From Streptomyces indicus (GTDB lineage Bacteria > Actinomycetota > Actinomycetes > Streptomycetales > Streptomycetaceae), in assembly GCF_900100315.1 (NCBI RefSeq), contig NZ_FNFF01000006.1, positions 248,001 through 312,000 of the forward strand: DNA of 64,000 nucleotides, in the 5' to 3' direction. Under the pieces are notes generated by a model. The model saw only the letters and a program-made list of their open reading frames with translations. It made no database searches and was not told where the DNA came from. The position numbers and the translations under genes are program-made. Shown here piece by piece: positions 1-64,000 of this stretch; position 1 is the stretch's first letter, and every line of letters starts with the position of its first letter.

Positions 1-1254
1 GTCCGAGCGGTTGCCGGCGCTGACGAAGGAGGAGAGTCCGGCGCCGCGCCGGTGCAGTCCGGCGAGCAGCGCGATGCCGATGCCACCCGACTGGGTGAAG
101 AGCCCGATCCGGCCCGCGGCGGGCAGTTCGGGCGCGAGGGAGGCGTTGAGGCGCAGCTCGGGTGCGGTGTTCAGGACACCGAACGCGTTCGGGCCGATCA
201 GGCGCATGCCGTACGAGCGGGTGAGGCGCACCAACTCCCGCTGCCGCTCGCGCCCTTCGGGCCCGGACTCGGCGTACCCGGCGGACAGGACGACGAGTCC
301 GCGGACGCCCTTCTCGCCGCACTCGGCGACGACGGCGGGCACCCGCTCGGCCGGTACGGCGATCACGGCGAGGTCGACGGGCTCCTCGACCGCCCGTACG
401 GAGGTGACGGCGGGCACGCCCTCGATCTCCCCGGTCCCGGTGCCGAAGGAGGCGTTCACCGCGTACACCCGCCCGGTGAACCCGCCGCGGACCAGGTCCT
501 GGAGGACCGTCCGGCCGACTCCGCCGGGCTGCCGGCCCACCCCGATCACGGCGACGGACGCGGGTTCGAGGATGCGCTGCACGGAGCGGGCCTCGGCGCG
601 CTGTTCGCGGGCGCGCTGCACGGCGAGCGAGGCCTCGGTGGGTTCGAGGTCGAACTCCAGGCGGACGACGCCGTCCTCGAAGCTGCGCTTCTGGGTGTAG
701 CCGGCGTCCGTGAACACCTTGATCATCTTGTTGTTGTTGGGCAGCACCTCGGCGGCGAAGCGCCGGATGCCCCGCTCGCGGGCGACGGCCGCGATGTGTT
801 CCAGCAGCGCGGAGGCCACGCCCCTGCCCTGGTGGGCGTCCTGCACGAGGAAGGCGACCTCGGCCTCGTCGGCGTCCCCGGACGCGGGCCGCCCGTGCTC
901 GTCGATCCGGTCGTAGCGCACCGTCGCGATGAACTCCCCGCCCACGGTGACCGCGAGTCCCACCCGGTCCACGTAGTCGTGGTGCGTGAAGCGGTGCACG
1001 TCCTTGTCGGACAGGCGCGGGTAGGGCGCGAAGAAGCGGTAGTACTTCGACTCGTCCGAGACCTGCTCGTAGAAGCTGACGAGGCGCCCGGCGTCCTCGG
1101 TGGTGATGGGCCTGATCCGGGCGGTGCCGCCGTCGCGCAGCACGATGTCGGCCTCCCAGTGCGCGGGATACGCGTAGGGCGCGTCCCCGGCGGACGCGTC
1201 CCGCGCGTCCTGAGCGGCGTTCGGCTGCGGCATCGGCTCCGGCGGCTGCTGCAT
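1..1254 (-). CDS. GNAT / NDP-forming acyl-CoA synthetase fusion (PatA-like protein lysine acetyltransferase), partial
   Basis: The gene runs off the window start, so only the N-terminal 418 residues are present. A GNAT acetyltransferase domain comes first (roughly residues 35-200; the acetyl-CoA loop lies around QDAHQGRGVASALLEH). It is followed by a CoA-binding Rossmann domain of NDP-forming acyl-CoA synthetases, starting near residue 225 (SVAVIGVGRQPGGVG) and reaching FTQSGGIG. This GNAT-first order is, as I recall, that of Streptomyces PatA, which acetylates acyl-CoA synthetases on lysine and lowers their activity. The missing C-terminus would hold the rest of the synthetase-like part, which usually acts as a sensor rather than a catalyst. 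ATG at 1254 starts MQQPPEPMPQPN; a second ATG at 1233 is possible. It is divergent from ptsH. Confidence 0.85.
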   Translation of the reverse strand, partial: MQQPPEPMPQPNAAQDARDASAGDAPYAYPAHWEADIVLRDGGTARIRPITTEDAGRLVSFYEQVSDESKYYRFFAPYPRLSDKDVHRFTHHDYVDRVGLAVTVGGEFIATVRYDRIDEHGRPASGDADEAEVAFLVQDAHQGRGVASALLEHIAAVARERGIRRFAAEVLPNNNKMIKVFTDAGYTQKRSFEDGVVRLEFDLEPTEASLAVQRAREQRAEARSVQRILEPASVAVIGVGRQPGGVGRTVLQDLVRGGFTGRVYAVNASFGTGTGEIEGVPAVTSVRAVEEPVDLAVIAVPAERVPAVVAECGEKGVRGLVVLSAGYAESGPEGRERQRELVRLTRSYGMRLIGPNAFGVLNTAPELRLNASLAPELPAAGRIGLFTQSGGIGIALLAGLHRRGAGLSSFVSAGNRSD

Positions 1255-1424
1255 GGGGCCAGGGTACGGGTCGCGCGCCCGCCGGGAGCGTTGCAGTCTA
1301 GGAGGACCTCGGGCCTGGGTCCGGGTGTCCCCGGGCTCCCGGTCCGGGTGGCCTGGGGCGTCAGGCCCTAGGTCGGACGGGCTGCGGACCAATGTCCTGC
1401 AGGACCATCCACCGCAGCATGAGA

Positions 1425-1440
1425 GACTGGTCTAGACAAG
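1425..1440. promoter_or_regulatory. DasR-like operator (dre) upstream of ptsH
   Basis: The sequence ACTGGTCTAGACAAG closely matches the DasR-responsive element, whose core is TGGTCTAGACCA. It lies about 30 bases before the ptsH start. DasR is the GntR regulator of N-acetylglucosamine use in Streptomyces, and pts genes are known targets. The left half-site is intact and the right half carries mismatches. It may also affect the divergent acetyltransferase gene. Confidence 0.7.
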
Positions 1441-1470
1441 GCTTGAGTGAAATCTGAAGGGCAGCATCAC

Positions 1471-1752
1471 ATGGCTGAGCGCCGCGTCAACGTCGGTTGG
1501 GCCGAGGGCCTCCACGCCCGTCCCGCCTCCATCTTCGTCCGTGCGGCCACGGCCGCCGGTGTCCCCGTGACGATCGCCAAGGCGGACGGCAACCCCGTCA
1601 ACGCGGCCTCGATGCTCGCGGTGCTCGGCCTGGGCGCCCAGGGCGGCGAAGAGGTCGTGCTCGCTTCCGAGGCCGAGGGCGCGGACGCCGCGCTCGACCG
1701 CCTGGCGAAGCTGGTCGCCGAGGGTCTCGAGGAGCTCCCCGAGACGGTCTGA
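1471..1752 (+). CDS. ptsH: HPr phosphocarrier protein of the PTS
   Basis: This 93-residue protein is a full-length HPr. It accepts phosphate from enzyme I (PEP-dependent) and passes it to the EIIA components that drive PTS sugar uptake, chiefly N-acetylglucosamine and fructose in Streptomyces. The active-site motif GLHARPAS gives the phosphorylated residue His15. Ser47 (NAASMLAV) lies where the regulatory serine of Firmicutes HPr sits, but that kinase is not expected to operate here. ATG at 1471 is chosen over an in-frame start 24 bases upstream because it gives the family N-terminus MAERRVNV and has an AAGG about ten bases before it. A DasR-like site lies upstream and a strong hairpin downstream, so it is probably monocistronic. 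Confidence 0.97.
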   Translation: MAERRVNVGWAEGLHARPASIFVRAATAAGVPVTIAKADGNPVNAASMLAVLGLGAQGGEEVVLASEAEGADAALDRLAKLVAEGLEELPETV

Positions 1753-1770
1753 CCCGTCGGGATTTCCCGC

Positions 1771-1809
1771 ACCGAGCCGCTGCCACCGATCCGGTGGCAG
1801 CGGCTCGGT
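1771..1809 (+). terminator. Intrinsic terminator hairpin of ptsH
   Basis: Perfect 18-base inverted repeat with a 3-base loop (arms 1771-1788 and 1792-1809), beginning 18 bases after the ptsH stop. There is no long T run, as is usual for Streptomyces terminators. Confidence 0.85.
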
Positions 1810-1979
1810 CGTTTACGGGGGCCATTTCCCGAACCCACTGCCCGCCGCCCGCTTTTCACTCCGTAAGGCTCCGTACCGCTCCGCACGGTCTCCGTACCGT
1901 AAATCCCGGAAGCGAAATAGCGTGCGGGCATACGAAATAGACCCCCGCCGAATTCACCTCTTTGTATACGGCCCGCTTG

Positions 1980-2666
1980 TTAAGCGCGCCCGCCCGCCAT
2001 GTTTACGCGATGTTGCGAACCGCTCACACGGGCCGTCGGCGTCTGGCCTCTCAACCGGTGGGCGCGGGCGGCCCGTTCGGCGTGCTGAGCGGTGAGCAGC
2101 CGGGCGCGCTCGGCGTCGCCGCGGGCCACGGCGTCGACGATCGCGCCGTGTTCGGCCCAGGACTCGGAGGGCCGCTCCGGTGACTCCACCGCGTACATCC
2201 ACGCGATCTTGTGCCGGAGCTGGGTGAGCAGCGTGATCAGGTTGGGGCTGCCGGAGGCCTGGGCGAGGGTCTCGTGGAACCAGCCGCCGAGGCTGCGCAG
2301 ATCCTCGCTGGGACCGCGCCTTGCGCGCTCCTGCCCCAGCCTGACCAGGCCGCGGAGCACCTTGAGGTGGGCCTCGGTGCGGCGCTGGGCGGCGCGTGCG
2401 GCGCCGAGCGGTTCGAGCAGCAGCCGCACTTCGAGGAGGTCGGCTGCCTCCTGCGCGGTGGGCTCGGCGACGTGGGCGCCGGCATGGCGGCGGGTGACGA
2501 CGAAGCCCTCGGCCTCCAGGGTGCGCAGAGCCTCGCGGACGGGGACGCGCGAGACGCCGTAACGGCGGGCGAGCACTTCCTCGGTGAGCCGGCTGCCGCG
2601 CCGGAACACCCCGGAGACGATGTCGTCCCTAATGGCCGTGCATACCGACTGCGCGGGAATGCGCAT
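1980..2666 (-). CDS. GntR-family (FadR/FCD) transcriptional regulator
   Basis: A 228-residue regulator. The N-terminal winged helix (residues about 10-70) contains the typical GntR core LARRYGVSRVPVREALRTLE. The C-terminal part is an all-helical FCD ligand domain (residues about 85-210; metal-ligand-type residues such as WFHETLAQASGSPNL). Such proteins repress catabolic genes and are released by a carboxylate effector; no metabolic target is adjacent, so the target is unknown. The start at 2666 gives MRIPAQSVCTAI, a normal FCD beginning. A short palindrome 35 bases upstream could be an autoregulatory site. The final 15-20 residues are basic and atypical. Confidence 0.9.
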   Translation of the reverse strand: MRIPAQSVCTAIRDDIVSGVFRRGSRLTEEVLARRYGVSRVPVREALRTLEAEGFVVTRRHAGAHVAEPTAQEAADLLEVRLLLEPLGAARAAQRRTEAHLKVLRGLVRLGQERARRGPSEDLRSLGGWFHETLAQASGSPNLITLLTQLRHKIAWMYAVESPERPSESWAEHGAIVDAVARGDAERARLLTAQHAERAARAHRLRGQTPTARVSGSQHRVNMAGGRA

Positions 2667-2700
2667 GTTGTGACCACCGCCCTGATGCCCGCAAGTTACT

Positions 2701-2713
2701 TCCCTGTCAGGGA
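2701..2713. promoter_or_regulatory. Short palindrome upstream of the GntR gene
   Basis: TCCCTGTCAGGGA, 5-base arms around GTC, lies about 35 bases upstream of the GntR start. GntR/FCD proteins bind short palindromes and often autoregulate, so this is a candidate site only. Confidence 0.35.
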
Positions 2714-2852
2714 CTCTATTGCAGGATCTCTCAATTTCCCGAAGGGTGGCGGGAATTCATGGGGTTGCATTCCGGACGCGACGCGCGTCCCGCGCTCATG
2801 TCCGACGGTCATGCCGGCGGTCATGTCCGGCTGTCACGTCCGGCGGAAAACA

Positions 2853-2884
2853 CCGAAGACCCCGGCGCGTGCCGGGGTCTTCGG
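2853..2884 (-). terminator. Terminator hairpin of the M23 peptidase gene
   Basis: Perfect 14-base arms (CCGAAGACCCCGGC and its complement) around the loop GCGT, 37 bases beyond the stop of the M23 gene on the minus strand. Confidence 0.85.
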
Positions 2885-2920
2885 GTGAGCGGTGGGGCCG
2901 GGACGCCTGGCCCGGGTGGG

Positions 2921-3694
2921 TCAGATGCTGACGCCGTGCGAGCGCAGGTACGCGACCGGGTCGATGTCCGAGCCGTAGTCGGGCGAGGTGCGGGCCTCGA
3001 AGTGCAGGTGCGGTCCGGTGACGTTGCCGGTCGCGCCGGAGAGGCCTATCTGCTGGCCGGGGGTGACCTGCTGGCCGACGGTCACCGTGATGGACGAGAG
3101 GTGGCCGTACTGCGTGTACGTGCCGTCGTTCATCTTGATCACGACGTTGTTGCCGTACGCACCGCCCCAGCCGGCCTCGACGACGGTACCCATGCCGACC
3201 GAGCGGACGGAGGTGCCGGAGGCGGCGTGGAAGTCGATGCCCGTGTGGCTGCCGGAGGACCAGACGGCGCCGCCAGCCTTGTAGGCGGTGGAGACGTAGC
3301 TGCCGGCGATCGGGGCGATGAAGGTGTTGAGGCGCTTGCGCTCGGCCTCGCGCGCGGCGCGCTCCTTGGCCTCGCGCTCCGCCTTGGCCTTCGCCTCGGC
3401 CTTGCGCTTGGCCTCGGCCTCGGCCTTCTCCTCGGCGGCGGCGCGCTCGGCGGCCTCCTCCTGGGCGGCGGCCTGGGCGTCGATGCGCTCGGTGAGGGTG
3501 TCACCGATGGACACGGCCTTGGTGAGGGTGCCGGTGTCCTCGGGGGCGGTCTTCGCGTCGGCGGCGAAGGCGGTGGAGCCGAGCGAGCCGATCACGCCGG
3601 TGGTGGTGAGGGCGGCGACGCCCGCGATGCTCGCCGTCCGGCGGGTGAGCGCGCTGGGACGACGGTGCTTCCCGGTGGCACGGGAGAAAGCCAT
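2921..3694 (-). CDS. Secreted M23-family peptidoglycan endopeptidase
   Basis: A 257-residue exported cell-wall hydrolase. Residues 1-44 form a signal peptide (basic head, hydrophobic stretch, cleavage probably after AFA at 42-44). Residues about 70-122 are a charged Ala/Glu/Lys-rich coiled coil. The C-terminal LytM/M23 domain (about 126-250) holds the zinc and catalytic residues: H150 and D154 (SHTGID), H198 (YGHLS), and H229 and H231 (GPHLHFEAR). It should cut stem-peptide cross-links during growth or spore germination. The upstream leader is a c-di-AMP riboswitch, a known arrangement for actinobacterial cell-wall hydrolases. ATG at 3694 follows a GGAAAGGA purine run at the end of the aptamer. 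The gene is monocistronic. Confidence 0.95.
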   Translation of the reverse strand: MAFSRATGKHRRPSALTRRTASIAGVAALTTTGVIGSLGSTAFAADAKTAPEDTGTLTKAVSIGDTLTERIDAQAAAQEEAAERAAAEEKAEAEAKRKAEAKAKAEREAKERAAREAERKRLNTFIAPIAGSYVSTAYKAGGAVWSSGSHTGIDFHAASGTSVRSVGMGTVVEAGWGGAYGNNVVIKMNDGTYTQYGHLSSITVTVGQQVTPGQQIGLSGATGNVTGPHLHFEARTSPDYGSDIDPVAYLRSHGVSI

Positions 3695-3704
3695 GGAGCG
3701 GCGG

Positions 3705-3862
3705 TGTCCTTTCCTTCCTTCTCGCCTACCGGGTTAGCTGACGGGTTCGGAGCAGGAAGGTCTCCTACGGGGGTCCGCCTCGCGACGGGCTCCCGATTCA
3801 CCCCAGGGACTGCGTGTGGGTCCCCGGCTCCCCAGGCTCGCGCCTGACGGGGACTCGGCGAT
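3705..3862 (-). promoter_or_regulatory. c-di-AMP riboswitch (ydaO/yuaA type) in the M23 leader
   Basis: Read on the minus strand, the leader shows the conserved ydaO blocks in order: CGCCGAGTCCC at the 5' end, GAGCCGGGGACCCA, CCTGGGGTGAATCGG, a CTTCCTGCTCCGAACCCGTC block, then CAGCTAACCCGGTAGGCG and a GAAGGAAAGGA tail just before the M23 start. This class binds c-di-AMP and normally turns expression off. Boundaries are approximate. Confidence 0.9.
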
Positions 3863-4028
3863 GGCTGCCCGTTGCCGCGGGTGCGGCGTACAGCGGACGA
3901 ACAGCCGGACCGACGCTAAGCGGGACATCTTTCAATCAACAAACGGAACCGGCCTTTTGTAGCGCATGCCACAGGGCAGACCCTCAACCCCCCTATCAAT
4001 TCGGACATACAGGGGTATCTACGGAAAA

Positions 4029-4058
4029 CAGGGACCCCGGATGCCTCCGGAGTCCCTG
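4029..4058 (-). terminator. Terminator hairpin of the M16 peptidase operon
   Basis: 13-base inverted repeat with one mismatch (arms 4029-4041 and 4046-4058) and a 4-base loop, located about 75 bases past the stop of the downstream M16 gene on the minus strand. Confidence 0.75.
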
Positions 4059-4131
4059 CTCTCACCTTGTTCACCTGCGGCGACCGGCGGTGGCCGCTGC
4101 CGGACCTCTACTCGCCCGTGACAACGGGCAC

Positions 4132-5517
4132 TTAGCCCGTGACAACCGTCACTTCACCGATGCCGAGCGCCTTCACGGGCTCGGCGATCTCGGCGGCGTC
4201 GCCCACGAGCACCGTCACGAGACGGTCCACCGGGAACGCGCTGACCACCGCGGCCGTGGCCTCGACGGTGCCGGTCTCGGCGAGCATCCGGTACAACTGC
4301 GCCTGGAAATCGTCCGGGAGATGCTGCTCGACCTGGTCGGCGAGGGTGCCCGCGACGGCGGCAGCCGTCTCGTAGCGCAGCGGGGCCACGCCCACGAGGT
4401 TCTGCACGGCCGTCTCGCGCTCGGCGTCGGTCAGCCCCTCGGCCGCGAGCGTGCGCAGCACCTTCCACAGGTCGTCGAGCGCCGGGCCCGTATTGGGCGT
4501 GTCCACCGAGCCGTTGATGGCCAGCAGCGAGGCGCCGGTGCCGTCGGCGGCGGAGCGCAGCACCTGCCCGAAGGCCCGTACGCCGTAGGTGTAGCCCTTC
4601 TCCTCGCGCAGGACGCGGTCCAGACGGGACGTCAGGGTGCCGCCGAGGCAGTACGTGCCGAGCACCTGCGCCGGCCACACTCGGTCGTGGCGGTCCGCGC
4701 CGACGCGGCCGATGAGCAGCTGCGTCTGGACGGCACCGGGGCGGTCGACGATGACCACACGGCCGGTGTCGTCGGCGGTGATCGGCGCGGCCGCGCGGGC
4801 CTCGCCGGGCGCGGCGGTCCACTGGCCGAGGGTCTCGGCGAGCAGCGCGTCGAGGTCGGTGCCGGCGAGGTCGCCGACGACCACGGCGGTGGCGGTCGAG
4901 GGGCGCACCCACCGCTCGTAGAAGGCGCGCACGGCCGCCGCGTCGATGGCCGAGACCGTGGCCTCGGTGCCCTGGCGCGGGCGCGACATGCGCGCGGTGG
5001 CCGGGAACAGCTCCTTGTAGAGCTCCTTGGCGGCGCGGCGGGCGGGGTTGGCCAGCTCGTGCGGGATCTCGTCGAGCCGGTTGCGGACCAGGCGGCTGAT
5101 CTCGCTTTCCGCGAACGCCGGTGCGCGCAGGGCGTCGGCGATCAGACCGAGCGCCTTCGGCAGCCGCGAGACGGGGACTTCCAGCGAGATCCGGACGCCC
5201 GGGTGGTCGGCGTGCGCGTCCAACGTGGCGCCGCAGCGCTCCAGTTCGGCCGCGAACTCCTCGGCGCTCATCTTGTCGGTGCCCTCGGAGAAGGCGCGCG
5301 CCATGATGGTGGCGACACCGTCGAGGCCCTCGGGCTCGGCGTCCAGCGGCGCGGCGAGGAAGACCTCGACGGCCACGACCTGCTGGCCGGGGCGGTGACA
5401 GCGCAGGACCGTCAGACCGTTGGGCAGCGCGCCGCGCTCGGGCGCCGGGAAGGCCCAGGGCTTGGCCTCGCCGGCCTGGGGCTGCGGGTGGAATTCCATG
5501 GTGGAGAGCTCGGTCAC
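4132..5517 (-). CDS. M16-family peptidase subunit lacking the zinc motif
   Basis: A 461-residue M16 (pitrilysin/insulinase) protein and the second gene of a pair. It keeps the family fold (start near ALPNGLTVL, C-terminal M16_C region with VIVDRPGAVQTQLLIG and the EEKGYTYGVRAF motif) but has no HxxEH sequence where one is expected (VATIMARAFSEGT). It is therefore the non-catalytic partner that, in bacterial two-subunit M16 enzymes, helps form the substrate chamber. The GTG start at 5517 overlaps the upstream stop by four bases (GTGA), showing translational coupling. A longer reading frame upstream exists but runs inside the partner gene. Confidence 0.9.
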   Translation of the reverse strand: MTELSTMEFHPQPQAGEAKPWAFPAPERGALPNGLTVLRCHRPGQQVVAVEVFLAAPLDAEPEGLDGVATIMARAFSEGTDKMSAEEFAAELERCGATLDAHADHPGVRISLEVPVSRLPKALGLIADALRAPAFAESEISRLVRNRLDEIPHELANPARRAAKELYKELFPATARMSRPRQGTEATVSAIDAAAVRAFYERWVRPSTATAVVVGDLAGTDLDALLAETLGQWTAAPGEARAAAPITADDTGRVVIVDRPGAVQTQLLIGRVGADRHDRVWPAQVLGTYCLGGTLTSRLDRVLREEKGYTYGVRAFGQVLRSAADGTGASLLAINGSVDTPNTGPALDDLWKVLRTLAAEGLTDAERETAVQNLVGVAPLRYETAAAVAGTLADQVEQHLPDDFQAQLYRMLAETGTVEATAAVVSAFPVDRLVTVLVGDAAEIAEPVKALGIGEVTVVTG

Positions 5518-6854
5518 TGCCCCGCCTCCTCGTCCTCGTCCTGTACCTCTGCGTGCGTGGGCTCGTACACCAGAACCGCCCTGTTGTCGGGGCGCAGGCG
5601 GGCCTTCGCCACCGCTTGGACCTCCTCTGCCGTGACCGACAGGACGCGGTCGACGGCGGTGAGGGCGAGCTGCGGGTCGCCGAACAGCACGGCATAGCGG
5701 CACAGTTCGTCCGCGCGGCCCGCGACCGTGCCGAGCCGGTCCAGCCACTCGCGCTCCAACTGGGCCTGGGCGCGCTCCATTTCCTCCGCCGTCGGGCCCT
5801 CGGCGGCGAACCGCGCGAGCTCCTCGTCGACGGCGGCCTCGATCACCGGCACCTCGACATCACCGGAGGTCTTCACGTCCAGCCAGCCGAGCGAGGGCGC
5901 ACCCGCCAGGCGCAGGAGCCCGAATCCGGCGGCCACGGCGGTCTGGTCGCGCCGTACGAGACGGTTGTACAGCCGCGAGGACTCGCCGCCGCCGAGCACG
6001 GTCAGGGCGAGGTCGGCGGCATCGCACTCGCGGGTGCCGTCGTGCGGCAGCCGGTAGGCGGCCATCAGCGCGCGGGCCGGCACCTCCTCCTCGACCACCT
6101 CGCGCTTCTGCTCGCCGATGATCTCGGGCAGCGCACCGTCGCGCGGCGGCTGCTTGCCGTCGTGCGAGGGAATCGAGCCGAAGTACTTCTCGATCCACGC
6201 GAGGGTCTGCTCGGGGTCGATGTCGCCGACGACCGAGAGCACCGCATTGTTCGGCGCGTAGTACGTACGGAAGAAGTTCCGCGCGTCCTCCAGGGTGGCC
6301 GCGTCCAGGTCGGCCATCGAGCCGATCGGCGTGTGGTGGTAGGGGTGGCCCTCCGGGTACGACAGGGCGGTGAGCTTCTCGAACGCCGTGCCGTACGGCA
6401 CGTTGTCGTAGCGCTGGCGGCGCTCGTTCTTCACCACATCGCGCTGGTTCTCCATCGACTCGTCGTCGAGGGCGAGCAGCAGCGAGCCCATGCGGTCGGC
6501 CTCCAGCCAGAGCGCGAGCTCCAGCTGGTGGGCGGGCATCGTCTCGAAGTAGTTGGTGCGCTCGAAGCTGGTCGTGCCGTTGAGCGAACCGCCCGCGCCC
6601 TGCACCAGTTCGAAGTGCCCGTTGCCCTTGACCTGGCCCGAGCCCTGGAACATGAGGTGCTCGAAGAGGTGGGCCAGGCCCGTGCGCCCCTTCACCTCGT
6701 GCCGTGAACCGACGTCGTACCAGAGACAGACTGCCGCGACAGGGGTCAGGTGGTCCTCGGAGAGCACGACGCGCAGGCCGTTGGCCAGCCGGTGCTCGGT
6801 CGCTGTCAGGCCGCCGGAGCCGGCCTCGGCGGTGGCCGTGTGACCCATGGGCAT
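5514..6854 (-). CDS. M16-family zinc peptidase, catalytic subunit
   Basis: A 446-residue peptidase with the inverted zinc motif HLFEH (GLAHLFEHLMFQG, about residues 61-73) and a downstream Glu-rich helix. The N-terminal catalytic domain is followed by M16_C (about residues 195-375, with EEVPARALMAAYRLP). It should cleave peptides or small proteins in the cytoplasm together with the zinc-less partner encoded immediately downstream. ATG at 6854 is preferred because GAAGGGA lies about five bases upstream; a second ATG six bases later is too far from it. It is transcribed away from parC, with a tandem 12-base repeat just upstream. Confidence 0.92.
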   Translation of the reverse strand: MPMGHTATAEAGSGGLTATEHRLANGLRVVLSEDHLTPVAAVCLWYDVGSRHEVKGRTGLAHLFEHLMFQGSGQVKGNGHFELVQGAGGSLNGTTSFERTNYFETMPAHQLELALWLEADRMGSLLLALDDESMENQRDVVKNERRQRYDNVPYGTAFEKLTALSYPEGHPYHHTPIGSMADLDAATLEDARNFFRTYYAPNNAVLSVVGDIDPEQTLAWIEKYFGSIPSHDGKQPPRDGALPEIIGEQKREVVEEEVPARALMAAYRLPHDGTRECDAADLALTVLGGGESSRLYNRLVRRDQTAVAAGFGLLRLAGAPSLGWLDVKTSGDVEVPVIEAAVDEELARFAAEGPTAEEMERAQAQLEREWLDRLGTVAGRADELCRYAVLFGDPQLALTAVDRVLSVTAEEVQAVAKARLRPDNRAVLVYEPTHAEVQDEDEEAGQ

Positions 6855-6871
6855 GTGGTCCCTTCGATCGC

Positions 6872-6895
6872 GTGGAATACGTAGTGGAGTACGTA
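6872..6895. repeat. Tandem 12-base repeat in the M16-parC intergenic region
   Basis: GTGGAATACGTA followed directly by GTGGAGTACGTA (one mismatch), 18 bases upstream of the M16 start. The inner TACGTA is itself palindromic. It could be a regulator site for the M16 pair; no known consensus is recognised. Confidence 0.5.
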
Positions 6896-7040
6896 CAGGC
6901 AGAGAGTTCTGTCACTGTATGCAAGCGCGCGGACATCCGGGGAAGTTCCCGCGGCGGCTCAGCCCTCAGCGATCACATCGGGTGGGGTGCGGACGGGTCG
7001 ACGTCCGCGTTGTCAGTGGGGCGGTCCACAATGGTCCGCG

Positions 7041-7075
7041 TCAGAGAACCGATTATTGGGTTCAGAGAACCGATT
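7041..7075. promoter_or_regulatory. 14-base direct repeats, 21 bases apart, upstream of parC
   Basis: TCAGAGAACCGATT occurs at 7041-7054 and 7062-7075, so equivalent positions lie two helical turns apart. Between them GAACC (7046-7050) and GGTTC (7059-7063) form an inverted repeat. The cluster ends 25 bases before the parC ATG and is AT-richer than its surroundings, which suggests a promoter or operator. It does not match the Streptomyces LexA box. Confidence 0.55.
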
Positions 7076-7099
7076 CGTAGGTGAAGGAGCCGCAGCGCG

Positions 7100-9553
7100 A
7101 TGGCCCGCCGCAGCACGAAGACCCCGCCGCCGGACGACGATTTCGAGGAGAAGATCCTCGACATCGACGTCGTCGACGAGATGCAGGGCTCCTTCCTCGA
7201 GTACGCGTACTCGGTGATCTACTCCCGCGCCCTGCCGGACGCCCGCGACGGTCTGAAGCCGGTGCACCGCCGCATCGTGTACCAGATGAACGAGATGGGC
7301 CTGCGCCCCGACCGCGGCTACGTGAAGTGCGCCCGCGTCGTCGGCGAGGTCATGGGTAAGTTGCACCCGCACGGCGACGCGTCGATCTACGACGCGCTGG
7401 TGCGCATGGCACAGCCGTTCTCGATGCGGGTGCCGCTGGTCGACGGCCACGGCAACTTCGGCTCGCTGGGCAACGACGACCCGCCGGCCGCGATGCGCTA
7501 CACCGAGTGCCGCATGGCCGACGCCACCTCGCTGATGACCGAGTCCATCGACGAGAACACGGTGGACTTCTCGCCCAACTACGACGGCCAGGAGATGGAG
7601 CCGGTCGCGCTGCCGGCCGCCTATCCCAATCTCCTCGTCAACGGTGCCTCCGGCATCGCCGTCGGCATGGCGACCAACATGCCCCCGCACAACCTGGGCG
7701 AGGTCATCGCCGCGGCCCGCCACCTCATCAAGCACCCGGGCGCGGACCTGGAGACCCTGATGCGGTTCATCCCGGGTCCCGACCTGCCCACGGGCGGCCG
7801 GATCGTCGGGCTCGGCGGCATCAAGGATGCGTACGAGAGCGGCCGCGGCACCTTCAAGATCCGCGCCACCACTTCGATCGAGACGGTCACGGCCCGCCGC
7901 AAGGGCATCGTCGTGACCGAACTGCCCTTCACGGTCGGCCCCGAGAAGGTGGTCTCGAAGATCAAGGACCTGGTCGGCTCGAAGAAGCTCCAGGGCATCG
8001 CGGACGTCAAGGACCTCACCGATCGTGCGCACGGCCTGCGCCTGGTCATCGAGATCAAGAACGGTTTCGTGCCGGAGGCGGTCCTGGAGCAGCTCTACAA
8101 GCTGACGCCGATGGAGGAGTCCTTCGGTATCAACAATGTGGCGCTGGTGGACGGCCAGCCGCTCACGCTCGGCCTCAAGGAGCTGCTCGAGGTCTACCTC
8201 GACCACCGCTTCGAGGTCGTGCGCCGCCGCAGCGAGTTCCGCCGCGGCAAGAAGCAGGACCGCCTCCACCTGGTCGAGGGCCTGCTCGTCGCGCTGCTCG
8301 ACATCGACGAGGTCATCCGCCTCATCCGCTCCAGTGAGAACTCCGCGCAGGCCAAGGAGCGCCTGATGGAGCGCTTCTCGCTGAGCGAGGTGCAGACCCA
8401 GTACATCCTGGACACGCCGCTGCGCCGGCTCACCAAGTTCGACCGCATCGAGCTGGAGTCGGAGCGCGACAAGCTCAAGGCGGAGATCGAGGAGCTCACG
8501 AAGATCCTCGAGTCGGACGCCGAGCTGCGCAAGCTGGTCTCGGCCGAACTGGCCGCGGTGGCCAAGAAGTTCGGCACCGACCGGCGCACCGTGCTCCTGG
8601 AGTCGGCGGGCGCCCCGGTGTCCGCGGTCCCGCTCGAGGTCGCGGACGACCCGTGCCGGGTGCTGCTCTCCTCGACGGGTCTGCTGGCCCGTACGGCCAA
8701 CGGCGATGTCGTCACCGACGCCGACGGCAAGCGCGTCAAGCACGACGTGATCGTCTCGGCGGTGCCCGCGACGCAGCGCGGCGAGGTGGGCGCGGTGCTC
8801 TCCTCGGGCCGGCTGCTGCGGCTCAATGTCATCGACCTGCCGCAGCTCCCGGACACGGCGTCGGCGCCCAACCTCGCGGGCGGTGCGCCGATCTCCGAGT
8901 TCCTGTCCCTTGAGGACGACGAGACGCTGATCTGCCTGACGACCCTCGACGAGTCCTCTCCGGGTCTCGCCCTCGGTACGGAACAGGGCGTGGTGAAGCG
9001 GGTGGTGCCGGACTACCCCTCCAACAAGGACGAGTTGGAGGTCATCACGCTCAAGGACGGCGACCGCATCGTCGGCGCCTGCGAACTGCGCACGGGCGAG
9101 GAGGATCTGGTCTTCATCACGGACGACGCCCAGCTCCTGCGCTACCAGGCCTCGCAGGTCCGCCCGCAGGGCCGCCCGGCCGGCGGCATGGCCGGCATCA
9201 AGCTGGCCGAGGGCGCGAAGGTCATCTCCTTCACGGCGGTGGACCCGGCGGCGGATGCGGTGGTGTTCACCATCGCGGGCTCGCGCGGCACGCTGGACGA
9301 CTCGGTCCAGACGACGGCCAAGGCCACGCCGTTCGACCTCTACCCGCGCAAGGGCCGCGCCACGGGCGGCGTCCGCGCCCAGCGCTTCCTGAAGGGCGAG
9401 GACTGCCTGTCCTTCGCGTGGGCGGGCCCGGTGCCGGCGAAGGCGGCCCAGAAGAACGGGACACCGGCCGAACTCCCGGAGCTCGACCCGCGCCGCGACG
9501 GCTCGGGCATCGCGCTGGGCAAGACGGTGGCGGCGGTGTCCGGGGTGGTGTGA
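7100..9553 (+). CDS. parC: DNA topoisomerase IV subunit A
   Basis: An 817-residue type IIA topoisomerase A subunit. It breaks and rejoins DNA to decatenate chromosomes, using the ParE ATPase subunit encoded about 17 kb downstream. The breakage-reunion domain has the catalytic Tyr134 in [11 protein letters not shown]. The winged-helix motif [17 protein letters not shown] carries Ala94 and Asp98 at the positions of the two classic quinolone-resistance residues of GyrA/ParC. The C-terminal beta-propeller is present (residues about 505-800). It is assigned ParC rather than GyrA from its pairing with an isolated parE and the Streptomyces gene order. ATG at 7100 follows GAAGGAG. Confidence 0.93.
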
Positions 9554-9569
9554 CGCAGAGCGCTTGGTG

Positions 9570-9602
9570 GCCCGGTGATCGGCGGACCGTCGATCACCGG
9601 GC
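9570..9602. terminator. Bidirectional terminator between parC and the CobW gene
   Basis: Perfect 12-base arms (9570-9581 and 9591-9602) around a 9-base loop, between the convergent parC and CobW-type genes. Confidence 0.85.
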
Positions 9603-9618
9603 ACCCCGGGGGCCGGAC

Positions 9619-10761
9619 TCAGGCGTACGCCGGGTCCGGCCCTTCGTCGTCGGCGTCCTCGGACCCGCCGAAGTCCCCCAGGGCGGCCTCCTCGGCGGCC
9701 TCCTCGGCGCCGTCCTTCCGTACGAACCGCAGCACACCCCACATCGCCTCGGGCCGCGCATCCTGCGGTACGTCGTCCCGGCACCGCTCCAGACCGGCGA
9801 GCAGCGCCTCCGAGTCGATCCCGGCACCGATCAGGACGAGCTGCGTCAGCCGCTCCTCCTGATCACCCCAGGGCTCGGGCGTGAACCGCAGGAAGCGTCC
9901 GACCGCGTGCAGGGTGTAGCGGTTGCGCCGGTCGTGCGCACCGAAGTCGACGAACCCCTTGATGCGGTACAGCCCTTCGGGCCGCTCGTCCAGAAACGCC
10001 AGAAGCCGCCGCGGACTCATCGGCGCCGCCGAGACGAACGACACGGTCTCGTAAGCGGCATGCAGATGACGCCCATGCCCATCGCCATGCCCCTGCCCAT
10101 GGCCGTCTCCCTCCGCTTCCTCCCGGAGGTCGTCGAAGGACAGCTGCCCGACCCGCTCGGCGCTCGGCCGCCGCTCGAAGAGCAGCTCCGGATCGATCCG
10201 CCCGTACGAGGCCTCGACCACGGCGGCCGACGCACCCGTGCCGGACACGGCCTTCCGCACCCGCGCGAGCTCGTCCGCACCGACCCGGTCGGCCTTGTTG
10301 AGCACGATCAAGTCGGCCAGCGCGATGTGCCGTTCGAGCTCCGGATGCCGCTCGCGCGTGGCCTCGAACTCGGCGGCGTCGACCACCTCGACCAGACCTC
10401 CGTACACCGCGTACGGGTTCTCGCTGGCGAGCAGCATCCGCACGAGCTCCTGCGGCTCGGCGAGCCCGCTCGCCTCGATCACGATGACGTCGAGACCCAC
10501 GGACGGGTGCGTGAGCTTCTCCAGATACGTGTCCAGCTCACTGCCGTCGACGGCGCAGCACAGGCAGCCGTTGCCGAGCGAGACGGTGGAACCCACCTGC
10601 CCGGACACGGACATGGCGTCGATCTCGATCGCCCCGAAGTCGTTCACGACGACCCCGACCCGGGTCCCGCCGCTGCCGCGGAGCAGATGATTGAGCAGGG
10701 TGGTCTTACCCGCCCCGAGAAACCCGGCGAGGACGAGGACGGGGATCTGCCGCTCGGTCAC
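9619..10761 (-). CDS. CobW/G3E-family GTPase, probable zinc metallochaperone
   Basis: A 380-residue G3E GTPase. It has a Walker A motif GFLGAGKT (13-20), the CxCC metal motif C66-L-C68-C69, NKAD at about 155-158, and a C-terminal CobW_C domain from about residue 238. A histidine-rich loop (H221, H225, H229, H232, H234) lies between the domains. Such proteins use GTP hydrolysis to deliver zinc, or cobalt for cobalamin. No cobalamin genes are near, so a zinc role is more likely, but I see no clear Zur box upstream. The GTG start at 10761 has AAGGA about six bases before it. It is convergent with parC. Confidence 0.9.
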   Translation of the reverse strand: MTERQIPVLVLAGFLGAGKTTLLNHLLRGSGGTRVGVVVNDFGAIEIDAMSVSGQVGSTVSLGNGCLCCAVDGSELDTYLEKLTHPSVGLDVIVIEASGLAEPQELVRMLLASENPYAVYGGLVEVVDAAEFEATRERHPELERHIALADLIVLNKADRVGADELARVRKAVSGTGASAAVVEASYGRIDPELLFERRPSAERVGQLSFDDLREEAEGDGHGQGHGDGHGRHLHAAYETVSFVSAAPMSPRRLLAFLDERPEGLYRIKGFVDFGAHDRRNRYTLHAVGRFLRFTPEPWGDQEERLTQLVLIGAGIDSEALLAGLERCRDDVPQDARPEAMWGVLRFVRKDGAEEAAEEAALGDFGGSEDADDEGPDPAYA

Positions 10762-10953
10762 GCTGTGTCCTTCGTGTGGCGATGGCGGTGGAACCGGACC
10801 AGCATAAGTGGCCCTTCACCTAGGCACTCAAGCCACCGCCGGCCCATTGCAGCCGCTTGCTCCGCGGACCTCCGCGGATTCGGAGTCGATCACTCGGTCT
10901 GCGTTTCACCTGAGTTCCGGCCGGCATGTCGGGGCGGTCTCGGACGCACCGCC

Positions 10954-11400
10954 TCAGCGGGCCATCGAGCGGTCCATTTCCCGCGCCCGCGTGCGCAGCG
11001 CGGTGACGACAGCGGCTGCCGTCGGCCGTGGACTGCCGGGAACCTGCACGTCGCGCTGGACGCCGCCACACACATGGCCGGAATCCAGTTCAGGAATGCC
11101 CACTTCGATTCCCGCGCGCCAGGCGAGCGCGAGCGTCGTCGCCACGAACCCCTCGGAGAGCGCGAGGATCACAGAGTGCCCCGTACGGCAGTGCCAGACG
11201 ACCAGACTGCGCGCGAACTCCGCGTACAGAGCCGGATCGACCTCGAGTGTGTCCGGGTCACCCCAATACTTGCCCTGGCCGATTCCCGAGGGCAGCTCGA
11301 GCTCCGCCTCGAAGACTTCGACCTGCCGCAGGAAGAGGCGGCCGGCACCATGCGCCGGATTCCACAGCGTCTCGTCACCGATGGCGAAGTACATGCTCAT
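10954..11400 (-). CDS. Small conserved hypothetical protein, DUF6086-like
   Basis: A 148-residue protein beginning MSMYFAIGDETLWNPAHGAG. The N-terminal layout (FxIGDxxLWNPA followed by RLFLRQVEVFEAELELPSG) resembles the DUF6086 family of Streptomyces, whose function is unknown. The central part (YAEFARSLVVWHCRTGHSVILALSEGFVATTLAL) is of mixed helix/strand character, and there is no signal peptide. A GGGGGG run seven bases upstream favours the ATG at 11400 over a GTG three bases earlier. The C-terminal 30 residues are poorly conserved in character. It stands alone on the minus strand between the CobW gene and a 420-base gap. Confidence 0.65.
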   Translation of the reverse strand: MSMYFAIGDETLWNPAHGAGRLFLRQVEVFEAELELPSGIGQGKYWGDPDTLEVDPALYAEFARSLVVWHCRTGHSVILALSEGFVATTLALAWRAGIEVGIPELDSGHVCGGVQRDVQVPGSPRPTAAAVVTALRTRAREMDRSMAR

Positions 11401-11822
11401 CACAGATCCCCCCGCTCAGCCGCTTCGGCACAGGTTAGAAGGTCAGGCGAGGGTGGGGCACCTGGGTAGAACGGCGTCTTGGGGAGCCGGAGCACGTTGC
11501 TCTTCCGTGGGCGTGGTTGAGGTGCTGATCCCGTCACCCCCAGCCCATGTCGATCGCACCACCGGCGGCACTGAGTGCAGATTTTTTGCCGGATCGGCCG
11601 CAGTAAACGATTGTTCACGGCGCATGCGGGGCACAGTCAGGTCACGGCGCCCAGTTGTCACGACATACGTACGCCTCTGTGCGCCTCCTCTCCGCCTCCC
11701 GCCGACCAGAGCCGCTCGGCAACCCTGGGAGGTGGCAAGCGCCGCCCACCGCTCGCCGGTCCCGCTCCCTGTCGCCCCGCACCCGACGGCCGGCGGACGG
11801 TCGCCTTGACTCGGGGGTTGAC
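11401..11822. other. Intergenic region, no gene seen
   Basis: 422 bases between two divergent small genes. It contains an AT-richer patch around 11575-11620 (T run, then AAACGATTGTTCACGG), which may hold a promoter, but no unambiguous -35/-10 pair. Open frames here lack ribosome-binding sites and typical third-position GC. Confidence 0.5.
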
Positions 11823-12380
11823 ATGGCCACACAGAGTAGCCGTCCCATGCGGTACGCGGTCGCGGCCGCGGCCGGCTTCTTCTTCGGCACGTCCGCACTG
11901 CGGCTCCTGTGCGGACGCGGCTCCGCCCCCGCGGGCGGCCCCGCCGCTCCCGCATGCCACCATCCGGCCCTCGACGAGGAGTTGAGGCACCGCGAGGCAC
12001 GCGCCCACCAGCAGCGCATGCACTGGGAGTTGCTCAGCAAAGCCATCGACGACCCGGCTCTCGCCGAAGTCATCGACACCTACCGAGTCGAGCTCTCCCC
12101 GGAGAAGCGGCGTCAGATGATGTACGCCAATCTCTGGTATGTGAACGCCCTCCATCTGCACATGTCCGGCTTGCTGACGAAGCGCGAGCTGTTCGGACAT
12201 CTGCGGGATCTGTTCCAGAGCCCGTACATCTGCGAGTACTGGGAGATGACCCGGCACCACCGGCTGGCGCTCGACCCCGAGTCGGAGGAGGCGGAGATCG
12301 GGCGGATGGCGGAGGAGCTGTACCAGGAGCTGCAGGACGGCGACGGGGACTGGTTCGTGGTGGGAGCACCACCGGACTAG
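11823..12380 (+). CDS. DUF6082-family small membrane-anchored protein
   Basis: A 185-residue protein. Residues about 10-28 (RYAVAAAAGFFFGTSALRLL) form one membrane-spanning segment, followed by a soluble region with HWELLSKAIDDPALAEVIDTY and ANLWYVNALHLHMSGLLTKRELFGHLRDLF. These fit the Streptomyces DUF6082 family. The function is unknown; paralogues are scattered through Streptomyces genomes, often near small genes. ATG at 11823 is chosen because GGGGG lies six bases upstream and it places the membrane segment at the N-terminus; the frame stays open further upstream without a usable start. Two small genes follow in the same direction. Confidence 0.75.
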   Translation: MATQSSRPMRYAVAAAAGFFFGTSALRLLCGRGSAPAGGPAAPACHHPALDEELRHREARAHQQRMHWELLSKAIDDPALAEVIDTYRVELSPEKRRQMMYANLWYVNALHLHMSGLLTKRELFGHLRDLFQSPYICEYWEMTRHHRLALDPESEEAEIGRMAEELYQELQDGDGDWFVVGAPPD

Positions 12381-12569
12381 GCAGCGTCATCTTTCGCAAC
12401 CCGAACGGGTGAGCCTCCAACTCCCTTTCCGCAGCGGCCTACATGGCAATACGCGAGTCGCTACGGGTCCGTGCAACCCGAAGCGCCACTGAGGTTCTAA
12501 GGTGTGCGGCACTAACGTCAGTGCATGACGGAGTGCACCGGCAGACACGCACACAAAGGATCCAGACCT

Positions 12570-12806
12570 GTGGAAATTGTTCGGCGCATCGGCGTATCCC
12601 CCAAGCTCCGCGGAAGCGCCTCGGCCGCCACTTGCCCCGATGTTTTCGAACTGAGCGACGGGAACTTCGCGGTGATCGGCACCGAGGCCACCGCCGAGCT
12701 CAAGGACAAGCTCCCCTCCGATGCCGGTGTCGCCGACTACGAGCGCGTGGTGATCGTCAGCCGCGAGACCCTCGTACGGGCCAAGGCCGACATCCCGGAC
12801 GCCTGA
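12570..12806 (+). CDS. Small conserved hypothetical protein (78 residues)
   Basis: The GTG at 12570 is preceded by AAAGGA and gives the product (M)EIVRRIGVSPKLRGSASA, 78 residues, acidic towards the C-terminus and without cysteine clusters (one Cys) or a membrane segment. An in-frame ATG 45 bases upstream has no good ribosome-binding site. Strong third-position GC supports coding. I recognise it as a widespread Streptomyces small protein without an assigned function. It follows the DUF6082 gene after a 190-base gap that could hold its own promoter. Confidence 0.7.
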   Translation: MEIVRRIGVSPKLRGSASAATCPDVFELSDGNFAVIGTEATAELKDKLPSDAGVADYERVVIVSRETLVRAKADIPDA

Positions 12807-12895
12807 CACTGCCGTTCCCTCCCCCTCTCCCTGCACGTCCGTCGCGTCGTGATCACCCGGGGACCCACGAACGTGGACCGGAAAGGGGGCGCCCC

Positions 12896-13018
12896 ATGGC
12901 TTCGCAGCCTGCAGGGCACAAGAACGGAGACGACGACAAGCGCGAGCGCTGGTACAAGCGATTTCGCTGGCTCGGGCCGATCTACACGCTCTATCGAATA
13001 GTCCGAGATCACCTCTGA
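12896..13018 (+). CDS. Putative 40-residue cationic peptide
   Basis: A short gene read directly from the sequence: ATG at 12896 follows AAAGGGGG at an ideal distance and the frame closes at a TGA at 13018. The product has a hydrophilic N-terminal half (MASQPAGHKNGDDDKRER) and an aromatic, basic C-terminal half (WYKRFRWLGPIYTLYRIVRDHL shown in two parts: WYKRFRWLGP and IYTLYRIVRDHL). The second half could be an amphipathic membrane-binding helix. It ends just before a convergent terminator. It could be a membrane-active or signalling peptide; no family is recognised. Confidence 0.55.
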   Translation: MASQPAGHKNGDDDKRERWYKRFRWLGPIYTLYRIVRDHL

Positions 13019-13064
13019 GGAAAAGCGCGGCCCAAGACAGCCAAGGCCCGTCCACATCGCGATC

Positions 13065-13108
13065 CAGGGCCTCATCTCACCGCCTCGCGCGACCGAGATG
13101 GGGCCCTG
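13065..13108. terminator. Bidirectional terminator between the small-gene run and citrate synthase
   Basis: 14-base arms with one mismatch (13065-13078 and 13095-13108) around a 16-base loop, between convergent genes. Confidence 0.75.
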
Positions 13109-13141
13109 CCCGTCACCCGAGCCGGCGGAAGCAGTGGCTGC

Positions 13142-14290
13142 TCAGCCGAGCTCAGGCACAAACTGGGGCGCCTCCACCCCCACATACCGAGCCGCCGGGC
13201 GGATGATCTTCGAGTCCTGGGACTGTTCCAGGATGTTCGCGCTCCAGCCGACCACCCGCGCCGCGGCGAACGTCGGGGTGAACATGTCGCGGGGCAGGCC
13301 GCACAGTTCCATGACCACGCCCGCGTAGAACTCGACGTTCGTGTGCAGCTCGCGGTGGGGCTTGAGTTCCGCCAGGATCGCTTCCACCTCGCGCTCCACC
13401 TCCACCGCGAACTCGACCAGCGGGCCGCCGAATTCCTGCGCGATGCCGCGCAGCATGCGCGAGCGCGGGTCCTCCGTGCGGTAGACGGGGTGGCCGAAGC
13501 CCATGATGCGGTCGCCGGCCAGGACCCGTTCCCTGATCCACGCGTCGATGCGGTCCGGGGTGCCGATCGCGTCCAAGGTGTCGAGGGCCCGGCTGGGTGC
13601 ACCGCCGTGCAGCGGGCCCGAGAGCGCGCCGACCGCGCCGACCAGGCAGGCCGCCACATCCGCGCCGGTCGACGTGATAACGCGGGCCGTGAAGGTGGAC
13701 GCGTTGAATCCGTGGTCGATCGTGGAGATCAGGTAGCGCTCGACCGCCCGGGTGTGCGCGGGGTCCGGCTCCGAACCGGTCAGCATGTAGAGGTAGTTGG
13801 CGGCGTACGAGAGGTCCGCGCGCGGCTCGACCGGCTCCAGGCCCTGCCCCAGGCGGTGCAGCGCGGTGAGCAGGGTGGGGACGACCGCGCTCGCGGCGAG
13901 CGTGTCCGCGAGCCGCTGCTCCGGCCTGATGTCGTACACCGGGCGGAAGCCCTTCGCCGCGCCGAAGAGGGACAGCGCCGAGCGCAGCCCCGCCAGCGGT
14001 CCGGAGAGCGCCGAGGCCCGGGCGATCGCGGGGAGCGCCGCGCGCACCTCCTCGGGCAGGGCGCGCAGGGCCGCCGTCCGCGCGGTGAACTCGCGCAGCG
14101 CGGCCGCGTCCGGCAGTTCGCCCAGCACCATCAGGTGCCATACGTCCTCGAAGGTGCGGCGCTCGGCCAACTCGACGGCCGAGTACTGGCGGTAGTGGTA
14201 AAAGCCCTCGCGGCCCCGTACATCCCCGAGTGCGGTGTGCGTGACGACCACGCCCGCGAGACCGCGCGGGAACTCACTGGTCAACGACAT
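13142..14290 (-). CDS. Citrate synthase family protein (citrate/2-methylcitrate synthase)
   Basis: A 382-residue citrate synthase-family enzyme that condenses acetyl-CoA or propionyl-CoA with oxaloacetate. The conserved segments are present: the substrate His region GPLHGGAPSRAL, then MGFGHPVYRTEDPRSRML with the second catalytic His, and the C-terminal ELHTNVEFYAGVVMELCG containing the expected acidic/aromatic cluster. The length is that of the short bacterial type. It is one of two paralogues facing each other across a shared 130-base promoter region. The main TCA citrate synthase is expected elsewhere, so this may be a secondary or methylcitrate-type enzyme. ATG at 14290 follows GAGGGGAG. 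Confidence 0.9.
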   Translation of the reverse strand: MSLTSEFPRGLAGVVVTHTALGDVRGREGFYHYRQYSAVELAERRTFEDVWHLMVLGELPDAAALREFTARTAALRALPEEVRAALPAIARASALSGPLAGLRSALSLFGAAKGFRPVYDIRPEQRLADTLAASAVVPTLLTALHRLGQGLEPVEPRADLSYAANYLYMLTGSEPDPAHTRAVERYLISTIDHGFNASTFTARVITSTGADVAACLVGAVGALSGPLHGGAPSRALDTLDAIGTPDRIDAWIRERVLAGDRIMGFGHPVYRTEDPRSRMLRGIAQEFGGPLVEFAVEVEREVEAILAELKPHRELHTNVEFYAGVVMELCGLPRDMFTPTFAAARVVGWSANILEQSQDSKIIRPAARYVGVEAPQFVPELG

Positions 14291-14348
14291 GGGTGCTGCT
14301 CCCCTCTTCTGAACTTGAGTCGACTGTCCATGCTTGACTTGTTACGTG

Positions 14349-14370
14349 TCAATATTGATTGGATCAATAT
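14349..14370. promoter_or_regulatory. AT-rich palindromic operator between the two citrate-synthase genes
   Basis: ATATTGAT (14352-14359), spacer TGG, ATCAATAT (14363-14370) form a perfect 19-base palindrome. It overlaps a second palindrome, TCAATATTGA, at 14349-14358, and TCAATAT recurs as a direct repeat 15 bases apart. This AT-rich island in 70-percent-GC DNA sits between the divergent starts (14290 and 14420). A TTGACT at 14334-14339 is a possible -35 element. The likely ligand is the helix-turn-helix of the adjacent citrate-synthase fusion. Confidence 0.7.
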
Positions 14371-14419
14371 AAGGGCGCAGGGCGTCCATGGTGTCCAGTC
14401 GAGTCGATACGGTGAGGGC

Positions 14420-15679
14420 ATGAGCGGTGAGCAGGACGGCAGCCGGCGGCTGTCCACCAAGGAGGCGGCCGAGCGGCTCGGCGTGAAGGCCGAGACCGTG
14501 TACGCGTACGTGAGCCGCGGGCTGCTGAGCAGCAGGCGGGGCGCGGGCGGGCGCGGGTCGACCTTCGACGCCGAGGAGGTGGAGGCGCTCGCGCGGCGCA
14601 ACACCCGCGCCGCGGCCGCGAGTTCGGGCGGCGGGGAGCTCGCCGTGCGGACCCGGATCACCCTCATCGAGAAGGACCGCTACTACTTCCGCGGCGTGGA
14701 CGCGACCGAACTGGCCGCGCACTACGCGTACGAACCGGTGGCCGAATGGCTGTGGACCGGCGTCCTGCGCGAGGACGTCCGCTTCACCGCACCCGAGGAG
14801 ATCGTCGGCGCCGCGCGCCGGGCCGTGGCGGCCCTGCCCGCGCACAGCGGCCCCATGGACCGGCTGCGCGTGGCCACCATCGCCGCGGCCGCCGCCGACC
14901 CGCTCCGCTTCGACCTCGACGAACAGGCCGTGCTCGGCACGGCCCGCGCGCTCGTGCCCACCCTGGTCGACGCCCTGCCCACCGTGGGCGACTGGTCGCG
15001 CGACGAGCACACCCTCGCCGGCCGGCTGTGGCCGCGCCTGACCCGCCGCGCCCCCGACGAACCGTGGATGAGCGCGCTGGACAAGGCACTTGTGCTCCTG
15101 ATCGACCACGACCTGGCCGCGTCCACCCTCGCGGTGCGGGTGGCGGCCTCGGCCCACGCCCACCCGTATGCCGCGGTCTCCGCCGGACTCGGCGTCCTGG
15201 AGGGCCCGTTGCACGGGGCCGCCAGCGGGCTCGCGCACCGGATGCTCACCGAGGTGCTCGACCGGGGCAGCGCCGCCGCGGTCGTTGCCGACCATCTGAA
15301 GGCGGGACGACGGGTCCCGGGACTCGGCCACCGCCTCTATCCGCGCGAAGACCCGCGCGCACAGGCGCTGTTCGGTGCGCTGGAGCGAGTACCGGAGGCA
15401 CACGAGGCGCTCGCCGCGGCGCGTGACGTGGTGCGGACGACCGCCCGGCACACCGAGTTGTACGCCAACGTCGACCTCGCCCTCGCCGTGCTGACCGTCG
15501 CGAGCGGGATGCCGCCCGAGGCGGGCGAGACCGTCTTCGCCGTGGCCCGCACCGCAGGTTGGATCGCGCACGCACTGGAGGAGTACGGGGAGCGTCCACT
15601 GCGGATGCGGCCGAGCGGCCAGTACACCGGGGCCCGTCCACCGCAGCCGCTCCCGCTGCCGACGCGGGCCACGGCGTAA
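14420..15679 (+). CDS. Helix-turn-helix/citrate synthase fusion protein
   Basis: A 419-residue protein. Residues about 10-60 form a MerR/excisionase-type DNA-binding domain (LSTKEAAERLGVKAETVYAY, followed by an SRGLLSSRR wing). Residues about 75-415 form a citrate synthase domain with EGPLHGAASG and PGLGHRLYPREDPRAQ, so both histidines are kept. It may be an active enzyme that binds DNA, or a sensor of oxaloacetate/acyl-CoA that controls the facing citrate-synthase gene and itself through the shared palindrome. ATG at 14420 gives MSGEQDGSRR and follows GGTGAGGG; the frame is open far upstream, but that part is antisense to the neighbour. HTH-citrate synthases are known from actinomycete genomes, but I know of no established function. 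Confidence 0.88.
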   Translation: MSGEQDGSRRLSTKEAAERLGVKAETVYAYVSRGLLSSRRGAGGRGSTFDAEEVEALARRNTRAAAASSGGGELAVRTRITLIEKDRYYFRGVDATELAAHYAYEPVAEWLWTGVLREDVRFTAPEEIVGAARRAVAALPAHSGPMDRLRVATIAAAAADPLRFDLDEQAVLGTARALVPTLVDALPTVGDWSRDEHTLAGRLWPRLTRRAPDEPWMSALDKALVLLIDHDLAASTLAVRVAASAHAHPYAAVSAGLGVLEGPLHGAASGLAHRMLTEVLDRGSAAAVVADHLKAGRRVPGLGHRLYPREDPRAQALFGALERVPEAHEALAAARDVVRTTARHTELYANVDLALAVLTVASGMPPEAGETVFAVARTAGWIAHALEEYGERPLRMRPSGQYTGARPPQPLPLPTRATA

Positions 15680-15700
15680 GCCTGCACGGGAGACGGGGAG

Positions 15701-15740
15701 ACCGCGCGACCGCGAGACCGCGAGACCGCGAGACCGCGCG
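15701..15740. repeat. Five tandem 8-base repeats
   Basis: Units ACCGCGCG, ACCGCGAG three times, then ACCGCGCG in direct succession, 21 bases after the stop of the HTH/citrate synthase gene. No strong hairpin terminator is found in this gap. Confidence 0.85.
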
Positions 15741-15847
15741 AACGAGCGCGCCCGCTGGTTACGTCGTCGGGCCCGCCGCCTGGCACGGCCCACAGCACCG
15801 CCCTGAGCACCAGGTTTCAGTCAACTCCGACGCACCGCAAGCAGAAT

Positions 15848-15869
15848 GCAAGGTTTGCGCTAATCTTGC
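15848..15869. promoter_or_regulatory. Putative LacI-type operator overlapping the LacI gene start region
   Basis: GCAAG (15848-15852) and CTTGC (15865-15869) flank TTTGCGCTAAT, giving an imperfect palindrome a few bases before the ATG at 15874. LacI-family regulators commonly bind such sites with a central CG and autoregulate. Confidence 0.45.
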
Positions 15870-15873
15870 GGCC

Positions 15874-16884
15874 ATGACGCGACGACTTGCTCAAGTGGCC
15901 AAAAAGGTCGGGGTCAGCGAGGCCACGGTCAGCCGGGTGCTCAACAACAAGCCCGGAGTCTCCGAGGCCACCCGGCAGTCCGTGCTCTCCGCACTCGACG
16001 TGCTCGGGTACGAGAGGCCCACGCAGTTGCGCGGCGAGCGCGCCCGCCTCGTGGGCCTCGTGCTGCCCGAGCTGCAGAACCCGATCTTCCCCGCGTTCGC
16101 CGAGGTCATCGGCGGCACCCTCGCCCAACAGGGCCTGACCCCGGTCCTGTGCACCCAGACCAAGGGCGGGGTTTCCGAGGCCGATTACGTAGAGCTGCTG
16201 CTCCAGCAGCAGGTCTCCGGCGTGGTGTTCGCGGGCGGTCTGTACGCCCAGGCCGACGCACCGCACGACCACTACAAGCAGCTCGCCGCGCGCAACATCC
16301 CGGTCGTCCTCATCAACGCGGCCATCGCGGACCTCGGCTTCCCGGCCGTCTCCTGCGACGACGCCTCGGCGGTGGAGCAGAGCTGGCGCCACCTCGCCTC
16401 GCTCGGCCACGAGCGCATCGGACTCGTGCTCGGCCCCGCCGACCACATGCCCTCGCAGCGCAAGCTGATCGGGGCGCGGGCCGCGGCCAAGGCGGCCGGC
16501 GGTTCGCTGCCCGACGAGCACGTGGTGCGCGGCATGTTCTCCCTTGAGGGCGGCCAGGCCGCGGCCACCCGGCTGATCGACGCCGGTGTCACGGGCCTCA
16601 TCTGCGCGAGCGACCCGCAGGCGCTCGGCGCGGTGCGGGCGGCCCGCCGGCGCGGGCTCGACGTGCCGCGCGAGGTCTCGGTGGTCGGTTACGACGACTC
16701 GGCGTTCATGAACTGCACCGAGCCCCCGCTCACCACGGTCCGCCAGCCGATCGAGGCCATGGGCCGCGCCGCCGTGGAGCTGCTCTCGCTGCAGATCGCG
16801 GGCAGTGCGGTGCCGCCGGAGGAGCTCCTGTTCGAGCCCGAACTGGTCGTACGGGGCTCCACGGCGCAGGCGGTACGCGCCTGA
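15874..16884 (+). CDS. LacI-family transcriptional regulator
   Basis: A 336-residue regulator. The N-terminal HTH and hinge helix are clear (LAQVAKKVGVSEATVSRVLN, residues about 5-25). The periplasmic-binding-protein-like sensor domain spans about 60-330 (VGLVLPELQNPIFPAFAEVIGG; ICASDPQALGAVRAARRRGL; VVGYDDSAFMNCTEPPLTTV). It probably represses a sugar-uptake or glycosidase operon, but no carbohydrate genes are adjacent, so the target is remote or only itself. ATG at 15874 is the only start that places the HTH at the N-terminus. There is no clear ribosome-binding site, so the message could be leaderless or nearly so. A perfect hairpin follows. Confidence 0.93.
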   Translation: MTRRLAQVAKKVGVSEATVSRVLNNKPGVSEATRQSVLSALDVLGYERPTQLRGERARLVGLVLPELQNPIFPAFAEVIGGTLAQQGLTPVLCTQTKGGVSEADYVELLLQQQVSGVVFAGGLYAQADAPHDHYKQLAARNIPVVLINAAIADLGFPAVSCDDASAVEQSWRHLASLGHERIGLVLGPADHMPSQRKLIGARAAAKAAGGSLPDEHVVRGMFSLEGGQAAATRLIDAGVTGLICASDPQALGAVRAARRRGLDVPREVSVVGYDDSAFMNCTEPPLTTVRQPIEAMGRAAVELLSLQIAGSAVPPEELLFEPELVVRGSTAQAVRA

Positions 16885-16953
16885 TCAGCGTCAGGTCTGG
16901 CGCGACATGACGTGAGCGTGTCGACGATTTGCGAACGCCAGGCAAGATTTTCA

Positions 16954-16997
16954 CAGCCTCCTGCCGAGACCTGCACAAACTCCTCGGCAGGAGGCTG
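16954..16997 (+). terminator. Terminator of the LacI gene
   Basis: Perfect 15-base arms (16954-16968 and 16983-16997) around a 14-base loop, 70 bases beyond the LacI stop and before the next promoter. Confidence 0.8.
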
Positions 16998-17051
16998 CTG
17001 TCCGTTCCGCTCGTCTCCCCTGCGCACCGTGCCTCGATCGCCTCCTCCCGG

Positions 17052-17070
17052 CCAGGCTAGGCTCACCTAT
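17052..17070 (+). promoter_or_regulatory. Iron-box-like operator abutting the ferredoxin-like gene
   Basis: CCAGGCTAGGCTCACCTAT agrees at 14 of 19 positions with the DmdR/IdeR iron-box consensus as I know it (TTAGGTTAGGCTAACCTAA). It ends exactly where the GTG start codon begins, so binding would block transcription start. DmdR1 with iron represses such sites in Streptomyces. Confidence 0.6.
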
Positions 17071-18060
17071 GTGAGTACGTGCGCCACCGCCTCCCGCGAC
17101 CTCGACGAACCGCTCGCGGGCACCGCGGCCACCGCCACCACCTGGCTGCTCCTGGAGCAGCCGGGCCCCTGGGGTGCCAAGGCGCTCACCTCCAGCCACC
17201 TCGACCCCGCGCTCGGCGCGGCGCTCGAAGCCGCCGCCGCGGGCACCGGCGTCCGGGTCGCGCTGATCCGCCGCCCCGGCCGGCACGCCGACTGCCACTC
17301 CCCCGCCGAGCGCCGGGTGTACGCCGCCCACGTCCGCCCCGGCACCGACGGCACGAACAGCGCCGACGAAACCGGCGCCCACTCCGGCACCTGGCTGCAC
17401 ACCGCCGTCATCACCGACCCCGCCCGGCTCCTCACTCTCGACTTCGCCGCGCTCGGACGGGGTGAAGTCGCCTCCTTCGACGCCGAGTTGACGGGCGGCG
17501 CGCACACGGGTGAGCCGCTGGCCCTCGTCTGCACCAACGGCAAGCGCGACCGGTGCTGCGCCCTCCTCGGCCGCCCTCTCGCCGCCGAGCTGGCCGCCGC
17601 CGGCGCGAACGGCACGTGGGAGATCACGCACCTCGGCGGCCACCGTTTCTCGCCCACGCTGCTCGTCCTGCCGTACGGATACGCCTACGGGCGGCTCGAC
17701 TCGGCGGCCGTCAAGGAGGTCCTCGCGGCGGTCCGCGAGGGCCGGGTCGTGACCGACGGCTGCCGAGGCAACTCCGCCTGGGACCGGCCGGGCCAGGCCG
17801 CTGAGCTCGCGGTGCGCACGGCGGTGGGCGAGGAGCGGGCCGGGGTGCTCTCCGTGCTGCGCAGCGAGACCGTCACCGCGCCCGACGCGGACGCCGCCCC
17901 GCGCTGGGAGACCACCGTCGCCCACACGGACGGCCGCGCCTGGTCCGTAACCGTCGCGCAGGGCGCCGCCCTGCCGCCGCGCCCGGAGAGCTGCGGGGGT
18001 GCGCTGGGGTCTCCGGCGCGGATGGACGTGGTGGCGGTCCGGGAGCTGGCCGGGGTGTGA
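17071..18060 (+). CDS. Sucrase/ferredoxin-like (thioredoxin-fold [2Fe-2S]-type) protein
   Basis: A 329-residue protein of the sucrase/ferredoxin-like family. The family-typical cysteine cluster VCTNGKRDRCC (C154, C162, C163) and the segment THLGGHRFSPTLLVLPYG (H187, H191) mark the C-terminal thioredoxin-like ferredoxin domain. An N-terminal domain includes GPWGAKALTSSHLD and IRRPGRHADCH. The fold may bind an iron-sulfur cluster; the family name does not imply sucrase activity. The GTG start at 17071 lies directly after an iron-box-like sequence, and no ribosome-binding site precedes it, which suggests a leaderless message. Regulation by iron would fit a role in iron or siderophore reduction, which is inference. 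Confidence 0.8.
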   Translation: MSTCATASRDLDEPLAGTAATATTWLLLEQPGPWGAKALTSSHLDPALGAALEAAAAGTGVRVALIRRPGRHADCHSPAERRVYAAHVRPGTDGTNSADETGAHSGTWLHTAVITDPARLLTLDFAALGRGEVASFDAELTGGAHTGEPLALVCTNGKRDRCCALLGRPLAAELAAAGANGTWEITHLGGHRFSPTLLVLPYGYAYGRLDSAAVKEVLAAVREGRVVTDGCRGNSAWDRPGQAAELAVRTAVGEERAGVLSVLRSETVTAPDADAAPRWETTVAHTDGRAWSVTVAQGAALPPRPESCGGALGSPARMDVVAVRELAGV

Positions 18061-18180
18061 TCCCGGCCGGAGCGGGGGCCCGCCCTCAGCCGAAGTCGGA
18101 CGCCCCCTCAGCCGGAGAGGGACGCCCCGCCCCGACCGCACCAGGCGCGACGCCCACCCCGACCGCACGAGACGTACTGC

Positions 18181-19083
18181 TCAAGCCGACCCCTTCACCA
18201 CACTCCACCCCCCGTCCACCACCAGGCTCGCCCCGGTGATGTAGCCCGCCTCGTCCGCCGCGAGGAACGCGATCGCGGCCGCCACCTCCTCAGGGGTCCC
18301 GAACCGCCCCGCCGCCGTCTCGGCCACGCTGCGCGCCCGGTCCTCCTCGCTCACGCGGTCCCATGCGGCGGTCATGATCGGGCCCGGCAGGACGCAGTTG
18401 ACCCGCACCTCGGGGCCGTATTCGACGGCGAGCTGGCCGCCGAGCGAGAGCAGCGCGCCTTTGGCGGCCGCGTACGCGGGGTGGCCCGGAATTCCCTTGT
18501 GAGCATGGACGGATGAGGTCAGAACCACCGCGCCGCGCTCGGCGCGCAGGTCGGGGAGCGCGGCCTTGAAGCCCAGGAAGGCGCCGGTGAGGTTGACGGA
18601 GAGCTGGCGCTGCCAGGACTCCAGAGGGAGTTCGTGCGCGGGGGCGATGTCGACCGTGAAGGCGTTCGAGACGAGCACCCCGACCGGACCGAAGGCGTGC
18701 GCGGCGTCGAGCACCCGCTCCCAGTCTGCCGGATCGGCGGCGTCGGCCCGTACGAAAGCGGCGCGTCCGCCCTTGCCGCACAGCTGCTCGGCGAGACCGG
18801 TGCCGCGCTCCTCGGCGACATCGGCGAGGACGACGGCGGCACCTTCGGCGGCCAGGCGCTCGGCGGTGGCGGCACCGATGCCGGACGCGGCTCCGGTGAC
18901 GACCGCGACACGGCCGGCGAAGCGCAGGCCGGAGCTGACCACGGCGGGGGCGGGTCGAGGGCTCGGCTCCGGACTCGGACTCGGACTTGGACTCGGGCTG
19001 GGGCTGGGGCTGGGGCTGGGGCTGGGGCTGGGGCTGGGGCTGGGGCTGGGGCTGGGGCTGGGGCTGGGGCTGGGGCTCGGCAT
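18181..19083 (-). CDS. Short-chain dehydrogenase/reductase with N-terminal Pro-Ser repeat
   Basis: A 300-residue classical SDR. The Rossmann domain begins near residue 55: VAVVTGAASGIGAATA is the cofactor motif, the catalytic Ser lies in VVLTSSVHA, and the YxxxK motif is YAAAK; the C-terminus SLVVDGGW is typical. Asp after the second strand (VVLADVAE) suggests NAD(H). Residues 2 to about 37 are almost pure Pro-Ser, encoded by a GGGGCT-type hexamer array. ATG at 19083 has GGG about eight bases upstream, but a GTG at 18942 would remove the repeat and start just before the SDR fold, so the true start is uncertain. The substrate is unknown. It is divergent from the CitA-like kinase. Confidence 0.82.
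   Translation of the reverse strand: MPSPSPSPSPSPSPSPSPSPSPSPSPSPSPSPSPSPSPEPSPRPAPAVVSSGLRFAGRVAVVTGAASGIGAATAERLAAEGAAVVLADVAEERGTGLAEQLCGKGGRAAFVRADAADPADWERVLDAAHAFGPVGVLVSNAFTVDIAPAHELPLESWQRQLSVNLTGAFLGFKAALPDLRAERGAVVLTSSVHAHKGIPGHPAYAAAKGALLSLGGQLAVEYGPEVRVNCVLPGPIMTAAWDRVSEEDRARSVAETAAGRFGTPEEVAAAIAFLAADEAGYITGASLVVDGGWSVVKGSA
18964..19077. repeat. Hexanucleotide microsatellite inside the SDR gene
   Basis: About 19 tandem 6-base units: degenerate GGACTC-type copies at 18964-18993, then about 14 near-perfect GGGCTG copies to 19077. Because the unit is a multiple of three, copy-number change alters only the length of the encoded Pro-Ser stretch. Confidence 0.92.
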
Positions 19084-19189
19084 GACGCCATCCCAACCCG
19101 CCCCCGGCGCCAGGACAATACGTGAGGACGGTCACAGCGCACCCCGGCGGGTTTCGGTGCGGGCCGGGCACCCCCGTACCGTCATAGAC

Positions 19190-20923
19190 ATGACCCCCTC
19201 CGCTTCCGGCAGCACGCGTCGGCGCCTGCGCAGACCGCGCCTCGGTCTGCCGCGCAAGGTGTTCTCGCAGGTGCTCCTGATGCAGCTGGGGATCGCCGCC
19301 GGAGTGGCCGTGCTCGCCACCGGTCTGTTCCTCGCGCCGCTCGGCAAGGAGATGGACGACCAGGCGATGCGCCGGGCGCTGGCCATCGCGGAGGCCACCG
19401 CCGCGGCGCCGCGGATCGCCGAGGACCTGCAGCACACCCGGCCCACCGCGGACGGCCCGGTGCAGCAGGAGGCCGAGCGGATCCGGAAGGCGACGGGCGC
19501 CGAGTACATCGTGGTGATGGACCGGCGCGGGGTGCGCTGGTCGCACGCCAATCCGCAGCAGGTCGGCGGGGTGGTCTCGACCGACCCCAGCGACGCCCTC
19601 GCCGGCCGCGACGTCATGGAGATCGACAGCGGCACACTCGGGCGCTCGGCCCGCGGCAAGGTGCCGCTGCGCGACGAGAGCGGCCGGATCGTCGGCGCGG
19701 TGTCGGTCGGCATCGAGTACGACAGTGTCCGCGCGCGGCTCCTCAACGCGATCCCCGGGCTCTTCGCGTACGCGGGCGGGGCCCTCGCGGTCGGTGCGCT
19801 GGCCGCGTACCTGATCGCGCGCCGCGTGCAGAAGCAGACGCGTGACCTGGCGTTCTCCGATATCTCGGCGCTGCTTGCCGAACGTGAGGCGATGCTGCAC
19901 GGCATCCGCGAGGGCGTGGTCGCGCTGGACCGCGCGGGCCGGATCCGGCTGCTCAACGACGAGGCGCAGCGGCTGCTCGGGCTCGACGGCGAGGCGGTGG
20001 GCAAGCCGCTGGACGAAGCACTCGGTGAGGGGCGCACGACCGATGTGCTCGCCGGTCGCGTGACCGGTACGGATCTGGTCACGGTACGGGGCCGGCGCGT
20101 CCTGGTCGCCAACCGGATGCCCACGCACGACGGCGGCGCCGTGGCCACCCTGCGCGACCGCACCGAGCTGGAGCAGCTCGGCCGCGAACTGGACTCCACG
20201 CGCGGCCTGATCGACGCCCTGCGCGCGAAGGACCACGAGCACGCCAACCATCTGCACACGCTGCTCGGGCTCCTGGAACTCGAGATGTACGAGGACGCCG
20301 TGGAGTTCGTGGGCGAGGCGGCCGGGGCCCAGCGCGTGACCGCCGAACAGATCACGGAGAAGATCCACGACCCGCTGCTCGCCGCGCTGCTCGTCGGCAA
20401 GGCGACCGTCGCGGCCGAGCGCGGGGTCACCCTGCGGCTCGGCGAGGGCACGCAGCTCCCGGACCGCCTTGTCGGCCCGCAGGACCTGGTCACCATCGCG
20501 GGCAATCTCGTGGACAACGCCCTGGACGCGGCCACCGGCAGTCTGCGCGCCGAGGTCGGGGTCGAGGTGCGGACCACCGGGTCCGAGGTCGTGCTGCGCG
20601 TTCGGGACTCGGGGCCCGGAGTGCCGCCGGAACAGCGGGAGTTGATCTTCACGGAGGGCTGGTCGACCAAGGAGTCCCCGGCCCACCGCGGGCGCGGCAT
20701 CGGCCTCGCGCTGGTCCGCCGGCTCGCCGAGCGCCAGGGCGGCAGCGCCGCGGTCGGCGAAGCGGCCGACGGGGGCGCCGAGTTCACGGTCGTCCTGCCG
20801 GAGGCGCTGCGTCCGGGCGCCCACGGCGGCCACGGCACCGACGGCCACCGCGACGGCACCCACCGCACCCACACCAGCCACGACCCAGCCGACCACTCGC
20901 AAGCGATCGGGGATGCACGATGA
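19190..20923 (+). CDS. CitA/DcuS-type sensor histidine kinase
   Basis: A 577-residue membrane kinase. Membrane segments lie at about 29-48 and 191-210 and enclose an extracytoplasmic PAS-like sensor (about 50-185, with EAERIRKATGAEYIVVMD and SVGIEYDSV). A cytoplasmic PAS follows at about 232-330, then the phosphoacceptor region DHEHANHLHTLLGLLEL (His349), and a C-terminal ATPase (DNALDAATG; VRDSGPGVPPE; RGRGIGLALVRRLAE). This class senses di- or tricarboxylates. The start MTPSASGSTR at 19190 lies directly after TACCGTCATAGAC, which looks like a -10/leaderless start. The C-terminal tail is His-rich. Its stop overlaps the response-regulator start (ATGA). Confidence 0.93.
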   Translation: MTPSASGSTRRRLRRPRLGLPRKVFSQVLLMQLGIAAGVAVLATGLFLAPLGKEMDDQAMRRALAIAEATAAAPRIAEDLQHTRPTADGPVQQEAERIRKATGAEYIVVMDRRGVRWSHANPQQVGGVVSTDPSDALAGRDVMEIDSGTLGRSARGKVPLRDESGRIVGAVSVGIEYDSVRARLLNAIPGLFAYAGGALAVGALAAYLIARRVQKQTRDLAFSDISALLAEREAMLHGIREGVVALDRAGRIRLLNDEAQRLLGLDGEAVGKPLDEALGEGRTTDVLAGRVTGTDLVTVRGRRVLVANRMPTHDGGAVATLRDRTELEQLGRELDSTRGLIDALRAKDHEHANHLHTLLGLLELEMYEDAVEFVGEAAGAQRVTAEQITEKIHDPLLAALLVGKATVAAERGVTLRLGEGTQLPDRLVGPQDLVTIAGNLVDNALDAATGSLRAEVGVEVRTTGSEVVLRVRDSGPGVPPEQRELIFTEGWSTKESPAHRGRGIGLALVRRLAERQGGSAAVGEAADGGAEFTVVLPEALRPGAHGGHGTDGHRDGTHRTHTSHDPADHSQAIGDAR

Positions 20924-21600
20924 TCCGAGTCCTGGTCGTGGACGACGACCTCCGCGTGGCGAAGGTGAACGCCGCGTACGTCGAGAAGGTCCCCGGATTC
21001 CAGGTGGCCGCGCAGGCGCACAGCGCCGCCGAGGCGCTGGCGCGGATCGAGGCGGCGGGACCGGTCGACCTGATCCTCATGGACCACTACCTGCCGGACG
21101 ACACCGGCCTCTCCGTGGTCCGCAGGCTGCGCGAGCGCGGGGACCGCACCGACGTGATCATGGTGACCGCCGCGCGCGACGTGGCCACGGTGCAGGCCGC
21201 GATGCGGCTCGGTGCGCTGCAATACCTGGTCAAGCCGTTCACGTTCGCGGGGCTGCGCGGCAAGTTGGAGGCGTACGCGGCGCTGCGGCGCACCCTGGAC
21301 GGCGGGGGCGAGGCCGAACAGGCCGAGGTGGACCGGATCTTCGGTGCCCTGTCGGCCGACACCGCACCGCAGCTGCCCAAGGGCCACTCCCCCGAGACGG
21401 CCGAGCTGGTCCGCCGTGCGCTGATGGGCGCCGAGGGTCCGCTCTCGGCCCAGGAGCTCGCCGACCGCACGGGTCTGAGCCGCCAGACCGCCCAGCGCTA
21501 TCTGAAGCTCCTGGAGCGGGCGGGCCGGGTCCGTCTCGGCCTCAGGTACGGGGACACGGGGCGGCCGGAGCACCGCTACGAGTGGGCCGCCGGCCTGTAG
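20920..21600 (+). CDS. CitB/DcuR-type response regulator
   Basis: A 226-residue regulator coupled to the kinase by a 4-base overlap. The receiver domain (1-120) has the acidic pocket VVDDD and phosphoacceptor Asp55 (LILMDHYLPDDTG), the conserved Thr and Ala in VTAARD, and Lys in LVKPF. The C-terminal part (about 155-215) is a winged-helix with QELADRTGLSRQTAQRYLKLLERAG, typical of this family. Together with the kinase it probably responds to a carboxylate and may control the convergent symporter/DUF485 pair. The last 34 bases including the stop are duplicated immediately downstream. Confidence 0.93.
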   Translation: MIRVLVVDDDLRVAKVNAAYVEKVPGFQVAAQAHSAAEALARIEAAGPVDLILMDHYLPDDTGLSVVRRLRERGDRTDVIMVTAARDVATVQAAMRLGALQYLVKPFTFAGLRGKLEAYAALRRTLDGGGEAEQAEVDRIFGALSADTAPQLPKGHSPETAELVRRALMGAEGPLSAQELADRTGLSRQTAQRYLKLLERAGRVRLGLRYGDTGRPEHRYEWAAGL

Positions 21601-21646
21601 CGCACGTCGGCGGCACCGCTACGAGTGGGCCGCCGGCCTGTAGCGC
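21570..21646. repeat. 34-base direct duplication spanning the response-regulator stop
   Basis: A perfect 34-base sequence at 21570-21603 (codons for HRYEWAAGL, the stop and a few bases) is repeated at 21613-21646, an offset of 43 bases. The second copy is outside the gene and looks like a recent tandem duplication. Confidence 0.95.
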
Positions 21647-21661
21647 GGATCGGCCCCCGGG

Positions 21662-23254
21662 CTACACCGCACCGGCCCCCGTCAGGGACCGCACCTCCGT
21701 CTCCGCGTGCTTCGCCGGGTCCGGGCCCTGCGGTGAGGTGACGGTGCCGATCCAGCCCGCGAGGAAGCCGAGCGGGATCGAGATCAGCCCGGGGTTCTCC
21801 AGCGGGAAGAGGTGGAAGTCCACGCCCGGGAACATGGCGGTCGGGGAGCCCGAGACGACCGGCGAGAAGATCACCAGGAGCATCGCGGGGATCAGCCCGC
21901 CGTAGACGGACCAGACGGCGCCCCGGGTGGTGAAGCCGCGCCAGAACAGCGAGTACAGGAGCACCGGAAGGTTCGCCGAGGCCGCCACCGCGAAGGCGAG
22001 GCCGACCAGGAACGCCACGTTCAAGTCCCGTGCCAGCAGGCCGAGTCCGATGGCTGCGAGGCCGATGCCCACCGCCGCGATCCGGGCTACGGCGACCTCG
22101 CTGCGCTGCTTGGCGTGCCTGCGCTTCAGCGAGGCGTACAGGTCGTGCGCGACCGAGGCCGAGGAGGCGAGGGTGATGCCCGCGACGACCGCGAGGATCG
22201 TGGCGAAGGCGATGGCGGCGACGAAGGCGAAGAGAACCGTTCCCCCCGTGGAGCCCGCGCCGCCGCCCAGGATGAGCGAGAGCAGCGGGATCGCCGTGTT
22301 GCCCGAGGCGTTGGAGGCCCGGACCTCGTCGGTGCCGACGATGGCCGCGGCGCCGAAGCCCAGGACGATCGTCATCAGGTAGAAGCTGCCGATCAGGCCG
22401 ATGGACCAGACGACGGACCGGCGGGCGGCCCGCGCGGTGGGCACGGTGTAGAAGCGCGACAGGATGTGCGGCAGGCCCGCCGTGCCGAGGACCAGCGCCA
22501 GGCCGAGGCTGATGAAGTCCAGCTGCGAGGTCAGGTCCCCGCCGTAGCGCAGGCCGGGCGCGAGGAAGTCCTTGCCGTGACCGCTCTTGTCGGCCGCGGT
22601 GTTGAGCATCTGGTTGAAGTCGCCGTGGAAGTGCAGCAGCACGAGGATGGTGAGCGTGATCGCGCCGCCCATCAGGAGCACGGCCTTCACGATCTGGATC
22701 CAGGTGGTGGCGCGCATGCCGCCCAGGGACACGTAGACCACCATGAGCGCGCCCACGCCGATCACCGTCCAGGACTGCGCCGCCTCGCTCGTGCCGCCGA
22801 GCAGCAGCGCGACGAGGCTGCCCGCGCCGACCATCTGGGCCACGAGGTAGAGCACGGAGACGGTGACGGAGGAGGTGCCGGCGGCGATCCGTACGGGCCG
22901 CTCGCTCATCCGGGCCGCGACCACGTCGGCGAGGGTGAACCGGCCGCAGTTGCGCACGAGTTCGGCCACCAGCAGCAGGACCACGAGCCAGGCGACGAGG
23001 AAGCCGATGGAGTAGAGCACGCCGTCGTAGCCGTAGAGGGCGATGAGGCCGGAGATGCCGAGGAAGGAGGCGGCGGACATGTAGTCGCCCGCGATGGCGA
23101 AACCGTTCTCCATCGGCGAGAACAGCCGTCCGCCCGCGTAGAACTCCTCCGCGCTGCCGTGCCGGTTGCGGCTGACCCACGTGGTGATGCCGAGGGTGAC
23201 CGCGATGAACGCGCTGAACAGCAGCAGCGCCAGAGTCTGGTGGTCGCCGGTCAA
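21662..23254 (-). CDS. Sodium:solute symporter (acetate/monocarboxylate permease-like)
   Basis: A 530-residue integral membrane protein of the SSS family with about 13 hydrophobic segments. Family motifs include EFYAGGRLFSPMENGFAIAGDYMSAASFLG near the N-terminus (given in parts: EFYAGGRLFSP, AGDYMSAASFLG) and YLVAQMVGAGSLVALLLG. The closest functional class is ActP/MctC-like uptake of acetate, pyruvate or propionate. The start is TTG at 23254, overlapping the DUF485 stop (TTGA), with GGGGGG seven bases upstream. Coupling with a DUF485 protein supports the acetate-permease assignment. It is convergent with the CitA/CitB-like system, its possible regulator. Confidence 0.92.
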   Translation of the reverse strand: MTGDHQTLALLLFSAFIAVTLGITTWVSRNRHGSAEEFYAGGRLFSPMENGFAIAGDYMSAASFLGISGLIALYGYDGVLYSIGFLVAWLVVLLLVAELVRNCGRFTLADVVAARMSERPVRIAAGTSSVTVSVLYLVAQMVGAGSLVALLLGGTSEAAQSWTVIGVGALMVVYVSLGGMRATTWIQIVKAVLLMGGAITLTILVLLHFHGDFNQMLNTAADKSGHGKDFLAPGLRYGGDLTSQLDFISLGLALVLGTAGLPHILSRFYTVPTARAARRSVVWSIGLIGSFYLMTIVLGFGAAAIVGTDEVRASNASGNTAIPLLSLILGGGAGSTGGTVLFAFVAAIAFATILAVVAGITLASSASVAHDLYASLKRRHAKQRSEVAVARIAAVGIGLAAIGLGLLARDLNVAFLVGLAFAVAASANLPVLLYSLFWRGFTTRGAVWSVYGGLIPAMLLVIFSPVVSGSPTAMFPGVDFHLFPLENPGLISIPLGFLAGWIGTVTSPQGPDPAKHAETEVRSLTGAGAV

Positions 23255-23730
23255 CGCCCGACCCCCCGCGTGAGCTCCTGGGTGTCCCAGCGCAGATCGA
23301 GTGCGGCGCGGTCCCTGCGCAGCCGGGCATGGCGGGCGTAGGCCCAGGTCAGCGCGAACGTGGTGAGGAACTGCCCGAGTCCTGCGACCATCGCGACGTT
23401 GACCGCGCCCGCAACCGGCTGTGCCATCAGGTCCGGCGCCATGGTGGCGGCGACGACATAGGCCACGTACCAGGTGAAGAAGGCGACCGTCGCGGGGAAC
23501 ACGAAGCGGCGGTAGCGGCTGCGCACCTCCTGGAAGGCGGCGCTCTGCTGCACCTCCAGATAGATACCGGCCGCGTCGGCCCGCTGCTCCGCCGCCCTCG
23601 GCGCGGGCGGTCCGGGCGCGGAAGCGGGGGCGCCGGTGCTGTCCAGCTCGCCCCAGCCCGAGGCCAGTGCGTCGTACCAGGGGTCGTCGAACCGGATCTG
23701 TGCGCTCCGCCCCCCGTCGTGCTTCTCCAC
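23251..23730 (-). CDS. DUF485 small membrane protein, symporter partner
   Basis: A 159-residue protein with two membrane helices near the C-terminus (FPATVAFFTWYVAYVVAA and a second around AGLGQFLTTFALTWAYA) and the DUF485 signature FQEVRSRYRRFVFP. Proteins of this kind (YjcH-like) are co-encoded with SSS acetate permeases and are thought to be accessory subunits. GTG at 23730 is preferred because AAGGAG lies six bases upstream; the frame extends 30 codons further without such a signal. It is the first gene of the two-gene operon. The N-terminal 80 residues are soluble and Pro/Ala-rich. Confidence 0.88.
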   Translation of the reverse strand: MEKHDGGRSAQIRFDDPWYDALASGWGELDSTGAPASAPGPPAPRAAEQRADAAGIYLEVQQSAAFQEVRSRYRRFVFPATVAFFTWYVAYVVAATMAPDLMAQPVAGAVNVAMVAGLGQFLTTFALTWAYARHARLRRDRAALDLRWDTQELTRGVGR

Positions 23731-23981
23731 CGAACTCTCCTTGTCCGCCGCCCGTTTGGCCGCGTGCCCAAGGATGGGCGGACCGGGAAGATCCCGGACA
23801 CTTCTGCCCGATCTGTTCACTCCATCAGGTGAAGCGTGTGCGAAGTGACCCCTGGTGGGCCGGGTGTGCCCTGGTGGCCGGGGCGGCTTCGCGGTGGATG
23901 TGCCCCGGCAGTCGGCGCGACCCGACGGCAGGTGCCCGACGGCAGATGCCTGACAGCAGGCGCCCGGCAGCGGGGCGGCCC

Positions 23982-24656
23982 TCAGCGGCGGGGCGGTTCG
24001 GCGAGCCCGTGCCGGTAGGCGTAACGCACCGCCTGCGTACGGTCCTTGAGGCCGGCCTTGGCGAAGAGGTTGTTGATGTGGGTCTTCACGGTGGCGGTCG
24101 AGACCTGGAGGGTGCGGGCGATCTCGGTGTTCGTCAGGCCGTCGGCGATGTGGGCGAGCACCTCGGCCTCGCGTGCGGTGAGTCCGTCGGGGAGCTCGGC
24201 GGGCGGTCCGCCGGGAGGCCGCGGCGCGGGCTGCGGTTCGGACAGCCGTTCCAAGAGCCGGAGTTGGACCTGCGGTGCGAGCCCTGCGTCACCGGACATC
24301 ACCGCTTCGACGGCCCGTACGATCTCGTCCGCGCCCGCGTCCTTGGTGAGGTAGCCGCGCGCGCCGGCCTTCAAGGCGGGGAACAGCGAGGCGTCGTCGG
24401 CGTAGGTGGTGAGCACCACGACCTGGGTGCCGGGGTGTTCGGAGCGGATACGGCGGGTCGCCTCCACCCCGTCCAAGCGCGGCATCCGCAGGTCCATGAG
24501 GACCACGTCCGGGGCGAGTTCGGCGGCCAGGCGCACGGCCTCCTCGCCGTCCGCGGCCGCACCCACGACCTCCATGCCCGGCAGCAGCCCGAGCAGCATC
24601 ACGATGCCCTCGCGCACCACGGTCTGGTCGTCGGCGACCACGATCCGCACGCTCAC
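23982..24656 (-). CDS. NarL/FixJ-type response regulator
   Basis: A 224-residue regulator. The receiver domain has VVADDQ at the acidic pocket, phosphoacceptor Asp55 (VVLMDLRMPRLDG), Thr in LTTYADD and Lys in YLTKDAG. The LuxR-type HTH at the C-terminus (about 155-215) reads LTAREAEVLAHIADGLTNTE followed by IARTLQVSTATVKTHINNLF. A Pro-rich linker joins the two domains. It is the last gene of a DUF1453-kinase-regulator operon. The target is unknown; the palindrome upstream of the operon may be its own site. Confidence 0.93.
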   Translation of the reverse strand: MSVRIVVADDQTVVREGIVMLLGLLPGMEVVGAAADGEEAVRLAAELAPDVVLMDLRMPRLDGVEATRRIRSEHPGTQVVVLTTYADDASLFPALKAGARGYLTKDAGADEIVRAVEAVMSGDAGLAPQVQLRLLERLSEPQPAPRPPGGPPAELPDGLTAREAEVLAHIADGLTNTEIARTLQVSTATVKTHINNLFAKAGLKDRTQAVRYAYRHGLAEPPRR

Positions 24657-24747
24657 CGCTCCCCCTGCCCGGCCGGCACCGGCCCGTCCGTCCGCGCATC
24701 CTCAGCACCGCCCTGCGGCCGACCCGCCGCACCGCCCCGCGCCCCGC

Positions 24748-25914
24748 TCACACCGGCACCCGCAACCGCACCACGAATCCTCCGTCGTCCTCCGGTCCCG
24801 CCTCCAAGGAGCCGCCGAGCAGTTCGGCGCGCTCGCGCATCCCGAGCAGACCGTAGCCGCTGCCGCTCGCGGCCAGTTCGCCCTCGGCCCCTACGCCGCC
24901 GCTGTCCCGCACTTCGAGCAGCACGTCGCGGTCCGTGCCGCCTGCGCCGCCCTCGTACGAGAAGAGCATCCGCACCGCCGCACCGGGCGCGTGCTTGCGC
25001 ACGTTGGTCAGCGCCTCCTGCGCGACCCTGCGCACGGTCTGCGAGGTCTCGGCGCTCAACGGGACCGGGGCGCCTGAGATCTCCACCTGGACGCCGTCGA
25101 GCGCCCGCAGGAAGTCCTCCACGGGCACGAGGTCGCCGCGCAGCGCGGAGAGCGCCTGCCGGGTCTCGGCGAGCCCTTCGCGGGCCATCCCGCGGGCCGC
25201 GACCACCCGCTGGAGCACCTGGTCCTTGGGGGCGTCGCGTTCGACCAGCAGCCGGGCGGCCTCCAGGTGCACGAGCTGCGCGGAGAGACTGTGGGCGAGG
25301 ACGTCGTGGATCTCGCGGGCGATCCTGGCGCGCTCGGTGAGCGCGGCGGACTCGGCCTCGGCGGCGAGCGCGGCCCGCTCCTGCTCGATCAACTGCCGCT
25401 CCCTGCCCCGGCCTTCGGCGTCCAGCCGCAGCACGTACCCGACGAGGCAGAACGTGGCTCCGGTGAGCGCGGTGTCGGCCCAGGAGCCGTCGGCGACGGG
25501 GACGAACCCGGCGTACCCGGCGAGCGCCGCCACCAGGCCGGCGAGCAGCGGCAGCCGCTTGAGCGCGAGCACGATCGCGCCGCACCAGACCACCATGCCG
25601 ACGGTGGTGAGCCCGGCGGCCTGGGCGCCGGCCGCACCGCCGAACAGGGCGGCCAGCAGGGCGAGGGAGGGCACCAGGCGGTGGTCCCGCGTGGTGCGCA
25701 GCAACAGCAGCCAGCCGAGCACGCACGCCAGGAGCACGGCCACGTCCGCGGCGCTGCGCCACGTCACCGGGTCCGCTTCGGTGATCACCTTCCACAGCAC
25801 GAGCCCGGCGAGCGCGGCCCGGCCGGTCCAGAAGAGGGCGGTGCGCTGCCGCCCCGGCCGCTCGCGGGCGAGTGCCTCCCGCGAGGGCCAGCGCAGCCAA
25901 CCGTTCCGGGTCAC
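24748..25914 (-). CDS. NarL-system sensor histidine kinase (HisKA_3)
   Basis: A 388-residue kinase. Five or six hydrophobic helices fill residues about 26-162, without a sizeable extracellular loop, so it probably senses a membrane signal. The dimerisation region has ARIAREIHDVLAHSLSAQLV with phosphoacceptor His203, and the ATPase domain ends with GSGYGLLGMRERAELLGG. The GTG start at 25914 overlaps the stop of the upstream DUF1453 gene by four bases (GTGA). The response regulator follows after 91 bases. An alternative start 15 bases upstream lies inside the upstream gene. Confidence 0.92.
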   Translation of the reverse strand: MTRNGWLRWPSREALARERPGRQRTALFWTGRAALAGLVLWKVITEADPVTWRSAADVAVLLACVLGWLLLLRTTRDHRLVPSLALLAALFGGAAGAQAAGLTTVGMVVWCGAIVLALKRLPLLAGLVAALAGYAGFVPVADGSWADTALTGATFCLVGYVLRLDAEGRGRERQLIEQERAALAAEAESAALTERARIAREIHDVLAHSLSAQLVHLEAARLLVERDAPKDQVLQRVVAARGMAREGLAETRQALSALRGDLVPVEDFLRALDGVQVEISGAPVPLSAETSQTVRRVAQEALTNVRKHAPGAAVRMLFSYEGGAGGTDRDVLLEVRDSGGVGAEGELAASGSGYGLLGMRERAELLGGSLEAGPEDDGGFVVRLRVPV

Positions 25915-26411
25915 ATGTGGTCCTTCCACGCGGGCCGCGGGTAGCCGACCACCTCACGGTACGCGCGGGTGCGCCACTGCAGGACGCCCGCGCGCGCAAG
26001 CAGCATCGCGGCCAGCCCGAGCATGAGGGCGGCGGAGCCCTGGTGGACGCCGAAGGCCCCGGAGATGCCGTACAGGGCGACCCGTACGACGATCCCGCCC
26101 GCCCACACGGCGAGCGTGAGCTTGGTGGCCTTGGTCCGCACGGCACCGTCCTCCGCGCGCCAGACCCGGGTCGTACGGGCGAACAGCGCGCCGGCGGCCA
26201 GCGACAGGACCAGTTCCACGGCGAGCAGCGCGGCGGCCGCCGTGGTGTTCCCGTCGCCGAGCAGGTCCGGCTTGCGCGCGGCCACGAAAGCGAGCACCAC
26301 GGGCACCACCCACCAGCGCCGCTCCTCGGCCAGCTGCCGTGCCTTGAACTGGTGCAGGACGAGGACGGCGACGACCGCGACGATCAGCAGTCCGTTGACG
26401 ATCTCCGACAT
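25911..26411 (-). CDS. DUF1453-like integral membrane protein
   Basis: A 166-residue protein with four hydrophobic helices (VNGLLIVAVVAVLVLHQF; WWVVPVVLAFVA; AALLAVELVLSLAAGALFA; a C-terminal pair around VWAGGIVVRVALYG and SAALMLGLAAMLLARAG), matching the CcdC/DUF1453 fold. As the first gene in an operon with a membrane kinase whose sensor has no large extracellular domain, it may help sense the signal; that is inference. ATG at 26411 has an excellent GGAGGAA site. A 26-base palindrome lies 29 bases upstream. Confidence 0.82.
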   Translation of the reverse strand: MSEIVNGLLIVAVVAVLVLHQFKARQLAEERRWWVVPVVLAFVAARKPDLLGDGNTTAAAALLAVELVLSLAAGALFARTTRVWRAEDGAVRTKATKLTLAVWAGGIVVRVALYGISGAFGVHQGSAALMLGLAAMLLARAGVLQWRTRAYREVVGYPRPAWKDHM

Positions 26412-26439
26412 GGTTTCCTCCGAGTTTGGCCGGACGGGC

Positions 26440-26465
26440 TTCCCTACGCCTTCGAAGGTAGGGAA
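26440..26465. promoter_or_regulatory. Palindrome upstream of the DUF1453-kinase-regulator operon
   Basis: TTCCCTAC (26440-26447) and GTAGGGAA (26458-26465) flank GCCTTCGAAG. The inner CCTTCGAAGG is itself palindromic. Its location 29 bases before the operon start suggests an operator, possibly for the operon's own response regulator. Confidence 0.5.
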
Positions 26466-26511
26466 ATGCCCAGGTCAGAGGATCGGAGCAGGGGTGGAAA
26501 CAAGATGGAGA

Positions 26512-26541
26512 AGCGGCCTCCACCCTGGGGTGGAGGCCGCT
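26512..26541 (-). terminator. Terminator of the parE-NUDIX transcript
   Basis: Perfect 14-base arms (26512-26525 and 26528-26541) with a minimal loop, 60 bases past the stop of the NUDIX gene on the minus strand. Confidence 0.85.
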
Positions 26542-26600
26542 CACTGGAGACCGCTCACAGGTGCACGCGTGGCGCCGCGCTCAGGCGCCCGTCCCCGCGC

Positions 26601-27056
26601 TCAGACACTCACCCGCCGATGGATCAGGTCGCGGTGCAGAGGCATGAGCGCGTCGGGAAGCGCCTCCGGCTCGAACCACCCGGCTTCGAGGATCTCGAAG
26701 GAGTCGATCTTCAGGGTGCCGCCGGCGAGCACCGCCTCGTACGCCACTTCGAGCCGCAGCCGGAAGCCGCTGTTCAGCATGACGAGCTGCCCGGGGAGCA
26801 CGTCGAGGCCGGTCTCCTCCTTGACCTCGCGCACGACGGTGCCCGGGAAGTCCTCACCGCGGGCCGCGTGCCCGGTGGGCAGCCCCCAGCACCGGTCGCG
26901 GGGCCACATGCGGTGCCGGAGCAGCAGCACACGGCCCTGCTCGTCGCGCACCACACCGGTGACCCCCACGGTGAACTTCGCGTGCACGAGCCACATGAGC
27001 CGCCACTGAAGCGGCCCCCGGAGCAGCCGCCACAGCCGCTCGGCTATCCCGTACAT
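26601..27056 (-). CDS. NUDIX hydrolase
   Basis: A 151-residue NUDIX protein. The NUDIX box is complete: GHAARGEDFPGTVVREVKEE continuing with TGLDV (Gx5Ex7REUxEExGU). It should cleave a nucleoside-diphosphate-linked compound; the exact substrate cannot be read. It starts 12 bases after the parE stop, so the two are probably cotranscribed, although no functional tie is obvious. ATG at 27056 follows GGGACCGGG; a longer frame upstream lies within parE. Confidence 0.88.
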   Translation of the reverse strand: MYGIAERLWRLLRGPLQWRLMWLVHAKFTVGVTGVVRDEQGRVLLLRHRMWPRDRCWGLPTGHAARGEDFPGTVVREVKEETGLDVLPGQLVMLNSGFRLRLEVAYEAVLAGGTLKIDSFEILEAGWFEPEALPDALMPLHRDLIHRRVSV

Positions 27057-27067
27057 CCCGGTCCCGG

Positions 27068-29185
<2,118 letters not shown>

Positions 29186-29675
29186 GCGTTTCGCTCCTCG
29201 CTGAATTTCAGTTGGGGCCCCGATGCAAGGGTCCGGCACCAGGTGCCGCGTCAGAGGGTACCGAGGCCTGGTAGAGCCGTTGTCACGCCACCCTCGCCTG
29301 ACGACAGACTAGTGCAGAGTCGCATACCTGTTCGATCCCTCGAAGGGGTGATGCGGATATCACGTTCCCAACCAGGCATGAACCATTTAGGCTCCGGGCA
29401 CGTCCTCATGAACAACCCGACCAGCCAGGCCGGGAAGGACCAGGCAGGCCAGCCGAACAACCGACTACAGGACACGACAAGCAACTCGGCAGACAAGCGA
29501 ACCCGTAAGCCGCAAGCCAGCAATACGGCACCTTCGCCGCCACCCGGTTGCAGCCAACCGCTCCCCGAGAAGTTCGAGAAGAAATTTTCGAGGAAAAGCC
29601 CCGAGCGGGAACGTTTTCGGGCTGGTTGGATGTTGACCCTGGTACGACAGCTCGTCGAGCTAGAGAAGAGGCGAC
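29186..29675. other. Divergent promoter region between parE and the DUF7455 gene
   Basis: 490 bases. GTGAT (29348-29352) and ATCAC (29359-29363) form a small inverted repeat. An open frame of about 103 codons (ATG 29408 to 29719) has no ribosome-binding site and overlaps the next gene. AT-richer patches suggest promoters in both directions, but none can be fixed by eye. Confidence 0.5.
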
Positions 29676-29906
29676 GTGACTACTGTTCTGACCCCCGCGA
29701 CCCCGCTGACGGCCGCTGACCGATGCGACCGCTGCGGCGCCCAGGCCTATCTGCGCGTCGTACTCCTGAGCGGCGGTGAGCTGCTCTTCTGCGCCCACCA
29801 CGGTCGCAAGTTCGAGCCGGAACTCAAGAAGATCGCCGCTGAGATACAGGATGAGACGGAGCGGCTCACGGCCGTCCCGGCGACGGCGGACAGCGAAGAG
29901 CGCTGA
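29676..29906 (+). CDS. DUF7455-type small zinc-ribbon-like protein
   Basis: A 76-residue protein. CDRCGAQAYLRVVLL followed by FCAHHGRKF supplies a CxxC...CxxH arrangement (ending FCAHH), typical of a one-zinc ribbon. The C-terminal half is a charged helix (FEPELKKIAAEIQDETERL). The family is conserved next to hrdB/parE in Streptomyces; no function is known to me. GTG at 29676 is preceded by GAAGAGG. A perfect convergent terminator follows. Confidence 0.8.
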   Translation: MTTVLTPATPLTAADRCDRCGAQAYLRVVLLSGGELLFCAHHGRKFEPELKKIAAEIQDETERLTAVPATADSEER

Positions 29907-29997
29907 CGCTCCTGCGCTGACCGCGCAAGGATCCTGCACCGAAGAACGCTGACACCTCGCATCCACGACGAGCCAGCGCCGGCCAGGCCGGTCATGA

Positions 29998-30037
29998 CGA
30001 CGGGCGGGCAACCCCCACAGGGGTTGCCCGCCCGTCG
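29998..30037. terminator. Bidirectional terminator between DUF7455 and the S1 protease genes
   Basis: Perfect 18-base arms (29998-30015 and 30020-30037) around the loop CACA, between convergent genes. Confidence 0.9.
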
Positions 30038-30073
30038 CCGTATCTCGGGGCGCCTCACCGCGCCCCGGGCCCG

Positions 30074-30901
30074 CTAGGGGGCCGTGAACCGCGCCACGAC
30101 CTCGCTGATGCGCGTATAGACGCCGGGGCTGCCCGCCTGTCCGCAGCCGCTCCCCCAGGACACCAGTCCGATGAGCCGGCCGCGGGCCACGAGCGGACCG
30201 CCGCTGTCCCCCTGGCAGGCGTCTCTGCCGCCCTCCATCTCGCCCGCGCAGAGCATCACGCCGCGCAGATACGTCCCGTCCGCGTTTCCGGGATACGCCG
30301 CCTCGCAGGCCGCGTCGGACAGGACCCGCACCCGGGCCGCCCGCAGCGAGCGCGCGTAGTCGCCCTGGCCCGTGGTGTCGCCCCAGCCGTAGACCCGGGC
30401 CGCCGTGCCCGCGTCGTACGCGCGGTCGCCCGCCGGGGCCATCGGGATCACATGGTCGGCGGGCAGCGGTTTGTCGAGCGTGAGGATCGCGAGGTCGCCC
30501 GCGTTGGTGAAGGAGTCGTACTCCTCGTTCACCCAGACGTCGCGCACCGCCACCTCGCGGCCGCCGGCCGCCTTGAGGTCGTTGCGCCCGGCGATGACGT
30601 GCAGGTCGTCGACCGTCTCCAGCGGGGCGCCGAGCACCTCCATGCTGAGACAGTGCGCGGCCGTGAGCACGATGGTCGGCGCGACCACGGCACCCCCGCA
30701 GAACTGACCCGCACGCGTACCCCCGAACCGGTCACGGCTGGCCAGCGCCACCGCCCAGGGACTGTCCGACACCTGGACGGGACTGCCGCCGATCACGACA
30801 CCGTCGGCGGCCGCCGGCGAGGGTACGGCCAGCGGCGCGGCCACGGCCGCGGCGATCAGGACGGCAGCGGCCCGCAGCCGCCTGTTCAGGGGTCGACGCA
30901 T
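30074..30901 (-). CDS. Secreted trypsin-like serine protease (family S1)
   Basis: A 275-residue exported protease. A signal peptide occupies about residues 1-32 (ending AAA), and the mature chain begins near VVIGGSPV. The catalytic triad is His83 (LTAAHC), Asp136 (NAGDLAIL) and Ser233 (CQGDSGGP). Asp227, six residues before the Ser, fills the S1 pocket, so cleavage after Arg or Lys is expected. Cysteines are placed for the usual disulfides. ATG at 30901 is chosen because AAGGAG lies five bases upstream; nine further codons upstream are open. It is monocistronic between two strong hairpins. Confidence 0.95.
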   Translation of the reverse strand: MRRPLNRRLRAAAVLIAAAVAAPLAVPSPAAADGVVIGGSPVQVSDSPWAVALASRDRFGGTRAGQFCGGAVVAPTIVLTAAHCLSMEVLGAPLETVDDLHVIAGRNDLKAAGGREVAVRDVWVNEEYDSFTNAGDLAILTLDKPLPADHVIPMAPAGDRAYDAGTAARVYGWGDTTGQGDYARSLRAARVRVLSDAACEAAYPGNADGTYLRGVMLCAGEMEGGRDACQGDSGGPLVARGRLIGLVSWGSGCGQAGSPGVYTRISEVVARFTAP

Positions 30902-31006
30902 GCGCGCTCCTTGACTCTGCGTGGTCACGGGTACGCACAGCGTCAGACAGTACGACGAACGCCGCGACCCGGACGATCAAGGAACCGGCCTGGGCCCGGA
31001 CATGCG

Positions 31007-31048
31007 ACGAGCCCGGCAGCCCCCGCTGGGCGGGAGTACCGGGCTCGT
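31007..31048 (-). terminator. Terminator of hrdB
   Basis: Perfect 10-base arms ACGAGCCCGG (31007-31016) and CCGGGCTCGT (31039-31048) around a 22-base loop that itself can pair, about 35 bases past the hrdB stop. Confidence 0.75.
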
Positions 31049-31083
31049 GGCCGTACTGCCGTGAAACGACCTGGCCGGGCGGC

Positions 31084-32634
31084 CTAGTCGAGGTAGTCGC
31101 GCAGGACCTGCGAACGCGACGGGTGGCGCAGCTTCGACATGGTCTTCGACTCGATCTGGCGGATGCGCTCACGCGTCACGCCGTAGACCTTGCCGATCTC
31201 GTCGAGGGTCTTCGGCTGACCGTCGGTGAGACCGAAGCGCATCGAGACCACGCCGGCCTCGCGCTCGGAGAGCGTGTCGAGGACGGAGTGCAGCTGCTCC
31301 TGGAGGAGCGTGAAGGAGACCGCGTCGGCCGGGACGACCGCCTCGGAGTCCTCGATGAGGTCACCGAACTCGCTGTCGCCGTCCTCGCCGAGCGGCGTGT
31401 GCAGCGAGATGGGCTCGCGACCGTACTTCTGGACCTCGATGACCTTCTCGGGGGTCATGTCGAGCTCCTTGGCCAGCTCCTCCGGGGTGGGCTCGCGGCC
31501 CAGGTCCTGGAGCATCTGGCGCTGGACGCGCGCGAGCTTGTTGATGACCTCGACCATGTGCACCGGGATACGGATGGTGCGGGCCTGGTCGGCCATGGCG
31601 CGGGTGATCGCCTGACGGATCCACCAGGTGGCGTACGTGGAGAACTTGTAGCCCTTGGTGTAGTCGAACTTCTCGACCGCGCGGATCAGACCGAGGTTGC
31701 CTTCCTGGATCAGGTCCAGGAAGAGCATGCCGCGGCCGGTGTAGCGCTTGGCGAGCGAGACGACGAGTCGGAGGTTGGCCTCGAGCAGGTGGTTCTTGGC
31801 ACGGCGGCCGTCCTCGGCGATGATCTCCAGCTCGCGCTTGAGCTTCGGCGCGAGCTTGTCCGCGTTGGCGAGCTTGTCCTCGGCGAACAGGCCGGCCTCG
31901 ATGCGCTTGGCGAGCTCGACCTCCTGCTCGGCGTTGAGCAGCGGGACCTTGCCGATCTGCTTGAGGTAGTCCTTGACCGGGTCGGCGGTGGCGCCGGCGA
32001 CGGCGACCTGCTGGGCCGGTGCGTCGTCCTCGTCCTCGTCGGACAGGACGAAGCCCTTGGCCTCGCCGTCGGCCTCCTCGTCCTCGCCCTTGCCGGCGGT
32101 CGGCTCCTCGATCGGCTCGTCGCCGTCGAGCAGCTCGTCGTCCTTCTTCGCCGCGGTCTTCTTGGCGGTGGTCTTCTTGGCCGCCGTCTTCTTCGCGGCG
32201 GTCTTCTTCGCGGCCGTCTTCTTGGCGGCGGCCTTCTTGGCAGGGGCCGACGCCGTCTCGTCCTCGACGGAGGCCTCGACCTCGGCGGCCGGGGCCGCGG
32301 TCGCGGCGGCCGTGGTCTTCTTCACCGGGGCCTTGGCGGCGACGGTCTTGGTGGCGGTGCGCTTGGCCGGACTCTTCGCTGCGACGCTCTTGCGGGTGCG
32401 CTTCGGCGACTCCGCGGCACTGACCATCAGCGTCACACCCTCTTCCTCGAGGATCTGGTTGAGGCTGCGCAGAACGTTCTTCCACTGAGTGGCCGGAATC
32501 TGGTCAGCTTCGAAGGCCCGACGCACGTCGTCGCCGGCGATCTGCCCCTCAGCCTTTCCCCGCTCGATGAGCGCCATCACAGATGCGGACTCGGCGATCT
32601 CCGGCGGGAGCGTACGGGATGTGCTGGCCGACAC
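31084..32634 (-). CDS. hrdB: Principal RNA polymerase sigma factor HrdB
   Basis: A 516-residue group 1 sigma-70 factor that directs core polymerase to housekeeping promoters. The N-terminal region is followed by a Lys/Ala-rich segment built on repeated AAKKT units and an acidic stretch. Then come region 1.2 ([20 protein letters not shown]), region 2 ([33 protein letters not shown]), region 3 and region 4 with the HTH ([20 protein letters not shown]). The GTG at 32634 gives the known HrdB start [15 protein letters not shown] and follows GAGAGG; the frame stays open 53 codons further upstream in the leader but should not be used. It is essential. Confidence 0.97.
32150..32245. repeat. 15-base repeats encoding AAKKT units in hrdB
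   Basis: The coding sequence for the lysine/alanine-rich part of HrdB consists of near-identical 15-base units (read on the plus strand, TTCTTCGCGGCGGTC and variants), about six in a row. They give [14 protein letters not shown]-type protein sequence, similar to histone H1-like tails. Confidence 0.85.
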
Positions 32635-32982
32635 GAACAACCTCTCGGAACGATGGAAACGGCTTCCGGCCCCGTCCACGGTGGAAGCGGAGCCGACGTC
32701 CGCCGGCTGGGGATTGGCCGACGGCGGGGCGGGCGATCCGCGGAGCTCACACAGCGCCGGAACCGGCTGCTGTATTCCCTCCTCGGCAGTCACCTCTTAG
32801 GTCATCGCGCTGCCACGAGGAGCGTTACGCCCAATCTTCGTGGCCCGAGTCACACCGCGTAACTACTGATAACGCTTAGAAGCGGACATAGGCCCACACA
32901 AACCAGTCGCCGGGCCCGGTGCGAACCGGCCCGGGCCCGACGACTGCACGAGGAAACAGCCGCAAGAAAGCAGCGCTACGGA
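32635..32982 (-). promoter_or_regulatory. hrdB leader and promoter region
   Basis: 348 bases. hrdB genes of Streptomyces have a long leader and, as known for S. coelicolor, a second promoter used by the thiol-stress sigma factor SigR. Here GGGAAT (minus strand, 32779-32774) followed 18 bases later by GCTG is a weak match to a SigR promoter (GGGAAT-N18/19-GTT). An imperfect GC hairpin near 32906-32942 could end the upstream FCD-regulator transcript. Confidence 0.4.
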
Positions 32983-33870
32983 TCAGTGCTCGCGCGGTGC
33001 GGGCACCACGCGCTCCACGTCCGGGTGCACGGTGAGCAGCTGCCGCATCGCGTTCTCGGCGGCGGTTCCGTCGCCGGCCGCGAGGGCGTCGGCGATCCGG
33101 CCGTGGTGCGCGAGCGAGGCCTCGGAGGGGCGGTCGCACCCGGTGACCGGTCCGCCGGAGACCTGGAGGGCGGCCGACACGATGCCGGACAGGTGCTCGA
33201 GCATGCGGTTGCCCGCGAGCTGGATGAGCAGCGAATGGAACTCGGCGTCGGCGCGCGAGAACGTCAGCGCGTCGCCCTGGCCGAGCGCGTGGCCCATGAT
33301 CTCCACCATGTCGGCGAGGCGCTGCTGCACCTCGTCGCGGCCGTGGCCCGCGGCGAGGCGGGCGGCGAGCGGCTCGATCGTCCAGCGCAGCTCGGTCAGC
33401 TCGCGGCGCTGGTCGTCGCGCTGCGGGCCGAAGGCGCGCCACTCGATGATGTCCGGGTCGAGCAGGTTCCAGTCGCTGACCGGCCGCACGCGCGTGCCGA
33501 CGTTGGGGCGGGCGCTGACGAGGCCCTTGGCCTCGAGGACGCGCAGGGATTCGCGGACGACGGTGCGGGACACCTCGAAGCGCTGGCCGATCTCCTCGGG
33601 GACCAGGGGGCGGTCCGCGCCGAGGTCGCCGGAGACGATCATCTGGCCGAGCTGCTGGACGAGTTGGCCGTGCAGGCCGCGTCCGCGGCTGCCGGCGGCG
33701 CGGCGGCCGACGCGTCCGAGCTCCTGCTCGTGGCCCTCCCAGGCCGGTGCGGGGACGCGGTCGACGCCGGGGGTCTCCGCGTACGGGTAGCGGTCGAGTT
33801 CGCCCGGTCCTGCGAGGCCTGAGTCGGCGGAGCGGGCGGCGGTCATCATGGTGTGCGCAAGGGTACTCAC
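32983..33870 (-). CDS. FadR-type (FCD) GntR-family regulator
   Basis: A 295-residue regulator with an unusually long, poorly structured N-terminus of about 60 residues. The GntR winged helix follows (GLHGQLVQQLGQMIVSGDL; EEIGQRFEVSRTVVRESLRV, residues about 65-130), then an FCD domain (ADAEFHSLLIQLAGN; a His toward the C-terminus, SLAHHGRIADAL). FCD proteins bind carboxylates through a metal. It is next to hrdB without an evident catabolic partner, so the target is unknown. GTG at 33870 is preferred because AAAGGA lies just upstream. Confidence 0.9.
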   Translation of the reverse strand: MSTLAHTMMTAARSADSGLAGPGELDRYPYAETPGVDRVPAPAWEGHEQELGRVGRRAAGSRGRGLHGQLVQQLGQMIVSGDLGADRPLVPEEIGQRFEVSRTVVRESLRVLEAKGLVSARPNVGTRVRPVSDWNLLDPDIIEWRAFGPQRDDQRRELTELRWTIEPLAARLAAGHGRDEVQQRLADMVEIMGHALGQGDALTFSRADAEFHSLLIQLAGNRMLEHLSGIVSAALQVSGGPVTGCDRPSEASLAHHGRIADALAAGDGTAAENAMRQLLTVHPDVERVVPAPREH

Positions 33871-34105
33871 GGATCCTTTGTCGGCGCGGTCCCCAACCCC
33901 CTTGAGGTCTTTGGTGAAAAGCACACGAAAGGGTGATCGCTTACGGTGCCGCAATTGACGCCTTATCGTAAAGAAAGCGGCATTACCTGGGTGTTGTAGG
34001 TCGATCGGGCTGAAAGACCGTTCTGTTCTGCTACTGGAGGCGGCAGTTCGGTGGGGTGGGGTGGGGTCCGGCACGGTCGGAGCCGCGTACTGCCGGAGCC
34101 GCGTA

Positions 34106-36151
34106 CTAACTGCCGCGTACGCGGCTGCGCATCGACGTGAGCAAGTAGGCCGCCATGAGCGCGATCAGGCTCAACGCCAGCGTGAACGCGATGGGTTGGG
34201 CGAGCATGCGCACCGCGCCCGCGACATAGCGCTCGGTGCCGGCCGGCCACTGGACCAGGGCGAGATCGCGCAGCCGGCCGGCCAGACCTGCGGTGGTGCG
34301 CACGGCGGGGCCCTCCAGGGCCTTCTGCACGAGGGGCACGCACACCACCGGTACGGCGACCAGGGCCGCGAGGCCGGCGGCGGTGGAGCGGAAGACGCCC
34401 GCGGCGAGCAGTCCGGCCCAGGAGCAGCCGGTGACCAGGCAGACCCAACTCGCTGTCACGGAAGGCCAGTCGGCGGGCAGGCGGGTCACTTCCTCGCCGT
34501 AGACGACGTGCAGGAGCGCGGCGTCGGAGGCCAGCACGAGGGCCGCGACGAGCAGGGCGGTCGCGGCGCTGACGACGAGCTTGGCGAGGAGCAGGCCGAG
34601 ACGGCGCGGCACGGTGCCGCGGTCGGCGGCGAGCGCCGGGTGCTTGAACTCGTCGCCGAACGACAGCGCACCGAGCAGGCCCGCGCCCAGGGCGGCGGGA
34701 GGCAGCGGGAGTTCGTACGGCCAGGCGGCCAGCAGGCGCGGCAGCGGGGTGTGACCGCTGCGGGCCAGAAGCAGGGAGAGCAGCGCGGAGACCGCAAGCA
34801 CCAGCGCCACGGTGAGGTAGCCGGTGGGGATGCCGCAGGCGCGGCGGAGTTCGTACCGCAGCGGCCGGAGGGGGGCACGGCCGGGGTGGACGGTGATGGG
34901 GGGCGGGAGCGGGTGCAGGGGCGGTGAAGTAGCCTTCTGGGGTGCGGTGTTGACGCCGGTGGCGTCGGCGGGGGCCGTCTTGTCGGGGCGGCGTTCGTCG
35001 GCGGGTTTCGCGTCGGTGGGGTACGCGTCGGTGCCGTGTGCCGCGGCTCGGTCGGTCGAGTGGAGGGCGGGGCCTTCGGGAGTACGGGCCGTGGTGCCGT
35101 GGGCAGAGGCGCCACGTGCCGCGGGGGGTACGGGGTCGGTCTCTGCGGCGAGGGCGGCTCCGGCGGGGCGCTCTGCGCCGGCGGGCTGCTGCTGCTCCCT
35201 GGCGGGCGGTTCCGCGGCCAGGGGCGGCTGCCGGTCGGCGGTGTGCGGCGGGGCGGCGGTGTGCGGCGGGGCGGGCGGGCCCGAGTCGCCCATTTCGTCG
35301 GCGAGTTGGTGGAGCAGGACGCCGTGCTTGTACGCGGTCTCGCCCACGGCGGCCGTGGTGCTGCCGTAGACGGAGAGGCGGTTGCCGTCCTCGCGGACGA
35401 TCTCCACGGAACGCCGTGCGACCCGCGCCTCCTTGGTGAGGAGCGCCCGGAGGCGGGCGGCGTGCGGGGAACGGACGGCCACGCGGGGGCGCAGACGCGT
35501 GCGGGCGAACTCGGCCGCGTCCTGGTCGGCGACGACACAGCCCTGTTCGAGTGTGACGACGCGGTCGGCCGCGCGCGCCGCCTCCTTGGGGTCCGACGTG
35601 GTGAACAGGACCGTGCCGCCCTGTTCCGCGTGCGCGCGCAGCATCGCGTGCAGCCAGGCGGCCTCGCGGGCGGAGAGCGACTCGGCAGGGGCGTTCAGGA
35701 CGAGGGTGTGCGGGTCGGCGAGCAGGGCGCAGGCGAGGCCGAGCCGGCGGTCCATGCCGCGCGAGAGCGTGCCGAGGCGTTCTTCGCGCAGGCTCACCAG
35801 GCCGACCACTTCGAGGACTTCGTCCGCGCGCGTGACGGGGACGCCGGCGGCGGCGCACAGCATCCGGAGCTGTCCGCGGACCGTTCGCGCCGGGTGGCCG
35901 GGGACATCACCGAGCAGGACGCCGACCTCGCGCGAAGGGTGCGCGATGCGGCTGAGCGGGCGGCCGCGGAAGTACGTGACGCCGCGCCCGGGCCGGAGTT
36001 GGAGCATCAGCCGGAGCACTTCGGTGGTCTCGGCGGGCACGGCGCCGAGCAGCGCCGTGACCCGGCCGGAGCGCGCCTCGAACGACACGTCGTCGATCGT
36101 GGGCGGCAGACCCTTCTTCGCGTTGCTGGTCAGTCCGGTGGCCTGGATCAT
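34106..36151 (-). CDS. ABC transporter-like fusion with degenerate ATPase and membrane domain
   Basis: A 681-residue fusion. Residues about 5-215 have the ABC ATPase layout, but every catalytic motif is altered: the Walker A site reads GAVPAETTE (36-44) with Glu41 where Lys is required; the signature is LSRGM (129-133); the Walker B region reads LVLNAPAESL with Asn153 and Ala154 in place of Asp-Glu; and Asp187 replaces the switch His. Residues about 285-440 are a Pro/Ala/Thr-rich linker. The C-terminus (about 460-680) has six hydrophobic helices of an ABC-2-type permease. ATP hydrolysis is unlikely, so it may need a partner ATPase or have a regulatory role. ATG at 36151 lacks a clear ribosome-binding site. 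Confidence 0.82.
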   Translation of the reverse strand: MIQATGLTSNAKKGLPPTIDDVSFEARSGRVTALLGAVPAETTEVLRLMLQLRPGRGVTYFRGRPLSRIAHPSREVGVLLGDVPGHPARTVRGQLRMLCAAAGVPVTRADEVLEVVGLVSLREERLGTLSRGMDRRLGLACALLADPHTLVLNAPAESLSAREAAWLHAMLRAHAEQGGTVLFTTSDPKEAARAADRVVTLEQGCVVADQDAAEFARTRLRPRVAVRSPHAARLRALLTKEARVARRSVEIVREDGNRLSVYGSTTAAVGETAYKHGVLLHQLADEMGDSGPPAPPHTAAPPHTADRQPPLAAEPPAREQQQPAGAERPAGAALAAETDPVPPAARGASAHGTTARTPEGPALHSTDRAAAHGTDAYPTDAKPADERRPDKTAPADATGVNTAPQKATSPPLHPLPPPITVHPGRAPLRPLRYELRRACGIPTGYLTVALVLAVSALLSLLLARSGHTPLPRLLAAWPYELPLPPAALGAGLLGALSFGDEFKHPALAADRGTVPRRLGLLLAKLVVSAATALLVAALVLASDAALLHVVYGEEVTRLPADWPSVTASWVCLVTGCSWAGLLAAGVFRSTAAGLAALVAVPVVCVPLVQKALEGPAVRTTAGLAGRLRDLALVQWPAGTERYVAGAVRMLAQPIAFTLALSLIALMAAYLLTSMRSRVRGS

Positions 36152-36602
36152 CGCTTCTCTCGCGCGCGGGGGCGGGGGGCGGTCGTGGCCCTGGGTACCT
36201 TCAGCACGATATCGGGATAATTGGCCGTTTTTGGGCAGGGTTGGGGAGCGGTGTCGGCTCAGTTCGGTCGCGCGTACGGCTCGTATCGCTCGCGTGTACG
36301 GGCGGGCGGATACGGGGAGAGAAGCGTCCGGTCGGACTGGGGGGCCGGGCGGGCGAGTTGAGGAGCGTCGCATACGCGGCCGAGGTGGGCCGGACGTCGG
36401 GCGCGCGGGGCGGCGCACGGGGCTGCGATGCGCGTCGCCACGGGCGAGCAGCGGGTCGGCCCGGCTGCGGCCCGGCTGGGTTGACGGGTCGGTGGGGCGG
36501 AAGGCCGGGTGGGGCGGACGGCTCGATGGGGCGGTGGGCTCGGCGAGTCGACAGGGTCGTGGGTCGGTGGGGTCGTGGGTCGGTGAGGTCGTGGGCCGGT
36601 GG
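36152..36602. other. Intergenic region with three tandem 16-base repeats
   Basis: 451 bases between two minus-strand genes. An AT-rich patch at about 36210-36235 is the likely promoter of the ABC-like gene. Three tandem copies of GGGTCGTGGGTCGGTG lie at 36554-36569, 36570-36585 and 36586-36601 (the last with two changes), ending next to the stop codon of the following NUDIX gene. No hairpin terminator is seen and no convincing gene is present. Confidence 0.6.
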
Positions 36603-37349
36603 TCAGACCTCGGGGCGCAGCATGGGCGGGTTGAGGAGCGTGGCCCCGCCCGCGCGGAAGAGCTGGGCCGGGCGGCCGCCCTGGCGCGTGGTGGTGCCGC
36701 CCGTGGGGACCAGGAAGCCGGGGGTGCCGGTGACCTTGCGGTGGAAGTTGCGCGGGTCGAGCGCCACGCCCCAGACCGCCTCATAGACCCGGCGCAGCTC
36801 CCCGACGGTGAACTCCGGCGTACAGAACGCCGTGGCCAGCGAGGAGTACTCGATCTTCGAGCGGGCCCGCTCCACCCCGTCCTCGAGGATCTTCGAGTGG
36901 TCGAAGGCGAGGGCGCCCTGGTCGCCGTCCTTGCCGAGGAAGGTCTCGACGGGCGACCAGCGTGCGCTGTTGGCGTCGCCGCCCGCCCGCGGGGCCGGCA
37001 GGTCGGGGGCGAGCGCGAGGTGGGCCACGCTGACCACCCGCATGCGGGGGTCGCGCTGCGGGTCTCCGTAGGTGGCGAGCTGCTCGAGGTGCGCGCCGTT
37101 GCCCTGCGCCTCGGAAGCCGCGGGATCGTGGACGCACAGCCCGGTCTCCTCGACGAGCTCGCGGGCCGCGGCGGCCGCGAGATCCTCGTCCGCCTTCACG
37201 AATCCGCCGGGCAGCGCCCACCGCCCCTGGAAGGGCGGCTCCCCGCGGCGCACCGTCAGCGCGCACAGCGAGTGGCGACGCACGGTCAGCACGACCAGGT
37301 CGACGGTGACGGCGAAGGACGGGTAGGCCGACGGGTCGTAGGGCGACAT
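36603..37349 (-). CDS. NrtR-like protein: NUDIX domain with C-terminal winged helix
   Basis: A 248-residue protein. The N-terminal NUDIX domain starts at about residue 12 (FAVTVDLVVLTVRR), with the box region GGFVKADEDLAAAAARELVE continuing into ETGL; the key Glu residues are partly retained. The C-terminal part (about 165-245, with CTPEFTVGELRRVYEAVWG and DPRNFHRKVTGTPG) is the winged helix of NrtR regulators. NrtR represses NAD synthesis or ADP-ribose genes in response to ADP-ribose. ATG at 37349 lies 14 bases from an inverted repeat that could be its own operator. Hydrolase activity in place of regulation cannot be excluded. Confidence 0.83.
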   Translation of the reverse strand: MSPYDPSAYPSFAVTVDLVVLTVRRHSLCALTVRRGEPPFQGRWALPGGFVKADEDLAAAAARELVEETGLCVHDPAASEAQGNGAHLEQLATYGDPQRDPRMRVVSVAHLALAPDLPAPRAGGDANSARWSPVETFLGKDGDQGALAFDHSKILEDGVERARSKIEYSSLATAFCTPEFTVGELRRVYEAVWGVALDPRNFHRKVTGTPGFLVPTGGTTTRQGGRPAQLFRAGGATLLNPPMLRPEV

Positions 37350-37739
37350 GCCGCGATCATAGTCGTCTGGCTGACGATAAACAGCTGGTTCAGCTGCGCC
37401 TCCTTCGGAGATGCGGCGGTGGTCGAGGGCGGGACCGGAGGCCACCTCCTCAGCGTTGAGCTGTCGCAGGCAGCGGCGCGAGGGGCGGGCAGCCCGGCTC
37501 GGGGCGCAGCGCGGCTCGGGGCGCAGCGCGGCTCGGGACGGGCAGCGCGGCCGGGCGGTGCAGCGCGGGTGGCCCAGTCCGTGCCCTGCCGCGCCGTCCC
37601 GTACAGCGCAGGCCCTTGGCGGGCGGGGGCCCTCTCCGTGCCGTGCAGCGCAGACCCGAGGCAGAACGGGCTCTCGCCCCCTCCCGGTCCTCACCCCTCC
37701 CCGTCCTCACCCCCTCCCGGTCCTCACCCCTCCCCGTCC
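37350..37739. other. Intergenic region rich in short repeats
   Basis: 390 bases between same-strand genes. It holds the NrtR-like operator near 37363, an array of GGCTCGGGGCGCAGCGC-type 17-base units at about 37494-37545, and most of the 33-base array described separately. No gene and no clean terminator are seen. Confidence 0.6.
37363..37377. promoter_or_regulatory. Inverted repeat upstream of the NrtR-like gene
   Basis: TCGTC (37363-37367), spacer TGGCT, GACGA (37373-37377), embedded in ATAGTCGTC...GACGATAA. NrtR-type regulators bind palindromes of about 21 bases and may autoregulate. Confidence 0.4.
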
Positions 37740-37759
37740 TCACCCCCTCCCGGTCCTCA
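37677..37759. repeat. Tandem repeat covering the stop codon of the debranching-like gene
   Basis: Five units alternate between 17 bases (CCCCCTCCCGGTCCTCA) and 16 bases (CCCCTCCCCGTCCTCA), a 33-base period repeated 2.5 times. Each unit ends with TCA, a TGA on the minus strand; one of these (37740-37742) is the stop of the gene, whose last residues (VRTGRG) come from the repeat. Confidence 0.9.
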
Positions 37760-39830
37760 CCCCCAGCTGCAGTCCCTCCCCCGCCTCCTCGATCATGGCG
37801 AGGCCGAGGCGGCTGATGCGTACGGCGAACGGGGACTCGGCGACGCGCAGGCCCGTCAGGCTCAGCTCGCCCAACGGTGCGCTGCCCATCGGGACGAGCG
37901 AGACCGTGCCGGCCACGGCGTCGGGGCGGATGCCCACCTGGGTGAGAATCACGTGGATGACCGCCGTCGCGGATGCCGCCGCGGGGCGGCAGGCGGCCGG
38001 GTGCGGCAGGGGTGCGCCGCCCGCCACCCGCTGCTCACCGGCGTACATCTCGGGGAGGCGGCCGCCGAAGTGCTCGGCCGCGGCGAGTACGCCGGCCATG
38101 AGCGCCCCGGCCTCCTTCTCGAAGCCGGCCGCGGCGAGTCCGGCGACGGCCACCGCCGAATCATGGACGCGGACGGCACCGCCCCGGTGTCCGAAGGGGT
38201 TGTGGCCCGCCTCCTTCACCCCGAGGCTGCGCAGCCCCCACCCCGAGTCGAGTGCGGGTGAGCCGAAGAGTCGGGCCAGCTGCTCGGTGCGGACCGGGTC
38301 AAGCAGCCCGGGAGCCATTGCGCCGCCTCCGAGCAGACCCGTGTCGAGGAGGTGCGCGGCCGCGCTCCCGAGGTGCGGGACGAGCCGTCCGTCCGCGGTG
38401 CGGGCGGCCGCGGGACGGCCCCCGCCGCGGTCCTCGATCCAGAACTCGCGCCGGAACGCCGCTCTCAACTCCCCCGCCCAGTCCCGCCATTGCGGCGCAC
38501 CGGGCCGCCCGTACAGCTCGAGCAGGTCCGCCCCGAGCAGCGCCGCGCGATGCGCGTGGGCCTGGGTCTCGCAGCGCAGCAGGCCTCCCGGGGCGGGGTC
38601 GGCGAGATAGCCGCCGCCTCCGACGGCCGAGCGCAGCCAGCGCAGACAGCGCTCCGCGGTGGGCAGCAGGTCGCGCGCCTCCTGGTCCGGCAGACCCCAG
38701 CGCCGCGCCTCGGCGAGCAGGACGGGGAAGAGCAGGGTGGCTTCCACGCCCGTGCTGCTCGGCGGCAGGTGCGGTCCCGCGTCCCGCAGCGGACCGGGGA
38801 TCAGGCCGGCGTCCGGTCCGTCGCCGCCCAGCTGGGTGCGGGCGAGGGTGCGCAGGGTGCCGGCGGCCAGCCGCGTGCCCAGCGGGAGGGTCATGCGGGC
38901 CACCGCCAGCGCCTCGGCCGGCGCGAGTCCGCAGCGCCAAGGGGCGCCGGCCGCGGGATGGAGGTCGGCCGGGTGGGCGGGGTCGCGCAGGAGCAGCGCC
39001 TGGAGATCGTCGAGGGAGGTGCTCAGGAGGCCGGGCACGCGCGGGTCGTCGCCCTCGGCGCGAACCGGTGGGAACGGGGCGTGCGCGCCCCTGCCCGCAG
39101 GCCTGAGCGGGCTCGCGCCGTCCTGGCGTACGGACAGCTCGATGCTGTGGCTGCCGCCCGCGGGCAGCTCGACGTCCCAGCGCAGCAGCCCGGCGGAGGC
39201 CAGCGCGTCCTGCGGCGGCGGGTCGGCCGCGACCACGGTGTGCTGCCCGGTATCCGATGACCAGCGCAGGCCCGAGTCGTAGACGCTCGCGGGCAGTTCG
39301 GGCCCGGGCGCCCCCGAGGCGACGGCTCCGAGCTCGGCGAGGTCGGTGGCGAGCGACACCTCGACGGGAAGCCGCAGGGGTCGCGTGGCCGCGCTGTGCA
39401 GGGTGATCCGCTCGGTGCCGCCGGCGTCGCGGATGCGCTCCACGGTGACGACCGGGTCGGGGTTCGACGGGTCGACATGACGCACCACGGCGACGAAGCG
39501 GGCACGGCCGGACGCGATCAACCGGCCCTGGACCGCGAGCGGTTCCCGGCCCGCGACCCGTACGTGACAGCGGGACAGGAGCCTTCGGCCGGCCTGGTAG
39601 ATGCCCTCGAGGCCGTGACCGGTCAGCTGTCCGTGCTCCGCCGAGATGGCCAAGCCGGGCAGGGCGACGCAGATCAACGAGGCGTGCACGGGCGGAAGTT
39701 GCCGTACGGCGCGTCCGGCGGGCTGCGCGGTGGCTTCTCCGCCCGACGGGCGCGGCAGCGGATGCGGGCGGCGGGAGGCGGCGGCGACGTGCTCCGCCCG
39801 TGTCGTGGCAGACGGCACGGATGAGGACAT
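37740..39830 (-). CDS. Glycogen-debranching N-terminal domain protein (amylo-alpha-1,6-glucosidase-like)
   Basis: A 696-residue cytoplasmic protein. Residues about 45-240 form the glycogen debranching N-terminal beta domain (LISAEHGQ-type start, here LAISAEHGQLTGHGLEGIYQ, then RRLLSRCHVRVAGREPLAVQ). Residues about 310-690 form an alpha/alpha toroid (PLGTRLAAGTLRTLARTQLG; EATLLFPVLLAEARRWGLPD; GWGLRSLGVKEAGHNPFGHRGGAVRVHD split here as GWGLRSLGVKEAGHNPFGHR and GGAVRVHD). It should act on branched or limit oligosaccharides. ATG at 39830 follows AAGAAGGG; the frame remains open upstream without a signal. The C-terminus runs into a repeat array. No glycogen genes are adjacent. Confidence 0.85.
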   Translation of the reverse strand: MSSSVPSATTRAEHVAAASRRPHPLPRPSGGEATAQPAGRAVRQLPPVHASLICVALPGLAISAEHGQLTGHGLEGIYQAGRRLLSRCHVRVAGREPLAVQGRLIASGRARFVAVVRHVDPSNPDPVVTVERIRDAGGTERITLHSAATRPLRLPVEVSLATDLAELGAVASGAPGPELPASVYDSGLRWSSDTGQHTVVAADPPPQDALASAGLLRWDVELPAGGSHSIELSVRQDGASPLRPAGRGAHAPFPPVRAEGDDPRVPGLLSTSLDDLQALLLRDPAHPADLHPAAGAPWRCGLAPAEALAVARMTLPLGTRLAAGTLRTLARTQLGGDGPDAGLIPGPLRDAGPHLPPSSTGVEATLLFPVLLAEARRWGLPDQEARDLLPTAERCLRWLRSAVGGGGYLADPAPGGLLRCETQAHAHRAALLGADLLELYGRPGAPQWRDWAGELRAAFRREFWIEDRGGGRPAAARTADGRLVPHLGSAAAHLLDTGLLGGGAMAPGLLDPVRTEQLARLFGSPALDSGWGLRSLGVKEAGHNPFGHRGGAVRVHDSAVAVAGLAAAGFEKEAGALMAGVLAAAEHFGGRLPEMYAGEQRVAGGAPLPHPAACRPAAASATAVIHVILTQVGIRPDAVAGTVSLVPMGSAPLGELSLTGLRVAESPFAVRISRLGLAMIEEAGEGLQLGVRTGRG

Positions 39831-40165
39831 GACGGCCCTTCTTCCTCGCTTGCTCCGGTCCGGCGCGGCACGGGGCACGGTGGCGGCACCGGGCGGTGCC
39901 TGCCGCGGCAGCGGCGGCGCACCCCGGAACCGGCGTGCCCGGCAAGGCCGTTGACCCGCGGCCGAGGGGACGCCGGCGGACGAACGACCCCCGCCACTCA
40001 GGTGAACGGGCCCGCGGCGGCCCGGGTCACGGCCGGTCCGCCCGGTAACGGAGCCGATCCGGGGCGCCGGGGCACCCGGGTGGCGCCTGGCGGAGCACGG
40101 GACGGGGGACGCGAGGGGCTGCGGCAGGCCCGCCCCGCGCAGCCGTACCGTCGCGAACCCGCCGG
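39831..40165. other. Intergenic region, nothing recognised
   Basis: 335 bases of very GC-rich sequence between two minus-strand genes. Apparent open frames are extensions of the neighbours and have no start signals. No strong hairpin or palindrome was found. Confidence 0.5.
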
Positions 40166-41764
40166 TCACGCTTCGCCTCCTGCCCCGCGCTCCCCCACCT
40201 CGGGGGCCTCCCCGGGCGACCGCCTGCGCTGGCGCGGGACGGCCTTCGCGGGCCGGGGCTTCGGCCGGCCGTCATCGCCCGCCCGGCCCGTCGGCCGACC
40301 ACCTCGCGGTCCGGGCCGCCCGACGGCCCACGCACCCGTACCCCGACCGCTCACCGCTGAAGGGCTGCTCCCGCTCGCCGCGTCGGTGACCGGCCCCACC
40401 GCCTCCTCTCCTGGCTGGGCCGCGCCGGGCGCCGGCTCACCCGGTTCAGACCGGTCGACCGCCGACTCAGCCCTGCGCTCGCCCTCGGCCGCCGGTCCGG
40501 CCCCCACGCCCTCCCCGACGTCCCGCAACGCGAACAACTCCCCCTGCACCGCGTCCGTGCCGCCGTCGGGCACGTCCACCGGCGGCCACACACGCGCCGG
40601 AAGCCGCAGGGCCGGATACTCCGCGACGCCGCTGCGCAGCGCTTCCCGCATCCGCTCCAGCGCCATGCCGGACCCCGCCGCCTGGTAGAGCATCTCGGCC
40701 AGGACGCAGTCCGGGTCGACGGTCAGCGCCATCTCCAGGGAGAGCCGCGCCTCCGTCACATCCCCCAGTGACCAGGCGGCCCAGCCCGCCAGGGTGCGGA
40801 CCGCACCGCCGTACGGCCTGTAGACCCCGGCACAGCGCCGGGCCAGGGCGCGCCAGAGGCGGAGGGCCGCGGCGGCCTGCGAGCCCTCCATCCAGAGCGT
40901 GGCCCGGTCGCGGGTCTGGAGGTCCTGAAGGCCGACGAGGACGCGGGCCGCCTCGGCGTCCGTGAGCAGGCGGTCGTCCCACTCGTCCGCGCTCCGTGCG
41001 CGCGCCGCCGGCGGCGGGTTCTCCCGCAGGCGCGCGACAAGGTCGCCGATGGTCACGAGGGTGTCGGCCGCGAGGCCCAGCCTCCGCTCCTCGTCCAGGA
41101 GCCGGGGCAGGGCCTCGGCCACGGCGTCGTCGATCGCCTCCTCCTGGGCGGCGGCCGAAGCGCCCGCCGGAGGGGTCAGGCGCGCCTCCATCTCCTGCTG
41201 TGTGCCCCGGACTTGGATCCCCGCGAAGGTGGCCGACGCCGCCATGACCGAGGTGCCGGGCATCAGCATGGGCCGTCCGTCCGGCGGGCAGCAGGCCTCT
41301 CCGGCTCCCGTGCACACGTAGGACCAGAAGCGGCCGCCGGAGAGGCAGAGCGCTTCCAGGACGCGCAGCCCCAGGTCGCGGCAGGAGGCCAGCAGGGCGT
41401 CGGCCAGCGGGCGCAGGCCTTCCATGACCTGGCGTCCGCTGTCGCCCGGGCCGGGTTCGCGGCACAGATATGCCACGACCCCGTCGGGCGGCGTACCGCC
41501 CGTGCGCCGCTCCACCTCCTGGACGAGGCAGCGGGGCAGCTCGCGCCCGATGAACTCCCAGTCCTCCTCCGCTTCGGGGATGCCGAGCCGCACCCGGCCC
41601 GCGAAGAGTCCGCGGTCCCCCTGGAGGGCCACGAGGACCAGGCTGTCGGAGGGGTGGAAACCCATGAAGTACGGGAGGGCATCTGCCAGTTCGTCCGGGC
41701 TGCGCAGAGTGACGGAGGGCATCGGAATGTGACCGGCTGCAGCTGATTCGTTGCGTTGCGTCAT
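40166..41764 (-). CDS. DUF4192-family protein
   Basis: A 532-residue protein with the DUF4192 beginning: VTLRSPDELADALPYFMGFH followed by PSDSLVLVAL (about 18-50), then RLGIPEAEEDWEFIGRELPR, GGTPPDGVVAYLCREPG and the LCLSGGRFWSYVC region. The domain covers about residues 15-370, with TPR-like helices near WSLGDVTEARLSLEMALTVD. The last 110 residues are Pro/Arg/Gly-rich and probably disordered. The family is confined to actinobacteria; its function is unknown. ATG at 41764 is chosen; a GTG 15 bases upstream is possible and neither has a clear ribosome-binding site. It is divergent from nothing and precedes the debranching-like gene. Confidence 0.8.
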   Translation of the reverse strand: MTQRNESAAAGHIPMPSVTLRSPDELADALPYFMGFHPSDSLVLVALQGDRGLFAGRVRLGIPEAEEDWEFIGRELPRCLVQEVERRTGGTPPDGVVAYLCREPGPGDSGRQVMEGLRPLADALLASCRDLGLRVLEALCLSGGRFWSYVCTGAGEACCPPDGRPMLMPGTSVMAASATFAGIQVRGTQQEMEARLTPPAGASAAAQEEAIDDAVAEALPRLLDEERRLGLAADTLVTIGDLVARLRENPPPAARARSADEWDDRLLTDAEAARVLVGLQDLQTRDRATLWMEGSQAAAALRLWRALARRCAGVYRPYGGAVRTLAGWAAWSLGDVTEARLSLEMALTVDPDCVLAEMLYQAAGSGMALERMREALRSGVAEYPALRLPARVWPPVDVPDGGTDAVQGELFALRDVGEGVGAGPAAEGERRAESAVDRSEPGEPAPGAAQPGEEAVGPVTDAASGSSPSAVSGRGTGAWAVGRPGPRGGRPTGRAGDDGRPKPRPAKAVPRQRRRSPGEAPEVGERGAGGEA

Positions 41765-42081
41765 GCGACGAGAGTGCACCGGATCAACCGATTCCGGTTT
41801 TCCCTGTGGATAACTCCGGTTAGGAGCATGTCAATTGCCGAGCCGAGCGCCGGCCGACTGCGGCCCGATGGCCTGCCGTCACGACTTCGGCGCGCGACGG
41901 TGCGTCACGACTCCGGCGCGCGGCATCGCGTCACGACCACGAGACGACGGCACCCCACACGGCCACGGGGCCCGCTGCGGCCGCGGACACGACCGCCTCC
42001 CGTCACGACCACAGACACGACCGCCCCCGTCACGACCACGGACACGACCGCCCCCCCGTCACGACCGCAGCAGAGCCCCCC
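41765..42081. other. Intergenic region with a 28-30 base tandem repeat
   Basis: 317 bases between RecQ (upstream) and DUF4192. The promoter of the DUF4192 gene probably lies in the AT-richer stretch at 41780-41830. Two copies of a unit beginning CGTCACGACCAC and ending GACACGACCGCCCCC lie at 42001-42028 and 42029-42058, with partial copies on both sides. They sit 24 bases past the RecQ stop; no hairpin terminator is evident. Confidence 0.65.
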
Positions 42082-44370
<2,289 letters not shown>

Positions 44371-44416
44371 CCCTCCATGCAACCGGACACCACTGACAAT
44401 CGGCCACCTCATCCGC

Positions 44417-44431
44417 CTTACCTGCGGTAAG
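44417..44431. promoter_or_regulatory. Small palindrome in the RecQ/RadC-like divergent promoter region
   Basis: CTTACC-TGC-GGTAAG, perfect 6-base arms, about 47 bases upstream of the RecQ start. It does not match the Streptomyces LexA or ClgR sites that I know. Confidence 0.4.
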
Positions 44432-44656
44432 CGTCGGCGGGGGCATCGGGGTGCGCCGAGAGGGGAAGGGATATTGACGGCGGACCCGCTGATTTCGGTC
44501 AGCATCGTCAATTGCTCGTTGCCTAGCGGCCGATGGGGCGGCGAGAATTGGAGCGCTCCCGCACGGCTCCTTTGTATCCGGCAGTGCTGTGCCGCGGTGC
44601 GCTCCCGCACGTCCGACGTCGCCCGCCCTTGCGGGTGCACAGCCGAAGGGAGGACC

Positions 44657-45322
44657 GTGACCTTCGGATTCGCTCCGTCCACCGATCCGACGAGACTCGC
44701 GTCAGTGTCACCGCCCGCCGACGCGTCAAGCCCCTTGGGGCGGCTGCTCGAGCCCGCCGAGTGGGCCGCCGCGGGCATCCCGCTGCTGCGCGATCCGCGC
44801 GATGTCGTTCGAGGCTTGTACGAACGGCACCGGCCCACCCGTGAGACCGCCGTGGTCGCCGTGCTCGACCAGGAGGAACGGGTCAGGGCGAGCGCATCGT
44901 TCGCCCGCCGCTCCACGCCGGTCGACGGCTGGGTGTTCCGCAACGCGCTCCTGGCCCAGCTGCGCCGCGTGATCCCGCACGACCTGCGCCGCCGTACGCC
45001 GGTGCACACCGCGGTGCTCCTCTACTGCCGGGACGGCGGCGAGGGCTGGACCGAGGAGGACGGCGCCTGGATGTGGGGGCTGCGCGACGCCTGCACCCTG
45101 CACGGGCTGCGCTGCGGCGCGTACATCACGCTGACGGCCTGCGGCTGGCAGGTGCTCGGCGAGGGCCGCGGGGGCCGTCAGCCGAACGCCGGCCGGGCGA
45201 GCGCCGTGAACTCCGTGGTCAACGGCGGACACGGGCCCCACTCGGCCAACGGCGCCGAGACCGCGTACACGGCCAACGGCCATGGCGGCGTGGAGTTCCT
45301 GCGCCGGGCGGCTTCACTCTGA
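44657..45322 (+). CDS. Hypothetical protein with RadC/JAB-like architecture but no metal ligands
   Basis: A 221-residue protein whose central part (about 50-165) has the segment order of RadC/JAB proteins: RETAVVAVLDQEERVRASAS, then VFRNALLAQLRRVIP, then AVLLYCRDGGEGWTEEDGAW, GLRDACTLHGLRCGAYITLT and CGWQVL. In RadC the fourth block is HNHPSG..PS..D; here it reads CRDGGEGWTEED, so the zinc ligands are missing. It is probably a non-enzymatic relative; this is my alignment by eye. The last 50 residues are Asn/Gly-rich and disordered. GTG at 44657 follows GAAGGGAGG. It is divergent from RecQ. Confidence 0.6.
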   Translation: MTFGFAPSTDPTRLASVSPPADASSPLGRLLEPAEWAAAGIPLLRDPRDVVRGLYERHRPTRETAVVAVLDQEERVRASASFARRSTPVDGWVFRNALLAQLRRVIPHDLRRRTPVHTAVLLYCRDGGEGWTEEDGAWMWGLRDACTLHGLRCGAYITLTACGWQVLGEGRGGRQPNAGRASAVNSVVNGGHGPHSANGAETAYTANGHGGVEFLRRAASL

Positions 45323-45364
45323 CCGAAGCCGCCCCGCTTCGCGCCCTGTCCCCACCGGATTGCC

Positions 45365-45388
45365 GGGCCCACCCTCAGGGGTGGGCCC
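45365..45388. terminator. Bidirectional terminator hairpin
   Basis: GGGCCCACCC (45365-45374), loop TCAG, GGGTGGGCCC (45379-45388), between convergent genes. Confidence 0.8.
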
Positions 45389-45490
45389 TTCACTTCGCGG
45401 GGAGATCACGGAACCAGCACCGGGACCGAAGTCCGCAGCAGCCGGGAGCAGCGAGCGGGCCGGTGTCCGGGTCTGAAGCCCGGATCCGGC

Positions 45491-46111
45491 TCAGACCCCG
45501 GCGCCCAGCGCCGAGTTGATCCGCTGCGGGTCGCCGCACACGATCAGCAGCGTGCCCGCGCGGCTCAGCGCCAGCGGCAGTGCCGTGGCTGCCTGCTCGT
45601 CGGTGCCGCCGTTGAGCGCGACGACCACGACGGGGCGGACCGCGGCGCGGCCGGCGTCGGCGGACGCGGCGTAGAACACGTCGTCGCCCGCATCGTGCTG
45701 GGCCCAGTAGGCGGCGTCGCCGAAGCTCAACTCGTGGGCGGCCCACGGGTGCTGCTCACCGGTGGTCAGAACCAGCACGTCGCCGGGCGCGCGGCCCGAG
45801 TCGAGCAGCAGGTCCACCGCCTCCTCGGCCGCGTCGAGAGCACCCTCGACAGAGGCCGGGATCAGCTGGATCTGCGGCGCCGAAGCGGCGGCGGCCGGCG
45901 CGGGGGCGGGCTTGGCCGGCTCGCGCGGGGTGCGCTGCGCGGGCGGGGCGGGCCGGGCGGGGCCGGGGCCCGGACGTCCGGGGCGCGGGGCGGCCGCGGG
46001 ACGCGGACCGGGTACGGGACGAGGGGTCGGCGCGGTGCGGCCGGCGGCCGACGTAGCGCGGGGACCCTGGACACTCTCGTGAATCTGAGGCTCCTCGGGA
46101 AGGAGAGGCAT
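45491..46111 (-). CDS. Hypothetical protein with UvrD-like helicase C-terminal fold
   Basis: A 206-residue protein. The first 90 residues are Pro/Arg/Ala-rich and probably disordered. The rest (about 95-206: APGDVLVLTTGEQHPWAAHE; AAVRPVVVVALNGGTD; ALSRAGTLLIVCGDPQRI) resembles the second RecA-like domain of UvrD-type helicases without a partner motor domain. It could bind DNA or a helicase rather than hydrolyse ATP. ATG at 46111 has no clear ribosome-binding site. Its position between a RecQ/RadC-like pair and RNase HII suggests genome maintenance, which is inference. Confidence 0.6.
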   Translation of the reverse strand: MPLLPEEPQIHESVQGPRATSAAGRTAPTPRPVPGPRPAAAPRPGRPGPGPARPAPPAQRTPREPAKPAPAPAAAASAPQIQLIPASVEGALDAAEEAVDLLLDSGRAPGDVLVLTTGEQHPWAAHELSFGDAAYWAQHDAGDDVFYAASADAGRAAVRPVVVVALNGGTDEQAATALPLALSRAGTLLIVCGDPQRINSALGAGV

Positions 46112-46230
46112 GACTGGATGTCTATCAAACGCCGGTACGAACCGTAACGGCGGGTGGCACATAAGTGCGACCAGCGAGGCAACCGGTCAAACCGGCCGAC
46201 GCGGCGATCGCACGGGCGAGCGGCATGGTG

Positions 46231-46935
46231 TCAGAAATCGAACCCGAGTTGCCCCTCGATTTCCTGTACGGGGACGCCGAGCACGGGGACCCGGTGTTTC
46301 TTGAGGTGCCGCCACTTGGGCAGCGCGTCGAGATACGACCACGACAGGCGGTGGTGCTCGGTCGGCCCCTGCTCCTCCAGGGCCGCCTTGTGCACCGGCG
46401 AGGGATAGCCCGCGTTCGCCTCGAAGCCGAACTCGGCGCAGGCCGCGCCCAGTTCGGCCATCAGCGCGTCGCGTTCCACCTTGGCGAGCACGGACGCGGC
46501 GGCCACGGCCACACAGGACTGGTCGCCCTTGATGACCGTGCGGACCTGCCAGGGCGCACCGAGGTAGTCGTGCTTGCCGTCGAGGATCACCGCGTCGGGC
46601 CGTACCGGAAGAGCGTCGAGCGCCCGGACGGCGGCCAGCCGCAGCGCGGCCGTCATGCCCAGGTCGTCGATCTCCTGCGGTGAGGAGTGGCCGAGCGCGT
46701 GGGCGGTGACCCAGCCGCTGAGCTCCTCGGCGAGTTCGCCGCGGCGCTTGACGGTGAGCAGCTTGGAGTCGGTGAGGCCCTCGGGCGGGCGGCGCAGTCC
46801 GGTGATCGCGGCGCAGACCGTGACGGGACCCGCCCAGGCACCGCGTCCTACCTCATCGATCCCGGCGATGATCTTCGCGCCGGTCTTCGCCCGGATCGAG
46901 CGCTCTACGGTGTGGGTGGGTGCTTCGTACGGCAT
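46231..46935 (-). CDS. rnhB: Ribonuclease HII
   Basis: A 234-residue RNase HII that removes ribonucleotides and RNA primers from DNA. The catalytic residues are Asp27 and Glu28 ([15 protein letters not shown]), Asp119 ([11 protein letters not shown]) and Asp138 ([20 protein letters not shown] split as IKGDQSC and [15 protein letters not shown]). The GRG motif for recognising the RNA-DNA junction is present. The length matches actinobacterial RNase HII. ATG at 46935 gives [12 protein letters not shown]; the ribosome-binding site is weak and the frame extends upstream. The neighbours are the helicase-C-like gene downstream and a TetR gene upstream. Confidence 0.95.
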
Positions 46936-47006
46936 GGCGGTGCCAGCGTACGCCTGCCAGGGCCCGGGGCGACAGCCCCGCCCCGCCCTCCCGGACGAGA
47001 CCTCAA

Positions 47007-47075
47007 CCGTCACCCACCCGGGACCGCAGCCCTCACCCGCCCGGGACCACAACCGTCACCCACCCAGGACCGCCC
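47007..47075. repeat. Three tandem 23-base repeats after the TetR stop codon
   Basis: Units at 47007-47029, 47030-47052 and 47053-47075 with the pattern CCGTCACCCACCCGGGACC plus four variable bases, ending four bases from the stop of the TetR gene (47079). No hairpin terminator separates that gene from rnhB. Confidence 0.88.
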
Positions 47076-47078
47076 CGC

Positions 47079-47735
47079 TCACGCCTCGCGGCGCACCAGC
47101 GGAACCATCAGTTCGTCGATCATCCGGGCGATCTCGGCGGGCGGCCATTCGCTGCCGTACACCTTGGCGCGGTACATCATCATCGCCGGAACGGCCTCGC
47201 AGACATGATCGTTGACGGCCCCTCGGCGCACCTCTCCCCTGCCCACACCTCGACTGAGGACCTCCCTTATGGCATCGATGGCGGGCTGCACCACGCGCCC
47301 GAAGATCACCGACTGGAAGCGCTCGGCCACTGTGCCGTCGCATTCGTGAAGGACCGCGCGAAGGGCGTGGCCGGGGCGCGAGTACATCGCGTCGCGCATC
47401 GTCAGGCACAGCGTGAGCAGGTCCTCGCGGACGCTGCCCGTGTCGGGCGCCTGCGACATCGGGGGCATGCCCGCCTCCAGCGCGTCGGCGACCAGGTCCT
47501 CCTTCGAGGGCCAGCGCCGGTACACAGCGGCCTTGCCGGTCTGGGCGCCGGCGGCGACGCCCTCCATCGTGAGGCCGTTCCAGCCGACCGTGCTGAGCTG
47601 TTCGAGCGCGGCGTCCAGGATGGCGCGCTCGAGTACGGCACCACGGCGGCGCGGGGCCACCACCTGGGTGCGCAGCGAGGCCGGGGCGGGGACGGAGGAC
47701 TGGGCGGGAGCGGCCGTCCAGCGCGAAGTAGCCAT
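47079..47735 (-). CDS. TetR-family regulator of the adjacent MFS exporter
   Basis: A 218-residue regulator. The N-terminal HTH is AILDAALEQLSTVGWNGLTM, then EGVAAGAQTGKAAVYRRWPS (residues about 35-80), followed by a helical ligand-binding domain (LRAVLHECDGTVAERFQSVI; VNDHVCEAVPAMMMYRAKVY). It almost certainly represses the divergent exporter gene through the perfect 22-base palindrome between them. ATG at 47735 is chosen because GGAGAG lies six bases upstream; an ATG two codons earlier overlaps that signal. The ligand is unknown but is probably an exported drug or metabolite. Confidence 0.92.
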   Translation of the reverse strand: MATSRWTAAPAQSSVPAPASLRTQVVAPRRRGAVLERAILDAALEQLSTVGWNGLTMEGVAAGAQTGKAAVYRRWPSKEDLVADALEAGMPPMSQAPDTGSVREDLLTLCLTMRDAMYSRPGHALRAVLHECDGTVAERFQSVIFGRVVQPAIDAIREVLSRGVGRGEVRRGAVNDHVCEAVPAMMMYRAKVYGSEWPPAEIARMIDELMVPLVRREA

Positions 47736-48041
47736 GTTCATCTCTCCGTTGAGACCGGTCGCGTCGCACCGGGGAGCGGAGTCGGCGCGTGGGGGCGCAC
47801 CGAGGGGGAATCTCCACTTCCGGTACAGCGGGGGTCTCTCCAGCATCGCAGGCGAGCGCCCGGGCCGCGACGGGCCGAACGTCACCAATCCGCGCCGCGT
47901 TCAACTACTCGCCCGGCACCGACCGCCATTGCCTGCGCTTTGCCTCAACTCCCCAAGAATTTCCTTGTGTTCAAGAAGTCGGGATCGCTAGGGTCGCCCT
48001 AGTGAACGGTGCCGTTCACTAAGAAGCCCACGGGAGCATCA
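47736..48041. promoter_or_regulatory. Divergent promoter and perfect 22-base operator of the TetR/MFS pair
   Basis: TAGTGAACGG (48000-48009), spacer TG, CCGTTCACTA (48012-48021) form a perfect palindrome of TetR-operator type. A promoter for the MFS gene is readable just before it: -35 TTGTGT (47965-47970), 18 bases, -10 TAGGGT (47989-47994), so the transcript would begin inside the operator. CTAGGG-TCG-CCCTAG (47988-48002) is a second small palindrome over the -10 region. No gene is present in these 306 bases. Confidence 0.8.
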
Positions 48042-49613
48042 GTGACACAGCCACACGAGGACCTACGCGTCGCGGAACCGGATCCGGGCCCCGGCGCTCC
48101 CACCGCCAAGTCACCCCACGCCGGGATCGCCCTCTTCATCATCGCGGCCTGCCAGCTGATGGTCGTCCTCGATGCCACCATCGTGAACATCGCGCTCCCC
48201 CACATCCAGGACGCGCTGAAGTTCTCGACCACCGACCTGACCTGGGTCGTCAGCGCCTACACCCTCACCTTCGGCGGTCTGCTGCTGCTCGGCGGGCGCG
48301 CGGGCGACATCCTCGGCCGCCGCCGGGTGTTCATGTGCGGCATCGTGCTGTTCACGCTCGCCTCCCTGCTCGGCGGCTTCGCCCAGGAGCCCTGGCAGCT
48401 GCTCGCGGCCCGTGCCCTGCAGGGCGTCGGCGGCGCGATCGCCTCGCCCACCTCGCTCGCGCTGATCACGAGCACGTTCCCCGAAGGCCCCGAGCGCAAC
48501 AAGGCGTTCGGCGTCTTCGCCGCGGTCTCCGCAGGCGGTGGCGCGGTCGGCCTGCTCGCCGGCGGCATGCTCACCGAGTGGCTGGACTGGCGCTGGGTGC
48601 TGTTCGTCAACGTGCCGATCGGTGTCCTGATCGCGGTGCTCACGCCGAAGTACATCCAGGAGTCGGAGCGCCACCCCGGCCGCTTCGACATCGCCGGCGC
48701 GATCACCTCGACCCTCGGCATGGCCGCGCTCGTCTACGGCTTCATCCGCGCGGCCGGCGACGGCTGGAAGGACGGCCTGACCATCGCCTCGTTCGGCGCC
48801 GCCGTGGTCCTGCTCGCGCTCTTCATCTTCATCGAGACGAAGGCCAAGGACCCGATCACACCGCTGAAGATGTTCCGCGACCGCAACCGCTCGGGCACGT
48901 ACGTGATCATGCTCAGCCTCGCGGCGGCGATGTTCGGCATGTTCTTCTACATCGTGCTCTTCGTGCAGAACGTGCTCGGGGACACCCCCATCGAGGCCGG
49001 TCTGAAGTTCCTGCCCGTGACGGTGGCCATCGTGTTCGGCGCCGGTCTGTCGCAGGCGCTGCTCCCCAAGTTGGGCCCGAAGCCCTTCATGGTCGTGGGT
49101 TCGTCCTTCGTGATCGTGGGCCTCGGCTGGCTGACGCTGATCGACACCGACAGCTCGTATCTCGGCGGGGTCCTCGGCCCGATGCTGCTCTTCGGCTTCG
49201 GCATGGGGCTCAACTTCGTCACCCTCACCCTGACCGCCGTCTCCGGTGTCGCCCAGCACGAGGCGGGCGCGGCCTCCGGTCTGCTCAACGCCACGCAGCA
49301 GGTGGGCGGTTCCCTCGGCCTCGCGATCCTCACCACCGTCTTCGGCACGGCGAGCCGCGAGGAGGGCAAGGAGCAGATGGCCGACTTCATGGCCCACGCG
49401 ACCCCCGAGCAGCAGGCCGCCTTCGCCAAGACCGGTGAGCTGCCCAAGGATTCGCCCTGGGCCAAGGAGATCCTCGCGGAGGGCATCGCCACCGGATTCA
49501 TCCCGGCGGTCGCCATGGCGGTGCTCGCGCTGATCACGGCGATCGTGGTGATCAGGGTCCGCAAGAGCGACCTGGAGGCCCTGAGCGGCACGGGCACACC
49601 CATGGCCCACTGA
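48042..49613 (+). CDS. MFS drug exporter of the DHA2 (EmrB/QacA) family, 14 membrane segments
   Basis: A 523-residue proton-driven exporter. Motif A-like GGRAGDILGRRRVFM, motif C region (FAAVSAGGGAVGLLAGGMLT) and motif D1 (VVLDATIVNIALPHIQDAL) mark the DHA2 family, and about 14 hydrophobic segments are evident. The substrate is unknown; such pumps carry dyes, antibiotics or endogenous metabolites. GTG at 48042 is chosen because GGGAG lies six bases upstream; the frame is open 11 codons further, but those overlap the operator. Expression is probably controlled by the divergent TetR repressor. A very strong hairpin follows. Confidence 0.94.
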   Translation: MTQPHEDLRVAEPDPGPGAPTAKSPHAGIALFIIAACQLMVVLDATIVNIALPHIQDALKFSTTDLTWVVSAYTLTFGGLLLLGGRAGDILGRRRVFMCGIVLFTLASLLGGFAQEPWQLLAARALQGVGGAIASPTSLALITSTFPEGPERNKAFGVFAAVSAGGGAVGLLAGGMLTEWLDWRWVLFVNVPIGVLIAVLTPKYIQESERHPGRFDIAGAITSTLGMAALVYGFIRAAGDGWKDGLTIASFGAAVVLLALFIFIETKAKDPITPLKMFRDRNRSGTYVIMLSLAAAMFGMFFYIVLFVQNVLGDTPIEAGLKFLPVTVAIVFGAGLSQALLPKLGPKPFMVVGSSFVIVGLGWLTLIDTDSSYLGGVLGPMLLFGFGMGLNFVTLTLTAVSGVAQHEAGAASGLLNATQQVGGSLGLAILTTVFGTASREEGKEQMADFMAHATPEQQAAFAKTGELPKDSPWAKEILAEGIATGFIPAVAMAVLALITAIVVIRVRKSDLEALSGTGTPMAH

Positions 49614-49643
49614 CGCAACCGTCGAGGCCGCAGGGCTTCTTCT

Positions 49644-49693
49644 CGTACGAGGCCGGGGTGCCCTTGTCGACAAGGGCACCCCGGCCTCGTACG
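49644..49693. terminator. Very strong terminator of the MFS gene
   Basis: Perfect 23-base arms (49644-49666 and 49671-49693) around TCGA, so the whole 50 bases are palindromic. It begins 30 bases after the exporter stop and also faces the end of the minus-strand gene beyond. Confidence 0.93.
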
Positions 49694-49743
49694 CACCGTT
49701 CAGCACGGCAGGTGCGCCGTTCAATACAGCAGCTGCACCGCTC

Positions 49744-49777
49744 AGTACCCCTAGTGATCTAGTACCCCTAGTACCCC
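49744..49777. repeat. Repeats of AGTACCCCT over a stop codon
   Basis: AGTACCCCT at 49744-49752 and 49761-49769, then AGTACCCC at 49770-49777. The stop codon of the minus-strand membrane-protein gene (49768-49770) lies in the array. Confidence 0.8.
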
Positions 49778-51699
49778 AGGCGGTCCGTACCGCCCGTGTC
49801 GATCACGTCCAGGTCGGAGCAGTCCACGTCCTCGCGCGGCGGCCGCTCCTCGAGGGTCGAGCGGGCCTTCGCCTCCCCGTAACTCGTCGCGTACCAGGGC
49901 GCCTTGTCCTCGCCCAGCGCGTCCGCCAGGGGCGCGAGCACACAACTGCGCACGGGCTCGGGCAGTCGGTCGAGCGCGGGGACCGCGTCGGCGGAGAGCC
50001 CTGAGGCGTAGTCGAGGTCCAGGTGCCTGGTGTCGAGGTAGCGCTGGACGTTCTGCTCGGCGACCATGCCGTCCGGCGACAGCAGGCCGAAGACCAGAAC
50101 TCCTCCGGCCGCGCTCGCCACGACGGCGCGCGGCAGCCAGCGGGCGCCCCACACGCCCGCGGCCATGATCAGGACGATCACCAGGCCGAGCCACAGCTCC
50201 ATGGCCGTGACCGAGATCCGCAGCCGCGTCATGCCGTACGCGTCCACGTACATCTGCATCCGGCGCAGCGCGGACGCCACGACGATCAGCGTCATGACGC
50301 ACAGCGTCCCGAGCACGGCCCGCACCAGCGCACGGTCGCGCGGCCCCTCGCGCGGCGCCCAGCGCAGCGCCAGGGCGATCACGCCGAGCGTGAGCAGGGT
50401 GGCGAACAGGAGCTGCCAGAAACCCTGCCGCGCGTACTCGGAGTAGGTCAGGCCGTCCTTGAGCGCGGCTTCGTACCCGCCGAACAGGACGGTGAGCTGG
50501 ATGGCGTTGAAGACGGCGAAGAGCAGAGTGAGCACGACCAGCGGAAGGGCCCATTCCACCCGGCCGCGGGCGCGTCCCGGCCTGACCTCGATCTTGTCCC
50601 AGCGCAGCGGGGCGGCCGCGGTGTAGGCGGCCGCGACGGCGCCGAGCACACCGAGCAGGAAGAACAGGAAGCGCAGCGGCCCGTCCGCCATCTCCGCATC
50701 GGGAATGAGGCTGCCGAGCAGGTCGGCGAACGTCGAGTCGGCGGCGGCGAACAGCCCGCCGAACACGAGCAGGAGCACGGCCGCCACGGCGACCGCGCGC
50801 ACGATCGGCGCGAGCGACCCGCGCGAACCGCCGGCCCGCGCCCGGATGCCGCGCCAGGCCCAGACGGTGCCGGGCCCGACGGCGCCGACGAGGCCGAACG
50901 GGTTGAGCAGCACGCCCGGCCAGCGGCGCGCGCCGTGCAGCGCGAGCGAGCCGAGGCCGAAGGCGGCGGCCATGGCCAGGAACGAGGGCCAGCCCGCGTC
51001 GCGCAACGCCGGTACGGCGAGCAGCGCCACGCCCCCGGCCGCCCACGCCAGCGTCCATCCGCGGGGCAGCCGGCCCGCGGCCTGCGCGGCGAAGTACGCG
51101 GCGAGGGCTAGCGGTACGGCGACGATCAGCAGGTTCACGCCCACGCCGTCGGCCAGCAGCAGGGCGCTCAGGACTCCGGCGGCGAGCGCGGCGACGAGGG
51201 TCGCGGTGCGGACGGGGGCGGGGTCGGGGGCGGTGATGCCGTCGAAGACCGAGGGCGGACGTTCGTGCGTGGCCCAGTGGTTCGGGTGTACGCGGGCGGA
51301 CGAGCCGGCGCGCGGCCCGGTGCGGTGCGCGGTGGCGCCGCGGGTCGCCGTGGCGGTGCCCGCAGTCGCGCCGGCGCGCGACGGTGCGGGGTGGCCCCAG
51401 GCGGTGGCGGCCTCGGCGATCGTGCGCGGCGGCGGCACGGCATCCTGCGGTTCGCTCCCGCCGGTCCCGCCGGTCCCGCCGGCGCGGGCCTCTTCCCGTA
51501 CGACGTCATCGGCGCCGTGTGCTGCGGGGCGGGGCGGCTCTTGCGGCCGGCCTGGTGTGCCCTGCTCGGCGGCGGTCGGCCGGCCTGCCGCGTGCGGCTC
51601 AGGCTCCTTCTTCCCCTGCTTCCCCGGCTCTCCCTGCTTCCCCGGCTCCGGATCAGGCTCCGGCTCGGGCGCTTCGGACGTGGACGGTGTATCGGACAC
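49768..51699 (-). CDS. Large integral membrane protein of DUF4153/DUF4173 type
   Basis: A 643-residue protein. The first 155 residues are a Pro/Glu/Ala-rich, probably disordered cytoplasmic tail (SEAPEPEPDPEPGKQGEPGK). The remainder holds about 12 hydrophobic helices with conserved-looking loops, including AADSTFADLLGSLIPD, DGLTYSEYARQGFWQLLFAT and SALRRMQMYVDAYGMTRLRI, which I associate with DUF4153/DUF4173 proteins. The soluble C-terminus begins near residue 560 (EQNVQRYLDTRHLDLDYASG). Function is unknown. GTG at 51699 follows GGAGGGGG. It is a single gene; its stop codon lies within a short repeat. Confidence 0.75.
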   Translation of the reverse strand: MSDTPSTSEAPEPEPDPEPGKQGEPGKQGKKEPEPHAAGRPTAAEQGTPGRPQEPPRPAAHGADDVVREEARAGGTGGTGGSEPQDAVPPPRTIAEAATAWGHPAPSRAGATAGTATATRGATAHRTGPRAGSSARVHPNHWATHERPPSVFDGITAPDPAPVRTATLVAALAAGVLSALLLADGVGVNLLIVAVPLALAAYFAAQAAGRLPRGWTLAWAAGGVALLAVPALRDAGWPSFLAMAAAFGLGSLALHGARRWPGVLLNPFGLVGAVGPGTVWAWRGIRARAGGSRGSLAPIVRAVAVAAVLLLVFGGLFAAADSTFADLLGSLIPDAEMADGPLRFLFFLLGVLGAVAAAYTAAAPLRWDKIEVRPGRARGRVEWALPLVVLTLLFAVFNAIQLTVLFGGYEAALKDGLTYSEYARQGFWQLLFATLLTLGVIALALRWAPREGPRDRALVRAVLGTLCVMTLIVVASALRRMQMYVDAYGMTRLRISVTAMELWLGLVIVLIMAAGVWGARWLPRAVVASAAGGVLVFGLLSPDGMVAEQNVQRYLDTRHLDLDYASGLSADAVPALDRLPEPVRSCVLAPLADALGEDKAPWYATSYGEAKARSTLEERPPREDVDCSDLDVIDTGGTDRLGY

Positions 51700-52014
51700 G
51701 GGACCCCCTCCCGACCGGTCTTGACCTGACGTGAGGCCCTGGACCGGTGTCTCGTCGGCACCCGCCCGTCGAGCATCACGAGCTCAGGAGTCCGGCGCGA
51801 AGCCGAAGATCATCGGGCGGTGTGGGCCGTCAGAGTAGCCCCAGGGCAGCACACGTCTGCCTGCCGGACGCCAGATGCGGGGGCTCTGTGGCAGGACCGT
51901 GACAGACGGCCGCGGAAGCCACTCGCCGGGGGCCGGACGCGAGGTCGGTCTGTCGACTTGTCGCCCGCTCAGCCGCGAAGCGGCCGCCACGCCTGGCCAC
52001 CTCACCCGGCCGCC
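51700..52014. other. Intergenic region with a doubtful small reading frame
   Basis: 315 bases between two minus-strand genes. A 73-codon minus-strand frame (51784-52005) ends with a plausible tail, GYSDGPHRPMIFGFAPDS, with good third-position GC over its last 20 codons, but it has no ribosome-binding site and the first half looks non-coding. The promoter of the membrane-protein gene should lie in the left part. Confidence 0.4.
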
Positions 52015-52938
52015 TCAGACAGCCGTCGGCATCCAGTCCGGCCAGCCCTCCGTCTGCCCGTCCCAGTCCGCCGGCGGCGCACCCGCCGGCGCGGCCGCCA
52101 CGACGCCGCCCGCGATGGCGCAGGTGGTGTCCACATCGCCGCCGACCTGGGCCGTGGTCCAGAACGTCGTCGCGAAGTCGCCGAGCCCACGGGCCGCCGA
52201 CCACAGCGCGAACGGCACCGTGTCGTGCGCCGAGGTGCGCCGGCCGCTGCCGAGCACCGCGGCGACGGTGCTCGCGTCGCTGTAGTCGAGCATGTCGCGG
52301 GCCCGCCGCAGCCCGGCCCCGACCGCGCTGCGGGGCACCAGGGCGATCACTCCGTCGAGCAGCGCCTCGCCGGTCAGCGGCTCCTTCGCCCCGGCCACGA
52401 GGGCGGCGGCCGCGGCCACGGCCATCGCGCCGACGACCGCTTCGCGGTGCTGATGCGTGGTGTACGAGGAGATCTCGGCCTGGTGCGTGGCCTGCTCGGG
52501 GTCGTCGGCGTACCAGGCGCCGAGCGGGGCGATCCGCATCGCCGCTCCGTTGCCCCAGGACCCCTGTCCCTGGAACAGGCCGGAGGCGAGCTCGCGCCAG
52601 TCGCCGCCCTCGCGGATCAGGCGCAGCATGCGGTTCACCGCGGGCCCGTAGCCGCGGTCGAAGTCGTGGTGGTGGGCGAAGGACTGCGCGAGCGCGTCCT
52701 GGTCGATGCGCTGGTGCGCGGCCAGGACGGCCACGACGGAGCAGGCCATCTCGGTGTCGTCGGTCCACTGCCAGGGTCCTGCGGGGACCTCGCGGTGCTT
52801 GAGCAGCGGATAGTTGTCGGGCACGAAGTACTGCGAACCGAGGGCGTCTCCCACGGTCAGGCCCCGCAGGCTGGCGAGCGCGCGGGCGAGGCGGGGGGCG
52901 GCGGACTCCGCGGCAAGTGAGGAGGATTCAGCGATCAT
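52015..52938 (-). CDS. ADP-ribosylglycohydrolase (DraG family)
   Basis: A 307-residue hydrolase that removes ADP-ribose from modified proteins or small molecules. Dimagnesium ligands are provided by WQWTDDTEMAC near the N-terminus and GGDVDTTCAIAGG near the C-terminus, both fully conserved. GLTVGDALGSQYF and GSWGNGAAMRIAPLG are further family blocks. The target is unknown; Streptomyces has several such enzymes. ATG at 52938 gives MIAESSSLAAES; a start nearer to the domain is possible. The flanking genes are a histidine phosphatase and a membrane protein, with no partner ADP-ribosyltransferase visible. Confidence 0.92.
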   Translation of the reverse strand: MIAESSSLAAESAAPRLARALASLRGLTVGDALGSQYFVPDNYPLLKHREVPAGPWQWTDDTEMACSVVAVLAAHQRIDQDALAQSFAHHHDFDRGYGPAVNRMLRLIREGGDWRELASGLFQGQGSWGNGAAMRIAPLGAWYADDPEQATHQAEISSYTTHQHREAVVGAMAVAAAAALVAGAKEPLTGEALLDGVIALVPRSAVGAGLRRARDMLDYSDASTVAAVLGSGRRTSAHDTVPFALWSAARGLGDFATTFWTTAQVGGDVDTTCAIAGGVVAAAPAGAPPADWDGQTEGWPDWMPTAV

Positions 52939-53028
52939 CGCGCCCCCACTCTAACGAATCCGGTCATACGCCTCGAATAAATTGGCGAGCACAAATGGGG
53001 CCCGGCTCACCCCTCCGGCCACCCCAGC

Positions 53029-53703
53029 TCACGGGCACCGGCGCGGCCGCCCCCGGTCGTACGACTCCGGCTCGCGCCACCGCTCGAACGGCCGGTCCAG
53101 GCTGTACTTCCCGTCCTCCCCCAGCGTCAGGATCCGCATCTCCGCGTTGCCCGGATTGCACAGCGCCTCGAACTCGGCGACCGACCAGTGGAACCAGCGC
53201 ATGCAGAACAGCCGCATGGTCAGCCCGTGCGTCACCAGCAGCACGTTCGGCGGGTGCTCCGGGTCCTCGAAGCTGCGGTAGAGGCTCTCCAGGAAGGCGC
53301 CCACCCGGTCGTACACATCCGCCCCGGACTCGCCCTGCGCGAACCGGTAGAAGAAGTGTCCGTACGCGTCGCGGTATGCCTTCTGCAGCCTGACGTCGTC
53401 CCTGTCCTGCCAGTTCCCCCAGTCCTGTTCGCGCAGCCGCGGCTCCTCGCGCACCCGGACGCGCGCGGGGTCGAGGCCGAAGGCGGCGAAGGTCTCGTGC
53501 GTACGGCGGTACGGCGAGACGTACACGCTCACGCGCTCCTCGCCGAACAGCTCGCGCAGCCGCTCCCCCGTCTCCTCGGCCTGCCGCCACCCCCGCTCGG
53601 TGAGCATCAGCGCATGGTCGGGCTCGCGCTCGTACACCGTGTCGTCGGCATTGCCCTCCGATTCGCCGTGCCGGACGAGAACGATGCGCCGAGGTCGTGC
53701 CAT
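53029..53703 (-). CDS. Histidine phosphatase superfamily protein
   Basis: A 224-residue phosphoglycerate-mutase-like phosphatase. The catalytic His12 lies in IVLVRHGESEGN, Arg and Glu residues follow in SVYVSPYRRTHET and LREQDWGNW, and the second His is in VLLVTHGLTMRLF. The proton donor Glu is probably that of AQGESGADVYDRV. Broad phosphomonoesterase activity is expected, but the substrate is unknown. It lies between the ADP-ribosylglycohydrolase and the C45 gene with gaps of 90 and 181 bases, so it is probably a separate transcript. ATG at 53703 matches the family start. Confidence 0.92.
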   Translation of the reverse strand: MARPRRIVLVRHGESEGNADDTVYEREPDHALMLTERGWRQAEETGERLRELFGEERVSVYVSPYRRTHETFAAFGLDPARVRVREEPRLREQDWGNWQDRDDVRLQKAYRDAYGHFFYRFAQGESGADVYDRVGAFLESLYRSFEDPEHPPNVLLVTHGLTMRLFCMRWFHWSVAEFEALCNPGNAEMRILTLGEDGKYSLDRPFERWREPESYDRGRPRRCP

Positions 53704-53884
53704 GCCGAAACCCTAGATCGCCGCACTGACAACCGCGCGATCAGCACGCCTGCCGGACGGTCGGATGAGCCTCCGGGCAGACGCGCGGATGACCGACGGA
53801 CGACCGCGCGGACGGTCAGTGGACGACCACGCACGCGGTCAGCGGGCGACGGGACCGACGGACAGCGGGCGGCTGGCCCGGCTG

Positions 53885-55012
53885 TCAGCGGGCGGCCGGT
53901 TCCGCCGTCAGCGTGCGCCACCGCACCGCGCCGATGTCGGCGGGAGTGCCGTCCAGGACGCGCGCCGTGCGCGTCGCCGGGTCCAGGGTGACCGTGGCCA
54001 GGCTCGCCCACCGCTGCCCCAGCGGCAGGGACAGGTCGGGCACACACGTGACGGGCGGTTCGCCCTCGCCGGTGACGAGAAGGGACGCCAATGCGTCGGT
54101 GTCGGCGGGCAGTTGGCCGGGCATGCGGCCGGCCCGCTCGCACCGCGCCGCGAGGAAGGCGCGCCGCTGCTCCGAGTCGGGCTGGTAGAGCCAGGTCTTC
54201 TCGCCGGACGTGAGGGACGGGGTGAGGAAGTGGTTCGTGCGCAGCAGCATGCCCTGACCGTCGGGCCCGATCTCGTGGACGCCGGCCGGGCTGATGTCCA
54301 GGAGCACCGCGTCCCCGGCGGCGTCGAACAGCGCGAAGGAGCCGGAGGAGGCGAGCGGCGCGGAGCGCACGAGCTCGACGGCCTCGGCGACGCTGCCCGC
54401 CTCGGACAGGACGACGGCGGCCAGCACGTGCATGGGCACGCCGCCGATGCCGTCGCGTATGTGGCCGAGAATGTTGAAGTGCAGGGCGAGTCCCGCGCTG
54501 TTGATGCCGATCTTGGCGAGGATGCCGTGCTCGGTGAGGCCCGCGAACGCGTGGTGGGTCCCCGGGGACTCCAGCGTGTGCCAGTACGCGGACAGTTCGA
54601 CGTGCCAGTCCCAGGTCTGTGCGCCGAAGGCGGCGCCCGGGGTGCGGCGGACGAGCGTCGAGCACTCGCCGGGCGGCACGGCCGTGGAGCGGGCGAGGAT
54701 CTCGGTCCGGGCGTTGAGCGCCCCGAGCTGCCACTCCTCCACGCCGGCCCCGTGCGCGATGCCGGCGATCTCCGCGCGCGCCTCGGGGCGGAAGGCCCCG
54801 ATGACGTCGAGGGCGCGCTCGGCGTCCTGCCGGATGCCCTCCCAAGTGATCCCGCCGAGCGCGAAGAGACGGGCGTACACGTCGAGCGCGGCAGGGATGC
54901 CCGCCCTCAACTGCTCACCCCGGGCCACGCCCCGCGCGTGCGGGTCGGACTCGTGCAGGGCGATGTGGAGACGGTGGGCCGGACGCGGGATGACGGTCAT
55001 CGGGGCTTCCAT
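53885..55012 (-). CDS. C45-family autoproteolytic acyltransferase/amidohydrolase
   Basis: A 375-residue Ntn-hydrolase of the acyl-CoA:6-aminopenicillanate acyltransferase family. The precursor should cleave itself before Cys117 (VPPGECSTLV), which then becomes the N-terminal nucleophile; NARTEIL (100-106) just before it is also conserved, and QTWDWHVELSAYW follows. Members hydrolyse or transfer N-acyl groups on small amides; a penicillin substrate is not implied. ATG at 55012 follows GAGGAAG. It is the last gene of a row with a permease and an amidohydrolase (117-base gap), suggesting that it processes an imported N-acyl amide. Confidence 0.9.
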   Translation of the reverse strand: MEAPMTVIPRPAHRLHIALHESDPHARGVARGEQLRAGIPAALDVYARLFALGGITWEGIRQDAERALDVIGAFRPEARAEIAGIAHGAGVEEWQLGALNARTEILARSTAVPPGECSTLVRRTPGAAFGAQTWDWHVELSAYWHTLESPGTHHAFAGLTEHGILAKIGINSAGLALHFNILGHIRDGIGGVPMHVLAAVVLSEAGSVAEAVELVRSAPLASSGSFALFDAAGDAVLLDISPAGVHEIGPDGQGMLLRTNHFLTPSLTSGEKTWLYQPDSEQRRAFLAARCERAGRMPGQLPADTDALASLLVTGEGEPPVTCVPDLSLPLGQRWASLATVTLDPATRTARVLDGTPADIGAVRWRTLTAEPAAR

Positions 55013-55129
55013 CGGAACTTCCTCGGGCGGGGTGTCGGGTCGGAAAGAAGGGCGTCGGCACTGGGGCGGCGACAAAGGGGTACCGGCCGGCACGGGGGGG
55101 CGTCGGCAAGGGGGCGGGCACGGCCTGCC

Positions 55130-56764
55130 TCAGACGTACGACCGCACACACCCGCCGACCACCGTCGCGAGCACGGCGTTGCCGGCCTGCGCCTCGGGGT
55201 CGAGGGCGAGCGGATCGGCCGCGAACACGGTGAGGTCCGCGAGGTAACCGGGCGCGATGCGGCCGAGTTCGTGCCGCGCGCCCGCGGCCTCGGCCGCCGC
55301 CCACGTCATCCCGGTGTACGCGGCACGCGCGGTGAGCGCCTGTTCCGGCTGTACGGGAGCGGTGTCCGGCTCCTCCACGGGCCGGCGCAACTGGCAGTCG
55401 GCCAGCCCGGTCCGCGGGTCCCCCGGTCCGATCGGCCAGTCCGAGCCGAGCGCCACGACGGCACCGGCCGCCAGCAGATCGCGGGTGCGCCAGCCGCGTG
55501 CCGCGCGGTCCGGTCCGATGCGGCGCGACCAGGTGTCGGTGCCGTCGGCGCGGGTGTGCCGCGTGCCGTGCACGGGCTGCAGGCTCGCCACCACACCGAG
55601 CCGCGCGAACCGCCCGACGAGATCGTCCGGCAGGGACTCCAGATGCTCGATCCGGTGCGGGGCGCGGCCCGCCGGGCCCGCCTCCTCCAGGACGTCGAGC
55701 GCATGCCGTACCGCCTGGTCCCCGATCGCGTGCGTGGCGGTGGGGATGCCGCGTGCGGTGAAGAAGCGGACGGCCGCGCGGTAGGCGTCGAGGTCGCGCC
55801 AGAGCGGTTCGCGGTTCTCGCCGTGGCAGTCGGGGCGGTCGAACCACGCGGTGCCGTTGTCCGCGGTCCCGTCGAGCATGAACTTGGCTCCCTCGACGTG
55901 CCAGCGCCGCCCCCGCAACTGCTGCTGGTCGGCGATGCGCTGCCACACGTCGGGGGTGGAGTCGGCGGGTACGAGCGGGGAGCAGCGCACCCGTACGGGC
56001 AGGTCGCCCTCTTCCTCGATGAGGCGGTACACGTCCTCCGAGGGTTCGGTGAAGTCGAGGGCGTGCACTCCGGTGAGCCCGCTGCGGGCGAAGCGCTCCA
56101 ACTGCTCGCGTACATAGCGCGCCGCGGTGGCCAGGGGCACCTCCGGGTAGTGCGCGAACACCCGGTCCATCGCCTGGAGTTCGAGGATGTACCCGGTGGG
56201 CCGGCCGTCGGATCCGACGACCACGCACGAGGCGTCGGAGAAGGTCTCCGCGCCGGTCAGGCCCGCGCGTTCGACGGCCCGCGGGCTGATCACCAGCGCG
56301 TGCGCGTCCTTGGTCATCAGCGAGACCGGACGGCCGGGGAAACGCTCGCCGAGGAACGCACCGCTCGGCTCGCCGCCGAGCTCGTCGAAGACCGCGAGGT
56401 CCAGGTCGATGCCGGTGACCCAGCCGTCCGCCGGCGTACGGTCCACGGCTTCGGCGAGCCGGTCGAGCACGGCCTCGACGGTGTACGCGGTCGACAGATC
56501 GACACTGCGTCCGGTCTCGACGGCCCCCCAGACCGGGTGCGTGTGCACGTCGACGAGGCCGGGCAGCACGGTGGCGCCGGGGAACTCGTGCACCTCGGTG
56601 GCGGGACCGCGCAGGTCCGCGAGCTCCTCGGCGGTGCCGACCCGGGTGATCCGCCCGGCGCTGATCGCGAGCGCGTCGGCGGCCGGCGACCCGGAACTCC
56701 CGCCGCCGCACGGCTCGGTGAGGGGCTCGATGCGGGCGGCCGTCAGGATGACGTCGGCGTACAC
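55130..56764 (-). CDS. YtcJ-like metal-dependent amidohydrolase
   Basis: A 544-residue amidohydrolase of the amidohydrolase_3 type. It has GLVDVHTHPVWG (His74, His76), the Lys/His region VEGAKFMLDGTADNGTAWF, ATHAIGDQAV, RIEHLESLPDDL and GSDWPIGPGDPRTGLADC with the catalytic Asp. It hydrolyses cyclic or N-acyl amides; the substrate is unknown. Its GTG start at 56764 lies inside the end of the permease gene (22-base overlap), so the two are translationally coupled. AAAGG lies about ten bases upstream of the start. Together with the permease and the C45 enzyme it forms a probable catabolic operon. Confidence 0.92.
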   Translation of the reverse strand: MYADVILTAARIEPLTEPCGGGSSGSPAADALAISAGRITRVGTAEELADLRGPATEVHEFPGATVLPGLVDVHTHPVWGAVETGRSVDLSTAYTVEAVLDRLAEAVDRTPADGWVTGIDLDLAVFDELGGEPSGAFLGERFPGRPVSLMTKDAHALVISPRAVERAGLTGAETFSDASCVVVGSDGRPTGYILELQAMDRVFAHYPEVPLATAARYVREQLERFARSGLTGVHALDFTEPSEDVYRLIEEEGDLPVRVRCSPLVPADSTPDVWQRIADQQQLRGRRWHVEGAKFMLDGTADNGTAWFDRPDCHGENREPLWRDLDAYRAAVRFFTARGIPTATHAIGDQAVRHALDVLEEAGPAGRAPHRIEHLESLPDDLVGRFARLGVVASLQPVHGTRHTRADGTDTWSRRIGPDRAARGWRTRDLLAAGAVVALGSDWPIGPGDPRTGLADCQLRRPVEEPDTAPVQPEQALTARAAYTGMTWAAAEAAGARHELGRIAPGYLADLTVFAADPLALDPEAQAGNAVLATVVGGCVRSYV

Positions 56765-58248
56765 AGGTTGCTGCCTTTCCCGTTGCTGTCGTGCGAGGTG
56801 CTGTGGTGCGGACGGTCATCCGGTGAGCCTTCGGACGCGGAACCCCCGTCCCCCGCCCGGGGAATGCTCCCGAGGGCCCGGGCGACGCCCCAGTAGACGA
56901 GCGCGGCGACCCCCATCCCCGCCGGAATCGCCAGGTCGACCCCGCCCATGGCCATCGCGAGCGGCCCGGTCCAGAAGGTCGTGCCGACCCACATCACCGA
57001 GGCGAGGCAGCCCGCGAGAAGTGCGAGCAGACCGGCCCAGTGCAGACCGCCGCGATACCAGTACGGGCCGCCGCGCTCCTGCCGGAGCAGCAGTTCCCCG
57101 CGGTAGCGGTTGCGGCGCAGGGCGAGGTCCGTGACCGCGATCGCCATCGCCGGTCCCGTGAGGGCGACCACCAGCTGGAGCATGGTGTTGACGCTGGTCA
57201 AGAAGTCGAAGACGAGGATCGCGTAGAGCGTCATCGCGGTGCCGATGGCGCCGATCACCAGGACGGCCGGGATACGGGCGAGGCGCACCCCCACCGACTG
57301 GATGGACAGACTCGCGCTGTAGGCCGTCATGCCGTTGTTCGCCACGGTGTTGAGGACGACGGCGATCACGAAGACCGGGATGAACCAGCCGGGCAGCACC
57401 GACTCCAGGGCCGCCTGCGGGTCGGCCATGTCGAGGGTGGTGGCGGCGAGGGCGCCCACGGAGGTGAAGACCACGCTCGGCAGGTACGCGCCGAAGGCCG
57501 TCCAGCCCGCGATGGCGGGGAGCGAGCTGGTGCGCGGCAGATAGCGGGCGAGGTCGGGGCTGTTGCTGTACGAGAGGGCGGTGGACCCGATGAGGGTGAA
57601 CCCGGCGCCGAGTGCGGCGGCGAGCGCGGTGCCGTGCAGCGGGGCCTCGGGGGCGTACGACCAGTCCACCGCGCCGAGCACGTACCCCGTGACCACCACG
57701 AAGACCAGGGTGAGCAGCACGCTGAGCGCGGCGTAGAGGCGGACGATGGTGGCGTACCCGTAGATCGCGACGAGCAGCGTGACGGCCGCGATCAGGCAGA
57801 TGACGACGGCGTCCACGGCGGCGGAGCCGGGTATCCCCCACTGCCGGGTCAGGCCGATGCCGGCGACCGAGGCCGCGGACCAGTTCAGGGCGAGATACGC
57901 GGAGGCGATCAGCCAGCCGGTCACGATCAGGACCAGTTTGTTGCCGATCACCCCGTAGAACGCACGCGAGATCACCGAACCGCTGGTCCCGGCCGCCGGG
58001 CCGCTCGCCGCCACGACTCCGGTGACGATCCACAGCAGGTTCCCGGCGAGGATCACGCCGGTCGCCTGCGGCAGGGACAGGCCCATGAGGATCAGCGTGG
58101 CGCCCACGGCGAAGCTGAGATAGCTCACGTTCGGGGCGGCCCAGACGGCGAAGAGCTGCCGCGGGCGCCCGGTGCGCTCCTCGTCGGCGACCAGGTCGAT
58201 GCCCCGCTTCTCGGGCTGACCTGCACGTTCGTGGTGCTCTCTGGTCAT
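56743..58248 (-). CDS. NCS1 (purine/cytosine permease-like) transporter
   Basis: A 501-residue transporter of the NCS1 family with 12 hydrophobic segments. Family features include the N-terminal cytoplasmic EERTGRPRQLFAVWAAPNVS, the glycine-rich SGPAAGTSGSVISRAFYGVI (shortened here), and SYSNSPDLARYLPR. NCS1 members import nucleobases, hydantoins, allantoin or thiamin precursors. Here the coupled amidohydrolase and C45 enzyme suggest a cyclic or N-acyl amide. ATG at 58248 follows GAGAGG. It is divergent from a TetR gene, with palindromes between them. Confidence 0.9.
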   Translation of the reverse strand: MTREHHERAGQPEKRGIDLVADEERTGRPRQLFAVWAAPNVSYLSFAVGATLILMGLSLPQATGVILAGNLLWIVTGVVAASGPAAGTSGSVISRAFYGVIGNKLVLIVTGWLIASAYLALNWSAASVAGIGLTRQWGIPGSAAVDAVVICLIAAVTLLVAIYGYATIVRLYAALSVLLTLVFVVVTGYVLGAVDWSYAPEAPLHGTALAAALGAGFTLIGSTALSYSNSPDLARYLPRTSSLPAIAGWTAFGAYLPSVVFTSVGALAATTLDMADPQAALESVLPGWFIPVFVIAVVLNTVANNGMTAYSASLSIQSVGVRLARIPAVLVIGAIGTAMTLYAILVFDFLTSVNTMLQLVVALTGPAMAIAVTDLALRRNRYRGELLLRQERGGPYWYRGGLHWAGLLALLAGCLASVMWVGTTFWTGPLAMAMGGVDLAIPAGMGVAALVYWGVARALGSIPRAGDGGSASEGSPDDRPHHSTSHDSNGKGSNLCTPTSS

Positions 58249-58301
58249 CTCGGCCTCTCGGGAGTACGGCAGGTCCAGCTCTGCGGCGGCACACCGACCT
58301 T

Positions 58302-58346
58302 TATTGGTCGCACACCCAATAGCTGTTGAGCGCTCATCCAATAGGG
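58302..58346. promoter_or_regulatory. Putative TetR operators between the permease and TetR genes
   Basis: TATTGG (58302-58307), 8 bases, CCAATA (58316-58321) form a 20-base palindrome. TGAGCGCTCA at 58327-58336 is a second palindrome and CCAATAGGG recurs at 58338-58346. The 106-base gap between divergent starts (58248, 58355) is AT-richer than average, consistent with two promoters and an autoregulated repressor. Confidence 0.65.
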
Positions 58347-58354
58347 TTCGCGGT

Positions 58355-59020
58355 ATGACGTCAAGACCCCCGGCGGAACGGCCGAAGCGGATCCGCAAGC
58401 CTCCGCAGGAGCGGCGCCTGGAAATCGTCCGCACGGCAGCGCACATCGCCCTGGCCTTCGGCCTGGAGCTGGTGACGCTGCGCCGGGTCGCCGACGAGCT
58501 CGGCGTGCGTCCGGGCCTGATCGGCCACTACTTCCCGGCGGCGGACGACCTCGTCGCCGAGGCCTTCGCGTACGCGGCGGCGCAGGAGCGCGCGGCGCTG
58601 CTGCCGGAGGACGAGAAGACCCTCGCCCCGGTCGACCGCATCGCGCTCTTCGTCGTACGCCTGACGGGCGGCGAGCACATCGACCTCAGCCGGCTGTGGC
58701 TCAACGCACGCCACCTCAGCCGTTTCAAGCAGCCGCTGCGCCGGGCGGTGGCCGAGCAGGAGACCGTCACGCGCACGGCGCTGACCGGCCTCATCGAGGA
58801 GGGCGGCTTCACCACCGCCGCGGGTCCGCTGCGGGCGGCGGTGCACCTGCTCGTCGCCATCGATGGCATGGGCTCCTACGCCAACACCGACGCCGAGGAC
58901 GGCGCGGCGCTGCCCGAGGACGTGGAACTCGGGGAGCTGATCATCGAGACGGCCGAGCTCCAACTCGGCCTGGAGCCGGGCACGTTGAGGGAGCGGGCGC
59001 GGGCCAACGGGGTGGGGTGA
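58355..59020 (+). CDS. TetR-family regulator of the permease/amidohydrolase/C45 operon
   Basis: A 221-residue regulator. The HTH at about 20-65 reads LEIVRTAAHIALAFGLELVT, then RRVADELGVRPGLIGHYFPA. The C-terminal helical domain (about 75-215) includes RLWLNARHLSRFKQPLRRAV and LLVAIDGMGSYANTD, similar to regulators of small nitrogenous catabolites such as BetI-like proteins. It is divergent from the NCS1 operon and probably represses it and itself. ATG at 58355 gives MTSRPPAERPKR; the ribosome-binding site is weak (AGGG at -12), and the frame is open 17 codons further, across the operator. Confidence 0.9.
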   Translation: MTSRPPAERPKRIRKPPQERRLEIVRTAAHIALAFGLELVTLRRVADELGVRPGLIGHYFPAADDLVAEAFAYAAAQERAALLPEDEKTLAPVDRIALFVVRLTGGEHIDLSRLWLNARHLSRFKQPLRRAVAEQETVTRTALTGLIEEGGFTTAAGPLRAAVHLLVAIDGMGSYANTDAEDGAALPEDVELGELIIETAELQLGLEPGTLRERARANGVG

Positions 59021-59076
59021 CTCTGGGTCGCCTACTCACCCGACCCGGCCACCTCGGACCACGCAGGGGCGCGCCC

Positions 59077-59682
59077 TCAGACCGTCCACTGCGGCAGCAG
59101 CTTGACGATGTCCCCGTCGAGCCCGATCAGATCCTTCTCGGTCTGCGCCCGCAGCGAGAGGCGCTCCACCCGCTCCACCCGGTACTTGCCGTGCTCGGCC
59201 TCGGACTGCCACATCGACAGGACCAGGACCTCGCTGCCCGGCGCCTCGGCGAACAGCCCGCGCACCATGCCGGGCGATCCGGCCATCGCCGGATTCCACA
59301 CCTTCTGCTGCATGAGCGCGAAGTGGTCCATGGACTCCTCGCGCACCCGGCAGTGCGCGATCCGCACCAAGTCCGCGTCGGTGAACCGCGGTTCGAAGCC
59401 GGTCTTCACGTCGAAGCGGTAGTCGAACAGCTTGACGCGCAGGTCTGTGTACGTGCCGGCCTGCGCGGAGGCGAGCCGGTCATGGGAGCGGGCCATGAAC
59501 GAGTCGTAGAACGACCGGCTCTCCCAGAACGCGAAGAGGTGCACGACATCGCCCCGCCGTGTGCTCCATCCCCCGCCCTGTCCCCGAAACCCCGGCTCCC
59601 CCAGAAGCCCCGCCCACCGCCGCTGCCCCTGCTCGAACCCCCTGCGGTCCGTCACGGTGCAGCGCATCCACTTGACCAGCAC
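59077..59682 (-). CDS. DUF4937 (YdbC-like) protein
   Basis: A 201-residue protein made of two ferredoxin-like alpha/beta repeats. Residues about 1-95 hold VKWMRCTVTDRRGFEQGQRR, WAGLLGEPGFRGQGGGW and VVHLFAFWESRSFYDSFMA; the second repeat (about 110-195) has MQQKVWNPAMAGSPGMVRGL and LVLSMWQSEAEHGKYRVERV. This fits the DUF4937/YdbC family, related to antibiotic-biosynthesis monooxygenase-type dimeric barrels; function unknown. The GTG at 59682 is preferred over a start 30 bases upstream because a -10 hexamer TACTAT lies six bases before it, implying a leaderless message. It faces the TetR gene convergently. Confidence 0.75.
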   Translation of the reverse strand: MLVKWMRCTVTDRRGFEQGQRRWAGLLGEPGFRGQGGGWSTRRGDVVHLFAFWESRSFYDSFMARSHDRLASAQAGTYTDLRVKLFDYRFDVKTGFEPRFTDADLVRIAHCRVREESMDHFALMQQKVWNPAMAGSPGMVRGLFAEAPGSEVLVLSMWQSEAEHGKYRVERVERLSLRAQTEKDLIGLDGDIVKLLPQWTV

Positions 59683-59688
59683 CGCGCC

Positions 59689-59694
59689 ATAGTA
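59689..59694 (-). promoter_or_regulatory. -10 element of a leaderless promoter for the DUF4937 gene
   Basis: On the minus strand TACTAT precedes the GTG start by six bases, and TGACCC lies 18 bases further upstream as a possible -35. The spacing puts the first transcribed base at the start codon. Confidence 0.5.
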
Positions 59695-59758
59695 CGGCGC
59701 CCGGCGTGGCACGGGTCACTCTCCGCGAAGGAGCACTCACACGGGAGTCACCCGCACA

Positions 59759-60727
59759 ATGACCGCCATGACCGCACTGCATGATCACCCGCTGTTCGGC
59801 CGCCTGGAGAACGCGGAGCGCATCCTGGTCGCGGGCGCCGGCGGCGGGTTCGACATCTACGCGGGCCTGCCGATCGCCCTGTCGCTGCTCGCCCAGGGCC
59901 GCCAAGTCCACCTGGCCAACCTGACGTTCAGCTCCCTCGCCGGTCTGCCGGCGGACGACTGGCTCGCGGACGACGTGGTGCGCGTGACCCCGGAATCCGC
60001 CCCGCACCACACGTACTTCCCCGAACGCACCCTGGCCTCCTGGCTCGACCTGCACGGCTTTCCCAGCACGGTGCATGCCTTCGAGCGCACGGGAGTCCAG
60101 CCCCTGCGCGCCGCGTACCGCGCGGTCATCGACGCGTACGGGATCGACACGGTCGTCCTCGTCGACGGCGGTACGGACATCCTCATGCGTGGCGACGAGG
60201 CCGGACTCGGCACGCCCGAGGAGGACATGACCAGCGTGGCCGCCCTCGCCGGCATCGCGGAGGTCGAGCGCCTCGTCGTGTCGGTCGGCTTCGGCGTGGA
60301 CGCGTATCACGGCGTCAGCCACGGCCTGGTCCTGGAGAACATCGCGGCCCTGGAGCGCGACGGCGCCTATTACGGTGCGTTCTCCCTTTCCCGTACGACA
60401 CGGGAGGGCGCCCTCTTCGTCGACGCCGCCGTGCACGCCCACGACCACACCCCCGACCACCCCAGCATCGTCAACGGCTCGATCGCGGCCGCAGTCCAAG
60501 GGGTGTTCGGCAATGTGCACTTCACCGAACGCACGCGGGGCAGCGAGCTGTTCATCAACCCGCTGATGGCCCTCTGCTTCGTCTTCGGACTCGAAGGCCT
60601 GGCCCGTCGCTGCCTCTACTTGGACCGCATCGAGCACACGCATCTCATGCGCCAGGTGCACTCCGAGATCGGCCGCTTCAGGGACGAGCTCACGCAGACC
60701 CGGCCGCCCCGCAGGATTCCGCACTGA
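59759..60727 (+). CDS. DUF1152-family protein
   Basis: A 322-residue cytoplasmic protein of the DUF1152 family. Typical segments are LVAGAGGGFDIYAGLPIALS at the N-terminus (a glycine-rich loop), VVLVDGGTDILMRGDEAGLG, and TPEEDMTSVAAL; the C-terminus has ELFINPLMALCFVFGLEGLA. The fold looks like a Rossmann-type nucleotide-binding domain. The function is unknown to me. ATG at 59759 is nearest to a ribosome-binding site (GGGAG about 13 bases upstream); a second ATG nine bases later is possible. It is divergent from the DUF4937 gene and is followed by terD-like. Confidence 0.85.
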   Translation: MTAMTALHDHPLFGRLENAERILVAGAGGGFDIYAGLPIALSLLAQGRQVHLANLTFSSLAGLPADDWLADDVVRVTPESAPHHTYFPERTLASWLDLHGFPSTVHAFERTGVQPLRAAYRAVIDAYGIDTVVLVDGGTDILMRGDEAGLGTPEEDMTSVAALAGIAEVERLVVSVGFGVDAYHGVSHGLVLENIAALERDGAYYGAFSLSRTTREGALFVDAAVHAHDHTPDHPSIVNGSIAAAVQGVFGNVHFTERTRGSELFINPLMALCFVFGLEGLARRCLYLDRIEHTHLMRQVHSEIGRFRDELTQTRPPRRIPH

Positions 60728-60821
60728 GCACGGTCCGGCGGCCCAACTGGGCTCACCGGCGCGCCAGTTGTCACCGGCACGTCGTAGCGTGTCCCCAGCG
60801 GAATATTTCAGGGGAGCGCTC

Positions 60822-61355
60822 ATGAGCAGCAGTTTCAGCAAGGGCCTGACCAAGGTGGAGGCCGGCCTCAAGTGGGACCCGGCGCCGGCGGGCCGCCCGC
60901 AGCACGACCTCGACCTGGTGACCGCGGTCTACGACGCGTCGGATCCGCAGGGGAAGCCCGCCTATCTGGTCCACTTCGGCAGCCGCTCCCCCGACGGCAC
61001 CATCACGCTCAACCGCGACAGCAAGACCGGGCAGGGCTTCGGCTACGACGAGGTGATGGTCCTGGAGCTGGACCGCCTCAGCGAGACGTATGTCCGGGTG
61101 GTCCTGGGGGTGGCCATCCAGCAGACCCAGGGCGACCTCACGTTCGGCGAGACGCTCAATGCGGCGGTCCGGCTGCGCGAGGGCCACACCGACCTGGCCC
61201 ATTTCGACTTCGCCGCCATCCCGCGCTGCACCTCCGCGGTGCTCGCCGAGTTCACCCGCGACGGCGGGAACCACACCTGGCAACTCCGCCCGTCCTTCAA
61301 GGGGTTCGACCTCGACCCGGCGGCGTTCGCGCTGGCGATGGGGGCCGCGGTCTGA
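60822..61355 (+). CDS. TerD-family protein
   Basis: A 177-residue TerD-domain protein. The fold begins KGLTKVEAGLKWDP, with the calcium-binding acidic pair in DLDLVTAVYDASDPQGKP and further acidic residues in GQGFGYDEVMVLELDRLS. Streptomyces has many TerD proteins, linked to differentiation and stress more than tellurite; this copy stands alone without a ter operon. ATG at 60822 follows GGGGAG. Upstream of it the frame is open from a TTG at 60768. A strong bidirectional hairpin follows. Confidence 0.93.
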   Translation: MSSSFSKGLTKVEAGLKWDPAPAGRPQHDLDLVTAVYDASDPQGKPAYLVHFGSRSPDGTITLNRDSKTGQGFGYDEVMVLELDRLSETYVRVVLGVAIQQTQGDLTFGETLNAAVRLREGHTDLAHFDFAAIPRCTSAVLAEFTRDGGNHTWQLRPSFKGFDLDPAAFALAMGAAV

Positions 61356-61360
61356 GGGCA

Positions 61361-61399
61361 GGCGGCGAGGGGCCGGCCATCGGTCGGCCCCTCGCCGCC
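61361..61399. terminator. Bidirectional terminator after the TerD gene
   Basis: Perfect 15-base arms (61361-61375 and 61385-61399) around a 9-base loop, directly between convergent stop codons. Confidence 0.9.
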
Positions 61400-62500
61400 T
61401 CACAGGCTGGCGAACGCCCGCAGCCGCCGCCCCCATTCCCTCTCCAACAGCCAGGTGATCTCCGGGTCTTGGGCGATACGCGCCTGCCTGGCCGCCTCGC
61501 ACCAGTCCGCGCGGTCGAGCAGCGCGGCATACCCCTGCGCATACGGCCGCCAGCGCTCCACGGGCCGTACCGCCTCCGCGTCCAGCGCTCCGGCGAGACC
61601 TCTCACCAGCCAGGCGACGGTGGTGAAGGCCCGGGCACCGGGCCGCGCGCGCTCCAGGTGCCGCAGGTGCGCGGCCAGCACCGTCTCGGCGTGGGGATAG
61701 TGGCTCAGGGTCATGCCCATGCCGGCGCACTCGGTCATCGTCTGGAGCAACTGCCCTGTGTGCTCGACGACTTCGGCGTCCGCGTCCGGCCGGGTGATCA
61801 CCTCGTGGATACGGGCGGCACGGGCGACGGGACCGACGATGTAACCGTCGAGTACGTCGCCGCGGCAGGCTCGGCGCAGCAGCCACGGCCGGACCACCGG
61901 GTCCTCGCCCAGGCCGCAGAGCGCTTCGACCACGTAGACATGGCCCCACTCCTCGACCCGTTCCGCCAGCCAGAGCAGGTGCTCGGCGCTGCCGGGCAGC
62001 CGCTCCAACGCGTGGGCCGCCAGGGCCCCGTACCAGCTGGAGAGCAGGCCGCAGGTCCTGATCAGCGAGGTGTCGTCCTCGGTCCCCGCCACGGCGAGGA
62101 GCGCGAGGCCGACGGCGAGCGCGCAGTGGTCGCCCCCGCGCCGGACCAGCCACCGCGCCGTGGCACGCACCAGCTCCGGGTCGGCGCGCTCGGCCGCCGC
62201 GCGGATGTGCTCGTCGGGATGGATCGGGAGGTACCGCGTGTGCAACGCGTGCAGCAGGTCGCCGGGGCGGGCCCCTGGTCGGGCGAAGTGCTCGTCGAGC
62301 AGCACGGCCACATCCGCGCCGGTCCTGCGGTGGCCCGCCTCGGGGGCCTCCGGCTCCGGGTGGCGGGGATGGCGTCGTTCGAGAGCGCGGCGCATGGGAC
62401 GCGGAAGCGGTCCGTCCGGCTCCTCCAGATGCAGGGCCAGGATGCGCTCGTACAGCGGGACGCGTGCTCCGGGAGCTTCCCTCCCGGTCGTCTCGCTCAC
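61400..62500 (-). CDS. Hypothetical protein, probably all-helical
   Basis: A 366-residue protein that I do not recognise. Residues 50-366 look like a series of helical pairs of HEAT or TPR type (IRAAAERADPELVRATARWL; AVGLALLAVAGTEDDTSLIR; HLLWLAERVEEWGHVYVVEA; VVRPWLLRRACRGDVLDGYI), with no catalytic motif or membrane segment visible. Such proteins often act as scaffolds. GTG at 62500 (VSETTGREAPG) is chosen, but there is no good ribosome-binding site and the frame is open 35 codons upstream. The stop abuts the TerD terminator hairpin. Confidence 0.6.
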   Translation of the reverse strand: MSETTGREAPGARVPLYERILALHLEEPDGPLPRPMRRALERRHPRHPEPEAPEAGHRRTGADVAVLLDEHFARPGARPGDLLHALHTRYLPIHPDEHIRAAAERADPELVRATARWLVRRGGDHCALAVGLALLAVAGTEDDTSLIRTCGLLSSWYGALAAHALERLPGSAEHLLWLAERVEEWGHVYVVEALCGLGEDPVVRPWLLRRACRGDVLDGYIVGPVARAARIHEVITRPDADAEVVEHTGQLLQTMTECAGMGMTLSHYPHAETVLAAHLRHLERARPGARAFTTVAWLVRGLAGALDAEAVRPVERWRPYAQGYAALLDRADWCEAARQARIAQDPEITWLLEREWGRRLRAFASL

Positions 62501-62588
62501 CGGCGGAAGAGGAGCTCGTTTCTCTTGATCATGCCCGGCAGCCTGACAGGGCGGCCGGGCTGCCGCAAGGAGTTTCCCCGCACATGCC

Positions 62589-62619
62589 GAAGGGGACCGG
62601 CCCATAGCCGGTCCCCTTC
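62589..62619 (-). terminator. Terminator of the next minus-strand gene
   Basis: Perfect 13-base arms (62589-62601 and 62607-62619) around CCATA, about 85 bases past the stop of the 62703-63485 gene. Confidence 0.85.
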
Positions 62620-62702
62620 AGTCACTTACTGCTCAAGTACCGCTCAGCGGTGCCTCGTACTGGCGGAGGGCACTTATTCCTGGAGCGTTGTATTCCCCGA
62701 GC

Positions 62703-63485
62703 TCACGGCCTGCGCCCTGGCGGCCAGGGGTAGCCGAGCTGACGGGCAAACTCCTTTGAACCACCGCAGACATCAGCGACCGCTCGCGGGTCGAACGCCG
62801 TGAGCTCTGCCACCAACTCATCAGCCTGGACCGCCGGTTCGTCCCCGGAAACGTCCAAGGTCAGCTGAAACTGGAGCCACGGACGGCCATCCTTGACGGC
62901 ATCTCGGCCCGGGTGGAATAGGAAGAGATTGATCTGATCCGGCTCCCAGAGCCAGGCAGACACGCTGCCGAGTTCACACTCCCAGCGCTCGAGCCAGGCA
63001 GTGCACTGCCGAAGCTGTTCTTCGAGGAGACGGGCGACAGTCCTGGCCGGCCATTCCCAGGAGCGGTCCAGCGTTGCGCGCTCAACCTCTGCTTGGTAGC
63101 GCCCAGCGTCAAATCTGAACTCCGGCAGACCGACCTCATCTTCATCGGGATTTCGCCATGGACCCCAAATGACCTGGTCGCCATCACGGCGGATCGTGAC
63201 ATACAGGGCACCACAGCACCCTTCAGTGCACGTTGCCTCTGCCAAACGAACCTCGCGCGGAGACGGGTGGGCATGAAGCGGTCCTCCAGGGAAGAGGAGG
63301 TAGTGGGGGTCTGAGCCCGGTCCTTCGTCGAATACCTCAGCCACTACGTCCCGCCCTCCAATGTGGGGGCGTACTTCCACTGCGCTTCCGGGGACCACCT
63401 GGTCGGGGACAACGACACGGAGGGCGAAGCTCTGCAGGTCTGGGATCACAGAACGATGTTCGACCAGGGGGGCGGGCGTTGTCAT
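62703..63485 (-). CDS. Hypothetical protein on lower-GC DNA
   Basis: A 260-residue soluble protein that I do not recognise. It is acidic and Trp-rich (VIWGPWRNPDEDEVG; ERWECELGSVSAWLWEPDQI), has CTEGCCGALYV about residue 84 as a possible metal or redox cluster, and reads like an immunity or SMI1-like scaffold protein, although no family is certain. The base composition is clearly lower in GC than genes further left. ATG at 63485 follows GGCGGAAAGCAG. It lies 37 bases after the integrase-like gene and is probably cotranscribed with it. Confidence 0.6.
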   Translation of the reverse strand: MTTPAPLVEHRSVIPDLQSFALRVVVPDQVVPGSAVEVRPHIGGRDVVAEVFDEGPGSDPHYLLFPGGPLHAHPSPREVRLAEATCTEGCCGALYVTIRRDGDQVIWGPWRNPDEDEVGLPEFRFDAGRYQAEVERATLDRSWEWPARTVARLLEEQLRQCTAWLERWECELGSVSAWLWEPDQINLFLFHPGRDAVKDGRPWLQFQLTLDVSGDEPAVQADELVAELTAFDPRAVADVCGGSKEFARQLGYPWPPGRRP

Positions 63486-63522
63486 CTGCTTTCCGCCTGG
63501 CTGAAGACGTATCAGAGATCGG

Positions 63523-64000
63523 CTACCCCGCCTGAGGCGGCAACTCATTCGGTGCCACTATCTCGTGGGCGCTAGCCTTACCGTCCCTCGCACCTGCACG
63601 TTCTGCTACGTAGTCCAGCCAGTCCCTCTTCGCGTACTGCACCCACCTCACGGCCGTTCCGATATGCATGCCAAATAGGTCCGCGATCACCGACGCCGGC
63701 AGGTCTGTCGCCAACGCCAATCGAGCGGAGTTGCGAGCCGGCCTGATACGCACCCCGTAGCTATTCAATCTCCGAACATAGGACGTGGCTGTGGCGGGAC
63801 GTCCTGGGACCATGCCAGGAAACAGGTACCGCTCGCTTTCTGCTCGACCAATCGATGCGCGACGTAGGTCCGAACCAGCCAGCCCATGCAACAGGATCGC
63901 CAGCCGGGGCGGCAAGAGGAGCGGCTTCCCACCGAGTTTGACGTAAGTTCCATCAACCTTACGCATCACGTCTTCGGTCGACAGGCTCAAAACATTCTTG
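63523..64000 (-). CDS. Integrase/recombinase-like protein, C-terminal part
   Basis: The gene begins beyond the window end and is open to position 64000 on the minus strand; 158 codons are visible. The segments YVKLGGKPLLLPPRLAILLH, ERYLFPGMVPGRPATATSYV, RRLNSYGVRIRPARNSARLA and VIADLFGMHIGTAVRWVQYA followed by KRDWLDYVAE match the C-terminal part of a family of Streptomyces site-specific recombinase-like proteins in which the tyrosine-recombinase residues are partly lost. An Arg (NSARLAL) and a His (GMHIG) are where recombinase residues could lie. It may be a degraded integrase. A TTG at 63990 should not be taken as the start. Confidence 0.6.
   Translation of the reverse strand, partial: KNVLSLSTEDVMRKVDGTYVKLGGKPLLLPPRLAILLHGLAGSDLRRASIGRAESERYLFPGMVPGRPATATSYVRRLNSYGVRIRPARNSARLALATDLPASVIADLFGMHIGTAVRWVQYAKRDWLDYVAERAGARDGKASAHEIVAPNELPPQAG

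Follow-up and report, generated by a model that had tools for sequence, protein, structure and literature searches.

A citrate synthase with a MerR-like DNA-binding head as a predicted one-component regulator acting through a three-box operator in Streptomyces and other bacteria

The window analysed here, a stretch of 64,000 nucleotides from Streptomyces indicus (contig NZ_FNFF01000006.1), encodes a protein in which a helix-turn-helix (HTH) head is fused to a citrate synthase domain, divergently arranged to a second, stand-alone citrate synthase. With a probability of roughly 0.7, based on comparison of sequences, we interpret this fusion as a MocR-like one-component regulator built on a citrate synthase, most likely a repressor, which would sense a ligand in its enzyme pocket and act through a three-box operator lying between the two genes.

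The fusion (14420-15679, plus strand; 419 aa, with the ATG at 14420 and the stop codon ending at 15679) bears its DNA-binding domain at residues 11-61 (14450-14602, plus strand), where three Pfam models score above their cut-offs: HTH_17 (34.3 bits, cut-off 27), MerR (31.3 bits, cut-off 28.2) and MerR_1 (27.4 bits, cut-off 21.6). A weak match to Sigma70_r4_2 falls under its cut-off. Residues 74-398 (14639-15613, plus strand) correspond to the Citrate_synt domain (PF00285, 222 bits), and none of the named citrate synthase subfamilies of NCBIfam reaches its cut-off for the fusion, the best being TIGR01800 at 169 versus 421 bits. The protein thus has the Pfam domain, the fold, the catalytic His/His/Asp and the substrate-binding Arg residues of a citrate synthase, together with a MerR/HTH_17 head above cut-off as in MerR-type proteins. 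An AlphaFold2 model (58 sequences; pLDDT 92.9, pTM 0.82, residues 67-71 below 50) superposes in its enzyme part on citrate and 2-methylcitrate synthases (Foldseek E ~1e-15; Z up to 37.3 over 341 residues), a fold comparison that bears on the enzyme part and not on the HTH head. For the latter, an alignment of 57 of the 67 eligible loci plus the fusion of the window (P0002) shows the motif LGVK..T.YAYVSRG to be invariant or nearly so across the 58 sequences. The facing gene (13142-14290, minus strand) encodes, by its open reading frame and Pfam match, a citrate synthase of 382 aa. Two descriptions given by the sequence-only reading are thereby confirmed, namely an HTH fused to a citrate synthase that keeps both histidines (the catalytic Asp is kept as well) and its position opposite a stand-alone synthase. 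The stand-alone enzyme itself has Glu in place of the catalytic Asp (NVE as against NVD), as does Bacillus subtilis CitA (2c6x). Elsewhere in the window, a low-complexity repeat (18990-19083; Pro-Ser if read) lies at the 5' end of a called SDR gene and overlaps, on the opposite strand, the beginning of an ORF for a histidine kinase; the called starts are doubtful there.

The candidate operator, TCAAT-A-TTGAT-TGG-ATCAAT (TCAATATTGATTGGATCAAT; 14349-14368), was delineated by motif scans and cross-locus comparison. Its boxes 1 (14349-14353) and 3 (14363-14368) are direct repeats and box 2 (14355-14359) is inverted. The same region holds an exact 19-base palindrome, ATATTGAT-TGG-ATCAATAT (14352-14370), overlapped by a second palindrome read from the sequence, TCAATATTGA (14349-14358). 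With a G+C content of 22.7% at 14349-14370 versus 72.0% for the window, the earlier account of a perfect AT-rich 19-base palindrome and an overlapping second one in GC-rich DNA proves exact. A search for the joint motif TCAATATTGATTNNATCAAT that allows up to three mismatches gives a single match in the window (0 in 100 shuffles), and this remains the single match in the whole 8.2-Mb genome, where a reversed control pattern has none. Chance is ruled out as the source of the palindrome by the shuffles, the genome scan and the control tiles described below. It is likewise ruled out as a mere part of the promoter of the stand-alone gene by its presence at a CoA-transferase gene and before fusions with other partners.

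Of 121 Streptomyces genomes surveyed, 77 have a match to the fusion at E up to 1e-60, 75 have one to the stand-alone synthase at E up to 1e-100, and 80 carry the motif with no more than three mismatches. Those 80 comprise 76 of the 77 fusion genomes and 4 of the 44 in which no fusion was detected. The sole fusion genome without a match (G060) has a spacer one base longer. In G112, which has the motif and no detected fusion, the fusion is truncated by the contig end; in G025, G028 and G050 the matches have three mismatches and lie in or between other ORFs, on stretches that do not encode the fusion. One further genome, G027, possesses the stand-alone synthase and lacks both the fusion and the motif. 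An identical 20-base match with three mismatches away from the gene pair, TCCATATAGATTTCATCCAT, recurs in G047, G050 and G105, lying in G050 between two overlapping divergent ORFs, and is probably unrelated to the operator. At 29 of the 30 Streptomyces fusion loci listed, the core TCAAYNTTGAY occurs together with a third box. The thirtieth (L024) is the locus of G032, in which the gene pair is arranged in tandem with a copy of the operator upstream of each gene; G032 is the same DNA as locus L222 (S. aurantiacus NRRL ISP-5412; 55 of 55 sampled 100-mers). Across the class, the fusion (E up to 1e-40) occurs in 53 of 296 genomes and 14 of 114 genera, and its distribution is therefore patchy.

From these comparisons, the strongest evidence that the fusion may act on the motif in trans is an unlinked site at a CoA-transferase gene. 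Among 17 motif matches fetched from outside the gene pair, a set that leaves out six three-mismatch matches (G003, G047, G075, G101, G105 and G113), 16 sit just upstream of a CoA-transferase family III gene (CoA_transf_3, P0003). By eye, this target stands beside secreted-peptidase-like genes at loci L062-L078, and in several genomes a sodium:solute symporter gene is found nearby (PF00474 in L068). The 17th match, in G102, is adjacent to this same peptidase gene at the end of a contig. G102 is one of four fusion genomes without the stand-alone synthase; in the other three (G013, G107 and G110) the motif is present at the CoA-transferase gene only. The CoA-transferase gene is matched in 76 of the 121 Streptomyces genomes, the genome of the window (G000) being without a match. 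Within the 30 loci listed of these 76 genomes (the other 46 being left out), the core palindrome ATTGATTNAATCAAT is found at 12 or more of its 14 positions before the CoA-transferase start in 18 of 23 fusion genomes versus 0 of 7 fusion-less ones (Fisher p = 0.0004 if the genomes were independent; genomes and loci alike are related, and p-values of this kind overstate their independence). The best scores range from 7 to 10 in the seven fusion-less genomes and from 6 to 10 in the five fusion genomes without a site. On a tree of the CoA-transferase, the seven fusion-less rows are scattered, with five label changes, two of them forced by well-supported branches, and the fusion label is neither significantly clustered nor dispersed (63-65 of 500 shuffles as low).

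A scan of named genomes, using an alignment of the head and linker as query, yielded at least 591 related stretches, of which the best 80 were examined. These come from Streptomyces, Nonomuraea, Actinomadura, Nocardia, Frankia, Actinoplanes, Dactylosporangium and others, and also from metagenome-assembled genomes (MAGs) labelled Dormibacteraeota, Acidobacteria, Myxococcales and Alphaproteobacteria (single contigs, taken as labelled). Among plasmid records 68 match the query, 67 of them over at least 80% of its length; 18 of 70 records were fetched (17 of the 68 and 1 of 2), the 17 proteobacterial loci coming from the 68. The TCAAYNTTGAY core is present at 76 of these best 80 fusion loci (of at least 591) and at 14 of the 17 proteobacterial plasmid loci, versus 4 of 1715 control tiles; when the third box is also required, the respective figures become 69 of 80, 14 of 17 and 1 of 1715. 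The single such tile is the front of a synthase-fusion tandem (L185), where the operator precedes the synthase. A looser palindrome lies upstream of 75 of the same best 80 fusions; shuffled sequences give 1.2 on average and 5 at most, and control tiles 21 of 2422. As for missing sites, no recognisable operator was found at Actinopolymorpha L206, whose partner belongs to the fumarase/aspartase superfamily, or at Actinomadura sp. L161; on the proteobacterial side (17 loci) it is absent from L241 and L243, and L229 is one base short of the core.

The genes facing these fusions are diverse. Among the best 80 of the at least 591 stretches, 47 loci hold another citrate synthase, 26 a divergent gene of the homocitrate/isopropylmalate-synthase family and 7 neither. 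The 47 include the tandem arrangements of L185 and L222 (in the latter the palindrome is present and box 1 absent) and L206, in which the synthase is non-adjacent, about 2 kb past the fusion. All 26 loci with a homocitrate/isopropylmalate-synthase-family partner have the looser palindrome, the families having been looked up for two of these partners and for that of L174, and the L172 partner being a weak partial match. In Azospirillum the divergent partner is a CoA transferase III, the same family as the second Streptomyces target; in Nocardia (L169, 3866-4990) and the alphaproteobacterium Pseudoroseomonas (L236, 1351-2406) it is a DUF2332 gene; in Paraburkholderia and Thioclava an MFS transporter takes this place, with a 2-hydroxyacid dehydrogenase gene after it; and in two Comamonas the partner is the 2-hydroxyacid dehydrogenase itself. 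At a locus from a Dormibacteraeota MAG (L174; fusion at 4986-6215), the fusion has Gln at the equivalent of His264, the operator is kept and the divergent partner is an HMGL-family synthase, matching HMGL-like (PF00682) with the homocitrate synthase models under cut-off. On the basis of a sequence motif, this partner may tentatively be a Re-type citrate synthase. Across the fusion loci, then, the partner gene varies and the predicted operator is constant. Boxes 2 and 3 are separated by a distance that, to judge from these alignments, depends largely on lineage. A distance of 3 is seen for 25 of 27 Streptomyces, and one of 4 for all 14 Nonomuraea, 6 of 7 Actinomadura (the seventh is without a site) and all five Nocardia; three MAGs from other phyla have 5, and 10 of the 14 site-bearing proteobacterial plasmid loci have 7. 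Odd spacers produced by the automatic choice of boxes, namely 9 (two Actinacidiphila and one MAG), 0 (one Actinoplanes) and 3 or 6 (four proteobacterial loci), look ambiguous. The proposal of the sequence-only reading that the operator serves both the fusion and the facing gene is accordingly favored by several comparative tests; orthologous pairs do keep the palindrome in general, with the exceptions listed above.

The pocket of the enzyme domain was compared, with residue equivalents in E. coli citrate synthase numbering, across 72 fusions, comprising P0002 and the 71 of the 80 named loci (best 80 of at least 591) that pass a length filter. The equivalents of His229, Arg314, Asp362, Arg387 and Arg407 are invariant, and those of His264 and His305 are kept in 71 each. 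Adding the 17 proteobacterial fusions brings the total to 89, of which 88 or all 89 retain each of six active-site residues. The proteobacterial fusions number 18 with L213, which is already within the 72, and all 18 keep His264, His305, Arg314, Asp362, Arg387 and Arg407; their His229 equivalent is Gln in L232 and L234 only, both of which have a divergent transporter. Two family-specific changes run counter to this conservation. First, two residues past Asp362 the fusions have Ala, in 65 of the 72 and in 18 of 18 proteobacterial ones, where the three stand-alone synthases compared have Tyr. Second, the Asn of the DHExN motif is Ala in 70 of the mostly actinobacterial 72, and Asn or Thr in the 18 proteobacterial fusions, Thr being found at the two transporter-partner loci, the two Comamonas, L229, L241, L243 and L244. 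Conservation of the pocket combined with variation that follows the partner gene would be expected of a sensor, but the sample is small and made up of relatives. The idea that the enzyme pocket serves as the sensor, put forward in the sequence-only reading, thus gains indirect support from the near-invariant active site of the 72 and 17 fusions and from the pocket positions that differ with the partner lineage.

The kept catalytic Asp and His residues imply that enzyme activity may be retained and that the protein may be more than a sensor. A bifunctional trigger enzyme, that is, a catalytically active citrate or 2-methylcitrate synthase with an added regulatory role and with DNA binding that depends on turnover or substrate, is a tentative possibility that we take seriously, and one compatible with the main model. 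The equivalents of His264, His305, Asp362 and four Arg residues are kept in 71 or 72 of the 72 and in 17 of 17 fusions, beyond what ligand binding would appear to need. However, catalysis may be severely impaired or redirected by two changes, that of the DHExN Asn to Ala (70 of 72) and that of NVDFY to NVD-x-Ala (65 of 72 and 17 of 17), and L174 retains its operator despite the Gln at the His264 equivalent.

For the one-component regulator that we favor, we envisage a transcription factor derived from citrate synthase, the enzyme domain of which would dimerise, as its fold suggests, and thereby offer two MerR-like heads to the three-box operator. When bound, it would cover the promoter of the stand-alone synthase and also control its own gene, most likely as a repressor. 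Oxaloacetate and/or an acyl-CoA would probably fill the retained pocket and change domain closure; this would alter the geometry of the heads, and regulation would be relieved or switched. The variation of the spacer between lineages is not what would be expected of a rigid symmetric dimer. As a counterpoint to the model, 5 of 23 fusion genomes are without a good CoA-transferase site, and 4 of 80 (the best 80 of at least 591) and 3 of 17 loci are without the core.

The placement of the operator relative to putative promoters bears on the sign of regulation. A proposed -35 element of the stand-alone synthase (TTGACA; 14347-14352, minus strand), kept in Streptomyces loci, overlaps operator box 1, and a proposed -10 (GACAGT; 14323-14328, minus strand) lies 18 nt from it; in plus-strand reading, 27 of 30 Streptomyces loci keep the arrangement ACTGTC-18-TGTCAA. 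The mRNA of the fusion appears to be leaderless, with a proposed -10 (TACGGT; 14408-14413, plus strand) 6 nt before its ATG, and TACGGT stands 5-8 nt ahead of the ATG or GTG in 27 of 30 Streptomyces loci. A sigma-70 scan reported no promoter here, and a terminator scan was also uninformative. MerR-type operators lie between the -35 and -10 elements, with a spacer of 19-20 bp; here the proposed operator overlaps the putative -35 and the spacer to the putative -10 is 18 nt. In Ensifer (L230), box 3 directly adjoins the start codon of the fusion gene. These positions, namely box 1 over the proposed -35, the apparently leaderless fusion gene and the L230 box at the start codon, would suit repression, and from them and the analogy with MocR we propose autorepression and control of the partner, both presumably switched by ligand. 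It is also conceivable, though we consider it unlikely, that the fusion activates its divergent partner from a site overlapping or just upstream of the -35, and represses itself, in the manner of MocR. The overlap of box 1 with the partner's proposed -35 would be in keeping with this, as would the behavior of MocR factors, which, in the part of the account available, frequently lie divergent to the targets that they activate and in many cases repress themselves (PMC5320631). Against it, the last box of L230 at the start codon better fits repression, at least of the fusion itself, the promoters on which the comparison draws being putative throughout.

Other regulators also act in this intergenic region, because in S. 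coelicolor MtrA binds that of the orthologous pair in electrophoretic mobility shift assays, at a site both predicted and bound, according to the sections available of PMC12323332. By-eye comparison with that site places its counterpart, TTGACTTAACTGTCCA, at 14315-14330, beside the operator and outside it. As MtrA binds this neighboring block in S. coelicolor, control is probably combined; the difference in position rules out the palindrome as the published MtrA site. That the palindrome is instead the operator of MtrA, GlnR or a further factor governing the citrate synthase pair, with the HTH of the fusion incidental, is very improbable, for all that MtrA binds there and that citA and citA4 of Saccharopolyspora erythraea are, in the available part of PMC10704036, under negative GlnR control, since the motif is gained and lost together with the fusion, at the unlinked gene too, and recurs by fusions in Proteobacteria and other-phylum MAGs that have different partners.

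The closest functional parallel for the regulator proposed here is the MocR group, in which, per the available portion of PMC5320631, an HTH is joined to a whole enzyme, the target is often divergent, autorepression is frequent, the operator most often has two direct boxes and one inverted one, and box distances can differ among lineages. Like MocR/GabR, so far as those sources extend, the fusion places an HTH on a whole metabolic-enzyme fold, faces a divergent target gene and has direct and inverted operator boxes. Unlike them, it combines an HTH_17/MerR head with citrate synthase in place of a GntR head with a PLP-dependent fold-type-I aminotransferase, and the pathway concerned is entry to the TCA cycle; a Pfam search of the fusion shows only HTH_17/MerR, Citrate_synt and the sub-cut-off Sigma70_r4_2. 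The head is shared with the MerR family and HTH_17 (excisionase-like) proteins, with citrate synthase instead of the MerR effector domain. In S. coelicolor, the available records indicate that SCO5831/SCO5832 (citA3/citA4) can be recognised as the same pair from the neighboring genes SCO5830 (sucrase/ferredoxin-like) and SCO5829 (histidine kinase), a synteny by which SCO5831 is presumably the fusion orthologue; the window differs in having a LacI-type gene between the fusion and the sucrase/ferredoxin-like gene. The accessible parts of the literature on SCO5831/SCO5832 treat both as citrate synthases and describe no regulatory role. Caulobacter CitA is a citrate synthase with a role in cell-cycle control, and hence shares a non-catalytic function; unlike what is predicted for the fusion, no DNA binding by CitA is described in the portion available (PMC7083601). 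In literature lying mainly outside subscription journals we found no description of an HTH-citrate synthase fusion as a regulator. Enzyme-derived one-component regulators are known, and it is the use of citrate synthase, the HTH_17/MerR head and the three-box operator that appear to be new.

More broadly, we lean slightly toward the view that these fusions constitute a cross-phylum family of transcription factors with a captured citrate synthase sensor, the pocket of which, possibly still catalytic, would read a substrate or product of TCA-cycle entry. Such a family would control condensing enzymes of unrelated folds (citrate synthase or members of the homocitrate-synthase family), CoA transferases and organic-acid genes via the three-box operator, whose spacing would have diverged along with the protein lineage. 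If this is true, a large family annotated as citrate synthase or 'citrate synthase family protein' (at least 591 stretches and 68 plasmid records) would consist of regulators; any enzyme count or flux model with such fusions in it would then need correction. It would also offer a testable answer to how some bacteria sense the carbon entering the TCA cycle, with an operator predicted for several lineages, and would add another case besides MocR of a whole metabolic enzyme serving as the sensor of a transcription factor.
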